Shown here one piece after another: positions 1 to 34,123 of a DNA stretch of 34,123 nt. The notes under the pieces were generated by a model. That model was not told where the DNA came from. It made no database searches and worked only from the letters and a program-made list of their open reading frames with translations. The position numbers were made by a program, and so were the translations under genes. The stretch comes from an uncultured Erysipelotrichaceae bacterium (GTDB lineage Bacteria > Bacillota_I > Bacilli_A > RF39 > UBA660): contig CADCJQ010000013.1 in assembly GCA_902801795.1 (NCBI GenBank), forward strand, positions 1 to 34,123, written 5' to 3'. How positions within the stretch are numbered: position 1 is the first letter of the stretch; every line of letters starts with the position of its first letter.

Positions 1-1
1 C

Positions 2-292
2 GGCACAAATATGACATATACAGGACTGGTTGGACTATTACGTGCAGGAGAAATGATGTCAGCACAGCAATCGACGCTTACGCATATTAATAGTTATAGT
101 GATTACAAGCATATGTGGTTAATAACACCTTATAGTTCCTCCAGCGTGCGTAGCGTGTACAGTGGCGGTAATACTGGTAGCCCCTCGCCCAGTTCCAACG
201 CGTACGGCGTCCGACCATCTATCAATCTAAAATCTGAGACAAAAATTATCGGTGGAACTGGATTTATTAATGATCCATATGAAATTGGATAA
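2..292 (+). CDS. C-terminal end of a surface protein (truncated by window start), paralogue of the protein ending at 30522
   Basis: The reading frame is open from the first bases and stops with TAA at 290-292, so this is the 3' end of a longer gene. The visible 96 codons match the C-terminus of the surface protein ending at 30522: both have a hydrophobic I/LGLI-type strand, a W-L/S-x-TPY motif, a divergent stretch, then YGVRPSINLK (here) or NGLRPSISLK (there). Such ends are typical of C-type-lectin or sulfatase-modifying-factor-like domains on secreted proteins of gut Firmicutes (family knowledge; exact family not verified). Codons in 134-214 are GC-rich and unlike the rest of the window. Function is probably extracellular ligand binding, by inference. 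A terminator follows at 372-398. Confidence 0.75.
   Translation, partial: GTNMTYTGLVGLLRAGEMMSAQQSTLTHINSYSDYKHMWLITPYSSSSVRSVYSGGNTGSPSPSSNAYGVRPSINLKSETKIIGGTGFINDPYEIG
134..214 (+). other. GC-rich variable-looking segment in the lectin-like C-terminus (candidate DGR variable repeat)
   Basis: By my count 50 of 81 bases are G or C (about 62%), in a window that is otherwise roughly 30% GC. Of the 27 codons, 26 end in C, T or G, with AGC, TCC, CCC, GCG, GGC and GTG, codons almost absent elsewhere here. The segment sits just before the conserved GVRPSIN strand, where diversity-generating retroelements diversify C-type-lectin-fold proteins. No reverse transcriptase or template repeat is present in the window, so the assignment is inference. 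Confidence 0.5.
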
Positions 293-371
293 AAATAATG
301 ATATAGTAGGTATATAGTGTAGATACTAGACCTTGTACATGGTACTAAAATAGAAACTCGATGTTATGATA

Positions 372-398
372 AAAACTGCAAATGATATGCAGTTTTTT
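372..398 (+). terminator. Rho-independent terminator after the surface protein gene
   Basis: AAAACTGCA (372-380) pairs with TGCAGTTTT (388-396) across a 7-nt loop and runs into a T tract. The rest of 293-571 holds only this terminator and the next promoter. Confidence 0.8.
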
Positions 399-507
399 GC
401 TATAGTTTAGACTATTTGCCAATTATTTATAATTAGTATTTGCGTTTTTAAGTTGATGTTAAAATTATAACTTTACATTTTTTTAAATGCTTTTTTGTGA
501 ATTTCCC

Positions 508-536
508 TTGATATTTTTTTAAAAAGAAATTATACT
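508..536 (+). promoter_or_regulatory. Sigma-A-type promoter for the 572-2666 operon
   Basis: TTGATA (508-513), 17-bp spacer, TATACT (531-536); the ribosome site AGAGGA at 561-566 precedes the ATG at 572. Confidence 0.8.
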
Positions 537-571
537 ATATATATAAATAATAGGATGGAAAGAGGAATAAT

Positions 572-2080
572 ATGATTGATGATTATAATAAAGTTACAGA
601 ATATATTAATGAAGATATTAGAAAGATATATGATGAATTAAATGAACTTAATGATAAAATAGAGAAACTTCAAGAATTTTTAGATAATATGACTAAACAT
701 AATTCTGATTATCCATATAGTTTAGAATTATTTGAACTTATTGATGGTAATGGTGATAGATATGAGAAATTATGTGATACTCTTTTTATTCTAGATCGAG
801 TTGATTATGAAAAATTAAGAAAAGAACCACAATATAAAGAGATGGATAGTTTTCTTAAAGAAATAGAAGAAAAAATATATGGAGTTATTGATAGATTAAT
901 TAAAAAATATAGTGAGTTAAAAGAAGATTATTTAAATAGAAAGAATAAATATGAACAAGTAATTGAGTTTATAAATGATACTAGTATTGATATTAATAAT
1001 CAAGGAGTTTTAGATAGTTTAGATAAGTTTCAAATCAGTGATGAGTTAAAGGAATTAGTTATTAATTATTTAAAAAATAGAATGGAACTTAAAGAAAAAA
1101 CTGATGAATTTCATATTATTTCTAAATTAGATAGTGAAGTTGTTGATAAAATAAAAGATTATATTCGAAAGTTTTATCAATTAAGTTTTTCAGATAAGAA
1201 TTCGATGATTAGTGCTAGTGATTTGATTAAAGTACGTGATTATGATAATTTAATTTATGTTGCTCATGGATTTACACAACATGAAATAATTTTTTATGCT
1301 ACCATTTATGATTTATTAAATGCTTTTAATAAATATATTGATTTAGTTAATGGAAAAGGTGATGGTAAAGATTCTCTTACTGAAGTAATGGAAAAAATAA
1401 ATGCTTATTTGCGTAAGTTAGCGAATACGGAGAAATTAATGCATGAAAAAGAAATAGAAGAAGAAGTTCCTGATGAATCGCATAATATCGTATTGTTTTT
1501 AGATGTTAATAATGGCAGAGGTGGTAATGTAAATTCTGCTTCTGTTGTTGATATTGATCTTCAAACTATTAGAGATAAAAATGATGGTGAAGAAGAAAGA
1601 GATATTAGAGATATTGTTCGTATGTTAAATAATCGTTTTAAGAATATGGATAATATTCGTTTTCGAAAACTTGGGTATAATGCGAATAAAGCGATTGTTA
1701 ATCACAACTCTTCCTTGTTTAAAGAATTTAATGTTTGGTGTTCCAAAGGTGAAGTAAATAATCCTGTTCGTATTCCATATACCATTTTAAGTGTAAGTGA
1801 AAGTAATAAAAAAGAGATTATTGCTAAATATAATTTGCCAAGTGATGCTAATATATATTTAGTATATGGTTTATTTATGAAAAAGAATGATGATAGTGAA
1901 TATGTAAGAGTTACCAATAATAGATTGCAAAAAGAGTATGATGCTATTAACTTTATTATGAAAATATTTCAAAATGATTTTGATGAACTTAGCCGTATAA
2001 GAGCATTTAAATTAATTGATAGTAGTCTTTTAAAAATGGAAGAATTATCAAATATTAATAAAGAAAAGAATGTTAAGTGA
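572..2080 (+). CDS. Hypothetical coiled-coil protein, 502 aa
   Basis: I do not recognise this family. The start is ATG with AGAGGA five bases upstream. Residues 1-300 are highly charged and rich in Lys, Glu, Asp, Ile and Leu with heptad-like spacing, predicting long alpha-helical or coiled-coil structure. There is no signal peptide or membrane segment, so it should be cytosolic. Residues 310-470 look more globular: a hydrophobic strand with LFLDVNN, a glycine/asparagine turn, a single Cys-Trp pair (VWCSKGE) and a second strand IYLVYGLF. It is the first gene of a two-gene operon with its own strong promoter and overlaps or abuts the next gene. No catalytic motif is visible. It may be a structural or complex-forming partner of the downstream protein. 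Confidence 0.75.
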   Translation: MIDDYNKVTEYINEDIRKIYDELNELNDKIEKLQEFLDNMTKHNSDYPYSLELFELIDGNGDRYEKLCDTLFILDRVDYEKLRKEPQYKEMDSFLKEIEEKIYGVIDRLIKKYSELKEDYLNRKNKYEQVIEFINDTSIDINNQGVLDSLDKFQISDELKELVINYLKNRMELKEKTDEFHIISKLDSEVVDKIKDYIRKFYQLSFSDKNSMISASDLIKVRDYDNLIYVAHGFTQHEIIFYATIYDLLNAFNKYIDLVNGKGDGKDSLTEVMEKINAYLRKLANTEKLMHEKEIEEEVPDESHNIVLFLDVNNGRGGNVNSASVVDIDLQTIRDKNDGEEERDIRDIVRMLNNRFKNMDNIRFRKLGYNANKAIVNHNSSLFKEFNVWCSKGEVNNPVRIPYTILSVSESNKKEIIAKYNLPSDANIYLVYGLFMKKNDDSEYVRVTNNRLQKEYDAINFIMKIFQNDFDELSRIRAFKLIDSSLLKMEELSNINKEKNVK

Positions 2081-2087
2081 GGTTATG

Positions 2088-2666
2088 ATGACAAAAGATG
2101 AATTATTAGTATACATTAGTGAACTTATTGAAAACGTTAAAAAAAAGAAAGATGATGCCTTAGAGATTAAGTTTAGTGATTTAATAGAAACTCGTAAAAA
2201 GATTCAAGATGTTTCGATGAGTGTCGTTAATCTAAAAGATTTAAATATTGAAAAAGTTGATGATTATATAAAAATTCCAATGGATGTCATAAATATTATT
2301 ATGTTTTATCAATTAATATTAAAATCAAAATCATATAGGTTAGATGATGGTCAAATAAGATATATTAAATATTTCTTTAATGAACTTCGAAAACTTATGG
2401 AAAAAGTAGTTGATGAGAAAATAGGGAATGATAAAGATATTGCAGTTATTAATAGACAAATTTATTCTTTAAATAAAGTTTTAAGTTTGTTTATGAAACC
2501 GGAGAATATTACTTTAGAAGAATATATAAGTATAGTTAAAATGATAAAACAAAGTAGTGAATTAAGTGAATATTGTGATGAATTATTATATAATATTTCT
2601 AGTTATATAAAGTATGTTATGGTTGGTAATGATTATCAAAAATTAAGTGTTGAAAAGAAGCGATGA
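2088..2666 (+). CDS. Hypothetical helical protein, 192 aa
   Basis: Not recognised. I place the start at ATG 2088 because GTGAGG (2077-2082) lies five bases upstream; ATG 2085 is the alternative, and an in-frame ATG at 2070 inside the previous gene lacks a ribosome site. The protein is almost entirely charged and amphipathic alpha-helix, with no signal peptide, membrane segment or conserved catalytic motif. It begins within ten bases of the end of the 502-aa gene and has no promoter of its own, so the two are probably cotranscribed and translationally coupled. The stop codon lies in the loop of the terminator at 2653-2678. Confidence 0.7.
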   Translation: MTKDELLVYISELIENVKKKKDDALEIKFSDLIETRKKIQDVSMSVVNLKDLNIEKVDDYIKIPMDVINIIMFYQLILKSKSYRLDDGQIRYIKYFFNELRKLMEKVVDEKIGNDKDIAVINRQIYSLNKVLSLFMKPENITLEEYISIVKMIKQSSELSEYCDELLYNISSYIKYVMVGNDYQKLSVEKKR

Positions 2667-2678
2667 ACTTCTTTTTTT
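2653..2678 (+). terminator. Rho-independent terminator overlapping the stop codon
   Basis: AAAAGAAG (2653-2660) pairs with CTTCTTTT (2668-2675), 7-nt loop, T run to 2678. The TGA stop of the upstream gene is in the loop. Confidence 0.8.
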
Positions 2679-2687
2679 AAATAATTC

Positions 2688-2715
2688 TTGTAATCTTTGG
2701 AGAATTTGATATAAT
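2688..2715 (+). promoter_or_regulatory. Promoter of cdsA-rseP
   Basis: TTGTAA (2688-2693), 16-bp spacer, TATAAT (2710-2715). Confidence 0.7.
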
Positions 2716-2739
2716 TATATTTGTAGTGTAGAGGTGGAT

Positions 2740-3525
2740 ATGAAAAAAAGAGTAATTAGTGCATTGGTTATGATTATGATATTTATTCCTATATTAATAG
2801 TAGGCGATATTTATTATCCAATTTTGGGAAGTATTTTAGGTTTAATTGGATTATGGGAATTAATGCGTTTAGAAAAGAATATTCCTGATTTTATGAAATT
2901 ATTAAGTTATTTTATATGTTTATTTTTGATATTATTTAATTATGGAAGTGAATATTATTATGATATGTTTAATTTTCCAATAATGGGAGGAGTTTTTCTT
3001 TTATATAGTATTAGTGTGGTTATAAATAATGATTTAAAAAAATATACATATAAAGAGGCAATCTTTTTGTTTTCTAGTGTCTTAATTATTGGATTATTAT
3101 TTAATAGTTTTATTAGAATAAGACTTTTGAATCTTAATTATGTAATCTATGCTTTTATTATTTCTATTATGACAGATACATTTGCTTACCTTGGAGGAAG
3201 TTTATTAGGTAAAAGAAAGTTAGCACCTGCGATATCACCAAATAAAACGATTGAAGGAAGTATTATTGGAAGTTTATTTGGAACTATTTGTGGAAGTTTG
3301 TTTTTCTATTTTGTAATAGGTAATGCAAGTATTCCTGTAATTATCTTACAGACTTTTGTTTTAACAATTATTTCACAAATAGGAGATTTATTCTTTTCAA
3401 GTATTAAAAGAACTTATAAAATTAAAGATTTTAGTAATTTAATACCAGGTCATGGTGGTGTATTAGACAGACTTGACAGTGTGTTATTTGTTATTTTAGC
3501 TTTTTTGATGTATATTATTATTTAG
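2740..3525 (+). CDS. cdsA: Phosphatidate cytidylyltransferase
   Basis: CdsA makes CDP-diacylglycerol from CTP and phosphatidic acid, the branch point of phospholipid synthesis, in the cytoplasmic membrane. The 261-aa protein is almost wholly hydrophobic with about seven or eight membrane segments. It ends with the CDP-alcohol signature: SIKRTYKIKDF, then IPGHGGVLDRLDS, where the Lys-Asp and the GHGG-x-LDR-x-DS residues bind metal and substrate. ATG 2740 is chosen over an upstream in-frame GTG at 2734 because GAGG (2731-2734) is correctly spaced from the ATG and overlaps the GTG. The stop overlaps the ribosome site of rseP. The cdsA-rseP pair is conserved in Firmicutes, where dxr often lies between them; dxr is absent here. 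Confidence 0.95.
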   Translation: MKKRVISALVMIMIFIPILIVGDIYYPILGSILGLIGLWELMRLEKNIPDFMKLLSYFICLFLILFNYGSEYYYDMFNFPIMGGVFLLYSISVVINNDLKKYTYKEAIFLFSSVLIIGLLFNSFIRIRLLNLNYVIYAFIISIMTDTFAYLGGSLLGKRKLAPAISPNKTIEGSIIGSLFGTICGSLFFYFVIGNASIPVIILQTFVLTIISQIGDLFFSSIKRTYKIKDFSNLIPGHGGVLDRLDSVLFVILAFLMYIII

Positions 3526-3538
3526 GAGGAGTTGTTTT

Positions 3539-4579
3539 ATGATTATATCAATTTTATATTTTGTTATTATTTTAGGAATTATAGTATTTGTACATGAATT
3601 TGGACATTTCTTTTTTGCAAAATTATTTGGTATTTATGTATATGAATTTTCTATTGGAATGGGACCTAAGATTTTTAGTAAAAAAGGTCGTGGGGGAGAA
3701 ACCGTTTATTCTATTAGGGCAATACCAATAGGTGGTTATTGTTCTTTAGCTGGTGAAGGCAATGATGAAGATAAAAAAATACCTAAAGATCGTTTATTGC
3801 AATCAAAGAAAGTTTGGCAAAGATTTTTAGTAATGTTTTTTGGAGCAGGAAATAATTTTTTACTAGCGCTTATTGTGTTATTTTTCTTAGGACTAATTAT
3901 TGGTAGTCCAAGTAATAGTACTGTTATTCCTGGGGTAATTGAAAATTCTCCAGCAGCGCTTGCCGGACTTCAAGCAGGAGATAAAATTCTTAAAATAGAT
4001 GGTAGTAAAACTAAAACATTGGATGATGTACAATTATATTTAACGATTGCTAAAGGAGAAACAGAATTAACGGTTTTACGAGATGATAAAGAAGAAATTG
4101 TGATTAAAGTAACACCACTTGAAGGGGAAGAAAGTGAAAAAGCAGGATATAGTTATGGAATGAGCTTTAGTAAAGAAGTAGAACATGGCTTTATACCAGC
4201 GATAAAATATAGTTTTTCAAAATTTGGTTCTTTAGTAAGACAAATGGTTATTACTTTTAAAAGTTTATTTACGGGACGTGTAAGTGTTAAAGAATTATCA
4301 GGACCTGTTGGTATATATACAGCAGTTGATAAAACAAGAGAAAATGGTTTTTCTAATTTATTCTATTTACTTGCTTTGTTATCATTAAATGTAGGATTTG
4401 TTAATTTAATACCATTCCCAGCTTTTGATGGTGGTAGAATATTATTCTTATTAATAGAAAAGATAAAGGGTAAACCAGTTAAGGCTGAAACAGAAAATTT
4501 GATACATAATATTGGATTCTTTATTCTTTTAGGATTAATTATTTATGTAACAATAAATGATATAATTAGGCTATTTTAG
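3539..4579 (+). CDS. rseP: Site-2 intramembrane zinc metalloprotease RseP/RasP
   Basis: This is an S2P-family protease that cuts transmembrane helices such as anti-sigma factors and leftover signal peptides. At 346 aa it has the expected layout. An N-terminal membrane helix carries HEFGH (about residues 19-23), where the two His and the Glu bind and activate zinc. A PDZ domain around 115-195 contains GLQAGDKIL. The C-terminal helix has NLIPFPAFDGGR, with the third metal ligand Asp, and a last membrane segment follows. The ribosome site AGGAGGA (3524-3530) overlaps the cdsA stop, so the two genes form an operon. Anti-sigma substrates in sporulating Firmicutes (RsiW-like) are known for the family, but none is encoded here. 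Confidence 0.95.
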   Translation: MIISILYFVIILGIIVFVHEFGHFFFAKLFGIYVYEFSIGMGPKIFSKKGRGGETVYSIRAIPIGGYCSLAGEGNDEDKKIPKDRLLQSKKVWQRFLVMFFGAGNNFLLALIVLFFLGLIIGSPSNSTVIPGVIENSPAALAGLQAGDKILKIDGSKTKTLDDVQLYLTIAKGETELTVLRDDKEEIVIKVTPLEGEESEKAGYSYGMSFSKEVEHGFIPAIKYSFSKFGSLVRQMVITFKSLFTGRVSVKELSGPVGIYTAVDKTRENGFSNLFYLLALLSLNVGFVNLIPFPAFDGGRILFLLIEKIKGKPVKAETENLIHNIGFFILLGLIIYVTINDIIRLF

Positions 4580-4629
4580 TTAATTATATCTTTTTTTACA
4601 GTAAATATTGAAATACTTTGACAAATAAA

Positions 4630-4658
4630 TTGACAAATTATGCAAATATTATTAAAAT
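4630..4658 (+). promoter_or_regulatory. Promoter of rlmN-stp-prkC-rsgA-rpe
   Basis: TTGACA (4630-4635), 17-bp spacer, TAAAAT (4653-4658). A second TTGACA 12 bp upstream (4618-4623) has no good -10 partner. The inferred leader is only about 14 nt. Confidence 0.85.
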
Positions 4659-4678
4659 TATTATAGGTGGGAGTGTTT

Positions 4679-5701
4679 ATGGAAAGTATCTATAACATAA
4701 CGATAAATGAATTAGAAGATTTTTTGGTGAATAATGAAGAAAAAAAGTATCGTGCTAGTCAAATAATGGATTGGCTTTATATTAAAAGAGTTACTTCTTT
4801 TTCTAAAATGAGTAATTTATCAAAAGATTTAATAAATAAATTAGAAGATAATTTCTTTTTTGATAAGATTGAGATAATTAAAAAACAAGAGGATAAAGAT
4901 GTATCGAAATTTCTTTTCAAAATGGAAGATGGTAATTTAATAGAAGCGGTATTAATGGAACATGACTATGGAAATAGTTTATGTGTATCAAGTCAAGTTG
5001 GTTGCAATATGAGTTGTCGTTTTTGTGAAAGTGGTAGATTAAAAAAAATTCGTAATTTAACTGCAAGTGAGATGGTTTTACAAATTATGAAAGTAGAGGA
5101 AGTAATACAAAAACGTATTAGTCATGTTGTAGTAATGGGTATTGGTGAACCATTTGATAATTTTGATAACCTTGTTCATTTTATAACGATTGTAAATTAT
5201 CCTAAAGGAATAAATTTAGGTAGTCGTCATATTACCGTTTCAACATGTGGTGTTGTTCCTAAAATATATGAATTTGCTAAACTCCCATTTCAAGTTAATT
5301 TAGCGATTAGTTTACATGCACCAAATAATGAAATACGTGATAAGATAATGCCAATTAATAAAATATATAAAGTTGAGAAGTTGATTAAAGCAATTAAAGA
5401 TTATGTTGAAGTTACTAATCGAAGAGTTACTTTTGAATATATAATGTTAAAAGATATTAATGATAGTAAAGAAAATGCTTTAGAACTTGCTAGTTTATTG
5501 CGAGGTATTAATTGTTATGTAAATTTGATACCTTACAATGAAACAGAAAATATTTCTTTTAAAAGAACAGAAAAAGAGAAAATTTTGGCATTTTATGATA
5601 TACTAAAGAAAGAGAAAATTAATGTGACGATAAGAAGAGAATTTGGAAGTAAGATAGATGCTGCTTGTGGTCAATTAAGAGCTAAAGGTGAGGTGATGTA
5701 A
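4679..5701 (+). CDS. rlmN: Dual-specificity RNA C2-adenosine methyltransferase RlmN
   Basis: RlmN is a radical-SAM enzyme that methylates C2 of A2503 in 23S rRNA and A37 of some tRNAs, tuning peptidyl-transferase fidelity. The 340-aa protein has an N-terminal helical domain, then the CNMSCRFC motif (CxxxCxxC, 4Fe-4S cluster) at about 110-117. GIGEPFDN follows, and the C-terminal DAACGQL carries the methyl-carrying catalytic Cys; the first one, Cys117-like, is within the cluster motif region. ATG 4679 is preceded by GGTGGGAG; the in-frame GTG at 4667 is part of that ribosome site. The gene is first in the typical Firmicute cluster rlmN-stp-prkC-rsgA-rpe, and its TAA overlaps the ATG of stp (TAATG), giving translational coupling. 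Confidence 0.93.
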   Translation: MESIYNITINELEDFLVNNEEKKYRASQIMDWLYIKRVTSFSKMSNLSKDLINKLEDNFFFDKIEIIKKQEDKDVSKFLFKMEDGNLIEAVLMEHDYGNSLCVSSQVGCNMSCRFCESGRLKKIRNLTASEMVLQIMKVEEVIQKRISHVVVMGIGEPFDNFDNLVHFITIVNYPKGINLGSRHITVSTCGVVPKIYEFAKLPFQVNLAISLHAPNNEIRDKIMPINKIYKVEKLIKAIKDYVEVTNRRVTFEYIMLKDINDSKENALELASLLRGINCYVNLIPYNETENISFKRTEKEKILAFYDILKKEKINVTIRREFGSKIDAACGQLRAKGEVM

Positions 5702-6453
5702 TGAAATCATTTTATTTAACAGATACCGGAAAAGTTCGTGATCATAATGAGGATAGCGTAATTATTATTCGAAATAATGAAAATAGTTATTTGATGGCCG
5801 TAGCTGATGGTATGGGAGGACATTCTTGTGGTGAAGTAGCAAGTAGTATTGTGATAAAATATCTTTCACATCATTTTCAAGAAAGTTTTTATAATTTAGA
5901 TAAGGAATCTGCAATATCTTTTATCAATGATAGTATTCAAGAAGTTAATGGAATGATTTTTAAATATCAAAAAGATCATCCAGAAAGTAAAGGTATGGGG
6001 ACAACTCTTGTAATGGCAATATTAACTAAAGATTATTTGTTAATGGCTAATATAGGTGACTCATCAGGTTTTATTGTTAAAGATAATGTTTTACATAAAA
6101 TTACTTATGATCATACTTTAGTTAATTTATTAGTGGCTGCAGGAGAATTATCTGAAGAAGAAGCGGAGAATCATCCAAGAAAGAATGTTTTAATGAAAGC
6201 CTTGGGAGCCAATGATCCAATTGAAGCAGATATTTTTGATTGTGATATGAATATTGATGGGATTTTCTTATGTAGTGATGGTGTAACTAATATGTTAGAG
6301 AAAGAACAGATTGAGAAGGTTTTAGAAGAAGATTTGGAAATAGAAGAAAAAATTGTTAAGTTAATACATAAATGTAATAATAGGGGTGGGTTAGACAATA
6401 TGTCAATGGCATATTTAATAATGAATGAAAAAAGTGAAGGTGATAATAAATGA
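5701..6453 (+). CDS. stp: PP2C-family serine/threonine phosphatase (PrpC/Stp)
   Basis: A manganese-dependent PPM phosphatase that reverses phosphorylation by the PASTA kinase encoded next. The 250 residues carry all family motifs in order: RDHNEDS near residue 14, VADGMGGHS near 36, GTTLV near 100, NIGDSS near 118, FLCSDGVTNML near 194 and DNMS near 233. The aspartates in these motifs coordinate the metal centre. There is no signal peptide, so it is cytosolic. The start overlaps the rlmN stop and the stop overlaps the start of prkC (ATGA), so kinase and phosphatase levels are coupled. An AGGTGA ribosome site lies four bases upstream. Confidence 0.95.
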   Translation: MKSFYLTDTGKVRDHNEDSVIIIRNNENSYLMAVADGMGGHSCGEVASSIVIKYLSHHFQESFYNLDKESAISFINDSIQEVNGMIFKYQKDHPESKGMGTTLVMAILTKDYLLMANIGDSSGFIVKDNVLHKITYDHTLVNLLVAAGELSEEEAENHPRKNVLMKALGANDPIEADIFDCDMNIDGIFLCSDGVTNMLEKEQIEKVLEEDLEIEEKIVKLIHKCNNRGGLDNMSMAYLIMNEKSEGDNK

Positions 6454-8168
6454 TAACAAAGGGGCAAAAGATTAATGATCGTTATGAAATAATTAAATCA
6501 ATTGGTGAAGGTGGTATGGCAAATGTGTATCTTGCACATGATTTAATATTAGATAGAGATGTTGCTATTAAAGTATTACGTGGTGATTTAGCAGGTGATG
6601 AAAAGTTTGTTAGACGTTTTCAAAGAGAAGCTTTAGCAGCTTCTAGTTTATCACATCCTAATATTGTTGAAATGTATGATGTTGGAGAAGATAATGGAAC
6701 ATACTATATTGTTATGGAATACATTAAAGGAATGACGTTAAAACAACTAATTAAAAAACGTGGGGCATTAACTTTATCAGAATGTATTGATATTATGTTA
6801 CAATTAACAGATGGTGTTGATCATGCTCATGCTAGTTATATTATCCATCGTGATTTAAAACCACAGAATATTATGATTCAAGATAATGGGGAAATTAAAA
6901 TAACGGATTTTGGAATAGCAATGGCTCTTAATAATACGCAACTTACGCAAACAAATTCTGTTATGGGAAGTGTTCATTATTTACCACCAGAACAAGCAAG
7001 TGGTAAAGGTGCTACTGTTAAAAGTGACATTTATTCTATGGGAATTATGTTATTTGAGTTATTGACAGGGAATTTACCATTTAAAGGAGATAATGCTGTT
7101 GAAATTGCTTTTAAACAAATTAAAGATGATATTCCAAGTGTTCGTGAAATTAATCCTTCTATTCCACAAGCTCTTGAAAATGTTGTATTGCGTGCAACAG
7201 CTAAAAATCCGAAAAATCGTTATGCTTCAAGTAAAGAAATGCATGATGATTTGTTAACATGTTTAAATGAAGAAAGAAGTAATGAGCCACGAATTGGTTT
7301 TAAATATCCAGAACATGAAGGCGATGTAGATAAAAAGAATTTACTATCAGAAAAAAATGAAGTAAAACAAGAAGATATTGATGATGATGATAGTAAAACA
7401 AGTATTGTTTTATGGGTTTTATCAGGTATTTTTGCCTTAATTATTATTGCATTGATTGGTATTTTCTTAGTATATCCTAAGGTAATGGAAGTACCTAATA
7501 TTACTATTCCTGATGTTAGTAAAATGAGTGTTGTTGAAGCGGAAAAAACACTTAAAAAGCAAGGATTTGAAGTTGCAACAACCATTGAGTATGTTGGTGA
7601 TGAAGAAATAGAAAAAGGACTTGTTGTTAAAACATCACCTTCGATTGGAAGAGAAGTTAAAAAAGGAACAGAGATTATTCTTTATGAATCAACTGGTAAA
7701 ATGGCATATACGATTGAAAACTATGTTGGTAAAAATTATATTGAAGTAAAAACCATTCTTACAAATAATTATGGATTAAATGTTGTTATTGAAAAGATGG
7801 AACCAGAAGATGGTAAGGAATATAATGATGAACAAGTTATTATTAAACAAGATTTAAAAGAAGGAACGGAAGTTGCTAAAGGAACAAATATAACTTTATA
7901 TATTCCTGATATAATCGTAAAATATCCTGATTTTACTGATGGTACTTGGACAGAAAAAGATATTAAAGAATTCTGTGATAAATATGAATTAGCAGTAGAA
8001 TTTAAATATAAGAGTCGTGCGGGATTTAATGAAGGCGATATTATTTCACAATCACGTGCTAGTGGAACAGCGGTTACTAATGGCGCAACTATTATAATAA
8101 CTGTCGCAACTAAATATGTAGAAGAAACACCTACTGTAAATGAAGGTGCAGTTGAAACACAAGACTAA
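6450..8168 (+). CDS. prkC: PASTA-domain serine/threonine protein kinase PrkC
   Basis: A membrane kinase that senses muropeptides or lipid II through external PASTA repeats; in Bacillus subtilis it also signals spore germination (family knowledge). The 572 aa start with a cytosolic Hanks kinase domain, about 11-275: glycine loop GEGGMA, catalytic Lys in VAIKVL (residue 41), HRDLKPQN near 132 and DFG near 152. A charged linker and one membrane helix at about 317-341 follow. Three PASTA-like units start at about 347, 416 and 487, fewer than in some relatives. AAGGTGA lies six bases before the ATG, which overlaps the stp stop. With sigG and sspI in the same window, a germination role is plausible but inferred. 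Confidence 0.95.
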   Translation: MITKGQKINDRYEIIKSIGEGGMANVYLAHDLILDRDVAIKVLRGDLAGDEKFVRRFQREALAASSLSHPNIVEMYDVGEDNGTYYIVMEYIKGMTLKQLIKKRGALTLSECIDIMLQLTDGVDHAHASYIIHRDLKPQNIMIQDNGEIKITDFGIAMALNNTQLTQTNSVMGSVHYLPPEQASGKGATVKSDIYSMGIMLFELLTGNLPFKGDNAVEIAFKQIKDDIPSVREINPSIPQALENVVLRATAKNPKNRYASSKEMHDDLLTCLNEERSNEPRIGFKYPEHEGDVDKKNLLSEKNEVKQEDIDDDDSKTSIVLWVLSGIFALIIIALIGIFLVYPKVMEVPNITIPDVSKMSVVEAEKTLKKQGFEVATTIEYVGDEEIEKGLVVKTSPSIGREVKKGTEIILYESTGKMAYTIENYVGKNYIEVKTILTNNYGLNVVIEKMEPEDGKEYNDEQVIIKQDLKEGTEVAKGTNITLYIPDIIVKYPDFTDGTWTEKDIKEFCDKYELAVEFKYKSRAGFNEGDIISQSRASGTAVTNGATIIITVATKYVEETPTVNEGAVETQD

Positions 8169-8176
8169 GGGAGTTT

Positions 8177-9025
8177 ATGGAAGGATTAATTATAAAAATA
8201 TTAAGTGATAAATGTTATGTGAAATTCGATAAGGAAGTAATTATTTGTGGTATTCGAGGACTATTTAGAATGCACAAATTACTTCCTTTAGTTGGTGATA
8301 AAGTATTAGTTGATTTGAATAAAAAGGTTATTGTTAAAATATTACCAAGAAAGAATCAAATAAAAAGACCGGAAGTTGCTAATATAACTCAAGGACTTGT
8401 AGTAGCAAGTTTAAAAGAACCGGATTTAGATACTAATTTGATAGACAAGATATTAGTTGAACTGGAGTATAATCGTATTAAACCAATTATATGTTTTACG
8501 AAAAAAGATTTATTAAGTGAAGATGAATGGAAAAATATAAAGAAAATAATTGATTATTATCAAACCTTGTATCCTGTGTATTATAATGATGATCTTGAAA
8601 ACTTGAAGAAGATTTTTAAAAAGGAAATAACGGTTTTTGTTGGACAAACAGGTAGTGGTAAAAGTTCCTTACTTAATAAATTAGATTCTAGTTTAGAACT
8701 TAAAACAGGAGAGATAAGCCTGGCTTTAGGAAGAGGTAGGCATACAACAAGGCATGCCGAAATCATTGAAATCTTAGATGGTATGCTTTTAGATACTCCG
8801 GGTTTTTCCGCTCTTGAATTTTCGGATATGATGCAAAAGGAGATAAGAGATGCTTTTATTGATTTTTCAAATTATCCTTGTCCTTTTAGAGATTGTATGC
8901 ATATTAAAGAAGAAGAGTGTGCTGTAAAAAAGGCTGTTAAAGAAGGAAAAATTATGGAATTTCGTTATCAAAATTATTTAGATATTGTTAAGTTTGGTAG
9001 TAAAGAAGAGTATAAAAGAAGGTAG
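8177..9025 (+). CDS. rsgA: Small-ribosomal-subunit biogenesis GTPase RsgA
   Basis: A circularly permuted GTPase that proofreads late 30S maturation near the decoding centre. The 282 aa begin with an OB-fold (about 1-65). The permuted G motifs follow: G4 as TKKD near residue 114, G1 as GQTGSGKSS near 155, and G3 as DTPG near 206. A C-terminal zinc knuckle follows, with Cys residues in CPFRDCMH and EEEC plus the His. The GGGAG ribosome site begins directly after the prkC stop. Its place after the kinase is the standard Firmicute order, and phosphorylation of RsgA by PrkC has been described in B. subtilis (established knowledge). Confidence 0.94.
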   Translation: MEGLIIKILSDKCYVKFDKEVIICGIRGLFRMHKLLPLVGDKVLVDLNKKVIVKILPRKNQIKRPEVANITQGLVVASLKEPDLDTNLIDKILVELEYNRIKPIICFTKKDLLSEDEWKNIKKIIDYYQTLYPVYYNDDLENLKKIFKKEITVFVGQTGSGKSSLLNKLDSSLELKTGEISLALGRGRHTTRHAEIIEILDGMLLDTPGFSALEFSDMMQKEIRDAFIDFSNYPCPFRDCMHIKEEECAVKKAVKEGKIMEFRYQNYLDIVKFGSKEEYKRR

Positions 9026-9029
9026 ATGT

Positions 9030-9665
9030 ATGAAAGTATCAGTATCATTTTTAAATGTTAAAAAGAAATATAAAGAAAAAGTTGTTTATTTACTTGATAA
9101 AACATCAATGGATTTTCTTCATGTTGATGTCATGGATGGAAAATATGTTAAAGGGAAGGCTAACTTATTTAGTGAAATTGAAAATATCGGTTATTTTACA
9201 AGAAAAAGATTAGATATTCATTTTATGGTAAATAAGCCTCTTAAAATGATTGATGATTATGCTTTATTAAATGTCTTTTGTATGACTTTTCATGTTAATA
9301 TCAAAAATGATTTAAATGAAGTGATTGATAAATGTCAAAGTTATGGTATTAAAGTGGGATTAGCCGTTAATCCTGAAGATGACTTATCAATAATTGAACC
9401 ATATCTTGATAGAATAGATTTGGTTTTGATAATGAGTGTTAAACCAGGATTACCAGGACAAGAATTTATTAAAGAAGTTATTCCTAAAATAAAAGAATTA
9501 CGTACCAAAATAAAAAAAGAAAAAAGAAATCTTTTGATAAGTGTTGATGGTGGAATTAATCTTGAAAATAAAGAATTTTTAGGGGATGCGGATATTCTTG
9601 TTAGTGGTAGTTGTGTAACAAATAGTAGTGATTTTGAAAAAACAATTTTAGAATTAAAAGGATAA
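9030..9665 (+). CDS. rpe: Ribulose-phosphate 3-epimerase
   Basis: Interconverts ribulose 5-phosphate and xylulose 5-phosphate in the pentose phosphate pathway; cytosolic TIM barrel. The 211 aa show HVDVMDGKYV (metal-binding His and catalytic Asp), DIHFMV (second His) and SVDGGI (second catalytic Asp). A phosphate-binding GSCVTN lies near the C-terminus. Two positions depart from the usual sequence: the motif after VMDG lacks the common F-V-x-N, and the loop around MSVKPGLPGQEF has Lys-Pro-Gly-Leu where most enzymes have a Phe-Gly pair. It is probably functional but divergent. ATG 9030 has AGAAGG seven bases upstream, overlapping the end of rsgA. It is the last gene of the operon. Confidence 0.88.
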   Translation: MKVSVSFLNVKKKYKEKVVYLLDKTSMDFLHVDVMDGKYVKGKANLFSEIENIGYFTRKRLDIHFMVNKPLKMIDDYALLNVFCMTFHVNIKNDLNEVIDKCQSYGIKVGLAVNPEDDLSIIEPYLDRIDLVLIMSVKPGLPGQEFIKEVIPKIKELRTKIKKEKRNLLISVDGGINLENKEFLGDADILVSGSCVTNSSDFEKTILELKG

Positions 9666-9687
9666 GAGTTTTGTATCTTATCCTTTT
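9656..9687. terminator. Bidirectional terminator between rpe and the minus-strand lipoprotein gene
   Basis: AAAAGGATAAGA (9656-9667) pairs perfectly with TCTTATCCTTTT (9676-9687) across an 8-nt loop. A runs and T runs flank both sides, so it can end transcription from both convergent operons. It contains the stop codons of rpe and abuts that of the minus-strand gene. Confidence 0.85.
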
Positions 9688-10555
9688 AATATATTTCTTT
9701 TTTTATTAGTTCAATATTATTATTTATTATTTCAACGTAATCTTTTTTATTATTACGTTCTTCATCAGTAATGTTTTTTAAATTACGGAATTCTTCTAAT
9801 TTTATTTTTTCTGTGACCGCAAGTTTTTTAATTTCCTCATCAAGTTCAATATTTTCTAGTGTAAAGAAATATTTGATTTTTTCTTCCTCAATAGCATTAT
9901 TTAATAATGCTAAGTTTTTTTCATATAAGTCTAGTTCTTTATCAATAACAATAACATTTAATCCATATTTTTCTAAAAATCTTAAAGCATTACTATTAGT
10001 ATAAATCGTTTTTTTAGTAGCATTTTCAATAGTTGTTTTTAAACTAGCGTCAACTTCTGATAAAATCATTTTTAATTCTTGATATCTTTCGTTTATTTCC
10101 TCTTTAATAAAGGTATTGTCAATATATTCTGAAAGACCATTTTTAATGTTTTGCAAGACCATTAATAGATTAGATGGATTAAGCCATAATTCGCTAATAT
10201 CAACTTTATATTCCATTCCGTATGTTGCATCAATTAATTTAAGATTTTTATTTCTATTAATAAGTTCTACGGCGATATCAGAATCCTTTGATAATCCCAT
10301 ATAAACAAATAAATCTTTATTACTATTATCTTTATATTGTTTTTCTGTTAGTGTATAGACATCAATATTAATGCCATCGGGATAAATTGAATTAACAACA
10401 GAACTTTCTCCATATAGATAATTTATAGCATATTCAAGAGGATAAATGGTAGTTATGATATTAATATTTTCCATAGAGTCTCTTTTAAATAGCGAACAAC
10501 CCGATAAAATAAATGATAAAGTTATCAAAAGTACATAATATTTAATTTTTTTCAT
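9686..10555 (-). CDS. Histidine-free TroA/ZnuA-like substrate-binding lipoprotein
   Basis: A 289-aa lipoprotein with a signal peptide ending in the lipobox LSGC (Cys near residue 20), so anchored outside the membrane. The order of elements follows cluster A-I metal-binding proteins: TTIYPLEYA, YPDG, ELWLNPSN, a long backbone helix, and TNSNALRFLEKYGL. In the zinc and manganese binders the equivalent sites carry His (PHDYEP, DPHxW and HxAFGYL-like motifs). Here the first is replaced around INIDVY, the second is Glu-Leu-Trp, and the third is Asn. The mature protein contains no histidine at all. Classical zinc binding is therefore unlikely and the ligand is unknown. GGAGAA precedes the ATG, which overlaps the yidD stop (ATGA). 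No ABC permease or ATPase gene is nearby. Confidence 0.7.
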   Translation of the reverse strand: MKKIKYYVLLITLSFILSGCSLFKRDSMENINIITTIYPLEYAINYLYGESSVVNSIYPDGINIDVYTLTEKQYKDNSNKDLFVYMGLSKDSDIAVELINRNKNLKLIDATYGMEYKVDISELWLNPSNLLMVLQNIKNGLSEYIDNTFIKEEINERYQELKMILSEVDASLKTTIENATKKTIYTNSNALRFLEKYGLNVIVIDKELDLYEKNLALLNNAIEEEKIKYFFTLENIELDEEIKKLAVTEKIKLEEFRNLKNITDEERNNKKDYVEIINNNIELIKKEIY

Positions 10556-10773
10556 AATTTCTCCTTTATTGGTGGTAAATCAATTCCTCCTTTACTAAGA
10601 GGATTGCACCTTATAATTCTTTTAGTTGCAAGATAAAGACCTTTAATTAAACCAAATTCATTTAAAACTATTATTGCATAGTTAGAACATGTTGGTATAA
10701 ATTTACATTTGCTATGACTTTTTAAAGGTATCTTTTGATATAGTTTAATTATTTTAATTAGCATCTTTTTCAT
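10552..10773 (-). CDS. yidD: Membrane protein insertion efficiency factor YidD
   Basis: YidD is a small amphipathic protein associated with the YidC insertase at the inner face of the membrane. The 73 aa contain the family core: KCKFIPTCSNYA with two conserved Cys, a KGLYLATKRIIRCNP segment with the third Cys, and GGIDLPP. Length is normal. It is transcribed from a minus-strand promoter at 10789-10817 and overlaps the following lipoprotein gene by four bases, so they form one operon. YidC itself and rnpA-rpmH, its usual neighbours, are not in the window. Confidence 0.92.
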   Translation of the reverse strand: MKKMLIKIIKLYQKIPLKSHSKCKFIPTCSNYAIIVLNEFGLIKGLYLATKRIIRCNPLSKGGIDLPPIKEKL

Positions 10774-10788
10774 ATTGCACCTATACTA

Positions 10789-10817
10789 ATTGTACTATTA
10801 TTTTTATTTTTCGACAA
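10789..10817 (-). promoter_or_regulatory. Promoter of yidD and the lipoprotein gene
   Basis: On the minus strand TTGTCG (10817-10812), 17-bp spacer, TACAAT (10794-10789). It diverges from rnc. Confidence 0.7.
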
Positions 10818-10877
10818 GTGTTTTTCAAAGAAAAAGTATTATCTTTTATTTTATGCTTCAAAATTGAAAAAATCTGT

Positions 10878-10883
10878 TATAAT
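10878..10883 (+). promoter_or_regulatory. -10 element of rnc
   Basis: TATAAT at 10878-10883, 22 bp before the GTG start. The -35 region around 10854-10860 is weak. Confidence 0.5.
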
Positions 10884-10904
10884 AATAGTAGTGGAGGATT
10901 AATA

Positions 10905-11579
10905 GTGAACGATTTTTTTGAAAAATATGGCATTATACCTAATAATCGAAAACTTTACGAAACTGCTTTATCGCATTCGTCTTATGCCAATGAACATAAT
11001 GAGAAAAGAGATTATGAAAGATTAGAGTTTTTAGGAGATGCTGTTTTAGAACTTGTTGTAAGTGAGTATTTATATAAAAATTATGAGCAAAATGAAGGTA
11101 GTATGACAAAAATGCGAGCTAATTTTGTTTGTGAAAATGCCAATTATGAATATATGCAAAAAATTGGGTTATATAAATATATTAAAGTTGGTCATGGAGA
11201 GACGGGTAATGTTAAAAAAGCAATTGTTGCTGATATTTTTGAGGCTTTTATTGGTGCAATATATTTAGATCAAGGATTTGATAAAGTAAAAGACTATATT
11301 TTAAATATTGTTACACCATATATTAATAATAAAACGTATTTTTTTAATGATTACAAATCTATTTTGCAAGAATTGATGCAAACTGATAAAAGAAGTTTTA
11401 CCTATGAATTAGTTGATGAAAGTGGTCCATCGCATGATAAAACGTTTACCATTGTTGTAAGAATAGATAATGTTATATATGGTAAAGGAACTGCTAGTAG
11501 TAAAAAGGAAGCGTGTCAGTTAGCAGCTAAAGATACGTTAGAAAAACTTGCTATAAAAGGGGATGATTTTAATGAATAA
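10905..11579 (+). CDS. rnc: Ribonuclease III
   Basis: Double-strand-specific endonuclease that processes rRNA precursors and cuts sense-antisense duplexes, including toxin mRNA with its antitoxin RNA in type I systems. The 224 aa contain the signature ERLEFLGDAVLEL with the catalytic Glu and Asp. A downstream acidic pair follows in VADIFEAFIGA. A C-terminal double-stranded-RNA-binding domain, about 150-220, includes GKGTASSKKEACQLAA. I chose GTG 10905 because GGAGG (10893-10897) is seven bases upstream; the frame stays open upstream but has no ribosome site. The last 8 bp overlap the start of a pilin-like gene. Confidence 0.94.
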   Translation: MNDFFEKYGIIPNNRKLYETALSHSSYANEHNEKRDYERLEFLGDAVLELVVSEYLYKNYEQNEGSMTKMRANFVCENANYEYMQKIGLYKYIKVGHGETGNVKKAIVADIFEAFIGAIYLDQGFDKVKDYILNIVTPYINNKTYFFNDYKSILQELMQTDKRSFTYELVDESGPSHDKTFTIVVRIDNVIYGKGTASSKKEACQLAAKDTLEKLAIKGDDFNE

Positions 11580-11997
11580 GAAAGGATTTACGCTAATTGA
11601 ACTTTTGGCGGTTATTGCCATTTTAGGGATAATAGGTTTAATTGCTGTACCTAATATGTTAGGAGTATCAGATAATGTGAAAAAAGATCAAATGTTAGAT
11701 GATGCTAAAAAGTTGATTTCTATTGCTAAACTTAAAATCAGTATGGATTATGAGGCTAGAAAATTAAATTCTAAAAGATATACTTTTAGTGAACTAAATG
11801 CTGATAAACAAATAAAAAAAGATCCTGATGGTGGTAATTATATTGAGGCATCATCATATGTAGAATATCAAAATAATGGTGGGGTAGTTAATTATTGTGT
11901 ATATCTTGAAAGCGAAAATAGAGTAATTAAAACTTCTTCAGGAGGATGTGTTTTAGAAACTAATTTATATTCAAAAGAAAATGTTAGAAGTAAATAA
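11572..11997 (+). CDS. Type IV pilin-like protein with class III-type prepilin signal
   Basis: A 141-aa secreted fibre subunit or pseudopilin. The N-terminus MNKKGFTLIELLAVIAIL has the prepilin peptidase site (G before FTLIE), the invariant Glu5 of the mature chain, and a hydrophobic helix to about residue 27. A charged alpha-helical spine and a small C-terminal region with two Cys (near 109 and 126), which could form a disulphide, follow. ATG 11572 sits inside the end of rnc with AGGGG about nine bases upstream; ATG 11563 is less well placed. It resembles ComGC-type pseudopilins, but none of the assembly ATPase, membrane platform or peptidase genes is in the window. Confidence 0.85.
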   Translation: MNKKGFTLIELLAVIAILGIIGLIAVPNMLGVSDNVKKDQMLDDAKKLISIAKLKISMDYEARKLNSKRYTFSELNADKQIKKDPDGGNYIEASSYVEYQNNGGVVNYCVYLESENRVIKTSSGGCVLETNLYSKENVRSK

Positions 11998-12029
11998 AAT
12001 GTAAACATTAAAAAAATATTAAAAAGTTA

Positions 12030-12059
12030 TTGACTTAACGAATATTTGCATGCTAAAAT
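12030..12059 (+). promoter_or_regulatory. Promoter of the second pilin-like gene
   Basis: TTGACT (12030-12035), 18-bp spacer, TGCTAAAAT with an extended -10 (TAAAAT 12054-12059). Confidence 0.75.
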
Positions 12060-12086
12060 TATTTGTGTAAAGTAGAGGAGGAAAAA

Positions 12087-12659
12087 ATGAAAAATATTTT
12101 AAAAAATAAGAAAGGATTTACATTAGTAGAATTACTAGCCGTTATTGTTATTTTAGCTTTAATTATGAGTATTGCAATTATAAGTATGAATGGTATAATG
12201 CAGGGTGCAAGATATGATACAATGAAAGAAACGGGTCTTCAAATAATAAATGGTGTAAGACAGCAATTAACACTTTCAAATGAATTACCAATGGAAAATG
12301 GTGATACAGTATATTGCTACTTTTCTGAGGCTATTTTAAGTAAGGGTGGTAAGACTTCACCATTAGGTGGTACTTTCAAATATTATACAGGTACACCTGA
12401 TCCAACCGATGGTCCATTTGCTCTTGGATATACCGGAGTATTTAAAGTAAAAACTAGTACTGCTCTTGCTTGTACCGAAGGTTCAGGAGAATCTTATGTT
12501 AAGGCTGTAGGTAAAGGTAATGGTAAAAGTCCTGAGTTTAGCATTTGTTTAATTACTAATGAAGGTGGTAACTACTATATAAATGATGCAACAGAAGCGT
12601 CATTATCTAGTAATCGTAATGATGGTATTGTCAAAGGTAATACAAGTAATGGTGGTTAA
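12087..12659 (+). CDS. Second type IV pilin-like protein
   Basis: A 190-aa pilin-like protein. A short basic leader ends in KNKKG, followed by FTLVELLAVIVIL and a hydrophobic helix to about residue 35, so prepilin cleavage after Gly is expected, with Glu5 present. The C-terminal globular part is rich in Gly, Ser and Thr and has several Cys (near 74, 130 and 153), suiting an extracellular domain. ATG 12087 is preceded by GAGGAGG five bases upstream; an earlier in-frame ATG at 12063 has no ribosome site. It has its own extended -10 promoter and a terminator, so it is transcribed separately from the first pilin. Specific function is unknown. Confidence 0.83.
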   Translation: MKNILKNKKGFTLVELLAVIVILALIMSIAIISMNGIMQGARYDTMKETGLQIINGVRQQLTLSNELPMENGDTVYCYFSEAILSKGGKTSPLGGTFKYYTGTPDPTDGPFALGYTGVFKVKTSTALACTEGSGESYVKAVGKGNGKSPEFSICLITNEGGNYYINDATEASLSSNRNDGIVKGNTSNGG

Positions 12660-12687
12660 GATATGCATTAAGTTGTATATCTTTTTT
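12658..12687 (+). terminator. Rho-independent terminator after the second pilin gene
   Basis: AAGATATGCA (12658-12667) pairs with TGTATATCTT (12674-12683, one G-U pair) over a 6-nt loop, then a T run. Confidence 0.75.
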
Positions 12688-12688
12688 C

Positions 12689-12717
12689 TTGCACTTTTGG
12701 GTGATTTTTTGTATAAT
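12689..12717 (+). promoter_or_regulatory. Promoter of nfo
   Basis: TTGCAC (12689-12694), 17-bp spacer, TATAAT (12712-12717), overlapping the preceding terminator's end. Confidence 0.8.
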
Positions 12718-12733
12718 GAGAAAGGTGATTTAA

Positions 12734-13582
12734 ATGTTATATATAGGTTCACATGTAGGATTTAATAAAAGTAGTCAATTATTAGGAAGTCTTGAAGAAG
12801 CATTATCATATGGAAGTAATACATTTATGTTTTATACAGGGGCTCCGCAAAATACTATACGATATACTATTGATGATGAATTAACAAGTAAGGCAATAAA
12901 AAAAATGCAGGAAAATAATATTTCTTTGGAAAAAATAATAGTTCATGCACCTTATATTGTGAATCTTGCCAATAATGATAAAGAAAAACATCAATTTGCA
13001 ATTAATTTTTTGAAACAAGAGATAATTCGTTGTGAGAAATTAGGTATTACCAAAATGGTTCTTCATCCTGGAAGTCATGTTGGCAGTGGAATTGACTTAG
13101 GAATTGAAAACATTATTGATGGATTAAATAAGGTGCTAGAAATAGATAATTCTGTTTGTATTTTACTTGAGACAATGGCGGGAAAAGGTAGTGAAGTGGG
13201 TTCTAGTTTTATTGAGATAAAAAAAATTATTGATGGTGTTAAGAAAAAAGAACTTATTGGTGTATGTCTTGATACATGTCATATTCATGATGCAGGATAT
13301 GATTTAAATAGTTTTGATAAAGTATTAGATGAATTTGATAATATAATTGGTTTAAAGTATCTTAAATGTTTGCATATTAATGATAGTAAAAATGTTTGTG
13401 GTTCTCGAAAAGATCGTCATGAAAACATTGGTAAAGGTTATATTGGATTAGATAATTTATTAAAGATAATTTATCATAAAAGACTAGATGACATTCCTAA
13501 AATATTAGAAACACCTTATATAAATGATAAGGCACCATACAAAGAAGAAATCGAATTAATAAGGAGAAATAAGGCGATATAG
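12734..13582 (+). CDS. nfo: Endonuclease IV (AP endonuclease)
   Basis: Nfo cleaves abasic sites and trims 3' blocks in base-excision repair; in Bacillus it also helps protect spore DNA. The 282 aa form a TIM barrel with a three-zinc site. Ligands are visible in HVGF, HAPYIVN, LHPGSH, LLETMAGKG (Glu), CLDTCHIHDAGYD (Asp and His), LHINDSK and DRHENIGKG. All expected family motifs are present and the length is normal. AAAGGTGA precedes the ATG. The stop is one base before the S1-domain gene, so the two are probably cotranscribed. Confidence 0.95.
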   Translation: MLYIGSHVGFNKSSQLLGSLEEALSYGSNTFMFYTGAPQNTIRYTIDDELTSKAIKKMQENNISLEKIIVHAPYIVNLANNDKEKHQFAINFLKQEIIRCEKLGITKMVLHPGSHVGSGIDLGIENIIDGLNKVLEIDNSVCILLETMAGKGSEVGSSFIEIKKIIDGVKKKELIGVCLDTCHIHDAGYDLNSFDKVLDEFDNIIGLKYLKCLHINDSKNVCGSRKDRHENIGKGYIGLDNLLKIIYHKRLDDIPKILETPYINDKAPYKEEIELIRRNKAI

Positions 13583-13583
13583 T

Positions 13584-13928
13584 ATGAAAAAATATGCTAA
13601 TAATAAAATAGTTGAAGGCCGGGTAACAGGAATAGAAAGATATGGAATATTCGTAAGTCTTGATGATTATTCTAGTGGTTTAATACATATATCAGAAATA
13701 AGCGATAAGTATGTTAGTGATATAAAAAATTACGCACATATTGGGGAAAAAATACGTGTTCGAATAATTAGTCAAGATGATGTAAATAATCAAGTAAAAT
13801 TAAGTATTAAAAATATAGATTATCGTATAAATGAAAAACATAGTCATATTAAAGAAACAGGTAGTGGGTTTGGAATATTAAAAGAATCACTTAATGAATG
13901 GATAGAGGATAAAATTGAAAAAAAATGA
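13584..13928 (+). CDS. S1-domain RNA-binding protein (YugI/CvfD/general stress protein 13 family)
   Basis: A 114-aa protein whose residues 7-75 form an S1 RNA-binding domain (VEGRVTGIERYGIFVSL, GLIHISEIS and VRIISQDD). The tail ends in SGFGILKESLNEWI, a C-terminal signature of YugI/GSP13/CvfD-type proteins, which associate with ribosomes or mRNA under stress (family knowledge). It begins one base after the nfo stop; the ribosome site is weak (AAGG, nine bases upstream), suggesting coupling to nfo. The gene ends about 20 bp before the tRNA promoter with no clear terminator, so read-through into the tRNA operon is possible. Confidence 0.88.
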   Translation: MKKYANNKIVEGRVTGIERYGIFVSLDDYSSGLIHISEISDKYVSDIKNYAHIGEKIRVRIISQDDVNNQVKLSIKNIDYRINEKHSHIKETGSGFGILKESLNEWIEDKIEKK

Positions 13929-13947
13929 AAAAAAATGAAAAGTATTA

Positions 13948-13976
13948 TTGACATTCTCCTTTAATAATGATATCAT
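13948..13976 (+). promoter_or_regulatory. Promoter of the tRNA operon, with a palindrome over the -10
   Basis: TTGACA (13948-13953), 17-bp spacer, TATCAT (13971-13976). A perfect 16-bp palindrome, ATAATGATATCATTAT (13964-13979), covers the -10 and could bind a regulator. Confidence 0.8.
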
Positions 13977-13996
13977 TATCAATGTCCATGTGATTT

Positions 13997-14073
13997 GGGC
14001 GATTAGCTCAGTTGGTTAGAGCACTTGCCTTACAAGCAAGGGGTCATAGGTTCGAGTCCTATATCGCCCACCA
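13997..14073 (+). tRNA. tRNA-Val (UAC)
   Basis: Seven-bp acceptor GGGCGAT/ATCGCCC, anticodon stem CTTGC/GCAAG with loop CTTACAA, anticodon UAC, TTCGA T-loop and encoded CCA. First gene of the ten-tRNA operon. Confidence 0.97.
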
Positions 14074-14080
14074 TTTTTAT

Positions 14081-14156
14081 GCCGAAATAGCTCAATTGGT
14101 AGAGCAATTGATTTGTAATCAATAGGTTACGGGTTCGATTCCTGTTTTCGGCACCA
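14081..14156 (+). tRNA. tRNA-Thr (UGU)
   Basis: Acceptor GCCGAAA/TTTCGGC, anticodon stem ATTGA/TCAAT with loop TTTGTAA, anticodon UGU, encoded CCA. Confidence 0.97.
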
Positions 14157-14159
14157 TAT

Positions 14160-14243
14160 GGAGAGATAGCGAAGAGGCTAAACGCGACAGACTGTAAATC
14201 TGTTCCTTCGGGTTCGGTGGTTCGAATCCACCTCTCTCCACCA
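14160..14243 (+). tRNA. tRNA-Tyr (GUA)
   Basis: Acceptor GGAGAGA/TCTCTCC, anticodon GUA, long variable arm typical of bacterial tRNA-Tyr, encoded CCA. Confidence 0.97.
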
Positions 14244-14249
14244 TTCGAT

Positions 14250-14324
14250 TGCCTCGTAGCCAAGTGGTAAGGCAACAGACTTTGACTCTGTCATTCGCTA
14301 GTTCGAACCTAGCCGAGGCAGCCA
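14250..14324 (+). tRNA. tRNA-Gln (UUG)
   Basis: Acceptor TGCCTCG/CGAGGCA, U1-A72 as is usual for tRNA-Gln, anticodon UUG, discriminator G, encoded CCA. Confidence 0.96.
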
Positions 14325-14336
14325 TTTTAGTTTTAT

Positions 14337-14412
14337 GTCCCGTTAGCTCAGTAGGTAGAGCATTTGACTTTTAATCAAAGGGTCGTGAGTTCGAATCTCG
14401 CACGGGACACCA
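14337..14412 (+). tRNA. tRNA-Lys (UUU)
   Basis: Acceptor GTCCCGT/ACGGGAC, anticodon stem TTTGA/TCAAA with loop CTTTTAA, anticodon UUU, encoded CCA. Confidence 0.97.
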
Positions 14413-14427
14413 TTTTTTATTAATAAT

Positions 14428-14516
14428 GCCTGAGTGGCGGAATAGGTAGACGCACAGGACTTAAAATCCTGCGAGAATAAACCCTCGTGTCGGTTCAAGT
14501 CCGACCTTAGGCACCA
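14428..14516 (+). tRNA. tRNA-Leu (UAA)
   Basis: Class II tRNA with a long variable arm. Acceptor GCCTGAG/CTTAGGC (one G-U), anticodon stem CAGGA/TCCTG with loop CTTAAAA, anticodon UAA, encoded CCA. Confidence 0.96.
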
Positions 14517-14523
14517 TTTATTT

Positions 14524-14616
14524 GGAGGAATACCCAAGTCCGGTTGAAGGGATCGGTCTTGAAAACCGAGAGGTCGTGAAAGCGGCGCAGGGGTTCGAAT
14601 CCCTTTTCCTCCGCCA
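14524..14616 (+). tRNA. tRNA-Ser (UGA)
   Basis: Class II tRNA of 93 nt with a long variable arm. Acceptor GGAGGAA/TTCCTCC, anticodon stem TCGGT/ACCGA, anticodon UGA, discriminator G, encoded CCA. Confidence 0.97.
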
Positions 14617-14629
14617 TTTTATGTTATAT

Positions 14630-14704
14630 CGCGGGATAGAGCAGTGGTAGCTCGTTGGGCTCATAACCCAGAGGTCGTAGGTTCAAATCCTTCTCCCGCA
14701 ACCA
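14630..14704 (+). tRNA. Initiator tRNA-fMet (CAU)
   Basis: Anticodon CAU. Two initiator marks are visible: an unpaired C1 opposite A72, and three G-C pairs (GGG/CCC) at the base of the anticodon stem. CCA is encoded. It is slightly short (75 nt), with a compact D arm. Confidence 0.95.
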
Positions 14705-14708
14705 ATAT

Positions 14709-14785
14709 GGTCTGTTAGTGCAGTGGCCTACCACGTCTGCCTGTCACGCAGAAGATCACGGGTCCGAATCCCGTACAGACCGCCA
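14709..14785 (+). tRNA. tRNA-Asp (GUC)
   Basis: Acceptor GGTCTGT/ACAGACC, anticodon stem TCTGC/GCAGA with loop CTGTCAC, anticodon GUC, discriminator G, encoded CCA. Confidence 0.97.
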
Positions 14786-14788
14786 GTT

Positions 14789-14864
14789 GGCTCTTTAGCT
14801 CAGTCGGTAGAGCAAGGGACTGAAAATCCCTGTGTCGGTGGTTCGATTCCACTAGGAGCCACCA
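14789..14864 (+). tRNA. tRNA-Phe (GAA)
   Basis: Acceptor GGCTCTT/AGGAGCC (one G-U), anticodon GAA, encoded CCA. Last gene of the tRNA operon. Confidence 0.97.
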
Positions 14865-14901
14865 TTTGAAATAGACTCGAATCGTCGAGCTTTAATAAAT
14901 G

Positions 14902-14928
14902 AAAAGAACTTGAAAAAAGTTCTTTTTT
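14902..14928 (+). terminator. Terminator of the tRNA operon
   Basis: AAAAGAACTT (14902-14911) pairs with AAGTTCTTTT (14917-14926), 5-nt loop, T run. The stem also contains the -35 of the next promoter. Confidence 0.85.
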
Positions 14929-14938
14929 ATGTTATTAT
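14910..14938 (+). promoter_or_regulatory. Candidate promoter of the convergent antisense RNA
   Basis: TTGAAA (14910-14915), 17-bp spacer, TATTAT (14933-14938). It points toward the small membrane-peptide gene; expected start is near 14945. Confidence 0.5.
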
Positions 14939-14944
14939 GAATAT

Positions 14945-15071
14945 GAGTGAAGGAAACTTCATAAAATAAAAAGGAAACATTCAGTATTTGCATGCTGAAT
15001 GTCTACCAAAATAATTTTGTGTGGACATTTAAGTTATTACATTAAGTAATATACTTAAGTGTCATTTTTTT
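14945..15071 (+). ncRNA. Candidate antisense/antitoxin RNA, about 125 nt
   Basis: This interval lacks a plausible reading frame but is bracketed by a promoter (14910-14938) and a strong terminator hairpin (15024-15071). Hairpin A is ACATTCAG/CTGAATGT (14977-14984 with 14995-15002). An alternative hairpin B pairs AATGTCTAC (14998-15006) with GTGGACATT (15021-15029) and excludes both A and the terminator stem. The predicted RNA overlaps the 3' part of the minus-strand small-peptide mRNA by about 100 nt, as RatA overlaps txpA mRNA in B. subtilis (comparison only). No transcript data are available; the ends are inferred. Confidence 0.45.
15024..15071 (+). terminator. Long terminator hairpin of the candidate antisense RNA
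   Basis: GACATTTAAGT plus TATTAC (15024-15040) pairs with GTAATA (15046-15051) plus ACTTAAGTGTC (15053-15063). That is 17 bp with one G-U pair and one bulge around loop ATTAA, followed by seven T. Confidence 0.75.
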
Positions 15072-15154
15072 ATTACTATTATCAAAATTGATAAAAAAAA
15101 TAAAATGAGTGAAGTGTATTTAAGAATATTTATAATAAATAGTCTTTTACTCAT
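15062..15154 (-). CDS. Small hydrophobic membrane peptide, candidate type I toxin (30 aa)
   Basis: A 30-residue peptide: basic start (MSKR), one hydrophobic membrane span of about 20 residues centred on TSLILFFLSILIIV, and a basic end (KK). That is the profile of type I toxins and other small membrane peptides; I see no direct sequence match to a named family. The ribosome site AGAGGT (15166-15161) with GAG behind it is close to consensus. I chose the second of two tandem ATGs (15154) for spacing; ATG 15157 is possible. A near-consensus promoter lies 65 bases upstream. The ribosome site is fully paired in a hairpin. The stop falls in the terminator stem of the convergent RNA. Confidence 0.6.
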   Translation of the reverse strand: MSKRLFIINILKYTSLILFFLSILIIVIKK

Positions 15155-15160
15155 CATCTC

Positions 15161-15190
15161 ACCTCTTTCCAAAAGGAATAGAGGTAGACA
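15161..15190 (-). promoter_or_regulatory. Hairpin sequestering the ribosome site of the small peptide
   Basis: In the minus-strand mRNA ACCTCT (15185-15180) pairs with AGAGGT (15166-15161) and TTCC (15178-15175) with GGAA (15170-15167), with one bulged A and loop TTTT. The Shine-Dalgarno bases are all paired. The adjacent TGTCTACC (15190-15183) is complementary to GGTAGACA at 15007-15000 in the same mRNA's 3' region. Confidence 0.7.
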
Positions 15191-15218
15191 CCCAGCAACT
15201 AAATATTTCCTACTGATA

Positions 15219-15247
15219 ATTATATAAAAGAGTTATCGATAAGGCAA
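15219..15247 (-). promoter_or_regulatory. Promoter of the small membrane peptide
   Basis: On the minus strand TTGCCT (15247-15242), 17-bp spacer, TATAAT (15224-15219). Expected start is near 15212, giving a 5' leader of about 58 nt. Confidence 0.75.
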
Positions 15248-15252
15248 GGTGA

Positions 15253-15282
15253 TTTACATAATGTTTCAAAATTTAATATAAT
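15253..15282 (+). promoter_or_regulatory. Promoter toward the gene relic and sigG
   Basis: TTTACA (15253-15258), 18-bp spacer, TATAAT (15277-15282), followed by AAAGGAG at 15296-15302. It probably served the relic below and may still transcribe sigG. Confidence 0.5.
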
Positions 15283-15324
15283 ATGTTTGTTAAATAAAGG
15301 AGTTGATTTAATTGTAAGTATATA

Positions 15325-15467
15325 ATGTGGCACATTAAAGAGAATTTGATTATTTAAATGAATTATATAAACCATTATGGAGTAATCCATATTTTAAGGA
15401 ATTTGATTTAATATTACCTTATGAAGCAAATGAATTAAATTATAATAGAGAATTTTATAAAGTATAA
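15325..15467 (+). pseudogene. Relic of a short coding sequence
   Basis: From 15342 the frame reads EFDYLNELYKPLWSN and continues with protein-like composition to TAA at 15465-15467, but has no start. The other frame gives MWHIKE from ATG 15325. Removing a duplicated GA at about 15340-15343 would join them as MWHIKEFDYL. I do not recognise the product. No other gene is seen between here and sigG (15468-15561). Confidence 0.35.
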
Positions 15468-15561
15468 ACATATTTAAGTAATAAGAAATCTAGTGGCTCA
15501 AAATGTTCTTTTTGTATAAATAATTCTTTTTATATCACAATAGATATGAAAGGATTTTTTT

Positions 15562-16338
15562 ATGGCAAAAAAAAGTGTTATGATAAGTGGAGTAAATACG
15601 AGTGAATTAAAGGTATTATCTAATGAAGAAATGACTGAATTATTTAAAGAGTATCAAAAAACACATGATACAAATGTTAAACAAAAACTTATTAATGGCA
15701 ATTTAAAATTAGTTTTATCTGTTCTTCGAAAATATACTAATAGAACGGATAATTTAGATGATTTATTTCAAGTAGGGGTTATTGGACTTATTAAGGCAAT
15801 CGAAAATTTTGATTTAAGTTTTGGACTTAAACTAAGTACATATGCCTGTCCAATGATTATGGGAGAAATAAGAAGGTGTTTAAGAGATAATAATATGTTA
15901 AGAGTAAGTCGTTCTCTTAAAGATATGGCTTATAAAGTATTACAGATGCGGGAATATCTAACGAATAAATTAGGTTATGTTCCATCATATGAGGAAATAG
16001 CTAAACAACTTGGAATAAATGAAATTGATGCAGTAATTGCCGTTGAATCAACTTATGAACCAGTAAGTATGTATACACCAATATATAATGATGGGGGAGA
16101 TACTATATATCTTTATGAACAATTAGAAGATAAGGGAACAAGTAATGATATAGGAAATAAAATGGCTTTACAAAATGCAATTAATAAGTTAACGAAAAGA
16201 GAACAAAGTATTTTAAATGATCGTTATATTATTGGCAAAACACAATCAGAAATATCAGAAGAATTAGGAATAAGTCAGGCACAAGTTTCACGTATTGAAT
16301 CCGGTGCAATTAAAACATTAAAAAAGGTTTTAAAATAA
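15562..16338 (+). CDS. sigG: Forespore-specific sigma factor SigG
   Basis: An RNA polymerase sigma-70 factor that in Bacillus drives late forespore genes, including small acid-soluble spore proteins and germination receptors. The 258 aa fit the SigF/SigG/SigB group. Region 2 contains DDLFQVGVIGLIKAI and STYACPMIMGEIRRCLRD; region 3 starts VSRSLKDMAYKVLQMRE; region 4 has the helix-turn-helix TQSEISEELGISQAQVSRIE. The N-terminus ISGVNTSELKVLSNEE matches the conserved SigG leader (GVDTSKLPVL in B. subtilis, from memory), favouring SigG over SigF or SigB. AAGGA lies eight bases before the ATG. It is not next to sigE/spoIIGA as in Bacillus. sspI, a classic target, lies 0.8 kb downstream. Confidence 0.9.
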   Translation: MAKKSVMISGVNTSELKVLSNEEMTELFKEYQKTHDTNVKQKLINGNLKLVLSVLRKYTNRTDNLDDLFQVGVIGLIKAIENFDLSFGLKLSTYACPMIMGEIRRCLRDNNMLRVSRSLKDMAYKVLQMREYLTNKLGYVPSYEEIAKQLGINEIDAVIAVESTYEPVSMYTPIYNDGGDTIYLYEQLEDKGTSNDIGNKMALQNAINKLTKREQSILNDRYIIGKTQSEISEELGISQAQVSRIESGAIKTLKKVLK

Positions 16339-16364
16339 TTACTGGATTTTTTGTCTGTATTTTA

Positions 16365-16370
16365 GTATAA
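16365..16370 (+). promoter_or_regulatory. -10 element of rluB
   Basis: TATAAT at 16365-16370, 17 bp before the ATG. The -35 (about 16342-16347) is poor. Confidence 0.45.
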
Positions 16371-16387
16371 TCTTCTTGTGAGGTTTT

Positions 16388-17110
16388 ATGGAACGAATTA
16401 GTAAAGTTATTGCAAGTAGTGGTTATGTATCACGAAGAGGTGCCGATGAATTAATAAAAAATGGTAAAGTATTGGTAAATGGGGAAAAAGCCCTTTTAGG
16501 TCAAAAAGTGAGTAATGAAGATATTATTACGATTAATGGTGAAGTATTAAAGAAAAGTGATGGTAATTATGTATATTATTTACTTAATAAACCACGTGGT
16601 GTTGTAACAACTAATAGTGATGAAAAAGGAAGAAAGACGGTTATTGATTTAATTAGTACAAATGTAAGAATTTACCCAGTAGGTAGACTTGATTATGATA
16701 CAACAGGAGCATTATTATTGACAAATGATGGTAATTTAACAAATAAACTTATTCATCCTAAAAATATTATTGATAAAACATATTTGGCTAAAATAAAAGG
16801 AATAGTTAGTATACCGGATATTTATAAATTAAAAAAAGGTGTTATCATTGATGGATTTAAAACAAGCCCTGCACGAGTAAAACTAAGAAAGGTTGATAAA
16901 CAGAAAGATACATCTTTGGTTGAATTAACGATTCATGAAGGTCATAATCATCAAGTAAAGAAAATGTTTGAAAGTTTGGGATATGATGTTATGAAATTAA
17001 CAAGATTGTCTTTTGCAGGACTTGACGTTAAAAATTTAAAAAGTGGAGAATATCGCGAATTATCTGTAAAAGAAGTGAAGACACTTTATAGTTTAGTAAA
17101 AGAAAAATAG
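16388..17110 (+). CDS. rluB: 23S rRNA pseudouridine synthase, RluB/RsuA family
   Basis: A 240-aa RsuA-family enzyme that isomerises uridine in the large-subunit rRNA (U2605-type for RluB). Residues 1-60 form an S4 RNA-binding domain (RISKVIASSGYVSRRGADELI). The catalytic domain has GRLDYDTTGALLLTNDG with the catalytic Asp, then TYLAKIKG and HNHQVKKM. Length and motifs are normal. TGAGG lies five bases before the ATG. In many Firmicutes rluB follows scpA-scpB; those genes are absent here. It shares a bidirectional terminator with sspI. Confidence 0.92.
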   Translation: MERISKVIASSGYVSRRGADELIKNGKVLVNGEKALLGQKVSNEDIITINGEVLKKSDGNYVYYLLNKPRGVVTTNSDEKGRKTVIDLISTNVRIYPVGRLDYDTTGALLLTNDGNLTNKLIHPKNIIDKTYLAKIKGIVSIPDIYKLKKGVIIDGFKTSPARVKLRKVDKQKDTSLVELTIHEGHNHQVKKMFESLGYDVMKLTRLSFAGLDVKNLKSGEYRELSVKEVKTLYSLVKEK

Positions 17111-17134
17111 TTAAGTGAATTTAACTATTTTTTT
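17103..17134. terminator. Bidirectional terminator between rluB and sspI
   Basis: AAAAATAGTTAA (17103-17114) pairs with TTAACTATTTTT (17121-17132) over a 6-nt loop, with A and T runs on each side. It overlaps the stop of rluB and the last codons of sspI. Confidence 0.8.
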
Positions 17135-17328
17135 AATGCTTTATTTAGATTTTCTAACATTTGTTTTCTTAGTTCTTCATTGCTTTCTTTCCAAATAAGT
17201 TCTAAAAAAACGCCCATTCCTGGTAATGTTTCTTCATCACCATCTTGAATACATTCAGTAATGGTGTTACGAAGAGTATTAATATCATCTTCTTTAAAGT
17301 TATTAATAATATAATCTTGTATTTTCAT
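17125..17328 (-). CDS. sspI: Small acid-soluble spore protein I
   Basis: A 67-aa protein with the SspI pattern: an N-terminal segment ending in a helix with NTITECIQDGDEETLPGMGV and then FLELIWKES. This compares with the AIQSGEEKMLPGLGV / EVIW core of Bacillus SspI (71 aa, from memory). SspI is a minor component of the spore core made under sigma-G in the forespore. AAAGGA lies seven bases before the ATG. The upstream region fits a sigma-G promoter rather than sigma-A. It faces rluB convergently. Together with sigG it indicates retained late sporulation functions. Confidence 0.85.
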   Translation of the reverse strand: MKIQDYIINNFKEDDINTLRNTITECIQDGDEETLPGMGVFLELIWKESNEELRKQMLENLNKALKK

Positions 17329-17346
17329 AAATTATCCTTTCAAAAT

Positions 17347-17375
17347 TAGTTTGACACTTTTTTTGTAAAATATGT
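17347..17375 (-). promoter_or_regulatory. Sigma-G-like promoter of sspI
   Basis: On the minus strand ACATA (17375-17371), 17-bp spacer, CAAACTA (17353-17347). These match 4 of 5 and 6 of 7 positions of the forespore consensus (GHATR and CATNNTA). Confidence 0.5.
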
Positions 17376-17404
17376 AAACTAAATAGATTTTTTTTGATTT
17401 TTGA

Positions 17405-17433
17405 TTTACATTTTAGGTAATTAGTGGTACTAT
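17405..17433 (+). promoter_or_regulatory. Promoter of mraZ-rsmH-ftsL
   Basis: TTTACA (17405-17410), 17-bp spacer, TACTAT (17428-17433) with an extended -10 TG at 17425-17426. Confidence 0.75.
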
Positions 17434-17440
17434 GATAATG

Positions 17441-17470
17441 TAAGTGTGGCACAAAGTGGGGAAAAGTGGT
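17441..17470 (+). promoter_or_regulatory. MraZ operator: tandem AAAGTG-type boxes
   Basis: TAAGTG (17441), AAAGTG (17453) and AAAGTG (17463) are spaced 12 and 10 bp apart, and AAAGTA follows at 17472. They lie between the -10 and the mraZ start. Such repeats are the known binding sites of MraZ, which autoregulates this operon. Confidence 0.75.
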
Positions 17471-17476
17471 GAAAGT

Positions 17477-17914
17477 ATGTTATCAGGTGAATATCGTCAT
17501 AATCTTGATGAAAAAGGAAGAATTATTATTCCAAGTAAGATTCGGGGAGAACTAGGGAATAACGTTGTTATTACTAGAGGTCTTGATGGATGTTTATTTG
17601 GTTATAGTGAAAAAGAATGGAATAGTATTATGGAAAAACTTAGTACACTTCCATTTACAAAATCGGATGCACGTGCTTTTACAAGATTTTTAACTAGTGG
17701 TGCTTGCACTTTAGAATTTGATAAACAAGGTAGAATTAATATTCCATTATATCTATCAAATTACGCTACTCTTCTTAAAGAAGTTGTGATAGTAGGAGTA
17801 ATTAATAGAATTGAAATATGGTCTAAAGAAAAATGGGAAGAGTTTATGAATAATAATTTGAAAAGTTTATCAGATATTTCAGAGAATTTGTTTGATTCAA
17901 GTTTTAATTTATAG
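17477..17914 (+). CDS. mraZ: Transcriptional regulator MraZ
   Basis: MraZ is a ring-forming DNA-binding protein of the AbrB/SpoVT-like swapped-hairpin fold that controls the division and cell-wall cluster and binds its own promoter. The 145 aa contain two copies of the family motif: DEKGRIIIPSKIR near residue 9 and DKQGRINIPLYL near 82. ATG 17477 gives the standard MLSGEYRHNLDEKGR start. GGTGA lies four bases upstream and is shared with the last operator box. An upstream ATG at 17444 within the operator is rejected because the extra residues are not family-like. The rsmH ribosome site overlaps its stop. Confidence 0.95.
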   Translation: MLSGEYRHNLDEKGRIIIPSKIRGELGNNVVITRGLDGCLFGYSEKEWNSIMEKLSTLPFTKSDARAFTRFLTSGACTLEFDKQGRINIPLYLSNYATLLKEVVIVGVINRIEIWSKEKWEEFMNNNLKSLSDISENLFDSSFNL

Positions 17915-17923
17915 GAGGACATT

Positions 17924-18892
17924 ATGCATTATACAGTTATGAAAGAAGAGTCTATTGAAGCTTTAAACTTGAAAGAACAAGGAATTTATGTTGACTGTAC
18001 ACTAGGATACGCCGGTGATAGTCAGGAAATATTAGCGCGTGTTAGGAAGGGGTTCTTATTCGCCTTTGACCAAGATATGGAAGCCATAAATTGGTCACGC
18101 AACAAGTTGCAAGCCATCGGAAGTAATTTTTTAATTATCAAATCTAATTTCCTTTATATGAAGGAAGAACTTGAAAATAATAAGATTTTTCAAGAATTAT
18201 GTCAAGTTCAGGGGGATGATGGTAATAAAAAAGGTGGAGTGGATGGTATATTATTTGATTTAGGTGTTAGTAGTCCACAACTTGATGAAGATTATCGTGG
18301 TTTTAGTTTTCATAAAGATGCTAAACTTGATATGCGTATGGATCAAAATAGTGATTTTAGTGCTTATGATGTTGTAAATAATTATGATGAAAAAAAACTT
18401 GCGGATATTATTTTTCGTTTTGGTGAAGAAAAATACGCTAAGTCAATTGCAAGAAATATCGTATTAGCAAGAAGTAATAAACCGATTGAAACAACTTTTG
18501 AATTAGTCGATATTATTAAAAAGTCAATGCCTTATAAAGAAACCTTAAAATCACATCCAGCAAGACGAACCTTTCAAGCAATAAGAATTGAAGTTAATCA
18601 CGAGTTAGATATTTTAGAGGAATCTCTAAGAAAAGCCTTAACGATGTTAAATGTTGGGGGAAGAATTGTTGTTATTACTTTTCATTCTTTAGAAGATAAA
18701 ATAGTTAAAGATGTTTTTAAAAGTGTAACAGATATTCCTGATGTTGTTAAAGGACTTCCTGATATTCCTAAAGAATATTTACCAGATTTTAAAATAATTA
18801 ATAAAAAACCTATTACACCAAGTAATAAGGAATTAGAAGAAAATAATCGAAGTCGTTCGAGTAAATTACGCATTATTGAAAGAATTAAATAG
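17924..18892 (+). CDS. rsmH: 16S rRNA (cytosine1402-N4)-methyltransferase
   Basis: RsmH methylates N4 of C1402 in the 30S P site using SAM. The 322 aa include the SAM motif region VDCTLGYAGDSQEIL, then GILFDLGVSSPQLDE, RGFSF, LDMRMD, HPARRTFQAIRIEVN and the C-terminal NNRSRSSKLRIIER. In the SAM loop the usual His before Ser is Asp (GYAGDS rather than GGAGHS). This might modestly alter cofactor binding; the rest is canonical. AGGAGG is well placed before the ATG. Bases 17995-18110 use more G/C-ending codons than neighbours. It is the second gene of the shortened mra operon. Confidence 0.94.
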   Translation: MHYTVMKEESIEALNLKEQGIYVDCTLGYAGDSQEILARVRKGFLFAFDQDMEAINWSRNKLQAIGSNFLIIKSNFLYMKEELENNKIFQELCQVQGDDGNKKGGVDGILFDLGVSSPQLDEDYRGFSFHKDAKLDMRMDQNSDFSAYDVVNNYDEKKLADIIFRFGEEKYAKSIARNIVLARSNKPIETTFELVDIIKKSMPYKETLKSHPARRTFQAIRIEVNHELDILEESLRKALTMLNVGGRIVVITFHSLEDKIVKDVFKSVTDIPDVVKGLPDIPKEYLPDFKIINKKPITPSNKELEENNRSRSSKLRIIERIK

Positions 18893-18913
18893 AATAAAAG
18901 GATAAGTGGTATT

Positions 18914-19210
18914 ATGAGGAAAAAGAATAAAAAGAAGAAATTAAAGATAACTAAGTTTGAGAAGATACTTTATGCTATGGCTATACTTCTTCTTTTAATG
19001 GCACCAATTTCGATAGTTTATGCGAAATCAACTTTGTCAGAAATTAATTTTGAAGTTGAAAAAATGAAAAAAGAAGTAGCAGCTAAAGAAAAAACAAATG
19101 AAAGTTTAGAAATGAAAATTAATGAATTAGTTTCTCTTGATAATATTAAAGAAGTAATTAAAAAAGAAGGCTTATCTTACAATAATGATAGTATAAAAAA
19201 TATTGAATAA
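18914..19210 (+). CDS. ftsL: Cell-division protein FtsL
   Basis: FtsL is a bitopic septal-ring protein that works with DivIC/FtsB and DivIB to activate septal peptidoglycan synthesis. The 98 aa show a very basic cytosolic N-terminus (KKNKKKKLK), one membrane helix at about 20-38, and an external coiled coil at about 40-85. Sequence identity is low, as usual for FtsL, so the call rests on topology, size and position right after rsmH. AAAGGA lies 11 bases upstream. A strong terminator follows at once, so the usual next genes pbpB/spoVD, mraY, murD and ftsW are not attached. Confidence 0.8.
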   Translation: MRKKNKKKKLKITKFEKILYAMAILLLLMAPISIVYAKSTLSEINFEVEKMKKEVAAKEKTNESLEMKINELVSLDNIKEVIKKEGLSYNNDSIKNIE

Positions 19211-19231
19211 CAGGTTAATAACCTGTTTTTT
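19209..19231 (+). terminator. Terminator ending the mra operon
   Basis: AACAGGTT (19209-19216) pairs with AACCTGTT (19220-19227), 3-nt loop, T run. It overlaps the ftsL stop. Confidence 0.85.
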
Positions 19232-19242
19232 GATGGAAAAAT

Positions 19243-19271
19243 TTGACTTGAATAGTAAAATGTGGTACAAT
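19243..19271 (+). promoter_or_regulatory. Promoter of the CxxC orphan gene
   Basis: TTGACT (19243-19248), 17-bp spacer, TACAAT (19266-19271) with an extended -10 TGG. Confidence 0.8.
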
Positions 19272-19294
19272 AAACAGCAATTAATGGAGGTTTT

Positions 19295-19801
19295 ATGGCT
19301 TATTATTGTGGCGAATGTGTTACATGGATTAATTCTGATGATGGAGATAGATATGGTAGAAAGTACTGTAGCTATAGCAGAAGATATGAGGAAGCAAATC
19401 AAAATATTTACGGATGTCGTGGATTTGTTTGGGCAAGACGTGCTATTATAACAAAGATTTGTGAAATTCTTGGTATTAATGCAGAAGATTATTTCAAAGC
19501 TTATGATGATACAAAAGAATTATATTTAGTACCTAGTTGTATTGATAAATTAATTGATTATAGTACTGTTGGACCTGTTGTTGCAGAAAAAATGGATACA
19601 TATCCAGAAAAGAAGCAACTTGCAATTAATATGTTAAATGGATATATTATTCCAGCAGAAGCAAATGCTAAAGTAGGAAAATTTCAAGAAGCTGTTAGTA
19701 TTTATGAACGTATGGTTAAAGTATTAGCAATTATTTTCCATGCGACAAAAGAACAAATAGAAGAAAATACATTTTATGATAATTTAATAAAAGTAAGATA
19801 A
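19295..19801 (+). CDS. Hypothetical protein with a four-cysteine N-terminal module, 168 aa
   Basis: Not recognised as a named family. ATG 19295 has GGAGG four bases upstream and a strong extended -10 promoter, so it is a real single-gene unit. Residues 1-45 hold Cys at about 5, 8, 25 and 41 (YYCGECVTW, KYCSYSRRY, YGCRGF), a spacing that suits a small zinc site. Residues 50-168 look helical, with a CFD-like VPSCIDKLIDY segment and a helical-repeat-like stretch (AEANAKVGKFQEAVSIYERMV), similar to a short TPR pair. There is no signal peptide or membrane span. It could be a zinc-binding adaptor or an RNA- or protein-binding factor; this is speculation. Confidence 0.75.
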   Translation: MAYYCGECVTWINSDDGDRYGRKYCSYSRRYEEANQNIYGCRGFVWARRAIITKICEILGINAEDYFKAYDDTKELYLVPSCIDKLIDYSTVGPVVAEKMDTYPEKKQLAINMLNGYIIPAEANAKVGKFQEAVSIYERMVKVLAIIFHATKEQIEENTFYDNLIKVR

Positions 19802-19826
19802 ACTAGTGATTTTTTACTAGTTTTTT
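19800..19826 (+). terminator. Rho-independent terminator
   Basis: AAACTAGT (19800-19807) pairs with ACTAGTTT (19816-19823), 8-nt loop, T run. It overlaps the stop codon. Confidence 0.8.
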
Positions 19827-19839
19827 CTTTTTTATAATA

Positions 19840-19868
19840 TAGTCAAAATAAAAAAAATATAGTATAAT
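19840..19868 (+). promoter_or_regulatory. Promoter of the small lipoprotein
   Basis: TAGTCA (19840-19845), 17-bp spacer, TATAAT (19863-19868). Confidence 0.6.
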
Positions 19869-19900
19869 AAATATATCATATGAAAGAAGGAGGTGTTATA

Positions 19901-20284
19901 ATGAAAAAATCTTTAAATTTCTTATTTGTTGTTGCTCTTTTTGCAATGGTATTTACATTAACAGGATGTGGTAAAGATTTATCTGCTTATGCAGGAAACT
20001 ATGTTGGTGAACGTAGTAAGTTTGTTGGTGATGCTGAATGGCAAGCAGCCGATGAAGAACCATTTTCTCTAGAACTTAAAGATAATGGTAAAGGAACGTT
20101 TACTCGTGATGGATCTAGTTTTGATGTAACATGGGAACTTGATGGAGAAAAGTTCACGATGAAAGAAACTTTCTTAGCGCTTACTAACGAATATAATGGA
20201 ACATTAAAAGATGGAAAACTTCATATTTATAATGGTGATGCAAGTAATGATTTAACTTATGAATATGAACTTGCTAAGAAATAG
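19901..20284 (+). CDS. Small lipocalin-like lipoprotein, 127 aa
   Basis: A surface-anchored lipoprotein: basic start MKKS, hydrophobic core, lipobox LTGC with Cys near residue 23. The mature part is about 105 residues of alternating beta-strands with GTFTRDGSSFDVTWELDGEKF and YNGTLKDGKLHIYNG. That repeating pattern of a nonpolar/polar strand plus turn occurs in small lipocalin-like or NlpE-like barrels. Ligand is unknown. ATG 19901 follows a near-perfect AGAAGGAGGTG ribosome site; the in-frame ATG at 19880 lies upstream of it and is rejected. Single-gene unit with its own promoter and terminator. Confidence 0.75.
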   Translation: MKKSLNFLFVVALFAMVFTLTGCGKDLSAYAGNYVGERSKFVGDAEWQAADEEPFSLELKDNGKGTFTRDGSSFDVTWELDGEKFTMKETFLALTNEYNGTLKDGKLHIYNGDASNDLTYEYELAKK

Positions 20285-20286
20285 TA

Positions 20287-20314
20287 AAAAGTATCATTAA
20301 TTTGATACTTTTTT
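20287..20314 (+). terminator. Rho-independent terminator
   Basis: AAAAGTATCA (20287-20296) pairs with TGATACTTTT (20303-20312), loop TTAATT, T run. Confidence 0.85.
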
Positions 20315-20338
20315 AATATATTATAATCGGAGGGATTT

Positions 20339-21259
20339 ATGGAATACGATTATAAGTTTGGTAATAATTATTATAAATATTATGGTAAAAAAGGAATAAA
20401 GAGTACTGTTTATAATATTTTAGCTCCTGAACAATCACAAGATGTTCAACCAGGGATGGAATATGTGATGAAACCATTACCAATTTTTGATAATCCTAAT
20501 TATCTTGGAAGTGGTAAACTAAAGAATAAAGTAGCGATTGTTACTGGTGGTGATTCAGGTTTAGGAAGAGCTTGTTCTATAGCGTATATCAAAGAAGGAG
20601 CTAAAGTTGTTATTGTATATTTAAATGAAGAAAGAGATGCTCTTGATACAAAAAAATATATTGAAAGTATGAAAGGAGATTGTCTTTTAATAAAAGGGGA
20701 TTTATCAAAACATGAATTTTGTAAAGAAGTTGTTAAAAAAACACTTGATAAATATGGGAAAATCGATATTTTAGTAAATAATGCTGGTGTTCAGTATCAA
20801 AAGGATAGTTTAAACGAAATTAGTGATGAACAATTTGATTGGACAATGAAAGTTAACGTTTATGGAATGTTTTATTTAACAAAAGAAGTATTGCCTTATT
20901 TAAAAAGTGGTGCTAGTATTATTAATTTATCAAGTGTAACAACTTTTTATGGGGATCCACAGTTAATTGATTATGTTACAACTAAAGGTGCGATTGTAGG
21001 ATTTACAAGATCATTAGCAAGAAATCTTGCTTTAAAGAATATTCGCGTTAATGCTATTGCGCCAGGTTTTTTCTGGACACCATTACAACCTGCGTGTTGG
21101 GTTAAAGAAAAAATTCCATCACTTGGAAGCGATGCTGCTATGGCAAGAGGGGCAATGCCTTATGAACTGGCTCCAACCTTTGTTTTTTTAGCAAGTAATG
21201 ACTCTAGTTACATGACAGGAGAAGTCATGCATGTTAATGGTGGACAGGTTATGGGATGA
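20339..21259 (+). CDS. Short-chain dehydrogenase/reductase, GSP39/YdaD-like
   Basis: An NAD(P)-dependent oxidoreductase of 306 aa. A 60-residue extension (APEQSQDVQPGMEYVMKPLP) precedes the Rossmann fold, as in the general-stress SDRs YdaD/YhdF/YghA. Motifs: TGGDSGLGRA (TGxxxGxG), NNAG near residue 148, catalytic Ser in NLSSV, YVTTK (YxxxK) near 212, and a C-terminal VNGG. All active-site residues are present. GGAGGG lies five bases before the ATG. Substrate is uncertain; relatives act on aldehydes, sugars or polyols and are stress-induced. No promoter is obvious; the preceding terminator ends 25 bp upstream. Confidence 0.88.
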   Translation: MEYDYKFGNNYYKYYGKKGIKSTVYNILAPEQSQDVQPGMEYVMKPLPIFDNPNYLGSGKLKNKVAIVTGGDSGLGRACSIAYIKEGAKVVIVYLNEERDALDTKKYIESMKGDCLLIKGDLSKHEFCKEVVKKTLDKYGKIDILVNNAGVQYQKDSLNEISDEQFDWTMKVNVYGMFYLTKEVLPYLKSGASIINLSSVTTFYGDPQLIDYVTTKGAIVGFTRSLARNLALKNIRVNAIAPGFFWTPLQPACWVKEKIPSLGSDAAMARGAMPYELAPTFVFLASNDSSYMTGEVMHVNGGQVMG

Positions 21260-21262
21260 TAA

Positions 21263-21460
21263 TATTCCTTGCGATGTTTCAGAATTATTATTGATAGTGG
21301 AGAAATTCCTATAAAATTTGATTGATTCTTTGTTTATAGAATTATTGAAAATGAACAAGAAAGATTTTTAAATTCTATCTTTAGTAATGATTATCTTCCT
21401 TTTACTATTCTTACTATTTATAGTTTTAATATAAAAGAAATCCACCTAACAGCTTGTTAG
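21263..21460 (+). pseudogene. Degraded coding relic
   Basis: In the frame of the upstream SDR gene, the sequence beyond its stop reads as protein-like: CFRIIIDSGEIPIKFD, a TGA, then FFVYRIIENEQERFLNSIF and more up to TAG at 21458-21460. No start or ribosome site is seen. I do not recognise the protein. It looks like the remnant of a lost gene. Confidence 0.35.
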
Positions 21461-21539
21461 GTGGAAACTATTCTATGGCAACATCCAACCTTGCGAATTA
21501 GGTGTTCCATTTTTAATATATGCAAGTTTTCTTGCTTAC
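21430..21539 (-). ncRNA. Candidate structured small RNA, about 110 nt
   Basis: This minus-strand stretch is bracketed by an extended -10 promoter (21546-21574) and an 11-bp terminator hairpin. It starts with a GCAAG/CTTGC hairpin (21535-21522), and nests ACCT/AGGT and GGAAC/GTTTCC pairings. Bases 21441-21510 are about 43% GC, well above the surrounding intergenic DNA, which in AT-rich genomes often marks structured RNA. No convincing reading frame is present. I could not match it to a named RNA class. Confidence 0.4.
21441..21465 (-). terminator. Terminator on the minus strand
   Basis: TCCACCTAACA (21465-21455 read on the minus strand) pairs with TGTTAGGTGGA (21451-21441), 3-nt loop, followed on the minus strand by TTTCTTTTAT. 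There is no T run on the plus side. Confidence 0.7.
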
Positions 21540-21545
21540 ATACTT

Positions 21546-21574
21546 ATATTACCACAAAATGTTATTAATATTAA
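21546..21574 (-). promoter_or_regulatory. Candidate promoter of the minus-strand small RNA
   Basis: Extended -10 TGGTAATAT (21554-21546) with TTAATA (21574-21569) 17 bp upstream. The rest of 21575-21746 shows no gene or clear signal. Confidence 0.4.
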
Positions 21575-21746
21575 TAGGCAATTTTTGTGTGAGAATCGTT
21601 AATAATAGAATAATATGAGTAAAGACAATTCTCAAAGACTTTTACAGCCACTTTTAGGCAATAGTATAATTTTGTGTATAAAAATATTTTATATGAATAT
21701 AATATTATTGTATATTGTTAGAATGTTATGTTTTGGATATTATATA

Positions 21747-21775
21747 TTGATTTTTTCATTAAACAATGATATAAT
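21747..21775 (+). promoter_or_regulatory. Promoter/operator of the DinJ-YafQ-type module
   Basis: TTGATT (21747-21752), 17-bp spacer, TATAAT (21770-21775). GATATAATATC (21768-21778) is an 11-bp palindrome over the -10 and a plausible autoregulatory operator. Confidence 0.7.
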
Positions 21776-21801
21776 ATCTTTGTAAGAAAAGAGGTGTAAT
21801 T

Positions 21802-22083
21802 ATGGAGGCATTAACAAGTGCTATTAGTGTACAAGTTGATACACATGACAAAGAAATTGCAAATAGCATACTAAAAAATCTTGGACTTAATATGAGTACA
21901 TTTGTTAATATGGCTATTAAGCAATTAATCTATCGTGATGGTCTTCCTTTTGAAGCAAGAAATCCTAAACCAAGCAGAGAATTATTAGAAGCATTACAAG
22001 AAGGGGAAGATATTTTAAGTGGGAAAGTAAAAGCTAAAAGTTATCATAATATGTACGAAATGCTGGAGGATTTAAAGAAATAA
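21802..22083 (+). CDS. RelB/DinJ-family antitoxin
   Basis: A 93-aa type II antitoxin. Residues 1-55 form the ribbon-helix-helix DNA-binding part (ISVQVDTHDKEIANSILKNLGLNMSTFVNMAIKQ), with the LGLNMSTFVNM signature of the RelB/DinJ family. The charged C-terminal tail from about residue 60 should wrap the toxin. GAGGTG lies five bases before the ATG. The toxin gene begins one base after its stop, the usual antitoxin-first order. Autoregulation through the palindrome at 21768-21778 is likely. Confidence 0.92.
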   Translation: MEALTSAISVQVDTHDKEIANSILKNLGLNMSTFVNMAIKQLIYRDGLPFEARNPKPSRELLEALQEGEDILSGKVKAKSYHNMYEMLEDLKK

Positions 22084-22084
22084 T

Positions 22085-22387
22085 ATGTTTGATTTAAAAA
22101 ATACAAAATTTGATGTTCAATATACAAGTAAGTTTAAAAAAGACTTTAAAAAAATGTTAAAACAAGGAAAAGATGAAAACAAATTTCTTGAAGTACTTAG
22201 CAAATTAGCCAATGGATTGGAATTAGATGAAAAATTTAGAAATCATTTACTAACAAATAGTAAACATTATAAAGATTGTAATGAATGTCATATTGAACCT
22301 GATTGGCTATTAATATATAAAATAGAAGATAAAAAATTGGTGCTATTACTTTTTGCTACTGGAAGCCATAGTGATCTATATTTATAA
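22085..22387 (+). CDS. YafQ/RelE-superfamily mRNA interferase toxin
   Basis: A 100-aa RelE-fold ribonuclease that, in the YafQ group, cleaves mRNA in the ribosomal A site. It shows the YafQ pattern: TSKFKKDFKKMLKQGKD near the N-terminus, then NHLLTNSKHYKDCNECHIEPDWLLIYKIE and ATGSHSDLYL. The His residues and the Asp-Trp pair at the expected catalytic positions are present. Its own ribosome site is poor (GGAGGA is 14 bases upstream), so expression probably depends on coupling to the antitoxin, limiting free toxin. A terminator overlaps its end. Confidence 0.92.
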   Translation: MFDLKNTKFDVQYTSKFKKDFKKMLKQGKDENKFLEVLSKLANGLELDEKFRNHLLTNSKHYKDCNECHIEPDWLLIYKIEDKKLVLLLFATGSHSDLYL

Positions 22388-22401
22388 TAGATCCTTTTTT
22401 T
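22373..22401 (+). terminator. Terminator of the toxin-antitoxin operon
   Basis: GATCTAT (22373-22379) pairs with ATAGATC (22387-22393), 7-nt loop, T run. It contains the toxin stop codon. Confidence 0.8.
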
Positions 22402-22504
22402 GTTAAAATTCAATAATATTAGTAAACATTAATCATTGGATACTTATTTATTAATTCAATAATTCATTTATATAGATATTTTAATTGATTTTTTTCATAA
22501 ATAA

Positions 22505-22533
22505 TAGACAATTAATGTTCTTTTTGATAAAAT
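22505..22533 (+). promoter_or_regulatory. Promoter of yqeG-yqeH
   Basis: TAGACA (22505-22510), 17-bp spacer, TAAAAT (22528-22533). Confidence 0.7.
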
Positions 22534-22559
22534 AAAAATAGTTGTAGATAGGAGGATTT

Positions 22560-23066
22560 ATGAAAGTGTTTAAACCAAAGATGTATCAAAAAAGTATTTA
22601 TGACATTAATTATAATAGTTTAAAAAAGCACAATATCAAAGTACTTATCTTTGATTTAGATAATACTTTATTAGGAGCCTATCAAGAAGAACCAGATGAT
22701 GAATTAATTAAGTTTATTAATGAATTAAAGAAAGATTTTAAAATAGTTGTTGCTAGTAATAATACTAAGGCAAGAGTAAAAAAAGTATGTGATAAATTAG
22801 GGTGTGATTACTTATATAGTATTTTAAAACCAACAAAGTTAATGAAAAAGTATTTTAAAAAGAAATTTAATTATGATTTTTCAGAAACAGTTATTATTGG
22901 TGATCAAGTAGTTACGGATGTGTTTTTAGGAAATCGCTTAAGTATTTATACAATATTAGTTGATCCTAAAGGGGAAAAGGATTTAAAAATAACCAAATTT
23001 AATAGATTTTTAGAAAAGAAAATTATGAAAAGAATAAAGATAAAAAGAGGCGAGTATTATGAATAA
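22560..23066 (+). CDS. yqeG: YqeG-family HAD-IIIA phosphatase
   Basis: A 168-aa HAD phosphatase. Motif I is FDLDNTLL (residues 32-39, nucleophile Asp and acid Asp), motif II is VVASNN near 61, and motif III is a Lys near 93 followed by GDQVVTDV near 119. There is no membrane segment. Relatives include phosphatidylglycerophosphate phosphatases of the Gep4/PGPP group; whether YqeG dephosphorylates PGP is not settled. GGAGG is four bases before the ATG. It overlaps yqeH by 8 bp, the conserved Firmicute pair, but the usual next genes aroE, yhbY and nadD are absent. Confidence 0.93.
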   Translation: MKVFKPKMYQKSIYDINYNSLKKHNIKVLIFDLDNTLLGAYQEEPDDELIKFINELKKDFKIVVASNNTKARVKKVCDKLGCDYLYSILKPTKLMKKYFKKKFNYDFSETVIIGDQVVTDVFLGNRLSIYTILVDPKGEKDLKITKFNRFLEKKIMKRIKIKRGEYYE

Positions 23067-24063
23067 AATAAGGTATTGTAGTGGATGCGGAGTAAGAATG
23101 CAAGATGAAAATATTTTAAATATTGGTTTTACGACTAATTTAGATAATGAATTATGTATGCGTTGTTTCAGGTTAAAAAATTATGGGGAATATGAAAGTG
23201 TTTCAAGTAATGTTATTGATTATGAAAAAATAATGAGTGGTATTAATAAGAAAAAAGATTTGGTGTTATATGTTGTTGATATCTTAAATATACCAAAGAA
23301 TTTAGAAGATATAAAAAAGATTATTAAAAATGATTGTTTATTAATTCTAAATAAAAGAGATTTATTACCGCTTAGTGTTAAAGATGAAAAAATAATAGAA
23401 TATATTAAAAATCAAAATTTAGGTTTTATTGATATTGTTATCGTAAGTAGTGAAAAAAATAGTGGAATGGATAATCTTTTATCAAAGATAAAAAAATATC
23501 AAAAGAGTAATAATGTTTATGTTGTTGGTTATACAAATGCTGGTAAAAGTAGTTTAATTAGTAAATTTATTCATGATTATGGTAATAATGATAATAATTT
23601 AACGATATCACCACTTCCTTCAACAACTCTTAATCAAATAGAAATACCGATTAATGATAAGTTAACGTTAATTGATACACCAGGAATAGTAGATAATAGC
23701 AATATGATTAACTTTGTTGATAAAAAAATGTATAAGAAATTAAATAGTAAAAGAGAAATTAAACCAAAAACTTTTCAAATTAGAAAAAATGAAGCTTTAT
23801 TAGTTGGTGATCTTTTAAGAATTAATTATCTTGAAGGAGATACTAATAGTTTTACTTTCTATATTCCTAATGAAATAAAGATAAGAAGAATGCGTTTTAA
23901 AAGTGATTATTTAAAAGATTTAGCATGTAAAGAAGTAGATATTAAATATTCAGAAGATTTATGTATTATGGGACTTGGTTTTATTAAAATAGTTGCGGGT
24001 TGTAAAGTAGAGTTATTTATTAATAAAGATACAGAGATATTTACAAGAAAAAATTTAATTTAG
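23059..24063 (+). CDS. yqeH: Ribosome biogenesis GTPase YqeH
   Basis: A circularly permuted GTPase needed for 30S assembly in B. subtilis. The 334 aa begin with a zinc finger: CSGCG at about 5-9 and CMRC near 34. G4 as LNKRD precedes G1 as GYTNAGKSS near 159 and G3 as DTPG near 204, the YqeH/RbgA permuted order. The C-terminal 100 residues are the family's RNA-binding part, although sequence is divergent there. AGAGGCGAG precedes the ATG within yqeG. It is last in the operon. Confidence 0.94.
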   Translation: MNKIRYCSGCGVRMQDENILNIGFTTNLDNELCMRCFRLKNYGEYESVSSNVIDYEKIMSGINKKKDLVLYVVDILNIPKNLEDIKKIIKNDCLLILNKRDLLPLSVKDEKIIEYIKNQNLGFIDIVIVSSEKNSGMDNLLSKIKKYQKSNNVYVVGYTNAGKSSLISKFIHDYGNNDNNLTISPLPSTTLNQIEIPINDKLTLIDTPGIVDNSNMINFVDKKMYKKLNSKREIKPKTFQIRKNEALLVGDLLRINYLEGDTNSFTFYIPNEIKIRRMRFKSDYLKDLACKEVDIKYSEDLCIMGLGFIKIVAGCKVELFINKDTEIFTRKNLI

Positions 24064-24077
24064 ATTTTAAATAACTA

Positions 24078-24106
24078 TTGATTATTTTAAAAAGTTTTTA
24101 TAAAAT
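24078..24106 (+). promoter_or_regulatory. Promoter of frr
   Basis: TTGATT (24078-24083), 17-bp spacer, TAAAAT (24101-24106). Confidence 0.75.
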
Positions 24107-24127
24107 AATATTAGAAAGAGAGAAATT

Positions 24128-24673
24128 ATGGAAGAAGAAATATTATTAGAAGTTGAAGAAAAATGTGAGAAAGCGGTTTTAAGTTTAGATGAAAGATTTA
24201 AAACAGTTAGAACGGGACGAGCTAATCCTAGTAGTTTAGATAAGGTTATGGTTAATTATTATGGAGTTTCTACACCTTTAAGAAGTCTTGCTAATATTAC
24301 AGTACCTGAGGCTCGTCAATTATTAATTAAACCATTTGATAAAGGATCACTTGCAGGGATTGAAAAAGGTATCTATGAAGCTAATTTAGGATTTACTCCT
24401 AATAATGATGGTGAAACAATTAGAATTGTTATTCCAGATTTGACGGAAGAAAGAAGAAAAGAACTTGTTAAACAAGTAAAAGCAATGTCTGAAGATGCTA
24501 AAGTAGCGATTCGTAATGCAAGACGTGATGGACTTGATATGTTAAAAGATGCTAAGTTACCTGAAGATGAAGAAAAGCATTGTGAAAATGAAATTCAAGA
24601 ATTAGTCAATAAGTATAATAAAAAAGTTGAAGATGAACTTGAAATTAAAGAAAAAGATTTAATGAGTGTTTAA
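24128..24673 (+). CDS. frr: Ribosome recycling factor
   Basis: RRF splits post-termination ribosomes with EF-G. The 181 aa fit the family length (about 185). Motifs include FKTVRTGRANPSSLDKVMVNYYG, NITVPEARQLLIKPFD, and the C-terminal helix ELVKQVKAMSEDAKVAIRNARRD. ATG 24128 is preceded by a modest AAAGAGAG site. The usual neighbours tsf, pyrH and uppS are missing; it is a single-gene unit with its own promoter, and the next gene's promoter begins 20 bp after its stop. Confidence 0.96.
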   Translation: MEEEILLEVEEKCEKAVLSLDERFKTVRTGRANPSSLDKVMVNYYGVSTPLRSLANITVPEARQLLIKPFDKGSLAGIEKGIYEANLGFTPNNDGETIRIVIPDLTEERRKELVKQVKAMSEDAKVAIRNARRDGLDMLKDAKLPEDEEKHCENEIQELVNKYNKKVEDELEIKEKDLMSV

Positions 24674-24694
24674 GTCTTTTTTTCTTTACAAAAA

Positions 24695-24723
24695 TTGACA
24701 TGATATATGAATTGTGGTATAAT
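24695..24723 (+). promoter_or_regulatory. Full-consensus promoter of the cysteine-rich membrane protein
   Basis: TTGACA (24695-24700), 17-bp spacer, TATAAT (24718-24723) with an extended -10 TGG. This is the only perfect match of both hexamers in the window. Confidence 0.9.
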
Positions 24724-24747
24724 ATAAGCAGTTTTGGGGGGATAAAA

Positions 24748-26034
24748 ATGTATTCAGATAATAATATGAATAATTATAGTAATGATTATAATTATTATGA
24801 AGATAATCAAAATTATAATAATACAACTAATAGTAATAAATTTGGTTTAATAGTAAAAATATTAATTATTGTTATATGTATTGTAGCCTTAATTTGGTTG
24901 ATTACAAAATTAAAAGAAAATAAAAAGAATGTATCATATAATAATAATGTTCATGTAAGTAATATTGAAAAAGTACGTCTTGCTGGAGAGAAACATTTCT
25001 TTATAGATAATAATTTACCAAATGTAAATGATAAGAAAATGGTTGAACTTGCAACATTAATTAAAAAAGGTTATGTTGGTGATATTATTGATGCTAATCA
25101 AAAAGTATGTAATGATTTAAAATCCATGTTATCATTAAAAAATGATGGTACAAGATATATTTTAGTAATTAGTTTATCATGTTCGACTAATGAACAAGAA
25201 GAAATATTTTATTATGATATTAAAACTAGAGCTTGTTTAAATTGTAATGGTAATACTATAATGGATGGTAATACAAAAGAAGAAGATACTGAAGTAGTTG
25301 AAGAAGAAGAAAATAATTATAGTTGTGATGTATGGTCTGATTGGACTGATAAGAGGGAAAATAATAGTAATTTAGATGAGAGAACAAGAATAGTTGTATT
25401 AGGTGTTAAGAAAGCAAATAGTACTGTTTGTGAAAAATGGAGTGATTATACAACTAGTCCAGTTAATCAAGGTGTTAATGGATTATCGGAAGAACAAGAA
25501 GTAACAGAAACTATCTGGAGTAGTAATAAAACATCTAGAACACCTGTTCAAAATAGTGAAAATATAAAAGTTGTTTCAACAAGAAATGTTAGTGGAAGTA
25601 GTTATAGTACATGTCCATCTGGATATTCAGAAAGTGGTAGTTCATGTGTTAGTAATAGTGTAAAGACATCTGATTTAACATTTAATGATTATAATAGTGG
25701 TAAATATCAAATACTTAATGCCCCTTGTAATGCTGTTAATACAGAAAAAGATGCTACTGGAAGATATGTTATTACTTATAAAGGTTGTCAATATAAAGAT
25801 ATAGTTAGTAAAATAACAAAAAATTCGTCAGGATACATTGAATATATTTATCAAGAAAAAATGACAAAAACAACAAAACAATATCGTTATTGTTTAAAAC
25901 TTGCACCAAGTAATACAAATGATGAATATACAAAAGATTATTATGAAGAAGGTAATTTGCCAGTTGGCTTTGAAAAAGTTCCTGGTAGTGAAAAAACACA
26001 ATATTCATATAAATTAAAAGTGTGTGAAAAATAG
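24748..26034 (+). CDS. Single-pass membrane protein with cysteine-rich, WSxW-containing external domain
   Basis: Not assigned to a known family. The 428 aa have a short Asn/Tyr-rich cytosolic N-terminus (1-31), one membrane helix at about 33-53 and a long external region. Residues 75-180 could be a mixed alpha/beta domain with Cys pairs. From about 193, CDVWSDWT and, near 228, CEKWSDYT resemble the Trp- and Cys-containing core of thrombospondin type 1 repeats. A Ser/Cys-rich stretch (YSTCPSGYSESGSSC) and more Cys follow to the C-terminal VCEK, suggesting several disulphides. ATG 24748 follows GGGGGG-AT at 24736-24741; an upstream in-frame ATG at 24700 lies in the promoter and is rejected. The perfect promoter suggests high expression. 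Adhesion or envelope function is inference. Confidence 0.75.
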   Translation: MYSDNNMNNYSNDYNYYEDNQNYNNTTNSNKFGLIVKILIIVICIVALIWLITKLKENKKNVSYNNNVHVSNIEKVRLAGEKHFFIDNNLPNVNDKKMVELATLIKKGYVGDIIDANQKVCNDLKSMLSLKNDGTRYILVISLSCSTNEQEEIFYYDIKTRACLNCNGNTIMDGNTKEEDTEVVEEEENNYSCDVWSDWTDKRENNSNLDERTRIVVLGVKKANSTVCEKWSDYTTSPVNQGVNGLSEEQEVTETIWSSNKTSRTPVQNSENIKVVSTRNVSGSSYSTCPSGYSESGSSCVSNSVKTSDLTFNDYNSGKYQILNAPCNAVNTEKDATGRYVITYKGCQYKDIVSKITKNSSGYIEYIYQEKMTKTTKQYRYCLKLAPSNTNDEYTKDYYEEGNLPVGFEKVPGSEKTQYSYKLKVCEK

Positions 26035-26036
26035 TC

Positions 26037-26064
26037 AAGAGTACTAGTAATTAGTACTCTTTTA
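26037..26064 (+). terminator. Rho-independent terminator
   Basis: AAGAGTACTA (26037-26046) pairs with TAGTACTCTT (26052-26061), 5-nt loop, then T's. Confidence 0.85.
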
Positions 26065-26067
26065 TTT

Positions 26068-26073
26068 TATAAT
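26068..26073 (+). promoter_or_regulatory. -10 element placing transcription start at the next ATG
   Basis: TATAAT at 26068-26073; the ATG at 26080 is where transcription would begin. The -35 (about 26045-26050) is weak. Confidence 0.45.
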
Positions 26074-26079
26074 AATAAT

Positions 26080-26730
26080 ATGAGTGAAGAAAAGATAATA
26101 ATTCAAGATGAAGAATATAAGTTAATAATTGAGAAGAAAAAGAAAACGAAGAATATGTATTTGCGAGTTAAGGAAGATTTAAGTATTCATGTAACTTGTA
26201 ATATATTATATAGTAATCATGCTATTATGTCTTTTATTAATAAAAATGAAGATAGTATTATTAAGATGATTGAAAGAATGAAAAAGAAAAAAGCTAAAGA
26301 AGAATATTTCTATTATCTTGGTAAAAAATATGATATTATTTATTTAAATACTAATAAAATACAATTAGGTGATGAAAAAGTTTTTGTTCCGAATAATTTT
26401 AACTTAGATAATTGGTATAAAAAAGAAGCTTTAAAAATATTTCAAGAAGAATTAGATATCATGTATCAAAAGTTTATTTATAAAATACCATATCCTAGTT
26501 TAACTATTAGAAAAATGAAAACAAGATGGGGGGTATGTAATGTTAAAACAAAAAGAGTTACTTTAAATTTAGAATTAATTAAAAAAGATAAAATATATCT
26601 TGATTATGTAATTGTTCATGAATTAAGTCATTTATTACATGCCAATCACTCAAAAGAATTTTGGAAATGTGTAGAAGATAATTTTAAAGATTATAAAAAA
26701 ATAAGAAAGGAAATGAAGTATGATGAGTAA
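26080..26730 (+). CDS. YgjP/DUF45-family metallopeptidase
   Basis: A 216-aa cytosolic zinc peptidase-like protein of the YgjP (DUF45, SprT/wss-like) family. The C-terminal domain has TRWGVCNVKTKRVTLNLEL, then VIVHELSHLLHANHSKEFW, where the HELSH His residues and the later His-Ser bind zinc and the Glu is catalytic. The N-terminal 80 residues form the usual beta-rich part. There is no Shine-Dalgarno sequence before ATG 26080; with TATAAT ending six bases upstream, the mRNA may be leaderless. The stop lies inside folD (11-bp overlap), so the two are cotranscribed. Substrates of the family are poorly known. Confidence 0.87.
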   Translation: MSEEKIIIQDEEYKLIIEKKKKTKNMYLRVKEDLSIHVTCNILYSNHAIMSFINKNEDSIIKMIERMKKKKAKEEYFYYLGKKYDIIYLNTNKIQLGDEKVFVPNNFNLDNWYKKEALKIFQEELDIMYQKFIYKIPYPSLTIRKMKTRWGVCNVKTKRVTLNLELIKKDKIYLDYVIVHELSHLLHANHSKEFWKCVEDNFKDYKKIRKEMKYDE

Positions 26731-27562
26731 AATTATTGATGGAAAAATGGTAAGTAAAGAAATTAAAGAAGAGTTAAAGGAGAAGGTTAGTAAATTAAAG
26801 AATAAACCAACGCTTGTTGTTATTAGTGTTGGTGATAATGAAGCTAGTAAAGTTTATGTTGGACAAAAAGAGAAATGTGCTAATTATATAGGTATTAATT
26901 ATCAACACCTTCATTTTGATAAAATAGAAGATGATAAGTTAATAAAAGAAATTGATAAATTAAATAAAGATAATAGTGTTAATGGTATTATAGTACAATT
27001 ACCACTTCCTAAAGGAATGAATGAAACAAAAATAGTAAATAGTATTGTTAAAGAAAAAGATGTTGATGGATTAACATATTATAATGCAGGGCTTCTTTTA
27101 AATAAAGAAAAATGTCTTGTTAGTTGTACACCTAAAGGAATTATGGAATTATTTAAAAGATATCATGTGGAACTAAAAGGACGTCATGTTGTTGTTATTG
27201 GAAGAAGTATTTTAGTTGGTAAACCAATGATGAATTTATTAATTAATGCCGATGCAACAGTTACTTTATGTCATTCGAAAACAGAAAATCTTGAAAAGAT
27301 TACTAAGAAAGCTGATATTTTAGTTGTGGCAATTGGTAAAAAACATTTTATAACAAGAGATATGGTAAGACGAGGAAGTGTTATTATTGATGTTGGTATT
27401 AACAGATGTGATGGTAAACTTTATGGTGATGTTGATTATGATAATGTATATGATAAAGTAAAATTAATAACACCAGTTCCTGGAGGAGTTGGGCCAATGA
27501 CCGTTGTTATGTTAATGCAAAATGTTATTGAATCATATGAGATGATGCATAATGGAAAATAA
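26720..27562 (+). CDS. folD: Bifunctional methylenetetrahydrofolate dehydrogenase/cyclohydrolase FolD
   Basis: FolD interconverts 5,10-methylene-, methenyl- and 10-formyl-THF with NADP, supplying one-carbon units for purines and formyl-Met-tRNA. The 280 aa carry YVGQKEKCA with the catalytic Lys, GIIVQLPLPKGM and KDVDGL. A Rossmann motif VVVIGRSILVGKPM and the C-terminal TPVPGGVGPMTV follow. All are typical. AAAGGA lies eight bases before the first of two tandem ATGs (26720, 26723), within the end of the peptidase gene. A gene of unknown function overlaps its 3' end. Confidence 0.95.
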   Translation: MMSKIIDGKMVSKEIKEELKEKVSKLKNKPTLVVISVGDNEASKVYVGQKEKCANYIGINYQHLHFDKIEDDKLIKEIDKLNKDNSVNGIIVQLPLPKGMNETKIVNSIVKEKDVDGLTYYNAGLLLNKEKCLVSCTPKGIMELFKRYHVELKGRHVVVIGRSILVGKPMMNLLINADATVTLCHSKTENLEKITKKADILVVAIGKKHFITRDMVRRGSVIIDVGINRCDGKLYGDVDYDNVYDKVKLITPVPGGVGPMTVVMLMQNVIESYEMMHNGK

Positions 27563-28394
27563 AATGAAAAAAGATAATATAAATCGTTTTTATGTAGGAG
27601 AACTTAATATTTCTTTTGATATGATGGATCCTCTTAAACCATTACCTGTATCAAAAGAAAATCAAAATAAATATCAAATATATCAAAAAACATTACGAAA
27701 TGGGGCTATTGATTTAGTTACTAATACTTCTTTTGATAAATATAATTTACATACAAAGAAATTATATAAAAATGTTTTTACAATATTTTATAAATTAGAT
27801 AATGGAAAATATTTATGTTTACATAATGGAATAATATATGGTTATTTAGGTAGTGATTACTTTGAAAATATTAAACCTTTAAAAGATTTATTACCTAAAT
27901 TAGGTTATGATTATCCCAAAGAAATATCTTTTAATGATGCATGTTTGTTATTTAAAAAGGCATTACATCATAAATTAAATGATAAAACTTTGTTTAATAT
28001 TAATAAATTTTATACTGGAACGATTGATTTATTAAAAAGTTCGGTTTTAGTCTATCCTAATTCATTAGAAAATAGTGAATTTCGTAATTTTAATATCATT
28101 GATAATCTTTTACTTAAAGAATTATTTATTGGACCAGGATATAGTTTAATAAAAGATAATCATAGATATTATTATAAGAAATATAATTCTGTATTTTATA
28201 AGTATAATAATGGTGATTTATATAATATAAATAATAATCAATTATATGAAGGAAATAAAGTTAAAGTAATGGAACATTTTATTGATATTGAAGAACCATT
28301 AAAAGATAGATTAGATAAAGATGATATAAAATATGATGATATTACTACTGTTTCTAAAATACTTAAATTACAAAAGAAAAGTCTTAATAAATAA
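27552..28394 (+). CDS. Hypothetical protein, 280 aa
   Basis: Not recognised. It overlaps folD by 11 bp and ends at a terminator, so it is the last gene of the DUF45-folD operon. ATG 27564 (residue 5, MKKDN) has GGAAAA at a suitable distance and is an alternative start. The product is very rich in Asn, Tyr, Lys and Leu, soluble, with no signal peptide or membrane helix. It contains repeated short motifs of the type FYKLDNGKYLCLHNGIIYG and YYKKYNSVFYKYNNGDLY, suggesting repeated beta hairpins. No catalytic motif is apparent. Confidence 0.72.
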   Translation: MENKMKKDNINRFYVGELNISFDMMDPLKPLPVSKENQNKYQIYQKTLRNGAIDLVTNTSFDKYNLHTKKLYKNVFTIFYKLDNGKYLCLHNGIIYGYLGSDYFENIKPLKDLLPKLGYDYPKEISFNDACLLFKKALHHKLNDKTLFNINKFYTGTIDLLKSSVLVYPNSLENSEFRNFNIIDNLLLKELFIGPGYSLIKDNHRYYYKKYNSVFYKYNNGDLYNINNNQLYEGNKVKVMEHFIDIEEPLKDRLDKDDIKYDDITTVSKILKLQKKSLNK

Positions 28395-28396
28395 TT

Positions 28397-28422
28397 AAAC
28401 ACTCTAATTGGGTGTTTTTTTT
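28397..28422 (+). terminator. Rho-independent terminator
   Basis: AAACACTC (28397-28404) pairs with GGGTGTTT (28410-28417, one G-U pair), 5-nt loop, T run. Confidence 0.8.
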
Positions 28423-28442
28423 ATTAAAAATAATAAAAAATA

Positions 28443-28471
28443 TTTACTTTAATAGAATAATATGGTAGTAT
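28443..28471 (+). promoter_or_regulatory. Promoter of the leader peptide and surface gene
   Basis: TTTACT (28443-28448), 17-bp spacer, TAGTAT (28466-28471) with an extended -10 TGG. The transcript would carry the short ORF and then the broken surface gene. Confidence 0.6.
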
Positions 28472-28497
28472 TAATTTATAAAAATATGGAGGTAACA

Positions 28498-28539
28498 ATG
28501 TTAACTAATACTAATATTGGGGGGGGGTCATTTTTATAG
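28498..28539 (+). CDS. Short leader ORF containing a G9 tract (13 aa)
   Basis: ATG 28498 has a strong GGAGGT site (28488-28493) four bases upstream. It encodes MLTNTNIGGGSFL, with three Gly codons formed by nine consecutive G. A one-base loss would extend it to about 23 codons (HFYRPIILFYNDS after the glycines); a one-base gain gives another short frame. It may be a leader peptide, or the start of a decayed gene. Confidence 0.4.
   Translation: MLTNTNIGGGSFL
28519..28527 (+). repeat. Poly-G tract (G9)
   Basis: Nine consecutive G, inside a short translated ORF and 95 bp upstream of a surface-protein start. Such tracts are slippage-prone and mark contingency loci in other bacteria; here this is inference. 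Confidence 0.6.
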
Positions 28540-28622
28540 ACCAATAATCCTTTTTTATAATGATAGTTGATGATATATGATTATATAAGATAATAAGTAA
28601 TTAAGAAAAGGAGATAGTAAAA

Positions 28623-30522
28623 ATGATAAAAAGTAAAAAACAAATGTTATTAGTAATAACAATATTTACGTTATTGCTAACGTTAGGTAGTGTAACGTAT
28701 GCATTCTTTAATTATACAAGAACAGGGGCAGCAAATGTAATTAAGACAGGAAGAATATCTTTTATAACAAGACAAACAGAAACAATTAATTTAACTAATT
28801 TATTTCCAATAGATCCAACAGAAACAGGAATAATGAATGATGAAACAAAAGTTGGAACATTTGAAATAGAAGTAGAAGGAGATACTGATTATGTAGGTGG
28901 TATTGAATATTTAGTATCAGCAGTAAACTCTCATCTTACAACATCAACAGGTTACTAAAATATATAAAAGACTATCAGGAAATGGTATTATGGGAGATGG
29001 TAATATCTTAGTAGGATATATACCACAAAATACTACCTTAGGAACACCAAGTGGAATAAATGGAAAAATAACTATTAAAGCCTATTTAGATAAAAATAAA
29101 ATAGCAATTTCTGATACCTATGATGGAAATGAAACAGATTTAATGGGAACAACTAATGATTGGGTAGATGGAAGAGTAGTATTAACAACAGAAGAATGGA
29201 ATTCTTTACAACAAAATGGAATAAGTTTTCAAGTAAAAGTAGAAGCGAATGAAGATATATGGGTAGAAGAAACATTATATGATATTATTGAAAGACAAAC
29301 AGTAATGGATAATATCAATAGTACATATGTAAATAATACAACACCTGGAATAGATTTTAGTCAAATATCAAGTGATACCAATGGAAAAGGAGTATACACC
29401 TTTAGTAGTACAGCCAATGATGCCTATCCAGTAATGTATTATCGAGGAGTAGTAGATAATAACAATGTTTTATTTGCTAATAAATGTTGGAAAATGGTAA
29501 GAACCACAGATACAGGTGGAGTAAAACTAATCTATAATGGAGAAAATAAAGGAACAGAGGAAACACCTAATTGTGATAATACAGGAACTGATACTCAAAT
29601 AACGTTAAATATAGATGGACAAGATGTAAATACTTTTGCCTTTAATGAAAATGCTAATTCACCAGCTTATGTTGGTTATATGTATGGTACAGTATATAGT
29701 TCAACAAATAGTCTTGCACAAGATGGAGCTTACTTTGGAACAGGATTTACATATGATAGTACAAATAATGTATATACATTAGTCAATGCTAAGGAAGGAA
29801 GTGATGAGTATCATCACTATACGTGTAATGAAACAAGTGCTTCAACTACATGTGAAAATATAAGATATTATTCTTCAACGTATTATTTTACATTAAGTAA
29901 TGGTAAAAGTATCGAAGATGCTCTTCGTGAAATGCAAACTAATACAAATGATTCTAATGCAAAAGAAATGTTAGATAGATGGTATGAAGAACATATCGAT
30001 AATACAAATTTTGAAGCTAGTTTAGAAGATACAATTTGGTGTAATGATAGAAGTATTTATCGAATAGGTGGATTTAACCCAAATGGAGGCCCAATTACAA
30101 ATAATAATACTGGAGATTTACAATATTCAGGGTTTGAAAGAGCAATTACATATAATCCTAGTTTAAATTGTAAGAAAAATGATTCATTTACTATGACAAA
30201 TGGAAGAGGAAATGGAGCACTTAATTATTCTATAGGGATAATTACAAGTGATGAACTTATGTTGGCTGGTGGAAAACACGCAGGAGCAAATAAAGCCTTT
30301 TACCTATATAATGGCACAAAATGGTTTTCTCTAACCCCTTATTTCTTTAATTACTTTGGAGTCACTTATTTGCATGTGTTTAGTTCACAAAATGGAATGA
30401 TAATGTCAGGATCTACAACTAGCACCAATGGTCTTCGTCCATCTATATCCTTAAAAAATGGCACCGCAATTGTAGATAACGATGCGGATGGAACTGTAAG
30501 TAAGCCATATGTGATTAAATAA
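28623..30522 (+). pseudogene. SipW/TasA-type surface protein, interrupted by a frameshift or small deletion
   Basis: Piece one (28623-28958, 111 aa) has a basic start, a hydrophobic signal and VTYAFFNYTRTG, the junction of SipW-processed TasA/camelysin-like proteins. It then has a beta-rich domain that stops at TAA 28956-28958. Piece two continues in the +1 frame: KIYKRLSGNGIMGDGNILVGYIPQ from about 28957, then roughly 500 more residues. It ends in a lectin-like C-terminus with GIITSDELMLAGG, WFSLTPYF and GLRPSISLK, the same ending as the gene at 2-292. The two pieces clearly belong to one ancestral gene. An out-of-frame deletion near 28955 is most likely, because the join removes residues expected between the domains. 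ATG 28990 could still give a signal-less protein. Confidence 0.75.
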
Positions 30523-30541
30523 ATTAAATATATTGATTAAT

Positions 30542-30572
30542 AAATTAGAGTATTATGCTCTAATTTTTCTTT
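30542..30572 (+). terminator. Rho-independent terminator
   Basis: AAATTAGAG (30542-30550) pairs with CTCTAATTT (30558-30566), 7-nt loop, T-rich tail. Confidence 0.8.
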
Positions 30573-30598
30573 ATTAGTGATGAGATAGAATAAAAGTC

Positions 30599-30627
30599 TT
30601 GGAAAAAATACATTATTGTGATATGAT
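30599..30627 (+). promoter_or_regulatory. Promoter of queH
   Basis: TTGGAA (30599-30604), 17-bp spacer, TATGAT (30622-30627). Confidence 0.6.
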
Positions 30628-30654
30628 ACTATGGACAAAGGAAATGGTGATTAA

Positions 30655-31254
30655 ATGAATTATCAAGTTGTTTTGGATGAAACCATAAAGAATTTAAATA
30701 AAATACCGAAGCTTTTATTACATGCTTGTTGTGCACCTTGTTCATCTTATGTTTTGGAGTATTTAAGTAATTATTTTGAAATAACAGTTTTCTTTTATAA
30801 TCCTAATATGGATAATGTTGATGAATATAATAAGAGATTAATGGAATTAGAAAGGTTTGTTAAAGAATTTAAAACAAGGTATCCTGTTAAAGTAGTTAGT
30901 AAAGAATATAACCATGAGGAGTTTTTAGAGATGGCTAAAGGACTTGAACAAGAACCAGAAAAGGGAAGTCGTTGTCTTAAATGTTATCGTTTACGTTTAG
31001 AAGAAAGTTTTAATTATGCTAAAGAAAATAATTTTGATTATATAACAACAACACTTACATTATCACCTTATAAAAATAGTAAAGTAATTAATGAAATAGG
31101 GAAAGAATTAGAAGAAAAATATCAATTTCCTTATTTATATTCAGATTTTAAAAAAAGAGATGGGTATAAGAGAAGTATTGAATTATCAAAAGAATATCAT
31201 TTATATCGACAAGATTATTGTGGATGTGAGTTTAGTATAGCAAGAAAGCACTAA
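30655..31254 (+). CDS. queH: Epoxyqueuosine reductase QueH
   Basis: QueH reduces epoxyqueuosine to queuosine at position 34 of GUN-anticodon tRNAs; it is a non-orthologous replacement of QueG. The 199 aa carry the metal-cluster cysteines: HACCAPC (residues 22-28), SRCLKCY (near 102-108) and YCGC near the C-terminus, as in the DUF208 family. The order and spacing fit, and the protein is cytosolic. A GGTGA ribosome site is present. Both tRNA-Tyr(GUA) and tRNA-Asp(GUC), which carry queuosine, are encoded in this window. Other queuosine genes (tgt, queA) are not here. Confidence 0.92.
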   Translation: MNYQVVLDETIKNLNKIPKLLLHACCAPCSSYVLEYLSNYFEITVFFYNPNMDNVDEYNKRLMELERFVKEFKTRYPVKVVSKEYNHEEFLEMAKGLEQEPEKGSRCLKCYRLRLEESFNYAKENNFDYITTTLTLSPYKNSKVINEIGKELEEKYQFPYLYSDFKKRDGYKRSIELSKEYHLYRQDYCGCEFSIARKH

Positions 31255-31255
31255 A

Positions 31256-31284
31256 TTCACATTTTTTCTATTATATGATATAAT
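31256..31284 (+). promoter_or_regulatory. Promoter of the P-type ATPase
   Basis: TTCACA (31256-31261), 17-bp spacer, TATAAT (31279-31284). Confidence 0.75.
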
Positions 31285-31310
31285 AGAATACGGATGAAGT
31301 GAGGTTGTGT

Positions 31311-33662
31311 ATGAAAAAATTTGAAGGTCTTTCTCATCAAGAAGTTGAAGAAAGAATTAATAAAGGTGAAATTAATACTATTAATGTTGGAAAAACTAAA
31401 TCAATTAGAGAAATCTTTTTAAGTAATATATTTACTTATTTTAATATATTAAATATATGTTTAGCAGGAGCAATTATTGTAAGTGGAATAATTTTTGGAA
31501 GATTTTGGTATTCAATAAAAAATTGTTTGTTTTTAGGAGTAATTGTTTGTAATACTGCGATTAGCATTTATCAAGAAATTACATCAAAGAAAACCATTGA
31601 TAAATTATCGCTTATTTCAAGTATTAAGCCTAAAGTAATAAGAGATGGTAATGTTAAGGAAGTATTACCAGAAGAAATAGTGATGGATGATATTATAGAG
31701 TATAGTCTTGGTTCACAAGTTGTTGTTGATTCTATTATTATGGATGGTAATGTTGAAGTAAATGAATCAGCAATAACAGGAGAATCGAAAACTATTTCTA
31801 AAAAAAGTGGTGATAATCTTTTATCAGGTAGTTTTATTGTAAGTGGTAATTGTTATGGTAAAGTTATTCATGTTGGTAAAGATAATTATATTAATACAAT
31901 ATCAAGTGAAGCGAAAAAGATTGAAAAAAATAAATCGGTTATTTTTAATTCTTTTGAGAAACTAGTAAGAATTTTATCTTTTGTATTAATACCTCTTGGA
32001 GTATTATTGTTCTTAAATCAATATCTTCGTGTAGGAACAAGTTTAAGTGATTCTATTATTAATACAGTAGCGGCTTTAATAGGAATGATACCAGAAGGAC
32101 TTGTATTATTAACAAGTTCAGTTATGGCTGTTAGTGTTGTTAAATTAAGTAAAGATAAAGTATTAGTTCAACAATTATATTGTATTGAAACACTTGCAAG
32201 AGTTAATGTTATTTGTTTAGATAAAACAGGAACAATTACAACAGGAAATATGAAATTAAATAGTATTGTTCCGGAAAATATTGCAAAAGATGAATTTGAA
32301 AAGGTTATTATTGATATTTTAAATGTATTACCTGATAATAGTGGTACTATTATGGCTGTAAGAGAGAAATATACAGTAAAAAAAGATGTTCTTAATGAAG
32401 GAATTATTAACTTTTCATCAGAAAGAAAGTTTTCGGCTTGTAAAATAAATGGTATTTCTTATTATATAGGGGCTCCGGAATATGTTCTTCGTAATAATTT
32501 AGAGTTGATTAATAATGATATTAAAGATAAACAAAATGAATTTCGTGTTTTAGTTATTGCTAAAAAAATAGGGGAATTAGAAGAAAGTCCAAGGGATTTA
32601 GAAATTGTTGGTTATCTTTTAGTTGAAGATGAAATAAGAAAAGAAGCAAAGGATACTCTTAATTTCTTTAAAGAACAAGGTGTTAATGTTAAAATAATTT
32701 CAGGAGATAACTATAAAACAGTTATGCAAATAGCAGGGAAGGTAGGTCTTAAAAACTTAAAAGGTATTGATGCTACAAATATTAATGAAAGTGATTTAGA
32801 TAAAATTGTATTAGAAACAGATATTTTTGGAAGAGTAACACCAGGAATGAAAAAAAAGATTGTTGAAGCATTAAAAAGAAATGGTAAAACGGTTGCTATG
32901 ACAGGTGATGGTGTTAATGATGTTTTAGCCTTACGTGAAGCAGATTGTAGTGTAGCAATGGCAAGTGGTAGTGATGCTGCTAAAAGTGTTAGTCAATTAG
33001 TGTTATTAGACTCTAATTTTGCTAGTATGCCTAAAATTGTTGCTGAAGGAAGACGTAATATTAATAATATTGAAAGAAGTTCATCATTATTGTTAGTTAA
33101 AACTATCTATACAATTCTTCTTATTTTAACGAGTATTTTCTTTCGTTCACCATATTTCTTTATACCAATACAACTTACATTAATTACTAGTTGTACAATT
33201 GGAATACCATCATTTATTTTAGCGCTTGAACCTAATCATAATTTAGTTGATGGTAAAAACTTTTTATTAAAAATAATACGTAAAAGTTTACCTGGTGGTA
33301 TAACAGTCTTTTTAAATATTATCATTATTTTATTATTCCAAAGATATTTTGAAATATCCGAACCAACAATTAATGCACTTGCAGTTTTAATAACGGGTAT
33401 TACAGGATTTATTCATTTATATCATGTATCTAGACCATTTAATTATTTACGTGGAACAATGTTTTTCTTATTATTAATTATCTTTTCTTATGGAGCGTTA
33501 TTCCAAAGAGAATTCTTTGTTTTAGCAACGTTTAATGAACAAATAGGATTAATATTATTCTTATTAGTTATCTTTTCAATGTTTTCCTATAATACAGTAT
33601 TAAAAGTAGTTAATTATCTTTTTGATATTAAAAATAAATTAAAAGAAGTAAAGAAAATGTAA
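31311..33662 (+). CDS. CtpE-like P-type cation-transporting ATPase
   Basis: A 783-aa ion pump of the CtpE/Exp7-like group, whose mycobacterial member is linked to calcium uptake. Domain order: two N-terminal membrane helices, actuator domain with VNESAITGES (TGES motif) near 156, and membrane helix 4 with GMIPEGLVLLTS, where PEGL lines the ion site. Then come DKTGTIT with the phosphorylated Asp near 304, a nucleotide domain with FSSERKFSA, and the hinge GDGVNDVLALREAD. About six C-terminal membrane helices follow. All catalytic motifs are intact. ATG 31311 has GTGAGG six bases upstream; the in-frame GTG at 31299 is part of that site. Single-gene unit. Ca2+ is the best guess for the ion, from the family only. 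Confidence 0.9.
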   Translation: MKKFEGLSHQEVEERINKGEINTINVGKTKSIREIFLSNIFTYFNILNICLAGAIIVSGIIFGRFWYSIKNCLFLGVIVCNTAISIYQEITSKKTIDKLSLISSIKPKVIRDGNVKEVLPEEIVMDDIIEYSLGSQVVVDSIIMDGNVEVNESAITGESKTISKKSGDNLLSGSFIVSGNCYGKVIHVGKDNYINTISSEAKKIEKNKSVIFNSFEKLVRILSFVLIPLGVLLFLNQYLRVGTSLSDSIINTVAALIGMIPEGLVLLTSSVMAVSVVKLSKDKVLVQQLYCIETLARVNVICLDKTGTITTGNMKLNSIVPENIAKDEFEKVIIDILNVLPDNSGTIMAVREKYTVKKDVLNEGIINFSSERKFSACKINGISYYIGAPEYVLRNNLELINNDIKDKQNEFRVLVIAKKIGELEESPRDLEIVGYLLVEDEIRKEAKDTLNFFKEQGVNVKIISGDNYKTVMQIAGKVGLKNLKGIDATNINESDLDKIVLETDIFGRVTPGMKKKIVEALKRNGKTVAMTGDGVNDVLALREADCSVAMASGSDAAKSVSQLVLLDSNFASMPKIVAEGRRNINNIERSSSLLLVKTIYTILLILTSIFFRSPYFFIPIQLTLITSCTIGIPSFILALEPNHNLVDGKNFLLKIIRKSLPGGITVFLNIIIILLFQRYFEISEPTINALAVLITGITGFIHLYHVSRPFNYLRGTMFFLLLIIFSYGALFQREFFVLATFNEQIGLILFLLVIFSMFSYNTVLKVVNYLFDIKNKLKEVKKM

Positions 33663-33689
33663 AATAATATATTTTATTAGATAAAGAAA

Positions 33690-33718
33690 TTGATTTAATT
33701 GTTATTGTGTGATATTCT
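33690..33718 (+). promoter_or_regulatory. Promoter of the last surface-protein gene
   Basis: TTGATT (33690-33695), 17-bp spacer, TATTCT (33713-33718). Confidence 0.55.
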
Positions 33719-33778
33719 TTTATTGTAAATATAAGATAGATGATAGTTATCTATTTTATAGTTATATGGAGAATAGTT

Positions 33779-34123
33779 ATGAAGAAAAATATAATAATAG
33801 TTATTGGAATATGTTTAGTAATTGTTTTAGTAGGGGTAAGTTTTGCTTGGTTTAATTATTATCAAGAAGGAAATAATCAACAATTAGTTGCGGGAGATAT
33901 ATATTTAATTTTAACTGACCAAGGCGATAGTTTTAGATTAGAAAATGCTTTACCAGAAACAGCAGAGGAAGCAAGAGCAAGAACTGATAATTATATTGAT
34001 TTTACGGTAACAGGAAAAAATACATCAACTAAGGATGTTTATTATCAAATAGAGTTATTAGAGGGACCTAGTATTGAAGGCAAAACAAGATTAAATCCGG
34101 AAGATTTAGCTTTTGATTTATAT
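33779..34123 (+). CDS. SipW/TasA-type surface protein, N-terminal part (cut by window end)
   Basis: ATG 33779 has GGAGAA five bases upstream and the frame is open to the last base (115 codons, no stop). It begins with MKKN, a hydrophobic signal helix at about 4-20, then SFAWFNYYQEG and ENALPETAEEA. The aromatic motif right after the signal is the hallmark of SipW-dependent secretion as in TasA and camelysin. A beta-sandwich-like region follows (IDFTVTGKNTSTKDVYYQIELLEG). It resembles the start of the broken gene at 28623, so it belongs to a local family of biofilm- or surface-type proteins. The C-terminal domain is not visible. Confidence 0.75.
   Translation, partial: MKKNIIIVIGICLVIVLVGVSFAWFNYYQEGNNQQLVAGDIYLILTDQGDSFRLENALPETAEEARARTDNYIDFTVTGKNTSTKDVYYQIELLEGPSIEGKTRLNPEDLAFDLY

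Follow-up and report, generated by a model that had tools for sequence, protein, structure and literature searches.

Proteins with a DUF6273 domain, which resembles C-lec (PMC10743442), are published targets of diversity-generating retroelements (DGRs) in phages, where the variable repeat (VR) lies at the C-terminal end of that domain (PMC11792537, PMC10743442). In addition, data from natural populations have led to the proposal that DGRs act in trans on remote targets (PMC10907252), and such remote targets are missed by surveys that look only beside the reverse transcriptase (RT) (Roux et al. 2021, PMC8144416). Here we describe a lectin-like gene of the DUF6273 type from an uncultured Erysipelotrichaceae bacterium. 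It lies at the start of the window, by which we mean the whole stretch of DNA analyzed, i.e., positions 1 to 34,123 (34,123 nucleotides) of contig CADCJQ010000013.1 of assembly GCA_902801795.1. The first-pass annotation had read the segment at 134-214 as a possible VR of a DGR. Our analysis partly supports this interpretation. We consider it very probable that the segment is the VR of a DGR target gene that has lost its own template cassette by deletions, leaving the VR probably frozen.

The window gene is the 3' part (96 codons; positions 2-292, plus strand) of a DUF6273-type gene with two lectin-type domains that is cut by the contig start. Its frame is open from base 2 and ends with a stop codon at 290-292. 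The DUF6273 match of this fragment is weak (E value of 8.5e-4, under the gathering score), and the inner domain of the paralogues matches above the gathering score. An AlphaFold model of the lectin-like domain was discarded (pLDDT of 35). Using protein and DNA searches, we found close paralogues on contigs C37, C61, C12, C9, and C30 (two on the last) and more distant ones on contigs C24 and C4; at least eight lectin domains of close paralogues exist elsewhere in the genome. The close paralogues share 60 to 80% protein identity with the window gene and have near-identical flanks, and the complete family members are proteins of 726 to 769 amino acids with two lectin-type domains, each of which ends in a variable tip. 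No protein relatives of the family were found in viral collections, genome collections, or phage records, nor did its lectin-like/DUF6273-type domain match any of 50,697 phage records. Within the window, the first-pass annotation had pointed to a paralogue at 30351-30440 with normal AT content and conserved flanks. The GC content there is 0.38, and the gene concerned is only a distant relative of the window gene (38% over about 55 amino acids, E value of 0.08), and the near-identical flanks belong to the closer paralogues on other contigs. This lectin-like gene (28990-30522) has no GC-rich tip (GC content of 0.36 to 0.38) and is possibly not, or no longer, diversified.

A complete, textbook DGR is present on contig C3 of the same assembly (G000; 1.51 Mb in 81 contigs, 71% complete, 1.3% contamination). 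The only RVT_1 match in the assembly (E value of 4e-16) is located there, in a locus (L001) that consists of the terminal part of a lectin-like gene, including a VR, an intergenic template repeat (TR), an Avd-like open reading frame (ORF), and an RT of 491 amino acids. Of the 101 nucleotides compared, the C3 VR departs from the TR at 23, each of them among the 39 template A's, and the 62 other positions agree. The best PDB match of the RT is 8ub7 (E value of 3e-22), and its motifs are IGAMTSQ (SQ-type) and YMDD; the Avd-like protein matches PHROG 3206 (E value of 8e-8) and, under the NCBIfam cutoff, the NCBIfam Avd model (E value of 1e-4). Thus, the genome-wide search for a DGR-type RT that the first-pass annotation had proposed yielded such an RT together with Avd and A-rich template repeats. 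A congeneric genome (G002) shows the same layout as C3, with 16 A-site differences and no others in a stretch of 60 nucleotides, and related DGR-type RTs occur in 93 of the 193 genomes of the family that were sampled. The C-terminal part of the C3 RT (L001:1267-2742) also matches MutS domain I (E value of 1e-6), and in a relative (L087) a separate ORF of at least 149 amino acids upstream of Avd resembles this part by eye. In the same L087 locus, from a member of the family, an A-rich template-like segment (L087:1841-2106) lies downstream of the RT and is followed by another ORF and then by a gene of the lectin-like type, an order unlike that of the C3 locus. The C3 TR itself was rejected as the source of the window VR; its best ungapped A-tolerant match is 60 of 81 positions, within the background of neighboring offsets.

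By nucleotide alignment, the nearest relative of the window segment is TR9, a template-like segment on contig C9 (C9:30375-30452, minus strand). TR9 aligns without gaps with the VR at 135-212 (plus strand) over 78 nucleotides, 60 of which are identical (blastn E value of 2e-15). Changes affect 11 of the 21 A's of TR9 versus 7 of its 57 non-A positions (Fisher P value of 5e-4), and the resulting codon changes include AAC to AGC, TAC, GGC, and CCC as well as AAT to AGT and ACT. Fisher values from gapped A-tolerant alignments are biased by the scoring and were set aside, with the exception of this ungapped comparison, for which plain blastn gives the same alignment. Because of the seven non-A differences, TR9 would be a sister of the window's template and not the template itself. 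When the assembly (71% complete) was searched with an A-tolerant pattern that requires agreement with the window VR at every non-A site, the sole match was the window itself. The near-identical template foreseen in the first-pass annotation, differing at A's only, was therefore found in part: the differences from TR9 favor template A's, but seven fall on other bases, and no exact template was found genome-wide, nor was a cognate RT. The annotation had expected RT and template upstream of the window or elsewhere in the genome; a DGR-type RT is present on C3, and related templates are present on C4 and C9.

TR9 and its counterpart TR4 are A-rich segments that lie outside ORFs and closely follow the C9 and C4 genes, respectively, so that template cassettes are present for paralogues of the window gene. 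The C9 gene adjoins a tryptophanyl-tRNA synthetase-like gene. TR4 (about L037:890-965, minus strand) forms A-specific pairs with both tips of the C4 protein (gene at L037:1112-3418), with 12 and 11 A-site differences, respectively, and a single non-A difference each; apart from the latter and a 6-nucleotide length difference common to both tips, it is their exact donor. Relative to TR4, both tips contain 6 additional nucleotides in roughly corresponding positions, as though TR4 had become shorter once it had been copied. Since neither cassette has an RT, both would need one in trans.

Each of the two TRs is followed by a noncoding stretch of 148 nucleotides (L033:5229-5376 after TR9; L037:744-890, minus strand, after TR4); the two copies share about 93% identity, and the stretch has a predicted fold. 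No Rfam family fits this putative RNA tail, and sub-threshold Rfam matches of the cassette to eukaryotic families were taken as chance. A 22-mer from the tail is absent from viral and genome collections, and its covariance model finds only this genome among 193 of the family, apparent matches in the genus being AT-rich noise; no relative carrying both the RNA tail and an RT was found among the 193. A motif shared by the tails of the C9/C4 cassettes and the C3-type DGRs in a MAFFT alignment was unsupported by shuffles and was dropped. In two relatives, the covariance model also gives weak matches immediately downstream of the TR (E values of 0.09 and 0.48), which are only suggestive of a link between the RNA tail and C3-type DGRs. 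Several observations count against the DGR reading: (i) the window VR has no template that agrees with it at every non-A site, (ii) the sole RT found, on C3, has a different template, (iii) the RNA that follows the TR shows no significant similarity between C3-type DGRs and the C9 and C4 cassettes, and (iv) no exact implied template is common to paralogue pairs.

The downstream flank of the window gene contains a remnant of such a cassette. Genome-wide, the cassettes of C4 and C9 are the two best non-self matches of this flank, and the similarity resides in three blocks on the plus strand, as follows. Positions 307-322 correspond to the cassette leader (TAGGTATATAGTGTAG, compared with TAGGTGTATAGTGTAG in C9), as identified by chain alignment. 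Positions 331-350 (CCTTGTACATGGTACTAAAA) correspond to the conserved noncoding RNA after the TR, the C9 cassette being the second-best non-self match genome-wide. Positions 351-398 correspond to the 3' end of the cassette with a terminator-like hairpin in common with the C4 cassette (91% over 35 nucleotides, E value of 1e-7, the best non-self match in the genome). The three blocks are collinear with the cassette, with a chain score of 54 versus a maximum of 32 in shuffles. Only the cassette flanks are present at 307-398, from which the TR and the RNA core are missing; the region thus lacks the adjoining TR that an active cis DGR requires. Because the remnant has lost both TR and RNA core, the window VR would be a remote DGR variable repeat that is probably orphaned. 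The simplest history compatible with these sequences is that the window gene formerly had its own template, which has since been deleted.

The mechanism that we propose for this locus would involve the following steps. An A-rich template RNA would be transcribed from the cassette just downstream of the gene and reverse-transcribed with errors at the template adenines, and the cDNA would then replace the tip of the lectin-like domain, thereby turning AAC and AAT codons into NNC and NNT. The RT-less cassettes, of which there are at least two (C4 and C9), would be served by an RT in trans, while deletions would have removed the template and most of the RNA from the window cassette. The RT in question may be that of C3 or a second one that is missing from this assembly or has been lost. 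The sequences show the DGR itself, the A-specific pairs of TR4 with its VRs, the membership of the window gene in the family, and the cassette remnant; from these we infer trans action of an RT, past activity at the window locus, and present inactivity there. With its own cassette deleted, the window VR would probably be frozen if no template at another locus supplies it. Such a template could be TR9 itself, in loose use, or an intact sister copy of TR9 in the 29% of the genome that is not assembled; in either case, the window gene would not be orphaned but would still be active as a remote target. The 71% completeness of the assembly, the location of many lectin genes at contig ends, and the trans-acting remote targets documented in Thiohalocapsa PB-PSB1 (PMC10907252) speak for this alternative. 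Yet the assembly contains no such template, and the remnant just downstream suggests that the gene once possessed a template in cis; we regard continued service from elsewhere as rather unlikely.

The pattern of variation within the family bears on a second alternative. The window gene and the C37 paralogue differ at 26 of 75 VR nucleotides but at only 1 of 81 in the downstream flank, which forms the conserved strand after the VR (RPSINLKSETKI...; 212-292, plus strand; 80 of 81 nucleotides identical); paralogue flanks are conserved, and the interior is variable. The ratio of differences at codon positions 1 and 2 to those at position 3 is 188:105 in the VR and 80:100 in the flanks, and in VR pairs involving the window 29 of 34 third-position differences are C/T. 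Ordinary positive selection with recombination among paralogous lectin genes, by which the GC-rich patch would have been imported with no retroelement at the locus, could account for the non-A differences between the window and TR9 and for several VR ends that are common to paralogues (e.g., TTCCAACGCGTACGGCGTCCG, which the C9 protein has in its inner domain). On these grounds, recombination among paralogues may contribute. As a full explanation it is improbable, given the A-site specificity seen with TR4 and TR9, the presence of RT and Avd, the template cassette remnant beside the window gene, and flanks without comparable change. The view that a DGR rewrote this patch, the hypervariable tip of a lectin-like protein of the surface type, is largely supported by these sequence comparisons.

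The segment also stands out in composition. Its GC content is 0.617, compared with a mean of 0.270 (standard deviation of 0.071) for 81-base windows of the contig, whose maximum (0.63) lies at position 135. The only comparable GC island of the contig is part of the tRNA cluster at about 14.0 to 14.9 kb, which is less GC-rich than 134-214. Ten tRNA genes are clustered there (13997-14861), in the sole other strongly GC-rich stretch of the contig. The A content of the segment is 17% versus 39% window-wide, and just 22 of 34,043 81-base windows are equally A-poor. A occupies the third position in 1 of its 27 codons (CGA), compared with about one-third elsewhere (22 of 65 codons in the flanks of the window gene and 172 of 503 in the next gene). 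Both the adenine-poor island of 62% GC and the near absence of third-position A over 27 codons, as first annotated, are hereby confirmed. The accompanying claim that the rewriting of A's by a DGR raises the GC content needs qualification: such rewriting does add to it, but TR9 and TR4 have 53 to 54% GC from the start (74 to 80% at their non-A positions), so that A-to-N mutagenesis would merely add to a GC content that is already high. That the island has no special meaning, and reflects either recent foreign DNA or codon bias in a loop rich in Ser, Gly, and Pro, the codons of which are GC-richer, is very improbable, since it has the highest GC content in 34 kb, ends precisely at the conserved strands in all close paralogues, recurs in the paralogue tips with different residues, and belongs to a gene family in which TR/VR pairs occur.

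More generally, this genome may harbor a split DGR, in which several surface lectin genes would each have a private RT-less cassette with its own conserved RNA tail and would share one RT acting in trans. Each gene could then acquire a cassette, which could drift or disappear independently of those of other genes, and its loss would freeze the receptor tip, as in the window. We put this model forward tentatively, at somewhat less than even chances. The presence of two RT-less template cassettes and a deleted one in a single small genome makes the trans use and the loss of DGR templates testable. Targets such as those of C4, C9, and the window would be missed by surveys of RT neighborhoods.

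Compared with the DGR of Bordetella phage BPP-1 (Mtd, Avd, bRT, and TR), the C3 locus is similar in its DGR-type RT motif, Avd, intergenic TR, A-specific TR/VR differences, and VR at the C-terminal end of a lectin-like domain. Unlike in BPP-1, the C3 RT has a C-terminal MutS_I-like region, and the window gene lies far from any RT, in a cellular multigene family with RT-less TR cassettes. Thiohalocapsa PB-PSB1 (PMC10907252) likewise has remote or incomplete DGRs, with targets that have no adjacent RT, multiple loci per genome, and proposed action in trans; some of its VRs match the TR of another locus perfectly at non-A sites, whereas no perfect TR was found for the window. With the DUF6273 targets of Faecalibacterium prophages and the tentaclins (PMC11792537, PMC10743442), the family shares the VR at the DUF6273 C terminus and more than one VR per DGR, but here the genes look chromosomal, each protein has two DUF6273-type domains, and one TR covers both tips. 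Because DGRs that act in trans and targets of the DUF6273 type are already published, our finding falls within a known kind of DGR. The genomic arrangement is unusual, and the finding extends the known DGR targets to a chromosomal family of lectin-like proteins with two tips.

Follow-up and report, generated by a model that had tools for sequence, protein, structure and literature searches.

A candidate chromosomal type I toxin-antitoxin module behind a tRNA operon and its apparently undescribed multi-copy family in uncultured gut Bacilli

Results and Discussion

The locus and its two putative RNAs

Behind a tRNA operon, the window (the whole stretch of DNA analysed, 34,123 nucleotides) holds a short hydrophobic reading frame facing an apparent small RNA on the opposite strand, which raises the question of whether the two form a type I toxin-antitoxin module and, if so, of which family. 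We consider it very likely (probability about 0.88) that the locus is a chromosomal type I module of an undescribed multi-copy family, the toxicity, the transcripts and the RNase III processing being inferred. This reading is by far the best fit, given a peptide conserved at the codon level and a convergent antisense RNA whose promoter is conserved family-wide. The features discussed below are:

10818 to 11579: rnc (RNase III), Pfam-confirmed, 3.3 kb upstream of the module
14902 to 14926, plus strand: intrinsic terminator of the tRNA operon, AAAAGAACTT-GAAAA-AAGTTCTTTT, whose loop holds the antitoxin -35
14910 to 14938, plus strand: putative antitoxin promoter, TTGAAA (14910-14915), N17, TATTAT (14933-14938), with extended -10 TGTTATTAT
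14945 to 15072 (end approximate), plus strand: putative antisense antitoxin RNA, about 125 nt
14948 to 14961, plus strand: antitoxin 5' hairpin, TGAAG-GAAA-CTTCA (GCAAG-GAAA-CTTGC elsewhere among the copies)
14962 to 15002, minus strand: intrinsic terminator of the putative toxin mRNA, hairpin 15002-14977, T-tract 14974-14962
15024 to 15074, plus strand: antitoxin terminator, hairpin 15024-15063, T-tract 15064-15074 (sequence and fold)
15062 to 15154, minus strand: putative toxin ORF of subfamily A, 30 aa, translation MSKRLFIINILKYTSLILFFLSILIIVIKK
15161 to 15185, minus strand: SD-sequestering hairpin, ACCTCT (15185-15180) with AGAGGT (15166-15161)
15183 to 15211, minus strand: leader at the 5' end of the toxin mRNA, mimicking the antitoxin core and complementary to the 3' end of the same mRNA
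15219 to 15247, minus strand: putative toxin promoter, TTGCCT (15247-15242), N17, TATAAT (15224-15219), matching the consensus at 10/12 positions
21351 to 21434, plus strand: decayed toxin ORF of a second copy (subfamily D) with an in-frame TAA, MNKKDF*ILSLVMIIFLLLFLLFIVLI
21478 to 21577, minus strand: the decayed copy's antitoxin promoter together with the 5' half of its antitoxin, model match E = 2.7e-8

An earlier note on this DNA had claimed the 30-residue minus-strand peptide at 15154-15062, its TTGCCT-N17-TATAAT promoter and SD site, and a convergent plus-strand promoter and terminator delimiting an RNA of about 125 nt, all of which held upon inspection of translation, sequence and fold. 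Its claim that this RNA overlaps the 3' half of the peptide mRNA had to be corrected, since the overlap comprises the last 10 nt or so of the ORF and almost the entire 3' UTR (about 90 nt), not half of the ORF. It had not noticed that the module is multi-copy and docks at tRNA genes, that its antitoxin promoter is embedded in a terminator, or that the toxin mRNA has an SD hairpin and a 5'-3' closure; the decayed copy at 21351-21577 had escaped it too.

The SD of the window copy is AGAGGT (15166-15161, minus strand), the sequence preceding the ORF being AAAGAGGTGAG, and an alternative ATG at 15157-15155, one codon 5' of the toxin start, would yield 31 aa. The U-tract of the antitoxin is the complement of the A-run encoding the C-terminal Lys-Lys of the toxin. 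Promoter-like sites are not enriched in the 3-kb region (17, versus 15.0 +/- 3.7 in shuffles) and, as such matches are equally frequent in shuffles, the promoter layout alone is weak evidence. The promoters are supported because the antitoxin -10 is conserved across copies, being among the most conserved columns in an alignment of 53 diverse copies. A TATAAT-type -10 lies directly 5' of the leader in most copies; here the shuffle control was weak and too permissive to be informative. Type I systems require an antisense RNA that is complementary to the toxin mRNA and has a promoter and a terminator of its own; here this holds at the sequence level only, and transcription of either strand remains an inference from sequence. 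A leaderless plus-strand peptide (ATGAGTGAAGG...) was ruled out, its start codon not being conserved. Several subfamily-A toxin promoters of the window's genus (L002, L007, L041, L060) carry GAGGACA about 15-20 nt 5' of the -10, possibly an operator or an alternative -35.

Copies, codon-level selection and distribution

The earlier note had called for a search of related genomes with the peptide and its flanks, and held that a peptide not conserved at the codon level in relatives would refute its proposal. A blastn search with positions 14860-15260 against the window's genome and 39 relatives gave many strong homologous stretches, corresponding both to full modules and to the antitoxin 5' part alone. 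Nearly all full copies encode a hydrophobic peptide of 25-31 aa behind an SD, at the equivalent position on the opposite strand. A profile built on the 5' half of the antitoxin together with its promoter identified 177 distinct copies among all fetched loci, in 148 of which a script called a small hydrophobic ORF; about 12 of these calls were spurious, and 125 copies were retained for the tests. The peptides fall into five subfamilies, A (MKTKTFIIKVLKLIAIILFLLIIMIVVIKK-like, which includes the window copy), B (MRKSEKYLCTIIILLIIVILIILIKIVPTV), C (MTKREFSQFIIILLLFLVVIILLLK), D (MNKKDFLILSLIILIFLLVLLLFIVLI) and E (MKKKDLLISFLILIIILLIVSLMILCIKK), and a sixth, F (MRVREFSLFIVIYVLLIIVIILLLR), was seen in the window's genome; the start of the antisense RNA is common to all six.

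Orthologous peptides occupy the equivalent site in 41 subfamily-A copies. Within subfamilies, and using only pairs at least 70% identical, pN/pS in the peptide frame was 0.43, 0.51, 0.22, 0.30 and 0.14 for A to E, respectively, as against 0.58-0.74 and at least 0.95 in the other two frames (0.74 and 0.95 for subfamily A). In each of the five subfamilies tested, purifying selection acts on the codons of the peptide frame; the refutation named in the earlier note did not materialise, and the short hydrophobic ORF has the conservation required of a type I toxin. The membrane location of the 30-aa single-helix peptide is inferred, and so is its toxicity, which we regard as very likely in the absence of expression or toxicity data; hydrophobic peptides out of AT-rich DNA are easily over-interpreted.

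Homologous copies are spread across a single bacterial family. In a class sample of 395 genomes, a distribution model (R1, 99 positions) matched 37/54 genomes of the same family and 1/341 others, and in a phylum sample it matched ten genomes of the same family and one other. The window's genome, 71% complete, gave 12 matches at E<1e-4; all genomes in the analysis are MAGs. A second and a third family each contributed a single examined copy, intact in the former (G210) and without its start codon in the latter (G540); both may reflect contamination or transfer. Copies in public records come almost exclusively from uncultured gut Bacilli, 'Tenericutes', 'Mycoplasma sp.', Erysipelotrichaceae MAGs and Candidatus Ventrenecus, hosts resembling the RF39-type lineage. 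Modules also occur in tandem, three or four in a row at spacings of a few hundred nt, sometimes with mixed subfamilies (L141, L168, L121).

The claim that the peptide matches no known family, and could represent a new one, also held. Rfam returned only tRNAs at the gathering threshold, with chance matches besides at E<=10, and sequence searches of Pfam, NCBIfam, PADLOC and PDB gave no credible match. Pattern scans of IMG/VR gave 0 and then 4 matches, of which only one, itself weak (E = 0.002), scored at or below E = 0.05 under the antitoxin model, and a link to phages can therefore not be drawn; a tblastn search of phages and plasmids with a subfamily-A peptide found no match, a result weakened by the BLAST low-complexity filter. 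A pattern match in Flavobacterium contained no module under the antitoxin model. The open-access literature searched holds no description of the module family, and one elsewhere is not excluded.

Folding of the toxin mRNA and the antitoxin

The 246-nt toxin mRNA folds with an MFE of -77.7 kcal/mol (z = -9.1 against dinucleotide shuffles), about 28-30 nt at its 5' end pairing with the final 35 nt or so around a core of 15 continuous bp (15197-15183 with 15007-14993, UGCUGGGUGUCUACC:GGUAGACAUUCAGCA). When complementarity was scored by contiguous stems, the best pairing of a leader with its own 3' UTR reached 28-31 per subfamily, compared with 17-21 when the UTR came from another subfamily and 17-18 when it was shuffled. 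The two sides co-vary, as in GUUGAGUGUCUACC/GGUAGACAUUCAAC, GUUGAGUGCUUGCC/GGCAAGUACUCAAC, UUAGGUACUAUUCC/GGAAUAGUACCUAA and AUCAGAUGCUUU/AAAGCAUCUGAU; with leader and 3' side anchored independently, 89.8% of cells were paired, versus 82.1% with partners shuffled, and 0/1000 shuffles matched the value of the true pairs. Subfamily E showed no 5'-3' excess over shuffled partners, nor over other subfamilies, the latter because D and E share the segment. Since the 3' target of the leader is also that of the antitoxin, the toxin mRNA effectively carries its own version of the antitoxin core in its leader.

The other subfamilies have segments comparable to the anti-SD segment of the window copy, those of D and E being weaker. 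The paired probability of the SD exceeded that of shuffles in A and C and less so in B and D, the signal being small or absent in D and absent in E. A primary transcript kept translation-inactive by a masked SD or a 5'-3' interaction is thus supported by folding and covariation only, on which the inference that the full-length toxin mRNA is closed end to end also rests.

The 128-nt antitoxin likewise folds stably (z = -6.6 against dinucleotide shuffles). Its second hairpin is the toxin mRNA terminator when read on the opposite strand, and it covaries among 53 sequences, with pairing in 97.3% of cells and 55 double-sided changes (0/500 shuffles). Paralogues in the window's genome have 3' UTR runs in common of no more than 10 nt across subfamilies, against 10-23 nt inside one, so the antitoxins should be largely cognate.

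tRNA docking and LexA-type boxes

Among the 181 copies with enough upstream sequence, 56 (about 31%) have a tRNA gene within 250 nt upstream, compared with 2.3% of random positions in the same loci. The antitoxin of docked copies is always co-directional with the tRNA (0 opposite), and the tRNAs vary (Met, Leu, Arg, Thr, Gln, Lys, Phe and others). The antitoxin -35 lies within an intrinsic terminator hairpin in 39/56 tRNA-docked and 25/124 other copies, versus 0.7% of shuffles, which indicates a fusion of the module promoter with the tRNA terminator. In four congeners, the stretch of about 2.2 kb preceding the sigma gene contains neither a tRNA gene nor a module, so no empty-site comparison is possible. 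A short inverted CTCGA...TCGAG lies between the last tRNA and the terminator (14885-14897), and this element recurs in the trailers of several tRNA-docked copies from different genera.

A LexA-type box, RAACRNRYGTTY, is present in 35/125 toxin promoters (0.24% when shuffled), and in relatives lexA itself is preceded by a box of like kind. The toxin promoter of the window copy was searched and holds no such box. SOS induction of the copies that do carry it is inferred. Boxes such as GAACAAACGTTTG were seen directly 5' of the toxin -10, e.g. in L014, L052, L057, L063, L065, L141 and L185. The LexA-like regulator of the window's genus is short and divergent (178-193 aa; L234, L235, L238, L244), and in 3/4 loci it divergently adjoins a C39-peptidase-like ABC transporter, with AACAAATGTTTAC-type palindromes in between.

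Comparison with known type I systems

In mode of control there is a likeness to aapA/IsoA of Helicobacter and Campylobacter and to hok/Sok, which also combine a short membrane peptide and several chromosomal copies with an inactive full-length mRNA, a long-distance 5'-3' interaction and SD-masking hairpins (PMC6733600, PMC8167048). The 5'-3' closure that characterises aapA/IsoA is met here by folding and covariation, as a likeness of mode; the peptide is unrelated by family search, the host lineage is instead Bacilli-type, and neither the Hok profile nor the Sok RNA family was matched. Moreover, the SD of aapA is occluded directly by the 5'-3' interaction, whereas that of the new module is masked by a local upstream hairpin, with the 5'-3' duplex outside that hairpin and the leader mimicking the antitoxin.

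The convergent, 3'-overlapping layout and the presumed use of RNase III are shared with txpA/RatA and bsrG/SR4 (PMC8167048, PMC8309996), yet these systems, along with bsrE/SR5 and yonT/SR6 of Bacillus subtilis, gave no Pfam or Rfam match, and no family of TxpA/BsrG or holin-like toxins was matched for either toxin or RNA. The B. subtilis examples reside on prophages or the skin element, unlike the new modules, which dock behind tRNA genes, and a 5'-3' leader mimic is not described for them in the open-access literature searched. Fst/RNAII (par of pAD1) and the Fst-like chromosomal loci similarly have convergent RNAs, a short toxin (Fst, 33 aa) and an SD masked by an intramolecular stem-loop (PMC8167048, PMC8309996). 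However, the repeats of the new module are inverted rather than direct, with the leader/core sequence common to both RNAs; the APXXXGXXX motif of Fst/Ldr is absent from the window peptide, the Fst Pfam model did not match, and no family appeared at E<=1.

As for tisB/istR-1, dinQ/agrB and symE/symR of E. coli, which are given as SOS-inducible (PMC6563280), their SOS-controlled toxin promoters resemble what we infer for the LexA-box copies; lineage and peptides differ, the new module overlaps in cis at the 3' end, and the window copy itself lacks the tisB-like feature.

Proposed mechanism and alternative explanations

In the mechanism we propose, a minus-strand mRNA of about 245 nt (from about 15212 to about 14968) would encode the 30-aa single-helix peptide, which would enter the membrane and impair growth. 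The plus-strand RNA (about 125 nt) would be produced constantly and pair with the entire 3' UTR of the toxin mRNA, the duplex then being destroyed, probably by RNase III. During transcription the anti-SD segment would pair with the SD just 3' of it as a first lock; once the 3' end exists, the leader mimicking the antitoxin core would pair there as a second, closing the mRNA. This order of folding events is inferred. Leader and antitoxin would compete for one 3' UTR target, and toxin would be made upon trimming of the 3' end or exhaustion of the antitoxin. In about a quarter of the copies, not including that of the window, toxin transcription may be under SOS control through the LexA-type box. 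The type I layout claimed in the earlier note is supported, and its rnc, placed there 3.5 kb upstream, was confirmed at 3.3 kb; toxicity and the processing role of RNase III stay inferred.

It could be argued that the locus is a MITE-like or REP-like small mobile repeat that spreads between tRNA terminators and carries the peptide incidentally, as suggested by its multiple and tandem copies behind many different tRNA genes and by the inverted repetition of leader and antitoxin core. Against this very unlikely view stand the codon-level selection in five subfamilies, the SD sites 5' of the ORFs, the covarying 5'-3' pairing, the two conserved promoters and the lack of a common outer boundary in the copy alignment (the search for which was not exhaustive). 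We give similarly little credence to a harmless conserved small membrane protein, such as a stress-response regulator, under antisense RNA control. Purifying selection, LexA-type boxes in 35/125 promoters and the missing toxicity data would be compatible with it, but many paralogues per genome, each with its own antisense RNA, heavy translation locking and frequent ORF decay with the antitoxin part kept are typical traits of toxin modules.

The antisense RNA might also be mainly a trans-acting regulator or tRNA-operon read-through, its pairing with the toxin mRNA being secondary, given that the antitoxin 5' half is the part best conserved across subfamilies and persists without a recognisable peptide. 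Nevertheless, the conserved extended -10 and the terminator in front favour separate initiation, and the 3' part of the RNA varies in step with the peptide subfamily while remaining specific (between subfamilies, paralogue 3' UTRs have no shared run longer than 10 nt), making this alternative highly improbable as well.

The type I module thus remains the preferred reading, and a bolder version of it, which we think unlikely, is a family-wide, lineage-specific expansion coupled to tRNA transcription. If this were true, the promoter nested in the tRNA terminator would let tRNA-operon activity (growth rate) set the antitoxin supply, the antitoxin-imitating leader would time mRNA closure, and the modules would serve to sense growth or starvation, some copies also receiving SOS input. 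Type I systems are reported from few phyla and annotation rarely finds them (PMC12390103); the present family is invisible to Pfam, NCBIfam, Rfam and PADLOC. At least 12 matches are found in the window's genome, which is small (about 1.5 Mb), and many others in further genomes from this uncultured gut lineage. The family provides a natural series of more than 100 variants for covariation tests of 5'-3' closure rules, paralogue antitoxin specificity and tRNA-terminator docking, together with candidate SOS-linked type I toxins within a Bacilli-type lineage.

Decayed copy and neighbouring genes

Like the decayed copy of the window, further copies keep their antitoxin parts without an intact ORF, and retained antitoxin parts with no intact ORF are likewise reported for orz of E. 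coli (PMC11264685). A type II toxin-antitoxin pair of the RelB/YafQ type (21802-22387) lies shortly downstream of the decayed copy (21351-21577). Two adjoining ORFs (11563-12659), located between rnc and the tRNA cluster, both have type IV pilin-like N-termini, judged by eye (KKGFTLIELLAVI, KKGFTLVELLAVI).
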